Under the pieces are notes generated by a model. It saw nothing but the letters and a program-made list of their open reading frames with translations, was not told the origin of the DNA and made no database searches. 46,095 nt of DNA from a virus. A program made the position numbers and the translations under genes. Below are positions 1 through 46,095 of this stretch, piece by piece. The stretch spans positions 1-46,095 of the IMG/VR virus record IMGVR_UViG_3300044971_001141. One strand, written 5' to 3'. How positions within the stretch are numbered: the first letter of the stretch is position 1; every line of letters begins with the position of its first letter.

Positions 1-864
1 TTACTATTCACCGAGGAAACATTGACATCCTCACGGGAGGTTTTCCATGTCAGCCCTACTCAATGGCAGGAAAACGACTCGGAAAAGATGATGAACGCCA
101 TTTGTGGCCAGAAATGCTTAGAGCAATTAGAGAAATTCAGCCGCGTTGGGTTGTGGGCGAAAACGTTCTCGGCCTTGTTAATTGGAATGGAGGGCTGGTA
201 TTCGAGGAGGTGCAGGCTGACTTGGAAACTGAAGGGTACGAAGTACAACCGTATGTACTTCCAGCTTGCGCCGTCAACGCTCCACACCGAAGAGATAGGG
301 TTTGGTTTGTTGCCTACGCCAACCGCAATACAACGGGAACATCCGGAGAGAGTAGAAGCATTAAAAGAAACGGGAGCAACATCAATGTTCAGCAGGGCGA
401 ATGGGGAAGCAAGACCGAATTCAATAATAGATCATTTGCAGTTTCACGGAATGTTGCCCACCCCAACCGCAATGGACTCAACCAATGCAACGGCAACGAT
501 GAAATCAACGCAAGTCAAGGAGGGTTCAATGCATTCGGTAACGCTGACAAGGGCGATGGCTATGGGGATGCTCCCGACACCGAGAGCCAGAGCAGCAGGT
601 GGAAATTGCAGCAACGACAGGGGCAAGGGGAATTTGGAGGATGTGATAGCATCGGGGATGTTGCCGACACCGATGAGCAACGATTGGAAAGGACGGCAGC
701 CGACAGAAACATGGGCAGGCAACAGCGACCTTTGCAGCGTGGTATCGAAAGCACAAGGAACTGGCAAAACTTCCCAACTCAATCCCCGATTTGTTCTCGA
801 AATGATGGGCTTTCCTCCCAACTGGACGGAATTACCTTTTCTAAATGGCGAAACGAATCAATAA
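1..864 (+). CDS. Overprinted inner-frame protein, copy A (LPTP-repeat, partial at 5' end)
   Basis: This frame lies entirely inside the methylase gene, one base ahead of it, and is open from base 1 to a TAA at 862-864. By comparison with copy B the true ATG lies about 20 bases before the window; a TTG occurs at 22. The N-terminal part contains GWYSRRCRLTWKLKGTKYNR, then several modules opening with [GM]LLPTPTA or MLPTP, and ends with LNPRFVLEMMGFPPNWTELP. I recall proteins with LTWK, LPTP and GFPxxWTEL motifs in many phage genomes, annotated as hypothetical or as methylase. Function unknown. Comparison with copy B shows mostly synonymous change in this frame from about 390 on, which supports real coding. 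Confidence 0.75.
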   Translation, partial: LLFTEETLTSSREVFHVSPTQWQENDSEKMMNAICGQKCLEQLEKFSRVGLWAKTFSALLIGMEGWYSRRCRLTWKLKGTKYNRMYFQLAPSTLHTEEIGFGLLPTPTAIQREHPERVEALKETGATSMFSRANGEARPNSIIDHLQFHGMLPTPTAMDSTNATATMKSTQVKEGSMHSVTLTRAMAMGMLPTPRARAAGGNCSNDRGKGNLEDVIASGMLPTPMSNDWKGRQPTETWAGNSDLCSVVSKAQGTGKTSQLNPRFVLEMMGFPPNWTELPFLNGETNQ

Positions 865-941
865 AAGCCGCCGGAAACGCCATAGTACCGCAGTTGGTTT
901 ATCAGATATTCAAAGCAATAGGGCAATATGAGCAACTATAA
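1..941 (+). CDS. DNA C5-cytosine methyltransferase, copy A (5' end outside window)
   Basis: Methylates cytosine in DNA, probably to protect phage DNA from host restriction. The reading frame is open from base 3 and reads IDILTGGFPCQPYSMAG, so the first visible motif is motif IV with the catalytic Cys. Next come motif VI (GENV), motif VIII (APHRRDRVWFV) and, near the C terminus, KAAGNAIVPQ (motifs IX/X). Motif I lies upstream of the window; copy B at 35847 shows the missing start. Between motif VIII and the C terminus the protein is low-complexity (N, G, Q, R, S) and does not look like a normal target-recognition domain. A second frame is open through nearly the whole gene (see next entry). 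No partner endonuclease is nearby, so it looks like an orphan methylase. The family call is firm. Confidence 0.9.
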   Translation, partial: TIHRGNIDILTGGFPCQPYSMAGKRLGKDDERHLWPEMLRAIREIQPRWVVGENVLGLVNWNGGLVFEEVQADLETEGYEVQPYVLPACAVNAPHRRDRVWFVAYANRNTTGTSGESRSIKRNGSNINVQQGEWGSKTEFNNRSFAVSRNVAHPNRNGLNQCNGNDEINASQGGFNAFGNADKGDGYGDAPDTESQSSRWKLQQRQGQGEFGGCDSIGDVADTDEQRLERTAADRNMGRQQRPLQRGIESTRNWQNFPTQSPICSRNDGLSSQLDGITFSKWRNESIKAAGNAIVPQLVYQIFKAIGQYEQL

Positions 942-1110
942 TGAACCCTTCACCCATTCCGAGGTAGCGGAGTTTATCACGGAGTGCATCTGGCTTGGGC
1001 TGGGTGTACCGACTGAGGATGAACTGGTGGAATTTTGCCACATCGGAAAACAATACGCAAAACTGATAATACATGAGCTTGAAGCACGAACAATACACGG
1101 CACTACTTAG
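928..1110 (+). CDS. Small conserved phage protein (60 aa)
   Basis: The start overlaps the methylase stop by 14 bases, so the two are translationally coupled. The protein begins MSNYNEPFTHSEVAEFITEC and is acidic and helical; function unknown. The downstream methylase copy B is followed by an almost identical gene (36973-37137), and nucleotide identity between the two blocks fades near codon 45. This marks the right edge of the shared block. Confidence 0.75.
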   Translation: MSNYNEPFTHSEVAEFITECIWLGLGVPTEDELVEFCHIGKQYAKLIIHELEARTIHGTT

Positions 1111-1252
1111 GACGCGGGAGTTACTTTCCGACCTTCTTGATTCCAAGAAATGCCCGAAAACACGCAAAGAAATGCGGGAACGGGTAGGCAGATGCCTCAG
1201 GCACTTTCCTTTTTTGGACAAAGACGGAAAACCTTTATTCAGTAATAATTAA
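1073..1252 (+). CDS. Small basic protein (59 aa)
   Basis: ATG at 1073, stop at 1250, overlapping the previous gene by 38 bases in another frame. The protein contains EQYTALLRTRELLSDLLDS, a Lys/Arg-rich KTRKEMRERVGRCLRHFPFL and the ending FSNN. I recall similar short LLRTRxxLxDLL...CLRHFP proteins in Bacteroidota phages but cannot name a function. It fills what would otherwise be an empty 160-base gap. Unit 2 has an unrelated 69-residue gene at this place. Confidence 0.55.
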   Translation: MSLKHEQYTALLRTRELLSDLLDSKKCPKTRKEMRERVGRCLRHFPFLDKDGKPLFSNN

Positions 1253-1259
1253 TTTTTAA

Positions 1260-1267
1260 TACTTTTG
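1260..1267 (+). promoter_or_regulatory. Bacteroidota-type -7 promoter box
   Basis: TACTTTTG fits TAnnTTTG and ends 5 bases before the ATG at 1272, in an A/T-rich gap. No clear TTTG -33 box is seen. The equivalent gene in unit 2 also has a -7 box (37351), which strengthens the call. Confidence 0.5.
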
Positions 1268-1271
1268 CAAA

Positions 1272-1478
1272 ATGGAGAAGCAGTATCTTAACTCGGTAAG
1301 CCTTAAAAAGGGCAACTACGGAATCAAAATGTCGGTAAAGGTTGATGACCTTATTGCCGAACTTGTTAAACTGAAAAACGAGAAGGGCTATGCCAACTTT
1401 GAAATCAAAGAGCGCAGCGCACCTTCGCAGTACGGACATACGCACTACATTCAGGTAGATACATGGGAGCCGAAATGA
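1272..1478 (+). CDS. Conserved small phage protein (68 aa)
   Basis: Contains EKGYANFEIKERSAPSQYGH and ends VDTWEPK. The unit 2 homologue at 37366-37572 keeps SLKK, EKGYxNFEIKER, P S, THYI and the final W-PK, so the gene is real and conserved. It may form a small beta-rich fold. The alternating conserved residues do not tell me a function. The stop overlaps the next start (ATGA). Confidence 0.7.
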   Translation: MEKQYLNSVSLKKGNYGIKMSVKVDDLIAELVKLKNEKGYANFEIKERSAPSQYGHTHYIQVDTWEPK

Positions 1479-1651
1479 CACATAGGGAAGTATTGAACTG
1501 GATTGAATCGTATCATGACAGGTACGGTTATATCCCAACCCTTGTTGCCATCATGCATGAATGCAATATCGGTTACTCCTGGGCAACCGTATGCCGTAAC
1601 GATTATGAAAAATCATTGATTGCCAAATGCCTATCCCAAAGCGAAAAGTAA
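1475..1651 (+). CDS. Small helix-turn-helix-like protein (58 aa)
   Basis: I chose ATG 1475 because it forms an ATGA overlap with the stop of the preceding gene; a longer start at 1463 is possible. Residues MTHREVLNWIES then YGYIPTLVAIMHECNIGYS resemble the N-terminal winged HTH of LexA (xGYxPTxxEIxxxxGxSxxTV). The unit 2 copy at 37569 is strongly conserved. It probably binds DNA as a small regulator or as part of packaging; the HTH call is inference. Confidence 0.65.
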   Translation: MTHREVLNWIESYHDRYGYIPTLVAIMHECNIGYSWATVCRNDYEKSLIAKCLSQSEK

Positions 1652-2061
1652 ACGAAACGCCGACGGCCTTCATGAGGCGGTGCATGGATGACACTACCAT
1701 GCGGGATGAGTACACATCCGAACGCCAACGCTATGCCGTATGCATTTCAAACATTTACGATTCGGAGGAAACATTCACCGACTATCCGCAGGCGGCTACC
1801 GATAACGCGAAACGGGCATTGAAGTTCTTACGTGAGTCAGGAAATCCTAACAACTGCCTGACCGCCGTAGGATTCGCACGTGCTAACCAACTGGCCAACC
1901 GTGAACCGATAAGCCTTGATACGGTAAAACGTATGGCGGCATTTATCAGGCATCAACAGCATAAAGACGTGCCGTACACAGAAGGGTGCGGCAAAATAGG
2001 ATGGGATGCATGGGGAGGTGATGCAGGTATCGAGTGGGCTATAAACACTATTAAGCCATGA
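1627..2061 (+). CDS. Conserved phage protein upstream of terminase (144 aa)
   Basis: Contains TDYPQAATDNAKRALKFLRE, then GFARANQLANREPISLDTVK, RHQQHKDVPYTEGCGKI and WDAWGGDAGIEWA. I recall this domain as a stand-alone protein near terminases and as a module at the ends of capsid-morphogenesis or protease proteins in other phages; its biochemical role is not known to me. The unit 2 homologue (37732-38184) keeps all blocks. It overlaps both neighbours in the packaging operon. Confidence 0.75.
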   Translation: MPIPKRKVNETPTAFMRRCMDDTTMRDEYTSERQRYAVCISNIYDSEETFTDYPQAATDNAKRALKFLRESGNPNNCLTAVGFARANQLANREPISLDTVKRMAAFIRHQQHKDVPYTEGCGKIGWDAWGGDAGIEWAINTIKP

Positions 2062-2480
2062 AAAACAAAGTAGGCAGACCGAGGTTGCTCCAATCCCCTG
2101 ACCAAATGTGGGACTTGTTTGAGCGTTACATCGAATGGGCAAGAATGAATCCGGTTATTAAACGGGAATTAAGCGGAAGGACAGGAGAGGTGGTTGAAAT
2201 ACCGATTGACAGACCGCTGACCATTGACGGATTTTTAACTTTTTGTTGGAATAAGTTGGGGGATATTGAGCCATACTTTTACAATCGGGATGAAGTTTAC
2301 TCCGAATTTGTAGGTATCTCTACACGCATCAAGAAAGAAATACGCGACAATCAGATAGCGGGAGGGGTTGCAGGGCTTTACAATGCGAGCCTGACGGCAA
2401 GGTTAAACGGGCTGACCGAGAAAACGCAGACCGAGATAACCACACCGGGCAGACTGGAAATCAAATTCGAAAAGGAATGA
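2058..2480 (+). CDS. terS: Terminase small subunit (putative)
   Basis: Would recognise phage DNA and hand it to the large terminase. The N terminus KNKVGRPRLLQSPDQMWDLF is the GRP-type start common in small terminases and gp3-like packaging proteins. It is followed by a helical DNA-binding region (LTIDGFLTFCWNKLGD) and a C-terminal tail with NASLTARLNGLTEKTQTEI. Length (140 aa) and position fit. It differs clearly from the small terminase of unit 2 (38181), as expected for a different packaging system. Confidence 0.7.
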   Translation: MKNKVGRPRLLQSPDQMWDLFERYIEWARMNPVIKRELSGRTGEVVEIPIDRPLTIDGFLTFCWNKLGDIEPYFYNRDEVYSEFVGISTRIKKEIRDNQIAGGVAGLYNASLTARLNGLTEKTQTEITTPGRLEIKFEKE

Positions 2481-2734
2481 CACCAAAGGAGTACGCCAAA
2501 TTTTTGATCGCGCGGTTTGAGATAATCGCACACCCGACCATTGACTGCGATAAACAGTTCGCAAGGCAATGCGCATTGGTTACAGTTGATGAAATCATTA
2601 AGTCAGAGCCTCGTAATCCAAGCGATGTTGATTGGGATGACTGCGGTGGAACTCATGCATACTATTACGAAGCACAAAGGGAAGAAGCAGATGCTTATTG
2701 GAAATCAGTAAAACAAGAAATTAAATCCCTATGA
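2477..2734 (+). CDS. Hypothetical protein (85 aa)
   Basis: Begins MTPKEYAKFLIARFEIIAHP, with a long amphipathic helix and a C terminus rich in Glu and Lys. I recall similar short proteins starting TPKEKAxELVxKF in Bacteroidota phages; no function is known to me. ATGA overlaps on both sides place it in the packaging operon. Confidence 0.6.
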   Translation: MTPKEYAKFLIARFEIIAHPTIDCDKQFARQCALVTVDEIIKSEPRNPSDVDWDDCGGTHAYYYEAQREEADAYWKSVKQEIKSL

Positions 2735-2907
2735 CAACCTACATCGTTTACTTTGAAATGGGGGATAAGAAGCTGAAGATGGAAATCGAAGCCAAGACCA
2801 CAGATGAAGTAATCTACCTGCTTAGGGGTAAACTGAAGATAAACAAGATAGAGCCTAAGCAAACAGACACTGATATATTCAATACCATATTCGGAGGATT
2901 TAAATGA
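2731..2907 (+). CDS. Hypothetical small protein (58 aa)
   Basis: ATG 2731 overlaps the preceding stop (ATGA), and the stop at 2905-2907 overlaps the next ATG. The sequence begins MTTYIVYFEMGDKKLKMEIE and looks like alternating beta-beta-alpha. The perfect chain of four-base overlaps is the main evidence that it is expressed; no family recognised. Confidence 0.6.
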   Translation: MTTYIVYFEMGDKKLKMEIEAKTTDEVIYLLRGKLKINKIEPKQTDTDIFNTIFGGFK

Positions 2908-3257
2908 CACAACAGGAACTGAACGGACACTTGCTATTAATCCTTAACGTACTTATCAAGTCGGTGCAGAACGCAGCGACAAAGGATGCCAAGTTGGCCA
3001 TGACCAAGCAGGAGAAGTATCTCTACGGCATACTCATGAAAGCCATCGAAAACTATCAGCATGAGTTTGGCAAGAGGCTGAATAAAGACTTATCCGAAAA
3101 GATTGATGAAGCAAGCTTTGCATTTCAGGATATGCTTACCTTAATGATGAACCCTCAACATAAGCACAAAGCACTTGACCTTTTTGCAATGATGAAGCTG
3201 TTTGTAGACGGCGAGGGCAAGATAGTCCACGATGACGGGACTGAAATAACCGCATGA
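2904..3257 (+). CDS. Hypothetical protein (117 aa)
   Basis: A mostly helical protein (LLLILNVLIKSVQNAATKD, KYLYGILMKAIENY) without membrane or enzyme motifs. It sits directly before the large terminase with a four-base overlap, so it may act in packaging or head assembly, but that is inference from position only. Confidence 0.6.
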   Translation: MTQQELNGHLLLILNVLIKSVQNAATKDAKLAMTKQEKYLYGILMKAIENYQHEFGKRLNKDLSEKIDEASFAFQDMLTLMMNPQHKHKALDLFAMMKLFVDGEGKIVHDDGTEITA

Positions 3258-4579
3258 AGCTACACGCCAAACAATGGGATGCACTGGAGCGGTCTAAGAC
3301 GGAACGCATATCGGGTTATCTCGGCGGCATCCGCAGCGGTAAGACAATCACGGGATCCCACTTCGCATTGTGGTGCATAGCCGAACGCCCAACCGAACTC
3401 GGAGGAGTGTTCAGTAACACGACAAAACAGCTTAACGCGGCAACGCTCAAAGAGTTCAAAGGGGTACTTGCCGAATACGGATTACTTGAACATAGTCATT
3501 ACGTTATCAATAAAAACCCAGAGGGTACATTCCCATACCGTTCGAGATTCTCAAGTCATGAGGGCGTGTGGTCATTCTGGAACGGGGCGCAGGTGTTTAC
3601 ATTCTCACTTGAAACACAGATACGCGGTATTGAACTCGGTTGGTGCTGGGGTGATGAGATACAGGATGCCAAGATAGATGAACTGACCACGGTGCTGGGT
3701 AGGATGTCAGGCAGCCAAGACCCAAAGACATTCTATACGCTTACACCGCCGCGCGACAATCCGGAAGTGGACGAGTTAATCTACGGCGAACGCTCCATCC
3801 CGGTTACCATCGGAACGACTTACGATAATCAGAAGAACCTTCCTGAAGGGTACATTGAATCACTTGAATCTACCTTTGACCCGGTAACCTTTGCCCGTGA
3901 AGTTATGTGCGAGCGAAAACCGATGTCAGGGCTTAACTGGCTGTACGTATTCGACAGGAAGCGGCACGTATCTGATAAGGCGAAATACCAACCGAATGAA
4001 CTGGTCTACCTGTCATTTGACTTCAACAATAACCCATTTGTTTGCACACTTGCACACCGGGGGCGGCAGGGCAATCAGAAACATGGGTACATCCACTACT
4101 TCGATACGGTGGTGCTTAATCCTGACCAGGTGGGTAGTAATACATACTTTGAAGCCATGGCATCGGCCATATCACTCAAAGCCCCGAATCAGTTTAGGCA
4201 GAAGTTGTTTATCATCACGGGTGATGCATCGGGGCGTAACGGATCCATCCTTTCCCGTGTAGGCCATAACATATGGTCGGGCGTACTTGATGCGCTTGGC
4301 TGCACGAATCGGCAACTGGTTCTACCATCCAAGAACATGATGCACAGGGATAGCCGTGTGCTTTGCAACGCGGTGCTGACCAACTATGATGAAGTGCTTA
4401 TTAACCCGAAGAACAAAGAACTGATACGCGACTGCGAGTTTGTCAAGGCTACACCAGGGGGTGAGATAGTGAAGGACAACCGCAAGAACGTGATTCAGCA
4501 GGCCGACTTACTCGATGCCTTCAGATATGATATTCACGCATTTAATCCTGACTTTTTGAAATATGGGAACAAAGCATAG
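3254..4579 (+). CDS. terL: Terminase large subunit, unit 1
   Basis: ATP-driven motor and nuclease that packages DNA through the portal. Walker A is GGIRSGKT (residues 24-31). The Walker B region reads LGWCWGDEIQD near residue 130. The RNase H-like nuclease half shows YLSFDFNNNP, then ITGDASGRNGS, and near the C terminus QQADLLDAFRY with its acidic residues. At 441 aa it is full-length. It is not closely similar to the unit 2 terminase at 38551, so the two units package DNA with different motors. Confidence 0.92.
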   Translation: MKLHAKQWDALERSKTERISGYLGGIRSGKTITGSHFALWCIAERPTELGGVFSNTTKQLNAATLKEFKGVLAEYGLLEHSHYVINKNPEGTFPYRSRFSSHEGVWSFWNGAQVFTFSLETQIRGIELGWCWGDEIQDAKIDELTTVLGRMSGSQDPKTFYTLTPPRDNPEVDELIYGERSIPVTIGTTYDNQKNLPEGYIESLESTFDPVTFAREVMCERKPMSGLNWLYVFDRKRHVSDKAKYQPNELVYLSFDFNNNPFVCTLAHRGRQGNQKHGYIHYFDTVVLNPDQVGSNTYFEAMASAISLKAPNQFRQKLFIITGDASGRNGSILSRVGHNIWSGVLDALGCTNRQLVLPSKNMMHRDSRVLCNAVLTNYDEVLINPKNKELIRDCEFVKATPGGEIVKDNRKNVIQQADLLDAFRYDIHAFNPDFLKYGNKA

Positions 4580-5543
4580 ATTAATCCATCGCAAGATGGC
4601 AGAAGAACTTATTGCCAAGTTTCCTGATATGGAAACAGACCGCATGGCAAAGATTATTGATTCCCATCTTCAGGGAACAGTTGATTTTGAAAACATCCGA
4701 AGCGCAATAAAACGTGCAAAGTACGGAGAGTGGAAAATAAGAAATGGAAAAAAAATAACCTACCCAGGCATGATAGAAACAATCAGACTACCCGAATCCA
4801 AAGCTGAAACCATTGAGCGTTTTCAGTTACCTTTAGGCATTAAGAAAGTCTTAGTGCTTTCCGATGTCCACATTCCCTACCATGATATCAGGGCAATAGA
4901 AGCTGCACTTGAATATGGGCATAAGCAAGGTATTGACTGTATATTCCTGAACGGGGATATACTTGACCTTTACCAACTCTCTGACCACGAGAAAGACCCG
5001 CGCAAGGTTTCATTCAAAGGTGAACTGGATGCGGGGCGTGAGTTCCTTGCCGAACTTCGGAGGCTGTTTCCCGCCGTTCCGATTTACTACATACCTGGCA
5101 ACCACGAGAACAGGATGGAGCGGTTCCTTTACAAGAATCCCCAACTACTTGGTAATCCTGAGTTCCGACTTGATTCACTTCTTCAGGTGGCATCGCACGG
5201 TGTAACGTGGCTTGAACATTCGACTGCCGTGTACTTTGGCAAGTTGTTGGTTGAGCATGGCGATAAGCTGCGCGGTAGCGGTGGGGTTAATCCTGCACGG
5301 ACGCTTTTACTTAAGTTCAAACGCCCGACAATCTGCGGACATTTCCATCGCACAAGTCAGGCCAACGGGGTTATCTATGATGACAGCACATTGATGGCAT
5401 GGAGCAGCGGATGCCTATGCGAACTATCCCCGCAATATATGCCCGTGAACGAATGGAATCACGGCGCGGCCATTATTGAAGTGTTTGATAACGGCCAGTT
5501 CCATGTGGAGAATTTCCAGATAATCAAAGGGAAGGTTTACTAA
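4563..5543 (+). CDS. Calcineurin-like metallophosphoesterase
   Basis: Hydrolyses phosphoester bonds with two metal ions; the substrate is unknown. The motifs are in order: VLSDVHIPYHD (about residue 98), FLNGDILDLY, YIPGNHENRMERF, LVEHGDKL and ICGHFHRT. The N-terminal 90 residues are helical and Lys-rich and may bind DNA. It overlaps the large terminase by 17 bases. Phosphoesterases of this kind beside phage packaging or replication genes have been proposed to process DNA ends or nucleotides; that role is inference here. Confidence 0.88.
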   Translation: MGTKHRLIHRKMAEELIAKFPDMETDRMAKIIDSHLQGTVDFENIRSAIKRAKYGEWKIRNGKKITYPGMIETIRLPESKAETIERFQLPLGIKKVLVLSDVHIPYHDIRAIEAALEYGHKQGIDCIFLNGDILDLYQLSDHEKDPRKVSFKGELDAGREFLAELRRLFPAVPIYYIPGNHENRMERFLYKNPQLLGNPEFRLDSLLQVASHGVTWLEHSTAVYFGKLLVEHGDKLRGSGGVNPARTLLLKFKRPTICGHFHRTSQANGVIYDDSTLMAWSSGCLCELSPQYMPVNEWNHGAAIIEVFDNGQFHVENFQIIKGKVY

Positions 5544-6091
5544 AGCCCTGCATCTTCTCTTGCATCGGCAAGGTAGTTAGTCAGGTCGGTAATGAAAGCA
5601 TCGCGCTCTGCATTGGTAAGAATTGAAACACCGTCGTATCGGTTAATCAGTCCGTCAACCTTACCCTGGGGATTATCAGTTCCGATGCGTATAAAGTGGA
5701 TTACCTTGTTACCCTGAAGTTTTATCCCCGTCCTGAATCCACGCTCAAAGTTTCCGAACTCAATCAGGTTTACGAATGAAGTACGGCCTATCTGCCGCTT
5801 GTATGCGGAGTAGTTCGGGAAATATGCAGTCTTATGCGGTTTGCCGTTCTTAAACTTTGATTCACCATCCTTGCCCTTCGCGGGGAACTTACGCGGTGCG
5901 GTATCGGGGTTCTTGTATAGCGGCTTAGGCGAGTAGTTTTCACGGCTGCCGCCAGGGCCGACACCGCCGTTCACGAATATCCGTTCTGCCCTGTCTGCCA
6001 CGTTATTGACTACCGCATCGAATAAAGGCTTTGTTTCCGCAATTAAATCGGAAAACTTTAACAACCGTTTGCGATATTCGGAGTATTTCAT
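5540..6091 (-). CDS. Minus-strand phage protein, possible tail-completion or head-tail protein (183 aa)
   Basis: The only long minus-strand gene in the unit 1 late region. It converges on the phosphoesterase with a four-base overlap and diverges from 6116 with only 24 bases between starts. The N terminus MKYSEYRKRLLKFSDLIAET and the central GGSRENYSPKPLYKNPDTA resemble small Bacteroidota-phage morphogenesis proteins of the gp10/gpG type, but similarity is faint. It has its own promoter box on the minus strand (6103-6110), so it can be expressed apart from the late operon. Confidence 0.65.
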   Translation of the reverse strand: MKYSEYRKRLLKFSDLIAETKPLFDAVVNNVADRAERIFVNGGVGPGGSRENYSPKPLYKNPDTAPRKFPAKGKDGESKFKNGKPHKTAYFPNYSAYKRQIGRTSFVNLIEFGNFERGFRTGIKLQGNKVIHFIRIGTDNPQGKVDGLINRYDGVSILTNAERDAFITDLTNYLADAREDAGL

Positions 6092-6110
6092 AACTTTGAG
6101 CCCAAAGGTA
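6068..6110. promoter_or_regulatory. Interlocked divergent promoters
   Basis: Plus strand: TTTG at 6068-6071, 19 bases, then TAACTTTG at 6091-6098, an excellent fit to TTTG-N17/23-TAnnTTTG, serving the gene at 6116. Minus strand: TACCTTTG, the complement of 6103-6110, serving the gene that starts at 6091. Each -7 box sits in the leader of the opposite gene, so the two polymerases should exclude each other. Confidence 0.65.
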
Positions 6111-6115
6111 CGAAA

Positions 6116-6676
6116 ATGATATTACCGTTAATGGACTTATTCAAATCCCGATTGAAAGAAACCAAATACTTTCGGGAGGTTCACGGCATTGCCCAGATGG
6201 TAAGTGAAACACGTACCGATACCGGAGCATCCAAGAGTTACCCTGCCGTGTACATGGGTAACGATTCCCTTAAGTTCGTCACGCAGTACGACTTCAGCAA
6301 CGGGTTCTGCTACTTCATAAACGAGGGCAAAAGCGTGGAGCAATCCGAAAGCAAACGGAGTAACCAGTTCCTGTTTCGCGAATCTCACGACCTGACATTC
6401 TATGGGATAACCAAGCGACCCGATAATCAGTTCGACCTTGTTACGGCGGTGCAGAGGGCTTTGGAGTTTCAAAACGAAAAGGACATCCGAAAGGCTATCA
6501 ACGCCATTGCGGTGGTTACATTCACTCAGGATGTGAACACGGTTAAGGAGGAAGTCCTGCCCGATATGTTTACCAACATAGACATTAAGGCACGTCAGGA
6601 TTTATCCTACATCCGCATGGAACTCAGCGCGGAAATAATATATTACTCAAACTGCATCACTAACGTATGTTGCTAA
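6116..6676 (+). CDS. Putative tail-associated protein (186 aa)
   Basis: Soluble mixed alpha/beta protein beginning MILPLMDLFKSRLKETKYF, ending with a Cys-rich CITNVCC. It is the first gene after the internal late promoter, and placement before the tail chaperones and tape measure suggests a tail-terminator or head-tail joining role. I cannot assign it by motif. Confidence 0.65.
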   Translation: MILPLMDLFKSRLKETKYFREVHGIAQMVSETRTDTGASKSYPAVYMGNDSLKFVTQYDFSNGFCYFINEGKSVEQSESKRSNQFLFRESHDLTFYGITKRPDNQFDLVTAVQRALEFQNEKDIRKAINAIAVVTFTQDVNTVKEEVLPDMFTNIDIKARQDLSYIRMELSAEIIYYSNCITNVCC

Positions 6677-6900
6677 AATTACCCATACTCGTACACGATG
6701 AACAGACTGCTGAACTTGAAAACCTCGGCATTTCGGTGGATACTGAATCATACGCTACCGATGATTTTTATTTTACCCGTGTTGATATCTTTGCCACTTA
6801 TTTGGATAATACGCGGGTTATTGTGGATGGTGAGGAGTATGTTTGCCCTTTGCCTATTGATAAAGTTTTAAAACTATATAAAGATGCCATTTCAAAGTAA
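6667..6900 (+). CDS. Hypothetical protein (77 aa)
   Basis: Overlaps the previous gene by 10 bases. Contains LPILVHDEQTAELENLGIS and ends KVLKLYKDAISK. The pattern looks like a compact alpha/beta fold. No family recognised. Its place in an unbroken overlapping chain supports expression. Confidence 0.55.
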   Translation: MLLKLPILVHDEQTAELENLGISVDTESYATDDFYFTRVDIFATYLDNTRVIVDGEEYVCPLPIDKVLKLYKDAISK

Positions 6901-7018
6901 AGCCCAGCAGCGTTACTGCTACGCCACCAACGGGTGGGACTGCTCCAAGTGGAGCAAGGAAACCAACTTTAAGACATTGCCAAACAAGGCTGCACCACCT
7001 AAAAAAACAGGCAAATGA
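6884..7018 (+). CDS. Small MPF-type protein (44 aa), DUF3008-like
   Basis: ATG 6884 lies inside the end of the previous gene and the stop at 7016-7018 overlaps the next start. The sequence MPFQSKAQQRYCYATNGWDC matches the general form of a tiny phage protein family (MPFxSKAQQRYxxA). Function unknown. It fills the 114-base gap between its neighbours. Confidence 0.6.
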   Translation: MPFQSKAQQRYCYATNGWDCSKWSKETNFKTLPNKAAPPKKTGK

Positions 7019-7413
7019 CACCCGTATGCGTTACGAGATGTGAGGACTGCATACCGGTTCAGTGCGTGGTTCGGGCAGGATGCGGTGAGCAACACGACTT
7101 GGTTATCGGAATTGCCGAGCCGTCAACCGATTACAATGTTTATATCACTAATCTTATCAATGGTGTCACCCGTGTGTTTATGATTACATCACAAAGCGAC
7201 GGTGACCTGATATTCGATTTGGTTTCCAATTTCGCCTTCCTTACCGGGCAAAAATATCGCATTGTAGTTATCGAGGATGGCGAAGAAGAACCAGCCGAAC
7301 TTAGATTTGAGGACGATACCACATTCACCTGCATTCATATTGAGTTCAAAAACCTTTATGATTCAAACGGAAACTTAGATGCACCTATAAGACAATGGTT
7401 AATACCTTATTAG
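7015..7413 (+). CDS. Hypothetical phage protein with Cys-rich N terminus (132 aa)
   Basis: The N terminus MTPVCVTRCEDCIPVQCVV has four Cys in 14 residues, then a beta-rich region (DYNVYITNLINGVTRVFMIT, KYRIVVIEDG). The Cys cluster might bind a metal or form cross-links in the virion. It lies just before the membrane protein and tail chaperones. Function not known. Confidence 0.6.
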   Translation: MTPVCVTRCEDCIPVQCVVRAGCGEQHDLVIGIAEPSTDYNVYITNLINGVTRVFMITSQSDGDLIFDLVSNFAFLTGQKYRIVVIEDGEEEPAELRFEDDTTFTCIHIEFKNLYDSNGNLDAPIRQWLIPY

Positions 7414-7670
7414 AACTTTTAATCATAGGGCTTTGGATAGCCGGATTAAGGATTGCCACCGGTGAAGGAATGATCCTTTACCGTGTGGACAATCTCGCAT
7501 GGCACTACCTTCCGTCATGGCTATATAAGCCGCTGCTTGGATGTGCTTACTGCATGGCATCCATTCACGGACTTGCAATTCACTTCGGACTGGTTCCGTT
7601 GCCGTTGCTTACCATTGTCTGCGCCATACCATTTGCCGGGGGAATAATCAAGCTACACGATAAGATATGA
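7395..7670 (+). CDS. Small membrane protein with CxxC motif (91 aa)
   Basis: Hydrophobic segments at residues about 3-20 (LLELLIIGLWIAGL), 47-67 (LLGCAYCMASIHGLAIHFGL) and 70-84 predict two or three membrane spans. CAYC is followed by a short turn as in small phage membrane proteins of unknown role. Its place inside the tail module is odd; it could act in superinfection exclusion or as a holin accessory, but nothing in the sequence decides this. Confidence 0.65.
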   Translation: MVNTLLELLIIGLWIAGLRIATGEGMILYRVDNLAWHYLPSWLYKPLLGCAYCMASIHGLAIHFGLVPLPLLTIVCAIPFAGGIIKLHDKI

Positions 7671-8320
7671 AGAAACGGGTATTGGAGTGGATTTACGACC
7701 GATGGCTGACGGACTTTAAAGCCATACAGGGGGAGCGTGTGAAATCACGGTGGATAGAAAACACGGACTTCGCCTTTGAACTTGAAGGCAAACGCTATCT
7801 GAAATTCAGGTCGGCAACCGACTTACCGCTGCCAAGACTGGAGCGGATGCAGATTACCCTGATTCAACTTGAAAACCGATTGACACGGCACGAACTGACC
7901 ACGCTTGTAGAGATAGCGGAGGGTGCGCTGAATAATGCGGTAAACACGATTAAGACCAAGCAGAAAATCGAAAACATACAGACGGCATACTGGGTGTTTC
8001 AGGAAATCAAGTCAAGGCAGACTGACTTAATGTTTCATCCCGAACTGCTTTGCGAACTGGCAGCCCTGACGATTATAGAGGAAAATGAAGATGCCACAGT
8101 TATTGATGAGAATGTGCATAAGGCGAAGGTTCAGTTGTTCATGCGGCAGGGAGGGTCTGCCGATTTTTTTACGAAAGCAGGGGTGATTTCCCTCTTTCCC
8201 AATCCCGACTTATTGCTGCAAAGATCAGTCGAACTGTGGGAAGCGCACCTAAGTCAAACCAAGCTGTCAAAAAAGACTTACGATACCATTCTTGGCGAGA
8301 TAAATGCTACACATGGGTAG
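7667..8320 (+). CDS. Tail assembly chaperone (short form, gpG-like)
   Basis: 217-residue helical protein directly upstream of the tape measure, the standard place of the two-product tail chaperone gene. Near its end LSKKTYD is encoded across the heptamer A AAA AAG at 8269-8275, in the correct phase for a -1 ribosomal slip. The short form would coat or stabilise the tape measure before tail assembly. The role is inferred from position and the frameshift site, not from sequence similarity. Confidence 0.7.
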   Translation: MKKRVLEWIYDRWLTDFKAIQGERVKSRWIENTDFAFELEGKRYLKFRSATDLPLPRLERMQITLIQLENRLTRHELTTLVEIAEGALNNAVNTIKTKQKIENIQTAYWVFQEIKSRQTDLMFHPELLCELAALTIIEENEDATVIDENVHKAKVQLFMRQGGSADFFTKAGVISLFPNPDLLLQRSVELWEAHLSQTKLSKKTYDTILGEINATHG

Positions 8321-8445
8321 AGAATTTCAACACGGATTTAGTAACTTTGTGCGGCGGCGTAGCGGAGGCAAAGCAATTCAGGCGCACGGCCACGGTAGAC
8401 GATTACTGTCTGGCCTTAAAAGTTAAACTGAAAGAAAATGGCTGA
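7667..8445 (+). CDS. Tail assembly chaperone frameshift product (gpGT-like, 259 aa)
   Basis: Predicted -1 frameshift at 8269-8275 joins the first 203 codons of the short form to 56 codons of the next frame, ending at 8445 and overlapping the tape measure start. The extension includes NTDLVTLCGGVAEAKQFRRT and ends KVKLKENG, a plausible folded domain. That frame has no good ATG of its own (only GTG at 8236), and without it 117 bases before the tape measure would be non-coding. The arrangement parallels lambda G/GT. Confidence 0.65.
8269..8275 (+). other. -1 ribosomal frameshift heptamer
   Basis: A AAA AAG in the zero frame (codons AAA 8270-8272, AAG 8273-8275), a classical X XXY YYZ slippery site. 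Reading resumes with GAC at 8275. No strong downstream hairpin is obvious by eye. A TAACTTTG box also lies at 8342-8349 and might be a weak promoter for the tape measure. Confidence 0.65.
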
Positions 8446-10909
8446 AAAGATAATCGCCCAATACGAACTTGATACGACTAAATTCCGTCAACAGGTAAAC
8501 GGTATTGTCAAGTCATTAGATGAAGTTGAAAAGGAAGGTAAGCAGGCGGGGAGTGAAACTGAAAAGAGTTTTGACAAAGCGGGCAAAAGTGCCGTTAGAT
8601 TTTCAAACAATGTAAAGGATTCAGGAAACCAACTTGAATCAATTAAAACAACAATCACAAAGTTTGCAGGGGCGGTAGGTATTGCATTCGGGGTTCAGGA
8701 GGTTTTAAAGTTTACCAAAGCAACCATAGATGCGGCAAGTGACCTTAACGAAACATTCAGTAAGGTTGACCAGTTATTCGGTACTTCAACAGATACCGTT
8801 AAGGAATGGTCAAAGACTACGGCCGCAAGTTTAGGCCAAAGTCAGCAACAGGCATTGGATGCCGCATCTACGTTTGCCATATTCGGAAAGTCAGCGGGAT
8901 TGAGCGGGGATGACCTTGTAAAGTTTTCAACAGACTTTACGGCATTGGCATCCGACCTTGCATCGTTCAACAACACTACACCCGAAGAAGCTATACAGGC
9001 AATCGGGGGTGCATTACGCGGGGAGAACGAACCGATACGCCGATACGGGGTGTTACTTGATGAAGCGAGCCTGAAACAGGCTGCATTAAAAGAGGGAATC
9101 ATAAGCAGCACCAAAGAAGCGTTAACACCGCAACAGAAAGTGCTGGCGGCGCAGCTTGCAATATACCAACAGACAACGGCGGCACAGGGTGACTTTGCAC
9201 GGACATCTGACGGACTGGCAAACCAGCAACGGATATTAGCGGCGCAGTTTGCAAACCTTCAGGCCGAAATAGGTCAGGCTTTATTGCCGGTCATGCTTCA
9301 GTTTGTCAAAGCATTGAATGCAATGGTGACAGGTGACTTCCCTGCATTCGGGGATGCCATATCAAAACTGAACGATATGTTAAACCCGCTCGGTTTAGGT
9401 ATCGGCGGCATTATCAATGGCTTTGAAAAATTACAGGAAGCATTCAAGTTATTAAGTGACGGAGAAATACTCAAAGCACTTGAAAGTCTGGGAACGGCAT
9501 TCCTTGATTTTAACGGGGCAGTTAATCTTCCGCTGGCAGCCGTGCGTAAACTGGCAGAGGAGATATTCGGACTCGGTACGGGATTATCAGAAGCAGAACA
9601 GATTGAACAACGGTTTGAAGCACGTCAGAATACCTTTAACAATGCGATACTTGAAGGAGGTGAGGCATTGGAGATATTCCGAAAACGGGCAAAAGAAGTA
9701 TTAGGGGCAACGGATGCCGAGTTTGATAAGTACGTAGCTACCCAGCGCAAGCGGTTGGAAGTTACGGCTATGAATAACGAAAAGGATGCGAAAAGCATAA
9801 GTCTGTTACAGGCTATGCAGAAGGAAGTCGCTGCCATTACCGAGCGCATAAGTAAGCAGATACTTACGGGTGGGCCTATAAGCCAAAAGGATATAGACCG
9901 CTTGGAATTCCTGAACGGAAAACTGGATAATCTCAAATCACGCCTTGATGAAATAAAGAAGCAGACAAGCAGTTCGCCTATTGCATTAGAATTAAAAGGT
10001 GTTGAAAATGTTGATGCATTGACAGGAAGTATTGACCAAGCCGTTGCATCAAGTGTTGAAAAGTCAGGGATATTACTTGACCAGTTGCGGGCAGAATTTG
10101 CCATGACCGGTGAAGAAATCGCAGTTGACTTTGAAGAACAGATGAAAAGTGTTCAGGATGCACTTGGCAAAGTAGGCGAAGGATTCAATATGATTGCCGG
10201 TATTGTTTCACAGGTTCAGGAACGGCAACGTGAAGATATAAGCCGTACCTATGATGAACAGATACGGGCAATAGAAGGCAGTACCCTGTCAGAAGAAGAA
10301 AAGAGCAAACGCATTGAGGCATTACGGAAAAAAGAAGCGCAGGACTTATATCAGGTTCAGCTTAAACAATTTCAGGTTAATAAGGCCATAGCCATCGTTC
10401 AGGCAATAATTAATACCGCTGCCGGTGTGGTTGCCCAGTTTCAGGCAGGCCCTGCGGGTATAGCATTGGCCGCCATAGTTGCCGCAGCGGGTGCCGCGCA
10501 GATAGCATTGATTGCAAGTGAGCAGCCACCACCGCCGCCTGCATTTGCAGAAGGTACGGAGTTTGTACAACGGGGAAGAAACAAGGCTGGTGTTGATACC
10601 ATCCCTGCCATGCTGAATGAGGGTGAAGCAGTAATACCTACCGACAGGAATAAGGCTTACCCTGGTATGGCCAAAGCATGGATAGGCGGAACGCTTGACG
10701 ATTACATCGTGCGTAACTTTGTCGCTCCGAAGTTGGTGGAAATGGAACGCAAAGCAGAGCGGCGCATGGCCGACAACTTTGCCGCATCGCTGAAGGGTGA
10801 CGGGTTTGATGATGCCCGTTTATTACTAGCCACATCCGAGGGTAATATGTATCTGAAAACCATTGCCAAAGAGATGAAGAACAAACCTAAAAAACGGACT
10901 GCATGGTAA
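8438..10909 (+). CDS. Tail tape measure protein
   Basis: Sets tail length and may reach into the host during DNA ejection. 823 aa. Residues 100-230 match the TP901-type core (VDQLFGTSTDTVKEWSKTTA, FGKSAGLSGDDLVKFS, IGGALRGENEPIRRYGVLLD, QAALKEGI). Then come long coiled coils and a hydrophobic Ala/Gly-rich segment (VVAQFQAGPAGIALAAIVAA) near residue 680, which could insert in a membrane. The presence of a tape measure means a long-tailed phage. Confidence 0.92.
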   Translation: MAEKIIAQYELDTTKFRQQVNGIVKSLDEVEKEGKQAGSETEKSFDKAGKSAVRFSNNVKDSGNQLESIKTTITKFAGAVGIAFGVQEVLKFTKATIDAASDLNETFSKVDQLFGTSTDTVKEWSKTTAASLGQSQQQALDAASTFAIFGKSAGLSGDDLVKFSTDFTALASDLASFNNTTPEEAIQAIGGALRGENEPIRRYGVLLDEASLKQAALKEGIISSTKEALTPQQKVLAAQLAIYQQTTAAQGDFARTSDGLANQQRILAAQFANLQAEIGQALLPVMLQFVKALNAMVTGDFPAFGDAISKLNDMLNPLGLGIGGIINGFEKLQEAFKLLSDGEILKALESLGTAFLDFNGAVNLPLAAVRKLAEEIFGLGTGLSEAEQIEQRFEARQNTFNNAILEGGEALEIFRKRAKEVLGATDAEFDKYVATQRKRLEVTAMNNEKDAKSISLLQAMQKEVAAITERISKQILTGGPISQKDIDRLEFLNGKLDNLKSRLDEIKKQTSSSPIALELKGVENVDALTGSIDQAVASSVEKSGILLDQLRAEFAMTGEEIAVDFEEQMKSVQDALGKVGEGFNMIAGIVSQVQERQREDISRTYDEQIRAIEGSTLSEEEKSKRIEALRKKEAQDLYQVQLKQFQVNKAIAIVQAIINTAAGVVAQFQAGPAGIALAAIVAAAGAAQIALIASEQPPPPPAFAEGTEFVQRGRNKAGVDTIPAMLNEGEAVIPTDRNKAYPGMAKAWIGGTLDDYIVRNFVAPKLVEMERKAERRMADNFAASLKGDGFDDARLLLATSEGNMYLKTIAKEMKNKPKKRTAW

Positions 10910-12795
10910 GGGTACTGATAAACGGAAGCGAAACAGTAAACAGGCCGATCGGAGTAGATGCACTTTCGGAGCGGTATTTTTATGCAGACGAACTATTTGC
11001 TTTCCTTCGGGAAATTACGGGCAACATCACTTTTTGGGGAGATGACTTTGAGTTCTTTTACAATCTGTTTAAGACAGGGCAATGCAACTCGGTAACTGTA
11101 GATATTCAGGAACGTGAAGGTGATAACGGGGCATGGATTAACGCCTGGCAGGGATTGATTTACCTTCGGGATATTACATTCGATGCAGACCAAAGAACCT
11201 GCGAAGCTGAAATTGTTGATAACTCGGCAATCGCAAAGATTCAGAATTACAAAGAATTTCCGATTGAGTTATTTCAACCTACAAGTAAAAACGGGGTTAC
11301 ATTAACATTGCCTACATCCACGACTATTGACATAGTTGATTTAACCAATACGACCACAAGCGGCATAAAAGCATACACACAGTTTGATGTGATGGATTAT
11401 CTATTCGCATGGGTGACAGATAATGAGGTAGGCTTTCAGTCTGCTTTCCTTACTTCATCACCTGCGAATAAATACTATTTCATAACCGGTCAGGATATGC
11501 GTAAACTGATTACGGCCACACGCATGACGGTTACCATATCGGAGATGATTCAGGATATGTGTAAGATGTGGAATCTGCGCTGGGCAGTTGCATACATAAG
11601 CGGCAGACCGACTATTGTAATGGAACCTGCGGAATACTTTGAGCAATCCACCTACATTCAGGTAGACGGGTTCAGGGATTTCAAATTCAGTTACAACGAT
11701 AAACTGGATTACGGTACGTTCAGCTTCGGAAGTGCAAAGTCAGTACAGAATGATTACGATTCGGGTGATACTTACATAAAACAGATAATGACATTACCGT
11801 GGGCTGGTCATGCCAAAAGCAGCATAACACCTGACGGAAACTGCGCCACGAAAAGCGAGTTAAGACTTGAAACTTCACTGATAGTTTACGATTGTAACGC
11901 CATATCAGACTGCCTGAATAATACTACCGATGCCAACTATGATGAAAGCCTGTTTATCTGTAATGATGAGTCAGATGCGTGGCTTGGATTCATGCCTAAC
12001 AGACCTATAAATAATTACGATTTATTTTGCGTAAACCAACTGAAACGCTGGCTTAAATCTTATTGTTTCGGCTACCCGTCAATAGTTCAATGCGATTCGT
12101 ATTACGATACGTTTCAACCTTTCTTTTTTGGAGGAGGATTTTTCATGCTTCCGACTAATTTGATTAACGCAGGATGCTATCTGGACTATGCTATTTTTAA
12201 AGAAATGAATACCGTATCAATAGAGTTGTATCTTGAATTATCGGCAGATGCTATTGATAACCCATCGGGAGGCCCTGGTACTTTAAGATTTGCTCTACAA
12301 AATCAAGATATACCATTTGATCCAGCCATAGCACCTGATACGTCAAACGGATGGACGAGCGGACCGGTACATCCTAATCCTGAATGGGTGGATTATGTGG
12401 AGCGTGTTTTTAACGTAGGAGATACGGCAATTTATCATGGCTTTATGGATAATGTGCATTTGGACTTGGTAAACATTCCACCTTTATTTACTCTGCTGCA
12501 ATACAATCTTTCAGGTGGCCCATTACTTCAAATTAATCTTACACCAAACTCTTACATAAAAGTAAGGTCAAATGCTTATTCAGCCCTGCGCGGAGTGGTG
12601 TGCGATACTATGGCTTTCAAAGTAGATGCATCGGGTTATATTCAGCCTGCACAGGCCGAAGCGATTAGGACTTCTCCGTTTGGTAACTTACTTTTGCCGA
12701 ATAATTTTAAGAACTTTTCAGGGCCTATTGTGGAACTGGAACGCAAACTTTCCAACGGGGAAACAAAGTTGAACATCAATACCAAAACCATTTAG
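10903..12795 (+). CDS. Putative tail tip/baseplate protein (630 aa)
   Basis: First gene after the tape measure, where distal-tail or tail-tip proteins normally lie. It begins MVRVLINGSETVNRPIGVDA and is beta-rich with many aromatic residues (FWGDDFEFFYNLF). No enzymatic motif was seen. Similar large proteins follow the tape measure in other Bacteroidota siphophages. It overlaps the tape measure by 7 bases. Confidence 0.65.
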   Translation: MVRVLINGSETVNRPIGVDALSERYFYADELFAFLREITGNITFWGDDFEFFYNLFKTGQCNSVTVDIQEREGDNGAWINAWQGLIYLRDITFDADQRTCEAEIVDNSAIAKIQNYKEFPIELFQPTSKNGVTLTLPTSTTIDIVDLTNTTTSGIKAYTQFDVMDYLFAWVTDNEVGFQSAFLTSSPANKYYFITGQDMRKLITATRMTVTISEMIQDMCKMWNLRWAVAYISGRPTIVMEPAEYFEQSTYIQVDGFRDFKFSYNDKLDYGTFSFGSAKSVQNDYDSGDTYIKQIMTLPWAGHAKSSITPDGNCATKSELRLETSLIVYDCNAISDCLNNTTDANYDESLFICNDESDAWLGFMPNRPINNYDLFCVNQLKRWLKSYCFGYPSIVQCDSYYDTFQPFFFGGGFFMLPTNLINAGCYLDYAIFKEMNTVSIELYLELSADAIDNPSGGPGTLRFALQNQDIPFDPAIAPDTSNGWTSGPVHPNPEWVDYVERVFNVGDTAIYHGFMDNVHLDLVNIPPLFTLLQYNLSGGPLLQINLTPNSYIKVRSNAYSALRGVVCDTMAFKVDASGYIQPAQAEAIRTSPFGNLLLPNNFKNFSGPIVELERKLSNGETKLNINTKTI

Positions 12796-12797
12796 CC

Positions 12798-14510
12798 ATG
12801 CCATTCAGAGCCACGGAGCAATTCATACCCAACAGCGTTTACAACTTCATGCCGCCTGCAAGATGGGAGAAGGAAGAATGGAACAGATACATAAAGACCT
12901 GCGATAAGTTCGGGGATGAATACTGTTTTAAGATAAATAAGGACGAGCCGTTCACCATGCAGTTCCGTCCGCGGTTTATCGGGAGCAACCTTGCCAAAAC
13001 GGGATTCCTGTATTCAAATGCCATAACCACAACTACGGCAGGCAAAGCCACAGCCCCTAATATCGGAGTGGGTACGGCTGTTGACCAGTTAATCTTTAAT
13101 TTGACAACGGGACAAAGCACATACATAACCGCCATTGATTCGACCAACGTGGTTAGCGTGGCCGATGACATCTTCACCGCTTCAGATGCCGTACTTGTGT
13201 ACGATTACAAGAGCCAGCAGTTCAGCGTAACGGTTGACCAAGACCTTGGGATTCTTTTCTGTAATGACGGCAACGCGGGAACGCTGACCCTTCCCAATGT
13301 GGTAATCAATGCCAATTACTTTTACGTTTCGGTTTTCGTTACCGACTATGCAGGCGGGGAACTGGATGTGAAACTCGGAACGCAGGTCATCGGAACAATA
13401 ACGGCCAACGGAACGCATGAGTTTTTCGGTACGGCCAACGGGATAAACTTGGTCTTTGATACAACCGACTTCATCGGATGCCTGAAGCTGGCGCACTTTG
13501 AATGTTATGGGGTGAAAGAGGATTACTTCCTTGCCACCTATGATAAGGACTTTAATTTTATTTCTACTGAACCGGTTAACGGCACATTATACAACGGAGT
13601 ATTATTTTTTGAGGTGGGACAATTTGAAGAATGTTCCTGCCAGTACTTCGCCATTGAACAGGAAAGCCCGTGCATGAATGATGAAAGTATTATTGACGGC
13701 ACGTTCACAAGTTCAACACCGTGGAGTTTTCCTGACCCTGGTACAGTAAATATCAAGACCGGAGAACTGCAATTTAAATCAGCAGCCGAAGGTGATTACT
13801 GCGAATATATCGGTGAACTTACATGCCCGATTCTTTGCGATACCGAGTACGATATTAAGTTTCAGGTTACTTCACACATAAGCGGAAACATTGTCTTTAA
13901 CGTGGGAGGCACTTCGCTCGGGGTTACCATAACTGGAACGGGCAACTATTCATTTCCGCTGACTACCGGAACTGATTGCACCGATGTGATTCAGATAATA
14001 TCGGGAAGTGCTAACGCTACCTTCAACATTGACAACGTAAGCATCAACTATAAAAATGCCGTGTACGATACGCTGGGCATATCTGAACTTGCCTGCATCT
14101 GCAACGTGGATGGGTGCGACAGTACGATTACATTCTCAAATGATGTGGATTCATTCGGGTATGTATATCCCGAAGGTCTAAAACCAAACAAACTTATTGT
14201 ATGCGGAAGGTTGCGTAACTCGGTCATGCAGTTTAACGAATGGGTGACCAACAAGGACACATTCGGAAACCAGTCAGCCATATACGCAAACCTTGATAAT
14301 ACCGAAGAGTTTATCACCGAGTGGATACCGCCGTACATGGCCAAAGCTTTGACCGTTGCTTTATCACATTCAGCGGTAACCATTAACGGAACGGCATATA
14401 TCCTGCGCTCCACGTTCACCGCCCAGGTATCGGACGATTCCGAATACGTGAAAGTTTTAGCCACCGTGCAGAAAGCTGACCAGACATTTACTTATCTTTA
14501 CCGCAAATGA
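12798..14510 (+). CDS. Putative virion protein with galactose-binding-like domain (570 aa)
   Basis: Begins MPFRATEQFIPNSVYNFMPP. Residues about 290-420 contain SLGVTITGTGNYSFPLTTGT followed by NIDNVSINY, the pattern of a jelly-roll carbohydrate-binding domain that ends in DNVSI. Tail-tip proteins with such domains often bind host surface sugars. The repeated Thr-rich stretch ITTTTAGKATAPNIGVGTAV may be a linker. It is followed immediately by the MuF gene (overlap 4). Confidence 0.6.
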   Translation: MPFRATEQFIPNSVYNFMPPARWEKEEWNRYIKTCDKFGDEYCFKINKDEPFTMQFRPRFIGSNLAKTGFLYSNAITTTTAGKATAPNIGVGTAVDQLIFNLTTGQSTYITAIDSTNVVSVADDIFTASDAVLVYDYKSQQFSVTVDQDLGILFCNDGNAGTLTLPNVVINANYFYVSVFVTDYAGGELDVKLGTQVIGTITANGTHEFFGTANGINLVFDTTDFIGCLKLAHFECYGVKEDYFLATYDKDFNFISTEPVNGTLYNGVLFFEVGQFEECSCQYFAIEQESPCMNDESIIDGTFTSSTPWSFPDPGTVNIKTGELQFKSAAEGDYCEYIGELTCPILCDTEYDIKFQVTSHISGNIVFNVGGTSLGVTITGTGNYSFPLTTGTDCTDVIQIISGSANATFNIDNVSINYKNAVYDTLGISELACICNVDGCDSTITFSNDVDSFGYVYPEGLKPNKLIVCGRLRNSVMQFNEWVTNKDTFGNQSAIYANLDNTEEFITEWIPPYMAKALTVALSHSAVTINGTAYILRSTFTAQVSDDSEYVKVLATVQKADQTFTYLYRK

Positions 14511-15421
14511 CATACTCCCAACTATTACGGGAATTACTTGGCAACGTAGATAAGTACCCGGATGACTTTGCCGAAACCATGAATAAGGTGCAGGAAAAAT
14601 TCTTCCGTGAGGTCATTCCCTTACTTGACGGATTAAAGACAGGCGAAGGCGGGGCGATACTTGCAACGGCTGAAAACTACGCATTAAGCCAACAGGCCGT
14701 GGAGCAGGTGGAACTGATACTGGCCGAAAGCGGATATACCAAAGCCTTGCAGACATTCGCCACGGGAATAAACGAACAAAGGATTGTAACCGATTCACTT
14801 TACCGCATATTTCTGGACGATGCCAAAGCAGACTTTGCCGAGTTCAATGCCATGTTCACCAACTCACGGCGCAATGCCCTGACCTTAATGGGTGAGGGTG
14901 CGGTCGGAAACTTTAAACTGCAATTTTCAAACGCAATTGACACGGCCATATCTTCCAGTTCCACGTACACCGATGTGATTAAGAACATCCGTTTGTTGTC
15001 CGTTGGTGATGATCAGGTGGACGGGGTTCTTGAGCGGTACGCCAAACAGAATGCAAAGGATGCGTTTGCCGTAACGAACCGCTCCTACATGGAGCAGATT
15101 AACCGCCGTTATGATATTGTGTTCTTCAGATATGCGGGTGCGAACATGGATACCACACGGGAGTTTTGCCTGAAACACGCGGGCAAAGTGTATCACCAAA
15201 ACGAAATTAAGTCATGGGCGGGTCAGTCATGGGCGGGCAAGAACGCAGCCACAAACGAAGCTACCATCTTTGCGTTGTTAGGTGGGTATAACTGCAATCA
15301 TGTTCTTGAACCCGTGCCATACGACAGAGTGCCTGAAGATGTCATGCGTAAAGCAATAAACAAAGGGTGGGTAAAAATTGAGGACTTGCCCAAACGGATT
15401 CGGGACAAGTTCACTTCTTAA
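14507..15421 (+). CDS. MuF-like minor head protein
   Basis: 304 aa. The C-terminal third carries the MuF pattern: VTNRSYMEQINRRYDIVFFR, then DTTREFCLKHAGKVYH, and a final aromatic/His block GGYNCNHVLEPVPYD. MuF proteins join capsid assembly near the portal. Here it stands after the tail genes and before the portal, unlike the usual portal-MuF order. Confidence 0.75.
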   Translation: MTYSQLLRELLGNVDKYPDDFAETMNKVQEKFFREVIPLLDGLKTGEGGAILATAENYALSQQAVEQVELILAESGYTKALQTFATGINEQRIVTDSLYRIFLDDAKADFAEFNAMFTNSRRNALTLMGEGAVGNFKLQFSNAIDTAISSSSTYTDVIKNIRLLSVGDDQVDGVLERYAKQNAKDAFAVTNRSYMEQINRRYDIVFFRYAGANMDTTREFCLKHAGKVYHQNEIKSWAGQSWAGKNAATNEATIFALLGGYNCNHVLEPVPYDRVPEDVMRKAINKGWVKIEDLPKRIRDKFTS

Positions 15422-15581
15422 GGGGCAGTTTATCCGGGCCGCGTTCCAGAAAATCCTGCACGTACATCTGCGCCCGCTTCATACCCCCCCATTCGTTAAT
15501 CGTACATTGTTCTACCATTACGCGGAGAGGTACTCGCTTGGTGCAGTCAGTTATCGGCTTACGGCCGCGTTTCTTTTCCAT
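15411..15581 (-). CDS. Small basic protein, possible ribbon-helix-helix regulator (56 aa)
   Basis: ATG at 15581 (MEKKRGRKPITD) directly follows a minus-strand promoter: TTTG, 20 bases, TATTTTTG (complement of 15585-15592). The form GRKP...KRVPLRVMVEQCTINEWGG resembles short RHH-type regulators (a beta strand PLRVMV, then two helices). The stop overlaps the MuF stop on the other strand. It may regulate the divergent gene at 15651; that is inference. Confidence 0.6.
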   Translation of the reverse strand: MEKKRGRKPITDCTKRVPLRVMVEQCTINEWGGMKRAQMYVQDFLERGPDKLPLKK

Positions 15582-15584
15582 GCA

Positions 15585-15632
15585 CAAAAATAACAAGAGT
15601 AAGCCATGTATGCAAATAGCGGATTAACTTTG
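15585..15632. promoter_or_regulatory. Divergent promoter region
   Basis: Minus-strand -7 box at 15585-15592 (TATTTTTG) with TTTG 20 bases upstream drives the 56-residue gene. Plus-strand TAACTTTG at 15625-15632 drives the tail-tube-like gene at 15651. The two boxes are 32 bases apart, an arrangement suited to control of both by one regulator. Confidence 0.6.
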
Positions 15633-15650
15633 CCATAAATATTTTAAACC

Positions 15651-16190
15651 ATGTCATACAACATCTGCGCTGAAGATTTACCAGTATATGGCCTGAACGC
15701 TTGTGAAATCGACAAGACTGCCGCCATCTCTAAAGTTGCCTACGTTAAAAAAGGCCAAACCGACATCACCGATTACAGCGACCCTACCGAGTGGACTACC
15801 GCCATCGCCAACGGAAACGCGGTAATATCAGGTGAACTGTCTGCCGACCTTCCCGACGGCGCACCCGTTACTCAGGACAACAAACGTGCGTGCGGTGCGG
15901 CTACCAAACAAGTTGCCGTTGACTACACCGTTACCATCATTGACCCGAACGTGAGCGAGGCAAATGACCTATTCTACGGAGGCATCAACGGTAAGTCTTA
16001 CGATGTGGTTCTGTTCTACTGCAAAGAGGATGAAATCCGGGTACTTACCAACGGTCAGGTATCTGCACGGATTCCGCAGGCGGTAGGTAACCAAGCCGAG
16101 ACTCAGCACTACAATGTAACTCTGAACTTCCGTAAATCAAACGCGGACTTCGGTACATTGCTTGCTGCTCCCGCAGGAATCTTTGAATAA
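15651..16190 (+). CDS. Putative major tail tube protein (179 aa)
   Basis: Beta-rich soluble protein (ISGELSADLPDGAPVTQDNK, DYTVTIIDPNV, HYNVTLNFRKS) of tail-tube size, with its own promoter as expected for an abundant structural protein. Identification is by size, composition and promoter only. It could also be a head decoration protein. Confidence 0.5.
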   Translation: MSYNICAEDLPVYGLNACEIDKTAAISKVAYVKKGQTDITDYSDPTEWTTAIANGNAVISGELSADLPDGAPVTQDNKRACGAATKQVAVDYTVTIIDPNVSEANDLFYGGINGKSYDVVLFYCKEDEIRVLTNGQVSARIPQAVGNQAETQHYNVTLNFRKSNADFGTLLAAPAGIFE

Positions 16191-16200
16191 TTAACATACT

Positions 16201-18477
16201 ATGGGCAAATCAGGCATCCTGCTTATCACGGCGGGAAAAGGATCTTATGCAGGGTGGGCAGCCAATATGGCTGCCTCTTTGCGTTATTGGAATCCCGATA
16301 TTCAGATAGCATTGGCGGTGAACGGGCAGGCGGGGCAACTTGCCACGGAGCCGCTATATGATAAGGTGATACCCATACCCGATGAATACTGCACGGGTGA
16401 AGACGGGTACTTTTCACCCGGTAAGCTGAAGCTGCACATGGACTTGCTCACGCCATTTGAACGGACTATGTATCTCGATGTGGACGGGCTTTGCCTTAAA
16501 CCGATTGCACCCCTGTTTGAATTACTGAACGGGCGCAAAGTGGCCAGTCAGGTGGTGAGCGAAACTAAAACAGAAGCCGATTGGTGGCCGTGCAAGTGGA
16601 TGCCGTTTGATTCGGTTAAACGGGTGTACCCTGTTAAAGACGGAGTGATTCAGGAAATCAATTCATCATTCATCTACTTTGAAAAGGGTTCGGAGAAATA
16701 TTTTGAAACCGCCCGTGAGTGCTACATTGATGATTATAAAACGCAATGGGGTAACGCCTTCCCAGATGAGTTAGCTTTCAATGTGGCCGCTAATATCTGC
16801 GGCATTGACCTGAAGATATGGGACGAACCGAAAGCCGAATCCCCGGTATCATTCAAAGGGGATGCAAAGGAATACTTTGTCGGGCTTTTCGGGGGGCTGA
16901 ACAGCGGCGGGATTAAGCCTATGAAGGTTTATGAGCAGGCAATCCGCAGGCCGTATCTTTCCGTGATGGGTACATTCAGCCCGCATAAGCCGCACATCCT
17001 GATGAAACAAAAGTTTATCATGAACGGCCAGGTAAAGATGGGAAGTCAGCCGAAAGAGCCAAGGCCGTACATAACCTATGAAGTAAAGACAGGGCAAACT
17101 GCAAAAATAAAAACTGAATATAAAATAGGAATAGGCATAACCACGCACAACCGAAACGCCAATGCGGAAAAATGCCTGAAAGAAATTAACAGGTTCACGC
17201 CGAAAGGCGCAAAGGTTGTAGTCGTTGATGATGCATCGACGGTGCCATTCAAAGGCGCAACATTCAGGTTTAACCATAACGTAGGGATAGCGGCGGCAAA
17301 GAACAAGTGCATGGAGTTACTTGATGACTGCGATTATGTTTTCCTGTTTGATGACGATACGTGGCCGAAGTCCGAAAAGTGGTGGCTGCCCTATATCAAT
17401 TCGGGAGTGCATCACCTTTCATTTACCTTTGACAAACTGGCCAACGGGATGCCGAACGGCAACGGAGTATTCCGCAGGGACGGGGATGTGAAATACCATT
17501 ACAACCCATGCGGATGCGTGCTGTTTTTTACCCGTGAGTGCATTGAGAAGGTCGGCGGGTTTAATATCGGATTCGGAAAGTACGGGAATGAACACCTTGA
17601 TTTATCCGTCCGTGTCTATAACGCAGGGCTTATTGCCCATCCCTTTATGGATGTGGAAGGTTCGCTCGGTCTGTTTCAGTCACTCGATTACCTTCAGCGC
17701 ACGAAATCAAGCGTGGCCAGACGGGAAGTAAACCAAACCAAACCGCTGATTGGCAAGTCGGGAAAACTGGAATACAAAACGGGCGGTGAGCCGTTCACGG
17801 TGGTGGGCAGTTACTTCACCTACCAACCTGATCCGCAGAGGGGCGTGAACTGGAAACCCGATTACAATGCGGTCAAAAACTGGATTCATTCGGTTACGGA
17901 CTGCGGCGGTCAGATCATTCTTCTGCATGACTGTTTCGATACTTACCCGCATACAGAGGGAGTGAAGTTTGTAAAAGTTGAACCGCTCAAAGGTTATTCA
18001 CCTGGGCAATGTCGGTTTATGCTTTATGCGGAAATGATACAACAGCACGTTGAAACCGACGTGGTGTTTTTTACTGACTGCACCGATGTGATATGCCTGA
18101 AAACACCGCAGACCGAAAGCGGAGTGATATATGCAGGAGATGAACACGGGCAGGCGGTCAGTTGTAAGTGGATGGCCGATACCCACAATTCAATACTGAA
18201 GATACCGGACTACATTGATTTTATGAAGTCGGTCAAAGATATGCCGCTGCTTAATGCGGGAATAGTCGGCGGGCGTAAAGAAACGGTCATGCCGTTTATT
18301 TGTAAGATTTCGGAGTACGCAGTTGAATACGGCAAGACTGAAAAGCCTGTTGACATGGGCATATTGAACTATGTGGCATATAAATATTTCGCCAAGCAGA
18401 TTAAGCACGGCGCACCTGTCAACACGCGATTCAAACACTTTGAAAAAGTAAACGGAATATGGTTTCAACACAAGTAA
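16201..18477 (+). CDS. Three-domain glycosyltransferase
   Basis: 758 aa with three nucleotide-sugar transferase-like domains. Domain 1 (about 1-280, GT8-like) begins GILLITAGKGSYAGWAANM and has the metal motif YLDVDGLC near residue 90. Domain 2 (about 305-500, GT2-like) has IGIGITTHNRN, VVVVDDAS, NVGIAAAKN and FLFDDDTWP near 383. Domain 3 (about 525-758) has VVFFTDCTDVIC near 622 and GIVGGRKE. It probably adds several sugars to a virion protein, DNA or a host polymer. Its place between tail tube and portal is unusual. Confidence 0.82.
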   Translation: MGKSGILLITAGKGSYAGWAANMAASLRYWNPDIQIALAVNGQAGQLATEPLYDKVIPIPDEYCTGEDGYFSPGKLKLHMDLLTPFERTMYLDVDGLCLKPIAPLFELLNGRKVASQVVSETKTEADWWPCKWMPFDSVKRVYPVKDGVIQEINSSFIYFEKGSEKYFETARECYIDDYKTQWGNAFPDELAFNVAANICGIDLKIWDEPKAESPVSFKGDAKEYFVGLFGGLNSGGIKPMKVYEQAIRRPYLSVMGTFSPHKPHILMKQKFIMNGQVKMGSQPKEPRPYITYEVKTGQTAKIKTEYKIGIGITTHNRNANAEKCLKEINRFTPKGAKVVVVDDASTVPFKGATFRFNHNVGIAAAKNKCMELLDDCDYVFLFDDDTWPKSEKWWLPYINSGVHHLSFTFDKLANGMPNGNGVFRRDGDVKYHYNPCGCVLFFTRECIEKVGGFNIGFGKYGNEHLDLSVRVYNAGLIAHPFMDVEGSLGLFQSLDYLQRTKSSVARREVNQTKPLIGKSGKLEYKTGGEPFTVVGSYFTYQPDPQRGVNWKPDYNAVKNWIHSVTDCGGQIILLHDCFDTYPHTEGVKFVKVEPLKGYSPGQCRFMLYAEMIQQHVETDVVFFTDCTDVICLKTPQTESGVIYAGDEHGQAVSCKWMADTHNSILKIPDYIDFMKSVKDMPLLNAGIVGGRKETVMPFICKISEYAVEYGKTEKPVDMGILNYVAYKYFAKQIKHGAPVNTRFKHFEKVNGIWFQHK

Positions 18478-18525
18478 TTGTTATGCACAAAAACACGCAC
18501 GTAAACCGATAAGAAAAAATATCAC

Positions 18526-18533
18526 TAACTTTG
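18526..18533 (+). promoter_or_regulatory. -7 promoter box before portal operon
   Basis: TAACTTTG in a 99-base gap after the glycosyltransferase, 5 bases before the ATG of a 12-codon ORF and 43 before the portal ATG. No TTTG -33 box is apparent. Confidence 0.55.
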
Positions 18534-18538
18534 CCGAT

Positions 18539-18577
18539 ATGAAACTACCCGGAGGCTGCGGCTGCGGCAAAAAATAA
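18539..18577 (+). CDS. 12-residue CGCG peptide ORF
   Basis: Reads MKLPGGCGCGKK then TAA; the stop overlaps the portal ATG (TAATG). It sits right after a promoter box, so it would be the first codons translated on that mRNA. It could be a coupling leader peptide for the portal, or a real micro-protein with a CxC metal-binding pair. Too short to prove from sequence. Confidence 0.4.
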   Translation: MKLPGGCGCGKK

Positions 18578-20385
18578 TGACCGAAGATATACTCAGTATA
18601 GCAACCACCGCCGCCGTCAAACTGAAAGGCGGGGTTAAAACATTGGGCGGGTACGATTCCCGAACCAAATGGAAGGATTGGGAGAAGTCAATTCCGGACA
18701 TTAACCCGATTTATCGGCAAACTTTGATGCACCACCATGAGGTGTCCGTTCACGCTCAGAAAGGCGTTTTCCCTTATAAGCTATTGCAGACAAAAGCCCC
18801 GAACCAAAGCCCTGAAGAATGGGAATATCAGATGGGGCTGTACGAACCCTATACCCGTTCGGCATGGGGCAGGGCATTGAACCGCACCAAGATAATCGCG
18901 AACAAGCAGAACTATTCCATTAAGGGGTGGGATGAAGAACAGGCGCAATACTTCTACGAAGATTACCCGTTGTATCACTCTTTGGAATCGTGGTTCTTTG
19001 ACATTGTGCGGGAGCAGAAAATCAACTACCCGAACCGATTACTGATAATTGAGCCGTGGTATATACCGGGGCGCACAAATGAAGAAGGGGTTTTCATCCC
19101 TGACCAGAGCGTGCCGATTAGCCCTGTGGCGCGGATAGTGGCAGAGGAAAACGTAATCGCATACCGAGAAAACGAATACAGTCTGATTCTCGAAGGTAAG
19201 CATAACGACTGGCCATCGTTCAAACTATTTGACCGCACGGCAATCTACTCGGTTATAGCGGTAAAAACTGATAAGGATAACAAACCGATTTACGAGGCGG
19301 TTCCTTACTACGTGCATAATTGGGGCTACGTTCCCGCACGTAAGTTAGCCGGTAAACCTACCGAAATCGAGGGGGAAATATTCTACGAGTCACCTTTTAG
19401 CGAGGCAATCCCGGAACTGAACGGCGTGGTGCGGATGTCCAGTAACCTTGACATGAGTACCAATACCAACCTATTCCCGGTACGCATTCAGAGAATAGAT
19501 GAGTGTACGTTCAGGAATGAGCATGGGTTCTGCCAATCAGGTAGGATATGGGCAATAGACGAACACGGGGGCGGCCATTGGAATACCTGCCCATCCTGCA
19601 ACGGAACGGGCAAAGCTAACCGGTACAGCCCAACGGGAGTTATTGAAATCCCGATGAAAGATAACACGGGAGCGGATGTAGGTGTAAATGACATCGTAAA
19701 TTTTGTATCTCCTGAAATCGGGGCTTTGGAGTTCGTGGACAAACGAATCGCGGCCAAACTGGAAAACGCCTTTGCCTTCCTTTTTAAGACCAGCGACAAA
19801 GTTCAGAACACGGCATCGGGGGCGGTACTTGAAAAGGAGGAGTTTCACTCGTTCATACTTCAGCTTTCAAACGAACTTTTCGACCTTATGGAGTTCGCTT
19901 TTGAAGCGGTCGGTTTCATGCGTTACATGGATGCGTTCGTAATGCCTTCCATATCCCGCCCGACTTCATTCCAATTTAGGGACAGCGAAGAAATTACCGC
20001 TGAAATCAACACGGCAAAAAATGCCAATATGCCTGCCAGCTATCTGAAGCAACTGATTGAGCAATCCACGGCAACGCGATTCAATTCAGATGATATGGCC
20101 GAGCGCGAAATCATGGCACAGATGGAACTTGACCCGCTTTGGTCAAAGACTGACTTGGAACTTCGGGCATTCATCAATGTAACGGTATCACCGGTAGATG
20201 CAATCATTCACCAACAATTCACCACGATAATCGAAATGCTTGACGGCACGGTTCCAAACTTCTGGGAACTGACACGCGGTGAACAGGCGGCATTGATATA
20301 TGCGGAGGGTAAAAAGATATATGACCGCATGAAAGCGGAAACAGGCCAAGGCCAGTTAAGTGCTGCGGCCATTCTCGGAGGGTAA
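18577..20385 (+). CDS. Putative portal protein with zinc-finger-like insert
   Basis: 602 aa, the size and place (just before scaffold and capsid) of a portal, the dodecameric ring through which DNA passes. It has helical N- and C-terminal parts and a C-terminal stretch with repeated FLFKTSDKVQNTASGAVLEK and NANMPASYLKQLIEQ as in portal crowns. At about residues 309-345 it has Cys residues leading to CPSCNGTGKANRYSP, a DnaJ-type CxxCxGxG element that probably binds zinc. The portal call rests on context more than on motif. Confidence 0.7.
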   Translation: MTEDILSIATTAAVKLKGGVKTLGGYDSRTKWKDWEKSIPDINPIYRQTLMHHHEVSVHAQKGVFPYKLLQTKAPNQSPEEWEYQMGLYEPYTRSAWGRALNRTKIIANKQNYSIKGWDEEQAQYFYEDYPLYHSLESWFFDIVREQKINYPNRLLIIEPWYIPGRTNEEGVFIPDQSVPISPVARIVAEENVIAYRENEYSLILEGKHNDWPSFKLFDRTAIYSVIAVKTDKDNKPIYEAVPYYVHNWGYVPARKLAGKPTEIEGEIFYESPFSEAIPELNGVVRMSSNLDMSTNTNLFPVRIQRIDECTFRNEHGFCQSGRIWAIDEHGGGHWNTCPSCNGTGKANRYSPTGVIEIPMKDNTGADVGVNDIVNFVSPEIGALEFVDKRIAAKLENAFAFLFKTSDKVQNTASGAVLEKEEFHSFILQLSNELFDLMEFAFEAVGFMRYMDAFVMPSISRPTSFQFRDSEEITAEINTAKNANMPASYLKQLIEQSTATRFNSDDMAEREIMAQMELDPLWSKTDLELRAFINVTVSPVDAIIHQQFTTIIEMLDGTVPNFWELTRGEQAALIYAEGKKIYDRMKAETGQGQLSAAAILGG

Positions 20386-20401
20386 ACAATAAATCAAGTA
20401 T

Positions 20402-20797
20402 ATGCAGCAAATCGAAGTAATCAAAGTTGCGGCGGCAAAGGTTGAGCGGACTTCGCACAATCCAAACACGCGGGCCATCGGCAAAAAGTTTTTCGTATCG
20501 AAAACTTATGAAACACCGAGCGGCAAAAAGACATTAGGCAGTCAGGGGTGCATGACATTAACCGATTGGGAGATGAAAAACTATCTGCCATACGGACTTA
20601 AACCGAATGATATCAGGCTGAACAAGGCGGCAACGGAATCACTTGAAACCGAAAACGCCAAACTGCTGGCCGAACTGGAAGCACTCAAAGCCAAACTTGC
20701 TGGGGTAAACACTACCGAAGACGCACCAGAAGAATACACGGCTGCTCCGAAGCGTTCACGCCGTAAGCCTGCAACTGAGGAAGGAGGCGAAGCATGA
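20402..20797 (+). CDS. Hypothetical protein with coiled coil (131 aa)
   Basis: N-terminal half is a small globular region with KTLGSQGCMTLTDWEMKNYL. Residues 75-100 form a heptad coiled coil (ESLETENAKLLAELEALKAK) and the C-terminal tail is basic (KRSRRKPATEEG). It overlaps the scaffold-like gene by 4 bases and probably works in head assembly. Confidence 0.6.
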   Translation: MQQIEVIKVAAAKVERTSHNPNTRAIGKKFFVSKTYETPSGKKTLGSQGCMTLTDWEMKNYLPYGLKPNDIRLNKAATESLETENAKLLAELEALKAKLAGVNTTEDAPEEYTAAPKRSRRKPATEEGGEA

Positions 20798-21609
20798 AAC
20801 TGGAAGGAGAATCTTTAGAACTTGCGAAGTCATTACTTCCTGAAATCGACTGGAGCGCAGCCGGTGAAGAAGTGACCCTTGATAAGGTGGCCGAACTTAA
20901 ATCGGTGGCATTGATTACCCGCGAACTTCACAAGAAAGAAGTGGATTCTGTATTCGGCAAAACCATCGGGCCTATCGAAAACGAAATCCGTCCGCTGTTG
21001 GGTGAAGAAGGGAAGGGCAAAATGATTAAGGATATGCTCCCCTTACTTAAAGAGCGGTATTCATCATTTGCATCCCAGGTCGAAGAATTGAAAAGCAAGG
21101 CGGGGGAAGGTAAGGATAAACTGCTTTCCGAATTAACGCAGTACAAAACGCTGGCAGAGCAACAGGAATCCAAGCTGAAAGAGTATCAGGCTAAACTTGA
21201 AGAATCCGAGAAGTCTGCCGAAGCCCGTTTTGAATCCATCCAGTTGAATCATACCTTGACATCCGTGTACGATAAACAACCGTGGACAGATGATGCGGAT
21301 GAGTATGTGAAAAAAGGAATCTGGAATGCCGAAATCGAAGGCCGTTTCAACTTCAAACGGGAAGGCGAAAAGGTACTTGTGTACGATAAGGAAGGCAATA
21401 TCGTTCAGTCAGGCACGGGCCACATGACCGCCGATGAATTATTCCGCAAGACTTTGGAGAAGGCAAGCCGACTGAAGAAGAACGGGGCAACGGGCGCACC
21501 GGCGCAGGCATCTTCAGGTGGATCAGGCAGCGGTAGTAAACTCACTCCGCAACAGGAAGCCCATCTTGCGAAATTAAGAGAACGTGCAGAGAAGATGAAG
21601 TCGCAATAA
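20794..21609 (+). CDS. Putative capsid scaffolding protein (271 aa)
   Basis: Glu/Lys-rich helical protein with a long coiled coil (residues about 90-150, including EQQESKLKEYQAKLEESEKS), a linker of Gly/Ser/Ala (GAPAQASSGGSGSGSK) and a charged C-terminal helix. It stands directly before the major capsid gene. This is the usual form and place of a scaffold, though it is not a proven family match. Confidence 0.7.
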   Translation: MKLEGESLELAKSLLPEIDWSAAGEEVTLDKVAELKSVALITRELHKKEVDSVFGKTIGPIENEIRPLLGEEGKGKMIKDMLPLLKERYSSFASQVEELKSKAGEGKDKLLSELTQYKTLAEQQESKLKEYQAKLEESEKSAEARFESIQLNHTLTSVYDKQPWTDDADEYVKKGIWNAEIEGRFNFKREGEKVLVYDKEGNIVQSGTGHMTADELFRKTLEKASRLKKNGATGAPAQASSGGSGSGSKLTPQQEAHLAKLRERAEKMKSQ

Positions 21610-21614
21610 TTTGC

Positions 21615-21690
21615 TATATTTGCGACGGATTTTCGTCATGTTTTAGGTTTGTTTAGTTGCATGAAGCCCACCTCTTGGTGGGTTTCGTGT
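21615..21690 (+). ncRNA. Promoter-terminator mini-transcript, copy 1 (candidate small RNA)
   Basis: Promoter box TATATTTG (21615-21622) is followed about 50 bases later by a hairpin with a 9-bp stem (21664-21672 / 21677-21685, loop TCTT) and a T-rich tail. The predicted RNA (about 21629-21690) has no ORF. The stretch before the hairpin shares blocks TCxTCATG, AGGTTTG and TTTAGTTGC with 39926-39956 in unit 2, which has the same promoter-to-hairpin design. The hairpin arms differ while pairing is kept. Confidence 0.55.
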
Positions 21691-21700
21691 TTAATAAAAG

Positions 21701-21720
21701 AAGGGGCGCGAAGCCCCTCC
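21701..21720. terminator. GC hairpin, likely minus-strand or bidirectional terminator
   Basis: Stem AGGGGC/GCCCCT (21702-21707 / 21713-21718) with loop GCGAA. On the plus strand it is followed by only a few T; on the minus strand by a T-rich run (TTCTTTTATT). Nothing clearly coding is on the minus strand here. The remainder to 21835 holds no gene I can support. Confidence 0.4.
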
Positions 21721-21835
21721 TTATTGCCGTGTTTCTCAGGGGAAATGTTAACCCGTTTACGCATCTCGCGTAACACCATGCGGCAATTCAATGCACAATA
21801 ATAGGCAGAAAAATACAGACTGCGAAATCTTGACA

Positions 21836-21932
21836 TAACTTTGTCGCATTGTGTCGCGGGACATTAAACCTACCCAAGTGCCGCCGGGCATGAAACGGGA
21901 AAAATTTTATTAACATTTTATTTTAATTCGAT
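21836..21932 (+). promoter_or_regulatory. Major capsid promoter and long 5' leader
   Basis: TAACTTTG at 21836-21843 gives a leader of about 80 bases before the capsid ATG. The last 30 bases are almost only A and T, the kind of leader that gives strong translation in Bacteroidota. The first half is GC-rich and may fold (CGCGGGAC, GCCGCCGGGC). Confidence 0.55.
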
Positions 21933-23024
21933 ATGTCAACTCTTGCATCTTTTATTTCCTGCCCTAACGTGCAGGTAGGCCTCGGAGAAGTATTCTTCGG
22001 ACAGTCCAACTTAAAGTCCTACAATCAAGGCAACATCCTGAAGTTCTTAACTTCACAGACAAACACCGACGGCGTTATGAAAAACACCGTTGCCACAGGA
22101 GGTAAACTGAAAACCGTTGAGGTTGTTTACGGACAGCGTTACACCGTGGACGAAGTAGGTGATTCAGGTATCGTAACCTGCGAAACCGGAACCGTACAAG
22201 GCGAAACTTCCAAGACTTACACGCTTGACCCAGCCGATGGTTCAAACATCAAATGGAGCGTACCTACCGCAGAACTTCGCCGCCGTTGTGAGGCCGATGG
22301 TAACTACATCAACCGCGAAATTTTGAAGGCTATGAACGCCGTAATCGCCGGTGCTGAAAAGAAAACCGCCGACAAACTCGTTCTTAACTTGGGTAACTTC
22401 GCATCCGATGTGGATGCAGGTCAGCCCGCAGGAACTTCCACTTACAAAGAAGCACCAGGTTATGATACTTCAAACCGTCTTTCCTACGCTGCTTACGAAA
22501 TGGTGTCTTACGAAACTATGGCCAACGACTTCATGACCATCCCGGTTGTGTTCGGCGGTGAGTCTTGGTTCAAGTATGCCAAAGCCATCGGTGCTGCCTG
22601 CTGCGGAGATAACGGAGTTGATGCCGGTCTTTACGCTACCAACAACCCTTACCTTTTCTCTTACAGCCGTGAGATTCCTGCCGCTACAGGCGAAACTTCT
22701 TCAGCCGTAGCCCTCGTACCAGGAGCAGTTCAGCTTCTTTGGGCCAACGAGTTCGAGCAAGAGATTCTTCAGTTCGATAACGGATCACTTTTCCAAGGTA
22801 CTTTGTTGTATCCTGACCCTGCCCTCCCCATCACTTTTGACTACCGTGCCGAATACGTTTGCGGCGAAGGCGGCAGCAAAGTATGGAAGTTTGAACTCGC
22901 GCTGAACCACGATGTGGTATTCATGCCTGACGATATGTTCAAAGCCACAGACCGTCTGTTCGGTGTGAATGGTGTGAACGAATATCGCATCTGCGGTTCT
23001 AACGCAACTTGTGAGGTAGGTTAA
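21933..23024 (+). CDS. Major capsid protein (putative)
   Basis: 363 aa, after the scaffold-like gene, with its own promoter, A/T-rich leader and a strong terminator right behind it, as expected for the most abundant virion protein. It begins MSTLASFISCPNVQVGLGEV; central part RRRCEADGNYINREILKAMN and C-terminal AEYVCGEGGSKVWKFELALN suit an HK97-like fold with N-arm and spine helix, but I cannot show the fold from sequence alone. It is Cys-rich for a capsid protein. Confidence 0.75.
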   Translation: MSTLASFISCPNVQVGLGEVFFGQSNLKSYNQGNILKFLTSQTNTDGVMKNTVATGGKLKTVEVVYGQRYTVDEVGDSGIVTCETGTVQGETSKTYTLDPADGSNIKWSVPTAELRRRCEADGNYINREILKAMNAVIAGAEKKTADKLVLNLGNFASDVDAGQPAGTSTYKEAPGYDTSNRLSYAAYEMVSYETMANDFMTIPVVFGGESWFKYAKAIGAACCGDNGVDAGLYATNNPYLFSYSREIPAATGETSSAVALVPGAVQLLWANEFEQEILQFDNGSLFQGTLLYPDPALPITFDYRAEYVCGEGGSKVWKFELALNHDVVFMPDDMFKATDRLFGVNGVNEYRICGSNATCEVG

Positions 23025-23055
23025 TTTAAGGCTTGATTTGCCCTCCATACCCGAA

Positions 23056-23084
23056 GGGGAGGACTTCGGTTCTCCCCTTTTTTT
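23056..23084 (+). terminator. Strong intrinsic terminator after capsid gene
   Basis: 9-bp stem GGGGAGGAC / GTTCTCCCC (one G-U pair) closed by the very stable TTCG loop and followed by seven T. It ends capsid transcription and isolates the downstream promoter. The sequence just before it (ATTTAAGGCTTG) faintly resembles the mini-transcript blocks at 21615 and 39913. Confidence 0.85.
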
Positions 23085-23085
23085 A

Positions 23086-23093
23086 TACCTTTG
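23086..23093 (+). promoter_or_regulatory. -7 promoter box after terminator
   Basis: TACCTTTG starts two bases after the terminator T-run and ends 4 bases before the ATG at 23098, so the following connector and fibre genes are transcribed independently of the capsid mRNA. Confidence 0.6.
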
Positions 23094-23097
23094 ACAC

Positions 23098-24096
23098 ATG
23101 GCTTTGAATTGCATAAAGAATAAAGTATCATACCGCTACGGATGCGAACCGGTTACGGATGCGTTACTGCTTAACGACCTTCCTGGATTCACATTATCCG
23201 ATGCGGAATGGATAACCACAGAGGAAAGGCAGACCGGTACGGATGTGCTGAATGCAGCCATACGCATGGGTGCTGAAAAAGTGGAGGAAGATGTAGCCGC
23301 GTTCCTTTGGCCGTCCGTTACGCCCGTAGATTCGTGGGAGAATAAGACCGTGGGTGATATTGCCGACAATCTTGTAACAAAAACGGGAACGGCAGGCAAG
23401 CTTTGGGGGCAGAGAATAAGACTTGACCAGGCTCCTTACTTATCTTTTTATTTAAATTCGGCGAGGTACTTCCCGACGTCAACAGGAACGGGAACGTTAA
23501 AAGTTGTTAACGTATTGACCGGTGTTGAAATGTACTCGCAGTCAGTAAGTTTCACGGGGCAACAGATAAACACCTTTGAAATTGATAAAGAATTTCGGGT
23601 GGATGGACAGATAATCGACATTGTGGTGGTAATAACCGCCAATACTTCGGTATATGAAATCAATGCATTTAACAGGGGCAACTGCGGAAGCTGCTCAGGT
23701 AGGTATCTGAATACCTATGTATGGGCTGATATGATTCAATACGATTCGAGCGATTTAGTAATCGATAAAAATTTGCGCTCGATTTCACACACTGGCGGGT
23801 TAATATTAAGCTATAACCTGCGCTGCGATATTGCGGACTACATTTGCGGCTTATCGGTAGGGCTGAAACGCGCTGTATGGTATGCGGCTGGTATTGCCTT
23901 AATGGATGAGGTGATAATGGGCAAAAGAATTAACTCGCTGACTACCGTAGATAAGGACGATGCCATATCTTTGCGGGAGCGTTATGTTACCGAGTACGGC
24001 AATATTATGTCAAGAGTCACACAGACGGCCAAGCTGCCGAAGAATCCATGCTTTTTTTGTAATCCCGCTGTAATACCTGTAAACAGAATACCATGA
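23098..24096 (+). CDS. Putative head-tail connector or minor capsid protein (332 aa)
   Basis: Begins MALNCIKNKVSYRYGCEPVT, with a beta-rich middle (LKVVNVLTGVEMYSQSVSFT), a Cys cluster (NRGNCGSCSGRY) and CFFCN near the C terminus. Position right behind the capsid suggests a connector or capsid accessory protein. The Cys pairs may bind metal. No confident family. Confidence 0.6.
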   Translation: MALNCIKNKVSYRYGCEPVTDALLLNDLPGFTLSDAEWITTEERQTGTDVLNAAIRMGAEKVEEDVAAFLWPSVTPVDSWENKTVGDIADNLVTKTGTAGKLWGQRIRLDQAPYLSFYLNSARYFPTSTGTGTLKVVNVLTGVEMYSQSVSFTGQQINTFEIDKEFRVDGQIIDIVVVITANTSVYEINAFNRGNCGSCSGRYLNTYVWADMIQYDSSDLVIDKNLRSISHTGGLILSYNLRCDIADYICGLSVGLKRAVWYAAGIALMDEVIMGKRINSLTTVDKDDAISLRERYVTEYGNIMSRVTQTAKLPKNPCFFCNPAVIPVNRIP

Positions 24097-24404
24097 GCCA
24101 AATACTATACACGGGAGATGATTGGGTAGTTGTCGGTACTTTGAACAACACCACGCTGTCCTATACTCTGACACAAGAGATTGAGGTGAAAGTAATCGTA
24201 AACGGGAGGGCAGTTTTGACCCTGACTAAAACGGGCGGGGATATTATACCTACGATGAACTCATTTCAGTTTCAATATACCGTTGATAAAACGGAAACAG
24301 AGAAGTTCAAATGCGGTACGGTTGCTTTTCAGTTGAGCATAACTGCCAACGGAAACAGGCAGACCAGCACATCGGGTGAAATATTACTCAAAGACAGGAA
24401 ATGA
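24093..24404 (+). CDS. Hypothetical beta-rich protein (103 aa)
   Basis: All-beta pattern (YTGDDWVVVGTLNNTTLSYT, EIEVKVIVNG, GTVAFQLSITANGNRQTST) of an Ig-like or baseplate-fibre adaptor domain. The chain of 4-base overlaps with 23098 and 24401 ties it to the fibre operon. Similar short Ig-like proteins stand before fibre genes in other phages; the precise role is inferred. Confidence 0.6.
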   Translation: MSQILYTGDDWVVVGTLNNTTLSYTLTQEIEVKVIVNGRAVLTLTKTGGDIIPTMNSFQFQYTVDKTETEKFKCGTVAFQLSITANGNRQTSTSGEILLKDRK

Positions 24405-25537
24405 ATGTAATACTAAACATATCATCCATCGGCAGCACACTTGCACCGTCAATAAGCACGCCGGTTATCCTTCAGTTTTTTGGTTTCGGCGGCCCTGGGG
24501 TGCAGTCGGTAAACGGTAACTTGGTATTCAATGGTGACCCGTTCAACCCGATAGTAGATGATGCCGTTTCAAGTGATGCGGGTAACGATGCCATACTTGG
24601 TACTGACGGACTTACTTACGTTCCGCAAAGGGTGCAAAGTGTAACGGGCAATTTAGTAGATAACACAGACCCGCTCAATCCAGTTATTGACCAGTCGGTT
24701 TCGGCAGACCCGAATAACGATGCCATACTCGGTACGGACGGGCTGGTTTTCGTATCTGAACGGGTGCAATCCGTGAGCGGTGACAACGTGGATAACACCG
24801 ACCCGCTGAACCCGGTAATCAAAGCCCCTGCAAACTTAGCCTTTTACCCGACAACGGCAGCATCGGACATCCCGAGTTACGTTAAGTTAGTTACCAATAT
24901 CACCGACCCCGATTATGATGACCCGGCGGTGAACGTACCGACGGGAACAATATCAGGGCAAAATCAGTTGATCAGCAGACTTGCGGCGGTGCCGGGTGTA
25001 TTTGTCGGTAATCCCGGTGTAATCACAATCAGCACGGTTGGTGAGATACGGCGTACAGGCGGAACGGGAACGGCTGAATTTTACTTTGAAGCATACCACC
25101 GTAATTCGGCGGGAACGGAAACGCTTATCGGTACATCGAACCTTACACCTCCAATCAGCAGTTTGGCATATACGCAGTTCGATGCATCTTTGCTACTCAA
25201 CAACGGCGTATTCACTGCAACCGACAGGCTTGTGCTGAAGTTCTACGGCAACAGGGTCGCAGGGGGGAGTAACCCTACCTATGATTTCCTTTTCGGCGGG
25301 GCTAATCCCGTGCGGACTTTATTCCCGATACCTGCCGGGTTATTGGTGCAGGCTGGTAATATCCGCAGGGAGGATTGGAACAGCCCGTATTGGTATGGCG
25401 GTTTCGCGCCTTACGGCACGGCCGAGAGTTCACCTACGTGGACAATCACAAGGGTGCAATACTTGGCAGGGGGCGGTGTTACGGTATTACACGCAACGGG
25501 TGCATGGACAAACAGATATTCACTAATTTATACATAA
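24401..25537 (+). CDS. Tail fibre or receptor-binding protein with tandem repeats (378 aa)
   Basis: Residues about 30-145 hold three copies of a roughly 44-residue repeat: VQSVxGNxVxNxDPxNPVI, then NDAILGTDGLxxV in the first two. In DNA the repeats lie about 132 bases apart, starting near 24498, 24629 and 24761. The C-terminal part is a beta-rich, Gly/Thr-rich domain (PTWTITRVQYLAGGGVTVLH) typical of a fibre tip. Repeats of this kind build the shaft. Confidence 0.7.
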   Translation: MNVILNISSIGSTLAPSISTPVILQFFGFGGPGVQSVNGNLVFNGDPFNPIVDDAVSSDAGNDAILGTDGLTYVPQRVQSVTGNLVDNTDPLNPVIDQSVSADPNNDAILGTDGLVFVSERVQSVSGDNVDNTDPLNPVIKAPANLAFYPTTAASDIPSYVKLVTNITDPDYDDPAVNVPTGTISGQNQLISRLAAVPGVFVGNPGVITISTVGEIRRTGGTGTAEFYFEAYHRNSAGTETLIGTSNLTPPISSLAYTQFDASLLLNNGVFTATDRLVLKFYGNRVAGGSNPTYDFLFGGANPVRTLFPIPAGLLVQAGNIRREDWNSPYWYGGFAPYGTAESSPTWTITRVQYLAGGGVTVLHATGAWTNRYSLIYT

Positions 25538-25538
25538 T

Positions 25539-25736
25539 ATGAAAATTCAGTATTCAATCGTTCAGAATAGCACAGGTGGCGGATTAAACGCACTTGTTAT
25601 GCGTTCTTGGTATGTGGATGAAGATGGTCAGCAAGTAACCGTGAAATCAGAAGTTAAAACGGGGCTGACCATGCAGGAGTGCTTTGACTTGGCCTTGCAA
25701 TTTGTTGAGGGTTCACAAAGAAAGGTGGGTGAGTAA
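25539..25736 (+). CDS. Hypothetical protein, possible fibre chaperone (65 aa)
   Basis: Begins MKIQYSIVQNSTGGGLNALV. It lies between two fibre genes with one base of overlap to the next ATG (TAATG). It may help fold the fibre; evidence is position only. Confidence 0.5.
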   Translation: MKIQYSIVQNSTGGGLNALVMRSWYVDEDGQQVTVKSEVKTGLTMQECFDLALQFVEGSQRKVGE

Positions 25737-26824
25737 TGGCTAATTACAGAGCGGTTGCAAATGGAAACTGGAGTGCATTAGCCACATGGCAGGATGATAG
25801 TACGGGTAGTTTTGTTGCATCAACGGTATTGCCAGGGATATCAGATGATGTATGGAGTAACAACTTTACCGTAACCGTAAATGTAAACATATCTGTTAAT
25901 TCATTAAGAAATGTAGCAGGAACAAATATATCAGCAGGTGGTGGTTTTATTTTTAATGCAGGAACGGTAGCAGCTATTTCATTTGAATGCATTGGGGGAA
26001 ATAGTGTGTTAATTAGTCCTAATGGGAATGTATCATTTACAATTGCATCAGGATATTTCAGACTGAATGGAACTGCAGGAGGTCTGGTTAATAATACGGG
26101 AACTTCTAACGTAGTTACAATAATAGGAAGTGGTGAAAATAATGGTGCTGGTCAGTTTATGAGAAATTCATCATCGGGAACAATTATTTTAACAGGTAAT
26201 TATATTGCAGGTACAGGTTCGGTTTCTTATGCAGTACAAAATGCTGGTAATGGTGTAATTAACATTACGGGAAATGTATTTGCAAATTTAGGGGTTGGCA
26301 TTTTCCAAAACTCCGCAGGAACTGTTAATCAAATCGGTGAACTTCACGCATCTTCGGGGGCAAACGGATTAAGTTCAACAAATGCAACCGCAACCAATAA
26401 TCTTTCCGGCCCGTTTTTTAATGTAAGCAATAAAATGGCTGTGCTTGCCACTAATATGACATTGGTATCGACAAGCCCCACATACTGGCAATTTAATACC
26501 AATGTGCCATTAACGAATAAAACCCTCTACACAGACGATAGCGTAGGCGGTGCACCTGCTCAGTCAGACGTGCGACAAGGTACGGTGTATGGCATATCAG
26601 GAGCATTGACAGGAACTTTGGCAGTACCTTCCCCTTCCGATGTACGAAGCGGAGTACCCACAGACAACACGGTAGGTACGGCTGCATTAACCCCTGCGGA
26701 CTTTTGGGATTACCTGACATCATCAGCAACACCCGGAAGTATGGGAGCAAGGGTGGCCGCAATACCAACTAACCCCGCATCAGTTGAAAGTACGGGCGCA
26801 CAAATAGCATCATTCAATACATAG
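25736..26824 (+). CDS. Second fibre-like surface protein (362 aa)
   Basis: Begins YRAVANGNWSALATWQDDST, then DDVWSNNFTVTVNVNISVNS, the start of a right-handed beta-helix-type domain seen in secreted and fibre proteins. Asn, Gly and Thr are very frequent (NVFANLGVGIFQNSAGTVNQ). The coding sequence before about 26340 is visibly richer in A and T than the neighbours, a sign of recent transfer or host-range exchange. The C-terminal part resembles the fibre gene in composition. Confidence 0.65.
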   Translation: MANYRAVANGNWSALATWQDDSTGSFVASTVLPGISDDVWSNNFTVTVNVNISVNSLRNVAGTNISAGGGFIFNAGTVAAISFECIGGNSVLISPNGNVSFTIASGYFRLNGTAGGLVNNTGTSNVVTIIGSGENNGAGQFMRNSSSGTIILTGNYIAGTGSVSYAVQNAGNGVINITGNVFANLGVGIFQNSAGTVNQIGELHASSGANGLSSTNATATNNLSGPFFNVSNKMAVLATNMTLVSTSPTYWQFNTNVPLTNKTLYTDDSVGGAPAQSDVRQGTVYGISGALTGTLAVPSPSDVRSGVPTDNTVGTAALTPADFWDYLTSSATPGSMGARVAAIPTNPASVESTGAQIASFNT

Positions 26825-26826
26825 TC

Positions 26827-27123
26827 ATGAACACCTATTACACGCTGACCGCGCTCGGTTTTCTTTTGTCCTGCATTGTTGATATTTCGCAGCGCAATAA
26901 GGCCAGTAAACGGACACCGAAGAAGTTTTCCCTTTGGTTTTTTTTCGAGGATAACTGGGACAGGCTCCTGATTTCGGCGGCCACTTCCATAATCCTGATT
27001 CAGATGTACCATATTATGGAGTTAGACCTTGCCGAGTATGAAGACTTTTTTGCCGTTGCCGTAGGCTTCTGCCCTGACCTTGTAATCGGATGGCTCAAAC
27101 GTAAATTTGACTTCCTGAAATGA
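26827..27123 (+). CDS. Small membrane protein, possible holin partner (98 aa)
   Basis: Hydrophobic segments at about 6-20 (LTALGFLLSCIVDI) and 47-63 (LLISAATSIILIQMYHIM), with basic KASKRTPKK between. First gene of a four-gene lysis block with 4-base overlaps. Similar proteins precede holins in Bacteroidota phages; exact role not known. Confidence 0.6.
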   Translation: MNTYYTLTALGFLLSCIVDISQRNKASKRTPKKFSLWFFFEDNWDRLLISAATSIILIQMYHIMELDLAEYEDFFAVAVGFCPDLVIGWLKRKFDFLK

Positions 27124-27356
27124 AAGACATGGTAATAACACTCGGTCACCACCCCATAATCGGGGGAGCGATAAGCGGCATTCACATTGCAATTGGTTAC
27201 CTTATCGGCTTTATGATTGACATCCCGCCCGTGGTTATGCAGCTTGTTCAGTTGTGTGTGTGGATGGGCGGTATCGCGGTATCGTTTGTTACGGTAGTGG
27301 GATGGCTGAAGAATAATACTAACTTAATAGACCATTGGCAAATCTTTAAAAAATGA
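27120..27356 (+). CDS. Putative holin (78 aa)
   Basis: Two membrane segments (IIGGAISGIHIAIGYLIGFM at about 13-33 and LVQLCVWMGGIAVSFVTVVG at about 42-62) and a polar C terminus. It lies directly before the endolysin with a 4-base overlap. Holins open the inner membrane to release the endolysin; size, topology and place fit. Confidence 0.7.
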   Translation: MKDMVITLGHHPIIGGAISGIHIAIGYLIGFMIDIPPVVMQLVQLCVWMGGIAVSFVTVVGWLKNNTNLIDHWQIFKK

Positions 27357-27976
27357 AAGCAGTACACCTTACCAGCGCAAGGCCCGTAACACGGGCAAAC
27401 TTCCAACGGGCGCACAGACTTAATGAAACGGGGATGCCAACAAGCCGCAAGGCTGAGGATGTGATTGAGTTTCTCCAGGTGGAGCGGTCAGCCCGTTACA
27501 AGCCTACGGCATCGGCCACGTTCTGCAACATATACGCCTACGATTACGCGACATTGATGGGTGCATACCTTCCTCGTGTGTGGTGGACTACTTCGGCCAT
27601 ATCCAGCATGAAACAGGGTAACGAAGTGGCGGCGGCATACGGGCAGTCAGTTACCGAGTTAAACGCTAATATGCTTTACCAGTGGTTTCTTATCTATGGC
27701 CGTGACTTCGGTTGGCGGTCAGTATCGGCAAACGAAGCCCAGGATCAGGCTAACGAAGGCAAGTGCGTGATCGGTGTAGCGGCCAAGTTGAATAAGTCGC
27801 AGTCAGGGCATATCGTGGCAGTCGTTCCGGAGGGTGAACACGGGAGCGCATTAAGGGTAGCGGGTATGGTAACCACTCCCTTGCAGTCGCAGGCTGGCAG
27901 AACGAATTGGCGGTATAAGGCGGCATGGTGGTGGGGTAAAGGTTATGAGCAAATGATGTGGTATGTCGCTGAATAA
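27353..27976 (+). CDS. Endolysin, cysteine peptidase/amidase type (207 aa)
   Basis: Degrades peptidoglycan at the end of infection. Contains FCNIYAYDYATLMGAYLPRV, with the likely catalytic Cys in TFCN (about residue 59), and SGHIVAVVPE with the likely His (about residue 143), followed by an aromatic C terminus (WWWGKGYEQMMWYV). I recall this CNIYAYD...SGHI pattern as a common endolysin of Bacteroidota phages, of the CHAP or NlpC/P60 style. No signal peptide, so it needs the holin. Confidence 0.78.
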   Translation: MKAVHLTSARPVTRANFQRAHRLNETGMPTSRKAEDVIEFLQVERSARYKPTASATFCNIYAYDYATLMGAYLPRVWWTTSAISSMKQGNEVAAAYGQSVTELNANMLYQWFLIYGRDFGWRSVSANEAQDQANEGKCVIGVAAKLNKSQSGHIVAVVPEGEHGSALRVAGMVTTPLQSQAGRTNWRYKAAWWWGKGYEQMMWYVAE

Positions 27977-28568
27977 TATAAGAGTTTGGCAGATAACTGC
28001 GTCGGTTCTGGCAGTTATCCTGTTGTTGATATTACTTTCGGACGGATGCGGGGGCAGGGAAAAACCATCCGTAACAATCAAACGTGATACCGTCTGGGCG
28101 CATGATACCGAAGTGGTGATTCGTGAACGGTACAAGCCCGTGATACGTTGGCGCGATTCGATTCAGTACGTGACCGAGGAAGTTGATACGGCATATATCC
28201 TGAGGGATTACTACACCGCGAAATACTTTGCCGATACTTTGGTGAACGACACTTCCATGTTTGTGGCGGTTTGGGATTCAATATATTTTAACGACATTCA
28301 GGTGCGTGGAGTCGCGTTGCAGAACAGGCGGCCTACGCAGATAATAAACGAGGTTACGGTGATTCAGCCACCGCGTAAGGAGGCGGTGGTTAAACTTTAC
28401 CTGGGGGCTTTCGGTACGTTCCCTCTCGGTGGCGGGCCTTTCGCCTCACTCACCACACGGGGCGGTGCATACATCGGGTACGGGTACAACCTGAGAAACG
28501 TGCATGAATTACGGGCCGGGTGGCTAATTAGGTTTCGCCCATTGAAACGGGCGGATAACAGCCGCTAA
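27963..28568 (+). CDS. Membrane-anchored protein, spanin-like (201 aa)
   Basis: Short N terminus, one membrane segment (ITASVLAVILLLILLSDGCG, about residues 9-28), then a periplasmic charged region (EPSVTIKRDTVWAHDTE-like) and a beta-rich Gly end (VKLYLGAFGTFPLGGGPFAS, YIGYGYNL) that looks like a small outer-membrane-type beta domain. It overlaps the endolysin and ends the late operon. A function in disrupting the outer membrane is inferred. Confidence 0.6.
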   Translation: MSLNNIRVWQITASVLAVILLLILLSDGCGGREKPSVTIKRDTVWAHDTEVVIRERYKPVIRWRDSIQYVTEEVDTAYILRDYYTAKYFADTLVNDTSMFVAVWDSIYFNDIQVRGVALQNRRPTQIINEVTVIQPPRKEAVVKLYLGAFGTFPLGGGPFASLTTRGGAYIGYGYNLRNVHELRAGWLIRFRPLKRADNSR

Positions 28569-28603
28569 CACGCCATTGAAACGGCGATTAGCTTGGTGTT
28601 AGC
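28536..28603. terminator. Tandem hairpins at the end of the late operon
   Basis: Two near-identical hairpins with the same ATTGAAA loop: CGCCC/GGGCG at 28536-28553 and CGCC/GGCG at 28571-28586. The second is nested in a perfect 8-bp outer stem GCTAACAC (28564-28571) / GTGTTAGC (28596-28603). It lies between convergent genes, so it is probably a two-way terminator, though no long T-run follows. Confidence 0.5.
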
Positions 28604-28922
28604 AGTAAGTTTAAACAGACTTCGTGCTATCATTTAAACTTTTGACTGCCAGACGTTTTCTTTCTGCATCTAACCAATCTTTAGGCGACATATCACTATT
28701 GGCAAACTCTTTTGAATTAAGCATATCTAACGCTATTTCGACAGCGTGTAACTGATATTGTTTATCAGCTATCAAACCATCTAAATATTCATAGTAAGCC
28801 ATTTGTGCTTCATACTCTGCTTGTGCTTGTCCTGCACATCCCATTTCGTAATCGTGTTGTTCTTGTGTCATTTGTATATTTGTTTTTAAGTTAATAATTC
28901 GTGATAAAACCTACTGCTAACA
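28597..28922. repeat. 11-bp perfect inverted repeat around a minus-strand gene
   Basis: TGTTAGCAGTA at 28597-28607 and its exact reverse complement at 28912-28922 flank the 86-residue gene with 4 and 40 bases to spare. The enclosed DNA looks more AT-rich than its surroundings, which suggests an inserted cassette. Confidence 0.55.
28611..28871 (-). CDS. Hypothetical minus-strand protein (86 aa), cassette-like gene
   Basis: Soluble, acidic, helical protein (MTQEQHDYEMGCAGQAQAEY, KRLAVKSLNDSTKSV). No family recognised. It is one of few minus-strand genes, lies between the late and early regions, and is bounded by an 11-bp inverted repeat. This is a typical place for a moron, a gene useful to the lysogen or for defence against other phages, but nothing in the sequence shows that function. 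Confidence 0.6.
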   Translation of the reverse strand: MTQEQHDYEMGCAGQAQAEYEAQMAYYEYLDGLIADKQYQLHAVEIALDMLNSKEFANSDMSPKDWLDAERKRLAVKSLNDSTKSV

Positions 28923-28997
28923 GCACATAAGCAAAAGCCCAAATCCCACCGCACAATGCCAACGCTATTTGTGCCTTCGCTTATCTGCAAAACGTTA
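28913..28997. repeat. Imperfect palindrome with unpaired bases
   Basis: TAAC...GCACATAAGC (28919-28932) pairs with GCTTATCTGC...GTTA (28979-28997) with one mismatch and a bulge, around a 46-base loop. The design resembles a folded recombination site such as an attC, but the end boxes do not match the integron consensus. It may instead be a mobile palindrome common in Bacteroidota. Confidence 0.4.
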
Positions 28998-28999
28998 CC

Positions 29000-29055
29000 T
29001 GAATGACTTATCATTCCTTATCTTATATAATTATGGTTAGTGAATGACTTATCAT
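29000..29055. repeat. Direct repeat pair, possible operator
   Basis: TGAATGACTTATCAT occurs exactly twice, at 29000-29014 and 29041-29055, spaced 41 bases (about four helical turns), so both face the same side of the DNA. They stand 80-130 bases upstream of the early promoter. Confidence 0.5.
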
Positions 29056-29101
29056 ACGCCACAAAGGTAAGCAATCTAAATATATAATTTGTTAAAAAAT
29101 G

Positions 29102-29141
29102 TTAAACACTACTTTTAGTGTTCAAAAGTTATTTACATTTG
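29102..29141 (+). promoter_or_regulatory. Early promoter with overlapping operator palindrome
   Basis: TACATTTG at 29134-29141 is the -7 box for the early operon (first ATG 29161). Just upstream, AACACTA-CTTT-TAGTGTT (29105-29122) is a perfect 7-bp inverted repeat, extending to TT.AACACTA at 29102-29125 with one mismatch. It covers the -33 region, so a bound dimer would block RNA polymerase. No repressor gene is recognisable nearby. Confidence 0.6.
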
Positions 29142-29160
29142 CTCAACTAATTTTTTAATC

Positions 29161-29421
29161 ATGAACAGAAAAATCCTCATCTGGGAAGGGCGGCAGGTAG
29201 CCGAACTCCACAATCAAAAGTGGCACTTCATCGGTGATGTGCCTTTAATCGAACAATCCTGCGCATTTAAGTATGGCGAGGTGATTGAACTCAAAGAGCC
29301 TGACCTGATTATCGAACAGGAACTGGAAGACCAGATTGACCTTTCACCCCTGCTGACCATTGCCATGATTATGGCGGTAATGATGGGCATACTAACCTAT
29401 ATCATGGAGGGCAGAATATGA
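29161..29421 (+). CDS. Early membrane-anchored small protein (86 aa)
   Basis: First gene of the early operon. It has a soluble N-terminal part beginning MNRKILIWEGRQVAELHNQK and a C-terminal membrane segment (LLTIAMIMAVMMGILTYIM, about residues 64-82). Tail-anchored proteins made first in infection often act on the host envelope, for example in superinfection exclusion; that is inference. It overlaps the next gene by 4 bases. Confidence 0.6.
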   Translation: MNRKILIWEGRQVAELHNQKWHFIGDVPLIEQSCAFKYGEVIELKEPDLIIEQELEDQIDLSPLLTIAMIMAVMMGILTYIMEGRI

Positions 29422-29624
29422 CACGCAGCGACATACACGCATGGCAGTCCGAAGTGAATGGCATCCTTGACCGCCTGAATACATTAGGTGATGATATGGA
29501 AGTAAACAGGGATATAATGGTCAGCGAGTACAACGAATTGTGCCAGGCCATTGCCAATCTTGAAAAAGTTGCCGATACATTATCGGAACTTGAAGAACGT
29601 CAAAGTAAACAATATAAATCATGA
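29418..29624 (+). CDS. Early coiled-coil protein (68 aa)
   Basis: Helical throughout (WQSEVNGILDRLNTLGDDME, then YNELCQAIANLEKVADTLSE). No family recognised. It overlaps both neighbours by 4 bases; it may assist the ERF protein that follows. Confidence 0.55.
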   Translation: MTRSDIHAWQSEVNGILDRLNTLGDDMEVNRDIMVSEYNELCQAIANLEKVADTLSELEERQSKQYKS

Positions 29625-30181
29625 TACAATCAGAAAACATCGAAAAACTGGCGGCGGCATTGGTAGCCGCGCAGTCCGAAATGGGCAACGCCGTAAAGGG
29701 CAGCAGTAACCCGTTCTTTAAATCAAAGTATGCCGATATTAACGCGGTACGTGAGGCGGTTATTCCCGTCCTATCTAAGCACGGCATCGCGGTGATTCAG
29801 CCTACCGTAACCTGCGAAGGTAAGAACTTTGTAAAGACTATCCTAATCCACGAAAGCGGACAATGGCTGGCAGGGCTTACTGAAATTCTTTACAAAGAAA
29901 AGGACAATGCCCAGGCGCAGGGCAGCGGCATAACCTACGCACGTAGGTACGGCCTGCAAAGCATCTGCAATATCGGGGCAGAAGATGATGACGGGAATAC
30001 GGCAAGCGCACCGGCTACACCGAAAGCACCCGATGCGGAACTTCCGTGGCTTACGGATCAGCAGTTTGCCAAAGCATTGGAACGCGTTAAAAACGGGGAA
30101 GACCTGCTACCTTCCCTTTCACAATCATTCAGAATCAAACGGGCATTCAGGGAGCAGCTTGAAGCCGCAAAAACAAAGTAA
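29621..30181 (+). CDS. erf: ERF-family single-strand annealing recombinase
   Basis: Anneals complementary DNA strands in recombination-dependent replication and genome circularisation. 186 aa. Residues 10-130 match ERF: KLAAALVAAQSEMGNAVKGS, NPFFKSKYADINAVREAVIP, VLSKHGIAVIQP and the core QGSGITYARRYGLQSICNIG, followed by the acidic EDDDGN. A short linker leads to a C-terminal helical part that may bind a partner such as an SSB protein. Confidence 0.88.
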   Translation: MIQSENIEKLAAALVAAQSEMGNAVKGSSNPFFKSKYADINAVREAVIPVLSKHGIAVIQPTVTCEGKNFVKTILIHESGQWLAGLTEILYKEKDNAQAQGSGITYARRYGLQSICNIGAEDDDGNTASAPATPKAPDAELPWLTDQQFAKALERVKNGEDLLPSLSQSFRIKRAFREQLEAAKTK

Positions 30182-30183
30182 TT

Positions 30184-30597
30184 ATGGAGCAAATCAATCG
30201 CATTATCGCAGAAGCCGTGCAATCAGTAATTGACGGCGAAAGCAATCCCCTCGAAGTTTGGGGGTTGCTCAAAGACATCGAGGCTATGGTAGTCAAAGCC
30301 AAATCCGAAATCGAGCCGGGCGTAATCGCCGAGGCGCGTAAGTATCACGGGCAGACATGGCAGGGATGGGGCATTGAAGTCCGTCCGTCCGCAGGCCGCT
30401 GGGACTTTTCAAACAACCCCGACTGGAACCGGGCAAAGGAGCAGATGAAGGATATCGAAGAAGCTGCCAAGTCCGCATACAAGGAATACGAAAAAGGCCG
30501 CCGCATGGTTTCCGAGGACGGCGAAGTAATCATGCCAGCCGAGTACAAGGCGGGTAAAGAAACGGTGTTTTTCTCACGGAAAGGGGGTGCAAAATGA
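30184..30597 (+). CDS. Conserved early phage protein (137 aa)
   Basis: Helical N-terminal half (WGLLKDIEAMVVKAKSEIEP) followed by WQGWGIEVRPSAGRWDFSNN and a basic/aromatic end. I recall small proteins with KDIEAxxKxxK...EVRxxGRxWDYS next to annealing proteins in phages, similar in place to Siphovirus gp157-type proteins. Likely role in recombination, not proven. Confidence 0.6.
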   Translation: MEQINRIIAEAVQSVIDGESNPLEVWGLLKDIEAMVVKAKSEIEPGVIAEARKYHGQTWQGWGIEVRPSAGRWDFSNNPDWNRAKEQMKDIEEAAKSAYKEYEKGRRMVSEDGEVIMPAEYKAGKETVFFSRKGGAK

Positions 30598-30851
30598 CTA
30601 CCTTACATTGGTTAGAAAGTGAAGTTGAAAAGCTGGTTAAAGATGAACACCGCATCGAACTCTTTACCCTGTTTCAGAAAGCAAAGATGTGGGAACGTGA
30701 ACAGACCGTGGAAGCCTACTCAAACGGGTGGCATGACGGTCAGGATGTGATTATCGCCAAAGTTAAACACGTGGACAAAGGCGGCGATGTCAAAGGGAAT
30801 GAATACTATGATGAACTTAAATCAAACAATTATGAACTCAGCAACCTTTGA
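30594..30851 (+). CDS. Hypothetical early protein (85 aa)
   Basis: Helical protein (WLESEVEKLVKDEHRIELFT, then AYSNGWHDGQDVII). The YxNGWxDG motif is common in small phage early proteins of unknown role. It overlaps 30184 by 4 bases. Confidence 0.55.
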   Translation: MTTLHWLESEVEKLVKDEHRIELFTLFQKAKMWEREQTVEAYSNGWHDGQDVIIAKVKHVDKGGDVKGNEYYDELKSNNYELSNL

Positions 30852-31167
30852 AATCAAACCATTCGTGCCGAGGGAAAAGGAACGCTCCTGGCAGCCGATT
30901 AAATTAAAAGAAGCAATCGAAGCGGCTACCGGATTGGACATCACCAACCAAAAGCGTGACCGCCGATATACGGAAACTCGGTTTATCTTTTTCCACCTTG
31001 CAGATAAACACAGCCATGCCAGACTTGGTGAAATCGGGAGGCACGTTAAGCGCACCCACGCTACGGTGATACACGGCCTGAAGCAGTTTGATTCGCTATA
31101 TCAGTACGATTTGAAATTCCGCAGGTATGCGGACGAAGTAATCGGTAAAGTAATGACGGGAATTTAA
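30787..31167 (+). CDS. DnaA domain IV-like DNA-binding protein (up to 126 aa)
   Basis: Contains the DnaA C-terminal signature form: AATGLDITNQKRDRRYTETR, FIFFHLADKHSHARLGEIGR and KRTHATVIHGLKQF, that is R-R...R...IG...R-HxTVI. There is no AAA+ ATPase, so this is the origin-binding helix-turn-helix domain alone. Starts at ATG 30808 or 30832 are equally possible; the long start overlaps the previous gene by 65 bases. It probably binds the phage origin near 33.5 kb and helps load the replicative helicase. Confidence 0.78.
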   Translation: MSKGMNTMMNLNQTIMNSATFEIKPFVPREKERSWQPIKLKEAIEAATGLDITNQKRDRRYTETRFIFFHLADKHSHARLGEIGRHVKRTHATVIHGLKQFDSLYQYDLKFRRYADEVIGKVMTGI

Positions 31168-31180
31168 GTCCGGTGCGTGT

Positions 31181-31211
31181 AAGCCCCTGCCTTCGGGCGG
31201 GGGTTTATTTT
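31181..31211 (+). terminator. Intrinsic terminator of the early operon
   Basis: 11-bp stem AAGCCCCTGCC / GGCGGGGGTTT (two G-U pairs) with TTCG loop, ending in TTTATTTTT. It begins 14 bases after the DnaA-like gene stop and separates the early operon from the primase transcript. Confidence 0.82.
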
Positions 31212-31243
31212 TAAACATCGGGTTAATGAATTGAAAAAAGTTT

Positions 31244-31350
31244 TATTTTTGTTATGAAGTTGACATCCACTTTAGGCTTCAATGTGAAGAAATTATTACA
31301 CGCTTTCAGATGGCGGGGAGTGGATGCCCCAAAGTTTGAGAGCGTTTTTT
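31244..31350 (+). ncRNA. Pseudoknot/attenuator-like leader before the primase gene
   Basis: Promoter box TATTTTTG at 31244-31251. The predicted RNA has four interlocking parts: a CATCCACT (31264-31271), b ACGCTTTCA (31300-31308), a' AGTGGATG (31319-31326), b' TGAGAGCGT (31337-31345). a pairs exactly with a', and b with b' (one G-U). a' is the loop of a GGGG/CCCC hairpin (31315-31318 / 31327-31330). b' is followed by a T-run (TTTTT), so b-b' looks like a terminator 12 bases before the primase ATG. a-b-a'-b' is pseudoknot topology. It could be a riboswitch, a protein-bound attenuator or a free small RNA. Confidence 0.55.
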
Positions 31351-33496
31351 ATTGATGAATTATGAGTACAATATCACTATGGCGTGGCTACGCTAACAAG
31401 GTTGAGGATATATCCCTTGATGAATTTTTAAACCGAATTAAGTACGGTACATGGCGTACTGAAGTGGAAAAGGTCAGGGCTATTGAGGATAAAGCAAAAC
31501 GTGATACCGCAAAAAGGCAGCTTCTCGGAGTAACCGTTTCCGGTACATTCCCCGATGGCGAGCGCAAAGAGGCGAATCTGATTACCCATTCCGGTTACAT
31601 CTGCATTGACATCGATAATCAGGCACTTGAAGCTGAGCAACTCAAAAATGACCCGTACACCTTCGCGTTTTTCAGGTCGGCATCAGGAAACGGGGCGGCG
31701 ATTATTGTGAAGGTTAACCCGGAAAAGCATAAAGAAAGTTACCGCTGGCTGTCCGAATACTACTTTATGCAGTACGGATTGACCGCAGACGATGCACCAA
31801 AAAACCCAGCATCCCTTCGTTTCGTATCATTTGACCCCGATTTGTTTATTAATGACAAGGCAATAAAAAGCAAGGCAAAATCGGACAAACCGATAAAACC
31901 GAAATCCATGCCATACATCGGCACTTCGCAGGAACTTGACCGGGTGGTTCAGGAAATAATGGATAAAGGCCTGAGTATAGCCGAAAGCTATGAGGATTAC
32001 CGGAACCTTGGGTTTGCACTTGCTGAAGGTTACGGTGAACAGGGGCGCGGGTACTTCCATACCTTATGCAGTATGTCCCCGAAGTATCGCACGAATCAGG
32101 CCGATAAGCAGTTTGATATCAGTTTAAAAAGGGCAAAAGGAGGCGGCAGCATAACGGTAGGAACTTTTTGGTACATGGTGAAAAACGCGGGAATAACCAT
32201 TGACTACTCACGCAAAAAGGAATTGATGACCGTGGCCGCGGTGGGTAAAAAGTCGGGGCGGCAAAAAGAATCCGTTATTGAATCGCTGACCACGATTAAC
32301 GGACTTGACCCGAACGAGGCATCTGAATTAGTGAATCAGATATACAACAGGAATGACATTGATGTTTCCAGTCTGGCCAAAGGAGGAGGCGGGAATATAA
32401 TTACAAGTCTGGCCGAGTTTATTGAAATGAATCACCGCATACGGCGTAATGCCATAACGGGCAGACTTGAGGAAAGCGGAACCGAAATAAGGGCCGAGCG
32501 CATGAATACCATTTACTTAAAAGCCCAAACTTTTTTTGAACACGCTAAAATTCCGATGGATATATTTGAGCGCATCCTTTATTCTGAAATGATTAAGGAC
32601 TTTAACCCGTTTGACGATTATATCAATATGAACCAACACCGTAAGGGCAGCGGAAACATTGACAAAATAATTGCTACCATAAGTACGGACACACCCATGG
32701 CCGCCATGTTTATCCGCAAATGGATGCTCAGTTGGTTTGCCGCCATGGACGGCCACCCTGTCCGCTCGGTATTGGCACTATGCGGTGGGCAGAACAGCGG
32801 AAAAACGGAATGGTTCCGGCGGTTACTACCAGATGCGCTGAAACGCTATTATGCCGAAAGTAAGATGGATGCGGGCAAAGACGATGAAATCCTGATGTGC
32901 CAGCGGCTTATTGTTATGGATGACGAAATGGGCGGCAAAAGTAAGCAGGATGAAAAGAGGTTTAAGGAACTGACATCGAAATCCATTTTTTCCCTGCGCG
33001 CCCCTTACGCAAGGCATAACGAAGATTACAAGCGTCTGGCCGTAATGTGCGGCACCGCTAACGACCCGAATATAATTAACGACTCCACGGGTAACACGCG
33101 CATCCTTCCCGTAACGGTAAAGAAAATTGACCACGACCTTTACAACTCAGTAAATAAAGACGAACTTTTTATGGAGTTATGGCGGGCATATCAGTCAGGT
33201 GAGGAATGGCAACTTACCCGGGTCGAACTGGATGCCCTTCAGGAAATCAGCCAGCAGTTTGAAGTGATACCTTTTGAGCGCGAATTGATAAGTCAGTTTT
33301 TCGCGAAACCGGATTACACTACTGAACACATGGCGGTCAAACTTACGGCCACGGAAATCAAAACGGAAATCGAAAATTACACCCGTCAGCAGATTCGTAA
33401 CATGACCCGATTCGGCATTGAACTAAAAAATGTTTTGGGAAATAGTTTACACGGAAAGCGAAACGGGGTTATGAGCCGTTATTACCGGGTCGTAAG

Positions 33497-33757
<261 letters not shown>

Positions 33758-33766
33758 CAGACCCCC

Positions 33767-33782
33767 AAAAAAAAAAAAAAAA
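33767..33782. repeat. A16 homopolymer ending in the helicase start codon
   Basis: Sixteen A in a row; the last is the A of the ATG at 33782, preceded by CCCCC. A-rich leaders help translation in Bacteroidota, but this length is prone to slippage in replication, transcription and sequencing. Confidence 0.95.
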
Positions 33783-35179
33783 TGATACAGTTAAGACCAT
33801 ACCAAATTGAAGCGGTGCGAAAACTGCGCGAAGGATTTGCTCAGGGCCATATCAGGCAGGTGCTGGTTATGCCTACCGGAGCGGGAAAAACCGCCACGTT
33901 TTCCGAAATAGTGCGGCTGGCATCCGAGCGAGGAACCGAAACATTGGTACTGACAGACCGCATCGAACTTTTTAAGCAGACATTTGCCGCGATAGCGAAG
34001 GCAGGCGTAAAGCAGCCTAACGTGGCCATGGTGGAAACCTTTGCAAATAAGATGAAACGCGGTGAGGTTACAACATTGGATTTGATTATTGCAGATGAAT
34101 GCCACAAGGCCAACTTCACCAAGGTAATTGAAGCCTTCCCGTTTGCAAAAGTTTTGGGAATAACAGCCACGCCGATAGGTAAGCACTTCCATAAGCTATA
34201 CACGAACATCGTGCAGCCTATTGACATTCCCGAACTGATTGCAGACGATTACCTATCCCCGTGCAAAGGATATCAGATGCAGGACGATTTGAGCGACCTT
34301 CAGCTTGGCCGTAACGGGGATTTCACAGAGGAAAGTCAGTACAAACACTACAACAACTCGCGGCTGTTTGAGGGAGTGATTACCGAATACCGCGAAAAGG
34401 GTCACGGATCCACGGTTGTTTTCAACTGCAACATTGAACACGCGGTAAACATGACCAGAGAATTTCGCAAAGCCGGTATTGAATCGGAGTGCATAACTTC
34501 TTTTACGCCGAAACAGGAACGGGATCGCATACTTTCGGCCTTTGAGCAGGGATTGTTTCCCGTGCTGAATAACTGCGGCATTCTGACTACCGGATGGGAT
34601 TGCCCGCGTGTGGAAACAATAATCATGAACAGGGCCACGACATCGCTCCCGTTGTGGCTGCAATGCTGCGGAAGGGGGAGCCGTAAGCATCCGGGCAAAA
34701 CACATTTCACGGTTTTGGATTTCGGTCTTAACTTTAACCGCCACGGTTTATGGCATGAGCCGCGCAACTGGACACTTGACCCGCCGAAAAAAAAGAAAAA
34801 AGGAACCGACATCGCCCCGGTCAAAGAATGCCCCGCCTGCGGAATGATGGTATCAGCATCGGCTGCATCATGCGAATGCGGGTACATCTGGCCGCGTAAG
34901 GAAAAACCTCTATTGCAGGGTACTATGGTTCAGGTTGCAGACATCATGCACCTGAACGGGCTTCGGGTGGGTGACTTAAATCTGGCCGAACTTAAAGCAC
35001 TTCAGGATAAGAAAGTTTACAAGGCCAGTTACATCTGGCGCATCGTCCGCTCACGAGGAATTGGCGCAATTGAAAAATATGCCCAACTTTGCAAATACGA
35101 ATCGGGATGGGTTTACAGGCAAAAAATGGAAATACATAATTCAAAGTATAATGATTACAGAGTCAAGATTGCAGGCTGA
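33782..35179 (+). CDS. SF2 DNA helicase (DEAD/DEAH type) with zinc finger
   Basis: 465 aa. Motifs: LRPYQIEAV (Q-like), PTGAGKT (31-37), DECH (105-108), GITATP (about 127), and motif VI in LQCCGRGSRKHPGKTHF. The C-terminal region has a zinc-ribbon CPACGMM...CECGY at about 358-378. It resembles the SSL2/RecQ-like helicases common in phage replication modules, which open or remodel DNA forks. Confidence 0.88.
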   Translation: MIQLRPYQIEAVRKLREGFAQGHIRQVLVMPTGAGKTATFSEIVRLASERGTETLVLTDRIELFKQTFAAIAKAGVKQPNVAMVETFANKMKRGEVTTLDLIIADECHKANFTKVIEAFPFAKVLGITATPIGKHFHKLYTNIVQPIDIPELIADDYLSPCKGYQMQDDLSDLQLGRNGDFTEESQYKHYNNSRLFEGVITEYREKGHGSTVVFNCNIEHAVNMTREFRKAGIESECITSFTPKQERDRILSAFEQGLFPVLNNCGILTTGWDCPRVETIIMNRATTSLPLWLQCCGRGSRKHPGKTHFTVLDFGLNFNRHGLWHEPRNWTLDPPKKKKKGTDIAPVKECPACGMMVSASAASCECGYIWPRKEKPLLQGTMVQVADIMHLNGLRVGDLNLAELKALQDKKVYKASYIWRIVRSRGIGAIEKYAQLCKYESGWVYRQKMEIHNSKYNDYRVKIAG

Positions 35180-35480
35180 TTGCTATGTATGGTTCCATAA
35201 CAACTACCCAGCATACCGTGGTTTATTATGCTATAACCTCAGCAACTCAAAAAACAAAATAGACGGCAACCGAAACAAGGCCATGGGTCTGCAAAAGGGC
35301 AGGGCCGACATGACCCTGTATGCCAAAAGAACCGCATATTTTTTTGAGTTTAAAACGGAAACTGGCATCCAATCACCAGACCAAAAGGCATGGCAGGCCA
35401 AGGTAACTGAGCATGGATTTCAGTACCATATCGTGCGGTCATTCGCAGATTTTCAACAAAAAATACTTTCAATTATATAA
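35151..35480 (+). CDS. VRR-NUC nuclease (109 aa)
   Basis: I chose ATG 35151 (MITESRLQADC), overlapping the helicase by 29 bases, rather than the 30-residue longer form. Motifs of the small phage VRR-NUC enzymes are visible: LQKGRADMTLY (catalytic Asp), YFFEFKTETGIQSPDQKAW (the E-x-K core and QS..Q) and a final HIVRS. It probably cleaves branched DNA made by the ERF/helicase system. Confidence 0.82.
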   Translation: MITESRLQADCYVWFHNNYPAYRGLLCYNLSNSKNKIDGNRNKAMGLQKGRADMTLYAKRTAYFFEFKTETGIQSPDQKAWQAKVTEHGFQYHIVRSFADFQQKILSII

Positions 35481-35486
35481 TTATAG

Positions 35487-35600
35487 TATCTTTGCCAAAA
35501 CTTTCAGTGATGTCTGCAACCTGAGAACGGATGCACAACTGATGACAGCCCGGAAAGACGGGCACAAGGTCAGGTAGTGGCTGATTACCCTGCCTGACCG
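35487..35600 (+). promoter_or_regulatory. Promoter and structured 5' leader of the methylase operon
   Basis: TATCTTTG at 35487-35494 starts a leader of about 115 bases. Stable hairpins: GCCCG-GAAAGA-CGGGC (35548-35563) and GGTCAGG/CCTGACC, a 7-bp perfect stem ending near 35600, just before the ATG at 35615. A third pairing, TCAGT with ACTGA, encloses the first part. No T-run follows, so it is a leader rather than a terminated RNA. It might be a riboswitch or a binding site for the methylase itself. Confidence 0.5.
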
Positions 35601-35614
35601 CTAAATTGAAACGA

Positions 35615-35860
35615 ATGAAACAATACATCGCCATAGACACGCTGACGGGTTACCTTGATAAAGGCAAAGTTTATTTCGGTCATGAAACGGCCACGGGAGT
35701 GAGCATCGAGGGTAATGTTTACCCGCGTTCTTTGTTCAAGCGTAAAATCGGACGGCAACGGGGCAACGGGGAGAAACGGGGCTATCAGGTATATGGCAAG
35801 TATTCTAATCGTGAAAAGGTCAGGGAGTATGCACGACAACTGGATAATGAAACACGGTAG
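35615..35860 (+). CDS. Small conserved protein before the methylase (81 aa)
   Basis: ATG 35615 (MKQYIAIDTLTGYLDKGKVY) is preferred over a TTG at 35606. Contains FGHETATGVSIEGNVYPRSL and a very basic C-terminal half (KRKIGRQRGNGEKRGY). Overlaps the methylase start by 14 bases, so the two are coupled. Unknown function; basic character suggests nucleic acid binding. Confidence 0.55.
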   Translation: MKQYIAIDTLTGYLDKGKVYFGHETATGVSIEGNVYPRSLFKRKIGRQRGNGEKRGYQVYGKYSNREKVREYARQLDNETR

Positions 35861-36986
35861 TCTATTTTCCGGGATTGGGGGCTTTGACTTGGCAGCCGAA
35901 TGGATGGGATGGGATAATATCTTTCATTGCGAGTGGAATCCGTTTGGGCAGAAAGTCCTTAAACATTATTGGCCTAAAGCAATATCATATCATGACATCA
36001 CAAAAACAGACTTTACTATTCACCGAGGAAACATTGACATCCTCACGGGAGGTTTTCCATGTCAGCCCTACTCAATGGCAGGAAAACGACTCGGAAAAGA
36101 TGATGAACGCCATTTGTGGCCAGAAATGCTTAGAGCAATACGGGAAATTCAGCCGCGTTGGGTTGTGGGCGAAAACGTTCTCGGCCTTGTTAATTGGAAT
36201 GGAGGGTTGGTATTCGAGGAGGTGCAGGCTGACTTGGAAGCTGAAGGGTACGAAGTACAACCGTATGTACTTCCAGCTGTTTCCGTCAACGCTCCCCACA
36301 GAAGAGATAGGGTTTGGTTTGTTGCCTACGCCAACCGCAATACAACGGGAACATCCGGAGAGAGTAGAAGCATTAAAAGAAGCCGGAGCAACATCAATGT
36401 TCAGCAGAGCGAACGGGGAAGCAAGACCGAACTCAATAATAGACCATTTGCAGTTCCACGGGATGTTACCAACCCCAACGGCGTTCGATTACAACAGCGC
36501 AAGAACACCGGAGAAATGGGAGGAGGACAAACAGAAATGGGCGGACAAGGGAGTGAATCTACAAATGCCATTGAAACAAATGGCAAGGTTGCAAATGTTA
36601 CCCACCCCCACCGCAATGGACTCAACCAACGCAACGGCAACGATGAAGAGCAGCCAAGTCAAGGAGGGTTCAATGCACTCGGTAACGCTGACACGGGCAA
36701 TGAGTATGGGGATGCTCCCGACACCTACTTGCCAGGATGCAAAGCAAAAGGAGAACAGTCCATCGCAACAACACAAAGTACAGGAATTGGCTATCAGAGT
36801 GGCGGGTGGGACGGGTTCCCAACTCAATCCCCAATTTGTGGCGGAGATGATGGGCTTCCCACCGAATTGGACGGAATTACCTTTTCTAAATGGAGAAACG
36901 AATCAATCAAAGCCGCAGGAAACGCCATAGTCCCGCAAGTTGTTTATCAAATTTTCAAAGCAATAGAGGAATATGACCAACTATAA
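35847..36986 (+). CDS. DNA C5-cytosine methyltransferase, copy B (complete)
   Basis: 379 aa from ATG 35847 (MKHGSLFSGIGGFDLAAEWM, motif I). Motif IV GGFPCQPYS, VI VVGENV, VIII NAPHRRDRVWF and IX/X KAAGNAIVPQVVYQIF are all present, so the enzyme should be active. About 190 residues between VIII and IX are low-complexity and shaped by the overprinted frame. It is the complete counterpart of copy A (offset 36,012 bases in the N-terminal part) and differs mainly in this middle region. No restriction partner is seen, so it is probably an anti-restriction methylase. Confidence 0.92.
   Translation: MKHGSLFSGIGGFDLAAEWMGWDNIFHCEWNPFGQKVLKHYWPKAISYHDITKTDFTIHRGNIDILTGGFPCQPYSMAGKRLGKDDERHLWPEMLRAIREIQPRWVVGENVLGLVNWNGGLVFEEVQADLEAEGYEVQPYVLPAVSVNAPHRRDRVWFVAYANRNTTGTSGESRSIKRSRSNINVQQSERGSKTELNNRPFAVPRDVTNPNGVRLQQRKNTGEMGGGQTEMGGQGSESTNAIETNGKVANVTHPHRNGLNQRNGNDEEQPSQGGFNALGNADTGNEYGDAPDTYLPGCKAKGEQSIATTQSTGIGYQSGGWDGFPTQSPICGGDDGLPTELDGITFSKWRNESIKAAGNAIVPQVVYQIFKAIEEYDQL
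35992..36930 (+). CDS. Overprinted inner-frame protein, copy B (LPTP-repeat, 312 aa)
   Basis: Complete ORF from ATG 35992 (MTSQKQTLLFTEETLTSSRE) to 36930, wholly inside the methylase gene and one base ahead of its frame. Blocks: GWYSRRCRLTWKLKGTKYNR; modules opening with LLPTPTA, MLPTPTA, MLPTPTAMD or MLPTPTC; ending LNPQFVAEMMGFPPNWTELP. Versus copy A it has one extra module (FDYNSARTPEKWEEDKQKW...), with all size changes multiples of three, so both frames stay open. No biochemical function is known. It may act with the methylase. Confidence 0.78.
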   Translation: MTSQKQTLLFTEETLTSSREVFHVSPTQWQENDSEKMMNAICGQKCLEQYGKFSRVGLWAKTFSALLIGMEGWYSRRCRLTWKLKGTKYNRMYFQLFPSTLPTEEIGFGLLPTPTAIQREHPERVEALKEAGATSMFSRANGEARPNSIIDHLQFHGMLPTPTAFDYNSARTPEKWEEDKQKWADKGVNLQMPLKQMARLQMLPTPTAMDSTNATATMKSSQVKEGSMHSVTLTRAMSMGMLPTPTCQDAKQKENSPSQQHKVQELAIRVAGGTGSQLNPQFVAEMMGFPPNWTELPFLNGETNQSKPQETP

Positions 36987-37100
36987 TGAACCGTTCACCC
37001 ATTCCGAGGTAGCGGAGTTTATCACGGAGTGCATCTGGCTGGGGCTGGATGTACCTACGGAGGATGAACTGGTGGAATTTTGCCACATCGGACGGGAATA
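36013..37100. repeat. Homologous block shared with positions 1-1060
   Basis: Position 1 aligns to 36013. About 11 differences in the first 360 bases, more in the middle of the methylase, then high identity again through the stop and the following small gene until about 1050/37100, after which sequences diverge. The copies are related but clearly not identical, so this is not a simple terminal duplication. Confidence 0.85.
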
Positions 37101-37137
37101 CGCCAAGTTAATTTTAAAACACTTAGAAAATGTTTGA
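36973..37137 (+). CDS. Small conserved phage protein, copy B (54 aa)
   Basis: Begins MTNYNEPFTHSEVAEFITEC, near-identical to 928-1110 up to HIGREYAK, then ends LILKHLENV. The start overlaps the methylase stop by 14 bases as in unit 1. Together with the methylase it forms the homologous block shared by the two units. Confidence 0.7.
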   Translation: MTNYNEPFTHSEVAEFITECIWLGLDVPTEDELVEFCHIGREYAKLILKHLENV

Positions 37138-37339
37138 CATAAACTTATATCATCTGGAAACCTGCGAAACCAGAAAAATTAAAATGCCATTTGTCCCTAA
37201 CATAGGTCATAGAATTTATTTAGGCGATTTGTTTAAAGAGTTTGCCATGAATGACAATGAACACATGGCCATCGTAAAAGTAGTTGAATACGATATTATG
37301 ATGAATGAGATATTAGTAATAGTTGAAACACAAATGTGA
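37130..37339 (+). CDS. Hypothetical protein (69 aa)
   Basis: Begins MFDINLYHLETCETRKIKMP and ends MMNEILVIVETQM; small alpha/beta. Overlaps the preceding stop by 8 bases. It replaces the unrelated 59-residue gene found at this place in unit 1. Confidence 0.55.
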   Translation: MFDINLYHLETCETRKIKMPFVPNIGHRIYLGDLFKEFAMNDNEHMAIVKVVEYDIMMNEILVIVETQM

Positions 37340-37350
37340 AATAAATCACT

Positions 37351-37358
37351 TAAATTTG
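37351..37358 (+). promoter_or_regulatory. -7 promoter box before unit 2 packaging operon
   Basis: TAAATTTG 7 bases before the ATG at 37366. A TTG at 37323-37325 is 25 bases upstream, slightly too far for a canonical -33 box. Equivalent in place to the box at 1260. Confidence 0.5.
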
Positions 37359-37365
37359 CAACAAT

Positions 37366-37572
37366 ATGGCAACTTACATTAACAAAATCAGTTTAAAGAA
37401 AAAACAATTTGGCACTCAGTTTACTGGCTTATCAGAAGACTTTATAGCTCAAATTAAAGAACACACCAACGAAAAAGGGTACTTTAACTTTGAAATCAAA
37501 GAACGGCGTGAACCTTCCGAAAAAGGCGAAACGCACTACATAGTTGTAAGCGAATGGAAACCGAAAGCATGA
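37366..37572 (+). CDS. Conserved small phage protein, unit 2 (68 aa)
   Basis: Homologue of 1272-1478: same length, with SLKK near the start, EKGYFNFEIKERREPSEKGE and a final W-KPKA. Strong divergence in the N-terminal half with strict conservation of the EKGYxNFEIKER block suggests that block is the functional core. Confidence 0.7.
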   Translation: MATYINKISLKKKQFGTQFTGLSEDFIAQIKEHTNEKGYFNFEIKERREPSEKGETHYIVVSEWKPKA

Positions 37573-37751
37573 AACACGCTGACGTACTATATTGGATCGA
37601 AACGTATCACTACACCTACGGGTATATACCAACACTTGTGGCGATTATGCACGGGTGTAAAATCGGCTACTCATGGGCTACCGTATGCCGTAACGATTAC
37701 GAAAAATCACTTGTAGCTAAATGCCTTAACGATGCCCCTGCCAAAACGTAA
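37569..37751 (+). CDS. Small helix-turn-helix-like protein, unit 2 (60 aa)
   Basis: ATG 37569 gives an ATGA overlap with the preceding gene. Reads VLYWIETYHYTYGYIPTLVA then IGYSWATVCRNDYEKS, almost the same as 1475-1651. High conservation points to a function needed by both phages despite different terminases. Confidence 0.65.
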   Translation: MKHADVLYWIETYHYTYGYIPTLVAIMHGCKIGYSWATVCRNDYEKSLVAKCLNDAPAKT

Positions 37752-38184
37752 CCCATCCGAAACAAAGGTGGATTTCATGCAGCGGTGCATGAATGACCGT
37801 ACCATGCGCAGCGAGTTTCCGGATGAGGAACAACGCTACGCGGTCTGCCAGCACAACGCCGTGATGGGTGCCGTCAATCAAACCTATACCGATTACCCGC
37901 AGGCTGCAACTGCTAATGCCAAACGTGCGTTAAAGTATCGGGATGAAAGCGGCAACCCGAAAGGATGCGGAACGGCGGTGGGGTGGACACGGGCAAACCA
38001 ACTCGCCAAACGGGAACCGATAAGCCGCGAAACCATAGGCCGCATGGCAGCGTTCGACAGGCATCGGCAAAATAAGGACGTGCCTTATGAGGACGGATGC
38101 GGCGGTCTGATGTGGGATGCCTGGGGCGGGACTGAGGGCATTGAATGGGCGCAAAAAAAACTTAAAGAAATAGACGGGGAATGA
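37732..38184 (+). CDS. Conserved phage protein upstream of terminase, unit 2 (150 aa)
   Basis: Homologue of 1627-2061. Blocks TDYPQAATANAKRALKYRDE, GWTRANQLAKREPISRETIG, NKDVPYEDGCGGL and WDAWGGTEGIEWA are all retained. It overlaps both neighbours. Its conservation next to two unrelated terminase pairs argues that it does not contact the terminase in a sequence-specific way. Confidence 0.75.
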   Translation: MPLPKRNPSETKVDFMQRCMNDRTMRSEFPDEEQRYAVCQHNAVMGAVNQTYTDYPQAATANAKRALKYRDESGNPKGCGTAVGWTRANQLAKREPISRETIGRMAAFDRHRQNKDVPYEDGCGGLMWDAWGGTEGIEWAQKKLKEIDGE

Positions 38185-38561
38185 AAGCCGACAAAGCCAA
38201 AATAGTACTTGAACGCATCGCATCTGGAATGAGCCTGAGAAAAGCGACTGAGTTTAACGAGCCGTGTTCAATGGGTGTGTTCTTAAACTGGGTGAATAAT
38301 AACCCCGAACTTGCGGAGCAGTACGCCCGCGCGCGCGACATCAGGGCTGACATCATCTTTGAGGACTTGGAATCATTATCGAATGAGGAACCGCGAACTG
38401 CCCCTGACGGCAAAGTGGATTCGGGATGGGTGCAGATGCAGCGTTTAAAAATTGACACCTACAAATGGCAGCTTGGTAAGATGAAGCCCAAAACATACGG
38501 GGATAAAATCGACCTTACCAGCGGCGGGGATAAACTAAGCATAAATATCAATGTCGAGTAG
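38181..38561 (+). CDS. terS: Terminase small subunit, unit 2
   Basis: 126 aa. MKADKAKIVLERIASGMSLR begins a helix-turn-helix (LRKATEFNEPCSMGVFLNWV) typical of small terminases, followed by EQYARARDIRADIIFEDLES and KIDTYKWQLGKMKPKTYGDK, the YARARE...KW..GK.....YGDK pattern I know from terminase small subunits. High-confidence family call. Overlaps the large subunit by 11 bases. Confidence 0.85.
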   Translation: MKADKAKIVLERIASGMSLRKATEFNEPCSMGVFLNWVNNNPELAEQYARARDIRADIIFEDLESLSNEEPRTAPDGKVDSGWVQMQRLKIDTYKWQLGKMKPKTYGDKIDLTSGGDKLSININVE

Positions 38562-39912
38562 TGTCAATGCCACTATTAAGACCAACCCCGTTTACAAGCC
38601 CTTAATCGCTGACCAGTCGCGCTACATGATACTGATGGGCGGGAGCGGCAGCGGTAAGTCCGTATTCGCGGCCCAAAAGATAATCCTGCGCTGTTTTGGG
38701 GAGTCAGGCCACCGCATCCTGATTATACGCAAGGTAGCCACCACGTTACGCGGATCAGTTTTTCAGTTATTTAACGACTTACTTTCTGAGTACGACCTGA
38801 AACAAGTGTGCGAAGTGAACAAAACAGAGCGGCGCATCACCTTCCCGAACGGGAGCGAAATCGTGATGGCGGGACTGGATGACCCCGAGAAAATTAAATC
38901 CATTGCAGGGATCAGCAGCGTGTGGGTGGAAGAGGCAACCGAACTGACAGAGTCCGACTTTAACCAGTTGGAACTGAGGGTAAGGGGTGAAACGGTAAGT
39001 TACAAGCAATTCATCATAACCTTTAACCCCATTGATGTAAACCATTGGCTGAAAAAACGGTTTTTCGACCAAAGCGACCCGAATGTAACCACCCTGAAAA
39101 CCACATACAAGGATAACAAGTACCTCGACCCCGACTATATCCACCAGCTTGAAGTTACCATTCGCAACCGCGAGAACCTATACCGCATATACACCCTGGG
39201 CGAGTGGGGGCTGGCTCAGTCAGGTGCGGAATACTTTAAGAACTTCACCCGGTCCGCACACGTGTACCCGGTAGAGTACGACCCCGACCTTCCGATTCAC
39301 CTTTCCTTTGACTTCAATGCCCATCCCGGTATGCATTGGATAGCCGCCCAGATAACCGGGAGCGAAATACGGGTAATTGATGAACAAAGGAGCGTATCGC
39401 CCAGAAACAATACTAAGGGCAGTTGTTACGACTTCAAAGCCAAATACCGAAACCACAATGCTGGGTTATTCATCTACGGTGACCCCAGCGGCAAGAGTGA
39501 GGGCACACGCTCCGAATCGGGCCATAACGACTTCAGGATTATAGAAATGGAACTGGCTGAATACCGACCCCAGATGCGTGTACTACGCAAGGCACCGGGG
39601 CTGGCCATAAACGGGCAATGGATAAACGAGGTATTCGGGAGCGAAAACGGGGGCATACGCGTAAAGGTGAACGACAGATGCCGCATACTCATTGATGACT
39701 TCCTATACCTAAAGGAATCAGCAGACGGGGGCATACTGAAAGAACGTACCAAAGATGCGGAAACGGGCATCAGTTACGAGCGGTTCGGCCATTGCTCCGA
39801 TGCGTTCCGCTACCTGATTACCTACGCATTCAATACCGAGTTTGAGCGTTTCCAAAAAGGGGATGTTGAAAAGTATTCGTTCACGGGTGCGCGAAGCGGC
39901 GTGAAGTTTTGA
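38551..39912 (+). CDS. terL: Terminase large subunit, unit 2 (PBSX/Terminase_3 type)
   Basis: 453 aa. Walker A GGSGSGKS (30-37), Walker B SSVWVEEATELTE (about 127-139), a coupling-like IITFNP motif, and an RNase H nuclease with HLSFDFNAHPG, FIYGDPSGKSEG and GHCSDAFRYL. This is the PBSX-like family, distinct from the terminase at 3254. The stop overlaps the promoter box of the mini-transcript at 39913. Confidence 0.92.
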   Translation: MSSSVNATIKTNPVYKPLIADQSRYMILMGGSGSGKSVFAAQKIILRCFGESGHRILIIRKVATTLRGSVFQLFNDLLSEYDLKQVCEVNKTERRITFPNGSEIVMAGLDDPEKIKSIAGISSVWVEEATELTESDFNQLELRVRGETVSYKQFIITFNPIDVNHWLKKRFFDQSDPNVTTLKTTYKDNKYLDPDYIHQLEVTIRNRENLYRIYTLGEWGLAQSGAEYFKNFTRSAHVYPVEYDPDLPIHLSFDFNAHPGMHWIAAQITGSEIRVIDEQRSVSPRNNTKGSCYDFKAKYRNHNAGLFIYGDPSGKSEGTRSESGHNDFRIIEMELAEYRPQMRVLRKAPGLAINGQWINEVFGSENGGIRVKVNDRCRILIDDFLYLKESADGGILKERTKDAETGISYERFGHCSDAFRYLITYAFNTEFERFQKGDVEKYSFTGARSGVKF

Positions 39913-39990
39913 TACCTTTGTATTCTCTTCATGATTTAAGGTTTGGTTTTAGTTGCGCAGAACCTCCCGCTCGGGGGGTTTTGTGTTTTT
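39913..39990 (+). ncRNA. Promoter-terminator mini-transcript, copy 2 (candidate small RNA)
   Basis: TACCTTTG (39913-39920) directly abuts the terminase stop. About 40 bases on, a hairpin AACCTCCC/GGGGGGTT (39961-39968 / 39973-39980, loop GCTC) is followed by TTGTGTTTTT. The core shares TCTTCATG, AGGTTTG and TTTAGTTGC with copy 1 at 21615, which lies in another gene context. No ORF is present. A conserved phage small RNA is the simplest reading. Confidence 0.55.
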
Positions 39991-40003
39991 GATACCCCAC
40001 AAA

Positions 40004-40036
40004 TTTGCAAACCTCAAACCCGTTCCCGTACCTTTG
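40004..40036 (+). promoter_or_regulatory. Consensus Bacteroidota promoter for head genes of unit 2
   Basis: TTTG (40004-40007), 21 bases, TACCTTTG (40029-40036): one of the best matches in the window to TTTG-N17/23-TAnnTTTG. The next ATG is at 40041, which also fixes that start. Confidence 0.75.
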
Positions 40037-40040
40037 CCCT

Positions 40041-40847
40041 ATGTACTTCCTGAGAGAATCCGATTATGCCATGCTTATCCAACAGGAAAAGTTGGACACC
40101 GTCATTGGTGATGACTGCAACATACAGAGGTCAGCCGAGGCGGCCAGCCAGTCGGAAATCGAATCGTACCTTGCCAACCGCTTCGACACGGCCAAGATAT
40201 TCAGCCCGTTACTTAACTACACCACAAGTCAAAGTTTTTCATTCTTTGACCGCATATTTTTGGATGCCGATCCGTACTCAATAACAAAGACCTACACCAC
40301 GGGAAACATGGTAAAGCAGGGCGGGAAGGTATGGCGGTCGATAGCAGGCAATTCTCCCGGTGCATTTAACCCCGTTCAATGGACGGACTTGGGCAACTCG
40401 GGACATTATCAACTGAGCGCACCTAAGTGGAGCGAAACGGTTACCTATTCACCCGGTCAGATCGTCCGCATTGATTACTCATTCTACATTGCCACGTTGC
40501 TTAATACCAACCTGAATCCGCAGGCACCCAACGGCGGTACGGCATGGCAGTCCATCACGGCACTCGCTGGTGAAATACCCAAGACTTCGCCCTATTGGTT
40601 TGCGGGTGACAGCCGCAGTCAGCACATCGTCATGCGCATGATTGACCTTACCCTGTATCACCTGCATTCCCGCATAAACCCGCGTAACATTCCCGAGTTT
40701 CGGATAGCGCGGCGTGACGAGGCAATCGGGTGGCTGAGGGATATAAGCAGGGGAACGGTAACGCCAAACCTACCTATAATCATCCCCGAGCAGGGTAACA
40801 ATATCGTGTACGGCAACGCCATAACGCGTAAAAATCAGTATTATTAA
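40041..40847 (+). CDS. Mu gp36-like (DUF1320) protein with inserted carbohydrate-binding repeats
   Basis: 268 aa from ATG 40041 (MYFLRESDYAMLIQQEKLDT), right after the promoter. N- and C-terminal parts match DUF1320 head-tail proteins (AEAASQSEIESYLANRFDTA; later RRDEAIGWLRDISRG). Between them, at about 80-118 and 127-170, are two copies of a W...YxxGxxV...W pattern (TYTTGNMVKQGG...QWTDLG; TYSPGQIVRI...TAWQSI) like CBM5/12 chitin-binding modules. Such an insert may decorate the virion surface. Confidence 0.75.
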   Translation: MYFLRESDYAMLIQQEKLDTVIGDDCNIQRSAEAASQSEIESYLANRFDTAKIFSPLLNYTTSQSFSFFDRIFLDADPYSITKTYTTGNMVKQGGKVWRSIAGNSPGAFNPVQWTDLGNSGHYQLSAPKWSETVTYSPGQIVRIDYSFYIATLLNTNLNPQAPNGGTAWQSITALAGEIPKTSPYWFAGDSRSQHIVMRMIDLTLYHLHSRINPRNIPEFRIARRDEAIGWLRDISRGTVTPNLPIIIPEQGNNIVYGNAITRKNQYY

Positions 40848-42067
40848 TGAAACTATTTGGACTTGACATAACAAGGGCAAGCAACCGGGTTAAGCCCGAG
40901 GCGGCAAAGATTAAGCCCGTAGACCGCTCACACCTTCGTGCGGCTCAGGATATTGACAGATGGCGGCGTGCCATCTATGATGCCGAGAATGTCTATAACT
41001 ACGACAGGCGGCTCATGCAGGAACTCTTTATGGAGTTGGAGTTTGATGCCCACATATCAGCCGTGGTTAATCAGATCGTGGCCGAGATACAGGGTTCTGA
41101 CTTCCGCATGGCCATTGACGGGGAAACGGACGAGGCGGCCACCAAGGTGATTAAGCACCCGTGGTTCCAGGACTTTATTAAGTACGTTTTGGAGGCCGAG
41201 TTTTACGGCTATACCCTAATCGAGTTCGGTAGCAGCACACCGACCGGGTTTGAATACATTAAGTCAATAGACCGCCGATATATCGTACCCGAGTATAAGG
41301 TGGTGAAACGCGACTTATACGGTTATGGGCGTGAGGGTGGTATTCCTTTCATGGAAGCCCCGTATAATGAGTGGACATTGTGGTTCGACTGCTACGGCTT
41401 CGGGTTATTCAACAAGGCGGCTCCGTTATGGATTTATAAGAAACAGGCATATAACTATTGGGCAGAATACCAGCAGATTTTTTCAATGCCTTTGCGCGTG
41501 GGTAAGACCGATATTCGCGACACTTCGCGCAGGGATAACATGACCGCGATGCTCAGGGATATGGGCGCGGCCGCGTGGGGCGTGTTTGATAACGAGGACA
41601 CCGTGGAATTTATCGAGGGCGGCGGAGCGAACGGGGGCAGTCAGGTGTTTGAAACCCTTGTAAACAACACCAACAAAGAAATCAGCAAGTTATTCCTGGG
41701 GCAGACCATGACCACGGAGGACGGGAGCAGCCGCTCACAGGCCGAGGTGCATGAAAACACCAAGCTGGCGATTATGGAAATGTATTACCGCAAGGTTGAG
41801 GATGCGGTAAACCTGAAGTTAATACCAATGATGCAACGGCACCGGATTATCAGCACGGCTCCCGTGTTTGAATTTATCTGGTCGGAAAAGGACATGACCC
41901 AGACTGAGAAGATTGATGCCATCAGCAAGCTGGCACCTTACTTCGACTTTGACCCGGAATATATCGAGGAGTTTGTTGGCATTAAAGTAAACACGCGGGT
42001 GGTTCCGATACCGGGCAGCCCGTTAAACCGATTAAAACAATACTATGGCAGCGCGAAGTCTGAATGA
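40847..42067 (+). CDS. Portal protein, Mu gp29-like (DUF935)
   Basis: 406 aa. Characteristic segments: YDRRLMQELFMELEFDAHIS, TLIEFGSSTPTGFEYI, FFSMPLRVGKTD-like and KLFLGQTMTTEDGSSRSQAE, the strongest DUF935 signature. Forms the head vertex through which DNA is packaged by the terminase. It overlaps the next gene by 23 bases. Confident. Confidence 0.88.
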   Translation: MKLFGLDITRASNRVKPEAAKIKPVDRSHLRAAQDIDRWRRAIYDAENVYNYDRRLMQELFMELEFDAHISAVVNQIVAEIQGSDFRMAIDGETDEAATKVIKHPWFQDFIKYVLEAEFYGYTLIEFGSSTPTGFEYIKSIDRRYIVPEYKVVKRDLYGYGREGGIPFMEAPYNEWTLWFDCYGFGLFNKAAPLWIYKKQAYNYWAEYQQIFSMPLRVGKTDIRDTSRRDNMTAMLRDMGAAAWGVFDNEDTVEFIEGGGANGGSQVFETLVNNTNKEISKLFLGQTMTTEDGSSRSQAEVHENTKLAIMEMYYRKVEDAVNLKLIPMMQRHRIISTAPVFEFIWSEKDMTQTEKIDAISKLAPYFDFDPEYIEEFVGIKVNTRVVPIPGSPLNRLKQYYGSAKSE

Positions 42068-42926
42068 GATATATGCCGAAATAATTAACGAGAAGCAGAA
42101 CTACACTCAGCTGAATGCCCTGCAGCCGAATATCAATTCTTTGCAGACGTTATTGGCCGAGTTGCAGACCACCAGCAAGGTGGGCGTGTGGCGTTTGTGG
42201 GCATACATCACCGCGCTGGCCATCTGGACGCATGAAAAACTTATTGATGTACAGACGGCCGAACTTGAGCAGAGGGCAATCGACATCATTCCGGGTACGC
42301 TCCGCTGGTATCGGGATATATCTACAGAATGGCAGCAGGGTGACGAGTTGGTGTGGAATGGCGTGCTGAAGCGTTACGAATATCAGCCCGTAAATGAGGC
42401 TAACAGGGTGGTGCAGTTTGCCGCCGCCATTGAGGCTAACAATCAGGTTACTTTAAAGGTGGCCAAGCTATCCACGGTAACTGCCGCCGCATTGACCGCG
42501 GCCGAGCTGGCTCAGTTTACGCAGTACATCAACCTACGCCGCTATGCCGGTACCAACGTGGCCATCATTTCAGCAGCCGCCGATACGGTGAACATTACCG
42601 GAACGGTGTTTTACGACCCGCTTATATTGGATTCAAACGGCGCATTGGTAACTGATAACACGGTTTTCCCGGTGAATGATGCCATTGATGCCTTTTTGCG
42701 CGACCTCGGTACGGTGAACTTTAACGGGGTGCTACGTGCGATTGACTTGGTGGATGCCATTCAGGCTGCTACGGGAGTGCAGAATTTCACGCTCTCGGTA
42801 TTGCAGGCTACCTATGGGGCATTGCCGTACACGAACGTGCTGGCACTGACTGGGCAGGAATACCAATCGAACGCCGGGCATTTGGCTACAAACATTCTGA
42901 CATTAACTTTTGCGCCGAATGTATAA
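42045..42926 (+). CDS. Baseplate J-like protein (putative, 293 aa)
   Basis: Begins MAARSLNEIYAEIINEKQNY, then WRLWAYITALAIWTHEKL. The C-terminal half has AGTNVAIISAAADTVNITGT and DAIDAFLRDLG, NGVLRAIDLVDAIQAATGVQ, like the C-terminal part of baseplate J proteins of contractile-tailed phages. I recall this form in Bacteroidota Mu-like phages. Its place between portal and MuF is unusual. Confidence 0.6.
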   Translation: MAARSLNEIYAEIINEKQNYTQLNALQPNINSLQTLLAELQTTSKVGVWRLWAYITALAIWTHEKLIDVQTAELEQRAIDIIPGTLRWYRDISTEWQQGDELVWNGVLKRYEYQPVNEANRVVQFAAAIEANNQVTLKVAKLSTVTAAALTAAELAQFTQYINLRRYAGTNVAIISAAADTVNITGTVFYDPLILDSNGALVTDNTVFPVNDAIDAFLRDLGTVNFNGVLRAIDLVDAIQAATGVQNFTLSVLQATYGALPYTNVLALTGQEYQSNAGHLATNILTLTFAPNV

Positions 42927-43470
42927 TATCGACTTTTCCAAGCTGATTCAATATTTTACACCGTGGTTCATGCGGAATAGCACCATGACAAAATGGTTAT
43001 TTTCGCTATTGAAGCCATTGGATAGTTTAAACGTAAATGTGGTGAGGTTTTGGCGGGCGAGGATGGAGAAATTCCTATCCTATGACGGCATGACGGTACA
43101 CTTGGAAAGATACCTGAATGCCGAGTATTACAACCCTTCACCGTATGACCCGAATATCCGCAATCAGCAGATAAGCAATGCGGATATAATCTACATTGAA
43201 ACTACGGCAAACAACGCGCTGAGGTACGTGTACAACAAAGCCGAGAACAACCCGCCGATTTATCTGTATAACGATGCCGAAGCGGCGGCTCCCGAATACT
43301 TTTACAACCTATCCGAGCAAGGTACATTCCCATCCTTTACGGTTTGGGTTCCGACTTCATTAGGCGGCACGTATGAGGTAAACGGCACACAGGACAATAT
43401 CACGCTCAAAGGGCGGGTAAATACATTCAGACTGGCAGGCTATAATAATTATTTAATAAAGAGGTATTGA
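42919..43470 (+). CDS. Putative tail/baseplate protein, gpI-like (183 aa)
   Basis: ATG 42919 (MYNIDFSKLIQYFTPWFMRN) overlaps the preceding stop; a longer TTG form is possible. RFWRARMEKFLSYDGMTVHL and LERYLNAEYYNPSPYDPNIR are followed by repeats Y-Y-x-LYND and YIYLYN-like (RYVYNKAENNPPIYLYNDAE). It follows the J-like gene as gpI does in P2 and Mu. Confidence 0.55.
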   Translation: MYNIDFSKLIQYFTPWFMRNSTMTKWLFSLLKPLDSLNVNVVRFWRARMEKFLSYDGMTVHLERYLNAEYYNPSPYDPNIRNQQISNADIIYIETTANNALRYVYNKAENNPPIYLYNDAEAAAPEYFYNLSEQGTFPSFTVWVPTSLGGTYEVNGTQDNITLKGRVNTFRLAGYNNYLIKRY

Positions 43471-43471
43471 T

Positions 43472-44224
43472 ATGAGTTTTACAAGGTTAAAAACGGACAT
43501 AAACGGCGGGTTTCCGTTGGTACTTGATGACGTTAGGGTATTGCAGGACGAACTGTCTTACCCGATGCGCGACTACCTTAATAATATCTGCCCGACTGAC
43601 GGGGCGGTATTTCTTAGCGGCGGTAAGTTTCCTGCGGGAATTTTGACTACAGGCATCGAGGGCGGGGTTGCTTACATAAAAGCTATTAACGCATTTGTGA
43701 ATGTAATCGGCAATAATTCTGCAACGTGGGACGGTACTTCAACCTTTCTCCGTGCAACGACTTCCATATTTGATTCAGACGGGCTAAAAACATTTCAGAA
43801 CGGAAGCAGTAATAACACATACGAACTGCCGCGCTACACTATTAACACGGGAGCGGCGGGAGCTGGTGACATCGTGCTGAATAACTGGGTATATCTGCAT
43901 CAGAGATTCGGAAACGGTATCGTGACCTTTAACGCTGGTATCAGTAACACCGGAACATTCCGCATTATTCCCCAGGGAAAAGAACTTACCGTAATCTGCG
44001 GGACAATTAACGGCCCCGCCGGTAACCGTACCACGGATGAGGATTTATTCAGCATCAATGCCGATATTTTCGACGTGGATGGCAATAACATTGCTTTGGC
44101 CATTGACGGAACGGGAGCGCATAACATACCCGTTACCATGAACGGCGGTTTAGTTACAGCAAGGTTTGGCACGGTGAACGGTGAATATCCATTGTCTTTC
44201 GTTATTACGGGCTATATATCCTGA
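43472..44224 (+). CDS. Putative tail fibre/baseplate accessory protein (250 aa)
   Basis: Begins SFTRLKTDINGGFPLVLDDV; beta-rich with many Asn, Gly and Thr (TTSIFDSDGLKTFQNGSSNN, VICGTINGPAGNRTTDED). Similar proteins follow baseplate genes in Bacteroidota phages as fibre or spike base. No enzymatic motif seen. Its stop overlaps the MuF ATG by one base. Confidence 0.55.
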   Translation: MSFTRLKTDINGGFPLVLDDVRVLQDELSYPMRDYLNNICPTDGAVFLSGGKFPAGILTTGIEGGVAYIKAINAFVNVIGNNSATWDGTSTFLRATTSIFDSDGLKTFQNGSSNNTYELPRYTINTGAAGAGDIVLNNWVYLHQRFGNGIVTFNAGISNTGTFRIIPQGKELTVICGTINGPAGNRTTDEDLFSINADIFDVDGNNIALAIDGTGAHNIPVTMNGGLVTARFGTVNGEYPLSFVITGYIS

Positions 44225-44988
44225 TGACCTCACAGGAAATTGAGCAGCTATTACGCATGATTTACTCGGGTGTTTACACGCCGACTAATCTGCCATTGCC
44301 GCTATACAACTTCCTGACAAGCAAACTTGAAAAGGGGTTATTCCAGGGCTTCGGCGGTAAGCTGGACGATTTCGTTTTGCGCTCACCTAATTGGCGTATG
44401 CTGTCCGACCTTCGGCTGAATATCTATGAATTTTCGGCGGCCAAGACCTTTCAGGAGGTATTGGACATTCAAGCGGCCATAGTAGACCCGGAAGGGTTTA
44501 TCCGTCCGTTTGCCGACTTCAAAGAAACTGCAGATGAAATGTGGGATATGTATAACGTGACCCACTTGGAAACGGAATACAACACCGCCATAAACCAGTC
44601 ACTATCCGCAAGGGAATGGAGCGACTTGGAAGAGAGCGGGGCAAAGAAGTTGATGTATCAAACCCAGAACGATGCCAACGTGCGCGAGGAACACGCCGCC
44701 TTGGACGGGCTGGTGTACCCTATTGATGATCCGTTTTGGAATACCTACACGCCATTGAACGGGTGGAACTGCCGATGCTTTATCGTGGAGGCATTCGACG
44801 AACCCGTCAGCCCGAAACTGACACGGGCAGAACGTGCCGAAATCAACACTCAGGTGCCGCCTTTGTTTCGGGTGAATGCTGGTAAGGACAGACTGATATA
44901 CGACAAAGATAAGCACCCATACTTTGACGTGCCAAAGCAGTTTGAATACCTGAAGGATGTTAATTTTAACCTACCTTTGCCGATATGA
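44224..44988 (+). CDS. MuF-like minor head protein, unit 2
   Basis: 254 aa. The C-terminal half is a clear MuF domain: KKLMYQTQNDANVREEHAAL, DGLVYPIDDPFWNTYTPLNG and WNCRCFIVEA with its conserved C-R-C. Acts in head assembly beside the portal. It is much closer to the canonical Mu F sequence than the MuF-like protein at 14507. Confidence 0.88.
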   Translation: MTSQEIEQLLRMIYSGVYTPTNLPLPLYNFLTSKLEKGLFQGFGGKLDDFVLRSPNWRMLSDLRLNIYEFSAAKTFQEVLDIQAAIVDPEGFIRPFADFKETADEMWDMYNVTHLETEYNTAINQSLSAREWSDLEESGAKKLMYQTQNDANVREEHAALDGLVYPIDDPFWNTYTPLNGWNCRCFIVEAFDEPVSPKLTRAERAEINTQVPPLFRVNAGKDRLIYDKDKHPYFDVPKQFEYLKDVNFNLPLPI

Positions 44989-45467
44989 GTTTCGGGAAAA
45001 TGTTTGCTGACCAACGTAAGCGGTTTGAAAAAAACCTGAAACGGGCGCGTGGAATCGCGGGTAATTCAGCGGTGCGCCACTTCCGTGATTCATTCCGCAA
45101 CGAGGGATTCACGGATGAAAGTCTGGAAAAGTGGGCAGAAGTTAAGCGGCGCATCCCAGGTACGCTGGCCTATGATACGGCAACGGGTGCCGCAAGGTCG
45201 CGCGGCATACTTCGCGGCACGGGAAAAATGAGCAAGGCCATTAAGGTATTGCAGTCGAGTGAGTATAAGGTGGTGATAGGTGTCGAGGGCATACCCTACG
45301 CTCCGTATCATAACTTCGGGGCGAAGTGGACTCAGCGGTCTATTTTCGGCAGGCCGTTAAAAAAACCTATTCAGGTGGAAATTCCCCAGCGGCAATTTAT
45401 CGGCAATTCATCAAAGTTGGAAAACACAATACAGGAAAGGTTAGGCGAGGCATGGGCGCAAAGTTAG
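44985..45467 (+). CDS. Phage virion morphogenesis protein, gpG/tail-completion-like (160 aa)
   Basis: Contains RHFRDSFRNEGFTDESLEKW, GILRGTGKMSKAIKVLQSSE, GIPYAPYHNFGA and IPQRQFIGNSSKLENTI, the pattern of Mu-like virion morphogenesis proteins (sides of the neck: W-R-A..., R.F.G.S..L). Short lead-in, overlapping MuF by 4 bases. Good family match. Confidence 0.82.
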   Translation: MSFGKMFADQRKRFEKNLKRARGIAGNSAVRHFRDSFRNEGFTDESLEKWAEVKRRIPGTLAYDTATGAARSRGILRGTGKMSKAIKVLQSSEYKVVIGVEGIPYAPYHNFGAKWTQRSIFGRPLKKPIQVEIPQRQFIGNSSKLENTIQERLGEAWAQS

Positions 45468-46015
45468 AACTATATAAGGCAATCGAGAGCCGCATATCCG
45501 ACACGGTGCGCGAGATTAACCACGTGGCCAAGTGGAATAACCAGACGAATGACGAGGCGAGGGAAATGCCGTTTGACTTTCCCGCCGTGTTTGTCGGATT
45601 TTCATCCATCACGTGGACTGAGCCTGCAACCAACCCGTATAACACCAACCTTGCGGCCAATCAGCAACAGGCCGATGTTACCGTTACCCTTTATTGTGCG
45701 TTCTGGTTTAAGGATGAGGAAACGCAATCATTCGAAGTTTACGAACCTATCGTCAATAAGATTTATGAGGCGGTAAACGGGTTGCAATCTACTTATTTTA
45801 CCCCTCTTAACAGGGTGGCCGAGCGTGAGGATAACAACCACGGTCCGGTGATAGTTTGGGAAATCGATTTTACAACCCGATTGACTGAGTTGGTGAACGA
45901 AGGCAGCCTTGTATCTGCCCCCGTGCCGCTTACCGTTCAACTTACCGGGGATTTAATCATAAACCCGGTGACGGATGCCACTATACGTACGGCTGGAGAC
46001 TTTGACGAGGACTAA
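45452..46015 (+). CDS. Putative tail terminator protein, Mu gp37-like (187 aa)
   Basis: ATG 45452 (MGAKLELYKAIESRISDTVR) overlaps the previous gene by 16 bases; longer starts in that frame lie inside the upstream gene. The middle reads FPAVFVGFSSITWTEPATNP and DVTVTLYCAFWFKDEETQSF, ending with a charged acidic stop. Size, place and beta-rich core suit a tail-terminator/joining role. Confidence 0.6.
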   Translation: MGAKLELYKAIESRISDTVREINHVAKWNNQTNDEAREMPFDFPAVFVGFSSITWTEPATNPYNTNLAANQQQADVTVTLYCAFWFKDEETQSFEVYEPIVNKIYEAVNGLQSTYFTPLNRVAEREDNNHGPVIVWEIDFTTRLTELVNEGSLVSAPVPLTVQLTGDLIINPVTDATIRTAGDFDED

Positions 46016-46095
46016 TAACGTCCTTTCAGGTTGTAATCCCGTATCATTCGCCGTATCTGGGCGGTCATGTTGGTACCTTCGCGGTCACAATTACG
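46012..46095 (-). CDS. C-terminal end of a minus-strand gene (partial)
   Basis: On the minus strand the last 27 codons read REGTNMTAQIRRMIRDYNLK then GRY and TAG. The stop overlaps the last bases of the plus-strand gene in a convergent arrangement, as at 5540. The start is outside the window. The basic helical end suggests a small DNA-binding or regulatory protein, but too little is visible. Confidence 0.5.
   Translation of the reverse strand, partial: RNCDREGTNMTAQIRRMIRDYNLKGRY

Follow-up and report, generated by a model that had tools for sequence, protein, structure and literature searches.

Introduction

M.EcoHK31I and M.EaeI (YGGCCR) are C5 cytosine methyltransferases composed of two polypeptides. 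The small polypeptide of M.EcoHK31I is about 176 codons long, and Lee et al. are said to have described in 1995 that its gene lies inside the large gene in another frame. Among two-polypeptide C5 methyltransferases M.EcoHK31I has been studied experimentally: motifs I–VIII and X reside in the large subunit and motif IX in the small subunit only, and the target-recognition region (TRD) was placed in the large subunit by prediction, not by assay (PMC3404938). M.AquI is split inside the variable region, and its small subunit has both motif IX and motif X (PMC3404938).

Here we examined an IMG/VR virus record of 46,095 bases (the window, meaning the whole stretch of DNA analysed), which carries two pairs of a methylase ORF (alpha) and an inner ORF (beta). 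Very probably each of the two frames encodes one subunit of a single C5 cytosine methyltransferase, the expression of beta, the assembly of the subunits, and the activity, target and role of the enzyme being inferred. No paper describing the nested arrangement as a phage-wide class was found in the open literature that was searched, subscription papers and REBASE notes being outside the scope of that search.

Results

The initial annotation of the window, made from the letters alone, had claimed a second gene of about 310 codons inside a cytosine methylase gene, and the reading frames bear this out; exact coordinates, length and frame are listed in Table 1. The methylase ORF can start at 35847 or 35853, and a further upstream ORF start is present at 35715. 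As originally stated, the inner ORF runs one base ahead of the methylase frame in both copies, including the pair at the start of the window (copy A); the copies differ in size by 33 nt in total, which agrees with the multiples of three stated at the outset. Positions 1–2039 and 36013–38150 resemble each other over the methylase blocks and part of the downstream genes (95% over the first 470 nt, 67–91% beyond), and the large ORFs past the two repeat blocks diverge (23% identity). The contig starts within the repeat, and two related phages may have been joined in it.

Table 1. Positions of the two reading frames, their motifs and the second copy in the window.
Feature	Coordinates	Strand	Support
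Alpha, C5 cytosine methyltransferase frame (motifs I–VIII and X)	35847..36986	+	PF00145 E 2.6e-45; phrog_363 E 1.9e-72
Beta, nested +1-frame gene, 312 codons, ATG 35992, stop at 36930	35992..36930	+	phrog_1008 E 1.7e-25
Alpha motif IV (GGFPCQPY, catalytic Cys)	36048..36071	+	translation; invariant in alignment A2
Alpha motif VIII (APHRRDRV)	36291..36314	+	translation; alignment A2
Beta LPTP-repeat region, candidate target-recognition region, four LPTPT modules	36319..36820	+	NN/SN, pLDDT, hhalign
Beta motif IX equivalent, putative (LNPQFVAEMMGFPPNW)	36823..36870	+	position and register vs single-chain and canonical enzymes
Alpha motif X (GNAIVPQ)	36918..36938	+	translation; GNA..P invariant in alignment A2
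Second alpha copy, 5' end cut by contig start	3..941	+	ORF; profile match
Second beta copy, 5' end cut by contig start	1..864	+	ORF; profile match

Alpha passes the motif test for a C5 methyltransferase (PF00145) with motifs I–VIII, including PCQ and ENV, and the PF00145 criterion for motif X is met in the same frame. Its AF2 model matched M.HhaI (Z 21.8, rmsd 2.9, 206 residues) and was confident over residues 1–160 and the C-terminal helices, with a disordered linker between them (pLDDT mostly 35–50). The requirement of motif IX and TRD in the same chain was not met: alpha is without both, and it is the +1 frame that has the motif IX-like block as well as the variable region under selection; this frame enters the first LPTP of beta at alpha motif VIII. 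In a second homologue survey no methylase frame matched the canonical motif IX pattern, and nearly all inner frames ended with L[NS]PxxVExxMGFPxxW. The missing motif IX lowers only the claim of a single-chain enzyme, because two-chain C5 enzymes are known.

When nested beta was aligned by hhalign with single-chain actinophage methylases, it matched columns 274–437, after the catalytic domain (probability 97.1, E = 7.6e-11), with scores of 81–118 versus a maximum of ~21 for column-shuffled targets. The last 50 beta columns alone scored 59–63 against the single-chain enzymes, and alpha aligned only to their columns 18–200, the catalytic part. The beta tail was also in register with 'LTPREC-RLQGFP' of four canonical enzymes (score 23.5 versus a shuffled maximum of 13.6), although by statistics alone the match of beta to canonical motif IX is weak (probability 15%). 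The C-terminal 140 columns of the single-chain enzymes gave no alignment to the canonical enzymes, and an hmmsearch of the single-chain enzymes against PDB covered only their catalytic part. What ties beta to canonical motif IX is therefore its register and position together with a score that is only modest; with this reservation, motif IX is assigned to the inner frame. Motif X lies in the methylase frame.

Beta had no match in PDB by single-sequence or profile search and none in Pfam, a Pfam search with 58 betas returning chance matches only. AF2 modelled beta alone poorly (pLDDT 63, pTM 0.31), and this low-confidence model gave no PDB fold match. The missing PDB sequence and fold matches carry little information either way. 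Such lack of Pfam and PDB matches would suit a gene overprinted de novo for a job unrelated to methylation (e.g. anti-restriction or host takeover), as would the N-terminal half of beta, over motifs IV–VIII, which has no counterpart in the single-chain enzymes. We nevertheless regard an unrelated job as improbable. Judged by the alignments, the C-terminal half of beta corresponds to the motif VIII-to-X region of single-chain C5 methylases, so that only the N-terminal half looks truly overprinted; motif IX is missing from alpha; and beta always accompanied alpha in the sampled loci, the two being fused or adjacent in actinophages. PHROG 1008, labelled 'DNA methyltransferase', includes the window inner frame, and the phage proteins of the form LPTP...GFPxxWTEL, described at the outset as usually unexplained, appear to be this beta subunit.

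Beta and alpha were found together in Bacteroidota, Bacillota, Pseudomonadota (E. coli prophages, Salmonella, Citrobacter, Enterobacter), cyanobacteria and others. The nested form with motif X in alpha accounted for 73 of 85 bacterial or plasmid loci, and stand-alone beta without alpha was seen in none of the 85 such loci with beta. The E. coli ECCTRSRTH03 prophage (L426:2486-3655) is given in RefSeq as two incomplete cytosine methyltransferase pseudogene pieces; both of its frames read through.

The same pieces occur in other arrangements. The whole enzyme is in one chain in some actinophages (PHappiness 71, Derg 4, Baddon 4, Aggie 53) and in two adjacent or partly overlapping ORFs in the actinobacteriophages Samora, Catalina, Juno112 and Shida. 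In the actinophage split form alpha stops after motif VIII, and the +1-frame beta comprises the LPTP repeats, motif IX and motif X; in two Bacillota split forms (L370, L396) alpha likewise stops after motif VIII and beta has IX and X. A tree of the catalytic domain separated the nested class from an actinobacterial class in which fused and split forms are intermixed, and placed the two Bacillota split forms within the nested class. The arrangement has therefore changed several times; whether the single chain or the nested form came first is not settled by the tree. In three related loci (L310, L318, L354) the motif-IX block is in the catalytic frame and motif X alone is in the +2 frame, with an extra LLEWLMGY block in the +1 frame of L310 and L318; from the positions of the motifs, these appear to be another arrangement of the same pieces. 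In two Streptococcus phages (L422:979-2286, L424:1078-2031) the C5 methylase is canonical and its own frame includes motif IX, yet a +1-frame ORF of ~142 codons with an early MTSQQYQ...LF is present as well. Annotated alpha of Mycobacterium phage GigiOuiOui (gene 65, L408:909-1379) departs from its relatives after GTRSG, as a frameshift upstream of the ENV motif would produce.

Programmed ribosomal frameshifting could in principle join the frames into one chain rather than two subunits, and the second ORF of most split actinophage forms does lie in the +1 frame, in some with an overlap of 30–50 nt only. We consider such joining quite unlikely, as the nested form needs two shifts, one to gain motif IX and another to return to motif X, the N-terminal half of beta shows its own selection (region O1), and beta has its own ATG, often with a Shine-Dalgarno-like site. 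Such sites preceded 78 of 110 beta ATGs versus 225 of 1,497 other ATGs in alpha; the sequences are related, hence these are not independent counts. No Shine-Dalgarno-like site was present before the window beta ATG. Independent initiation of beta at its own ATG is favoured by these sites, pending evidence beyond sequence.

Substitution rates in the two frames were estimated by an OLGenie-like count on 62 disjoint homologue pairs, values below 1 indicating constraint. This check by homologue alignment and frame-specific rates had been set beforehand. In the non-overlapping 5' control the phantom +1 frame gave 0.81 and 0.74, which represents the background. Over catalytic motifs IV–VIII both frames were constrained (inner 0.59 and 0.41, methylase 0.16). 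In the variable middle inner NN/NS was 0.58 and the other inner ratio 0.47, and alpha was near neutral (NN/SN 0.92, 0.85–1.0). In the motif-IX region inner NN/NS was 0.49 (0.40–0.59) and SN/SS 0.30 (0.22–0.41), with alpha NN/SN at 0.83. The methylase frame dominates over the catalytic motifs, and the inner frame is constrained in the middle and in the motif-IX region, with the methylase frame there near neutral. A large part of the methylase reading frame is thus merely carried along by the inner gene.

The initial annotation had inferred selection on the inner gene, with different stretches constrained by different frames, from the two copies in the window; the rates above uphold this, and its base-by-base comparison was reproduced. 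At 396, 402, 420, 432, 444, 450, 456 and 459 every substitution leaves the inner protein unchanged and replaces a methylase residue (G>S, W>R, F>L, S>P, S>P, N>D, A>T and H>N). Substitutions in the LNP block are mainly inner-silent (795, 798, 801, 813, 816, 819, 822, 849), and at 128, 129, 131, 284 and 288 it is the methylase that is unaffected.

The openness of the inner frame was surveyed in homologues picked by the methylase protein alone, with the window, Paenibacillus phage Jacopo and Lacticaseibacillus phage R23.9 as queries. The best 80 per query were kept, giving 200 distinct intact methylases that are not a random sample of all C5 methylases, and the +1 core was tested between nt 280 and a point 15 codons short of motif X. 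It was free of stops in 186 of the 200. In 13 of the remaining 14 no stop came earlier than the end of the inner motif block, and the stop of L197 remained unresolved. The +2 frame had a mean of 12.4 stops in the 200 methylases and was clear in none. An intact methylase with a broken inner frame, named at the outset as a potential refutation, thus had no clear instance in 199 of 200 homologues, and L197 stands as a possible case. A full-length +1 ORF was retained in 0 of 20,000 synonymous recodings of the window methylase with the codon usage of the window, and in 7 of 20,000 permutations of the methylase's own codons; the +2 frame of the window methylase has 21 stops, as chance predicts in the recoding test. 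We judge the conservation across 200 homologues to be the stronger evidence. That the inner ORF is a mere by-product of methylase codon usage and amino-acid composition is hardly credible given these recoding counts, the homologue survey and inner constraint where the methylase frame is near neutral, even though with permuted codons the +1 frame stays fairly open (mean longest run of 125 codons). The inner ORF is a real gene, with wide conservation and selection acting on it; its expression is inferred.

A 6-nt insertion, consisting of a stop and one codon, was found in five loci exactly between P and C of GGFPCQP in the methylase frame (L091:3207-3230, L175:1735-1758, L213:1732-1755, L332, L369). 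A collection scan returned 58 pattern matches, 49 of them in a methylase context (viral loci among L446–L503), making 54 loci in 27 clusters at 60% identity. The insertion, TRA-YYN, is thus recurrent in motif IV of nested-class methylases. A companion collection scan, with slightly longer 3' context, found no case of the same insertion without a stop, and elsewhere in the motif there was one doubtful case. The codon before the stop was CCG, CCT or CCA; CCC, a common codon in intact genes, did not occur there at all. The codon after the stop was always YYN. Past the stop the methylase frame remained under purifying selection (NN/SN 0.29, 0.26–0.33), and motif X was reached in 43 of the 54 loci. 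The insertion is absent from the window.

These features suggest, as a hypothesis, a natural programmed ribosomal stop-hop. The peptidyl-tRNA-Pro would leave CCN, skip the stop and re-pair with YYN; under this proposal nine bases would yield one proline, and GGFPCQP would be restored. Stop-hops of this kind are on record for synthetic constructs (review PMC5009743). The insertions could also stem from recurrent inactivation or be scars left by a mobile element.

Discussion

The best reading of the locus is a nested alpha/beta C5 methyltransferase that would work like M.EcoHK31I, with target recognition and motif IX predicted in beta. Alpha would form the catalytic domain (motifs I–VIII), responsible for catalysis and cofactor binding, and would be closed by its motif X helix, the part between VIII and X serving only as a linker. 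Beta, translated from its own internal ATG, would supply what alpha is without, the TRD region of LPTP modules and motif IX. Once assembled, the two would act as a methyltransferase marking the phage's DNA, presumably as protection from restriction by the host. Demonstrated by the analysis are the absence of motif IX and of a selected TRD from alpha and the match of beta to the TRD/motif-IX region of single-chain enzymes. A broader proposition remains tentative, and we would not yet bet on it: that many phage C5 methylases are obligate heterodimers whose specificity lies wholly in the overprinted subunit, the LPTP repeats being swappable recognition modules. If so, gaining or losing a module would change target recognition for beta and, for alpha, no more than the length of the linker.

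The usual annotation lists alpha alone; sometimes each frame is entered as a methylase of its own, and one E. coli prophage has the locus down as an incomplete pseudogene. If the two-subunit reading is true, the annotation of a class of phage 'orphan' methylases has missed half of the enzyme, and alpha cloned alone would be expected to be inactive. The locus further provides a strong case, from nature, of two reading frames that overlap over a long stretch of one strand, with their constraints falling on different parts of the gene. With fused, adjacent and nested forms at hand, how such an overlap arose can be tested.

Both frames are contained in PHROG families labelled DNA methyltransferase, alpha in PHROG 363 and beta in PHROG 1008; the labels say nothing of the overlap or of PHROG 1008 being a subunit. 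The single-chain actinophage methylases (PHappiness 71, Derg 4, Baddon 4) share with the window the catalytic domain and the LxxxFxEWMMG motif-IX block, and several share the LPTP repeats of beta, but they use one frame and one chain, unlike the window. M.AquI resembles the window in keeping the catalytic and recognition parts on separate chains; its division is similar to that of the actinophage and L370/L396 split forms, and not to that of the window. M.EcoHK31I serves as the precedent, with two polypeptides, motifs I–VIII and X in the large one and IX in the small one. The window agrees with the M.EcoHK31I type in two respects: the gene for the small subunit is nested, in a different frame, within that for the large one, and motif IX is confined to the small subunit. 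It differs in a third, a TRD in the large subunit: selection and the alpha model place the window recognition region in beta, whereas that of M.EcoHK31I is predicted in the large subunit. Window beta is also longer, has repeated LPTP modules and is phage-borne. Because the middle of alpha is near neutral and disordered in the model, our claim is that the window enzyme works like M.EcoHK31I, not that it is a homologue.
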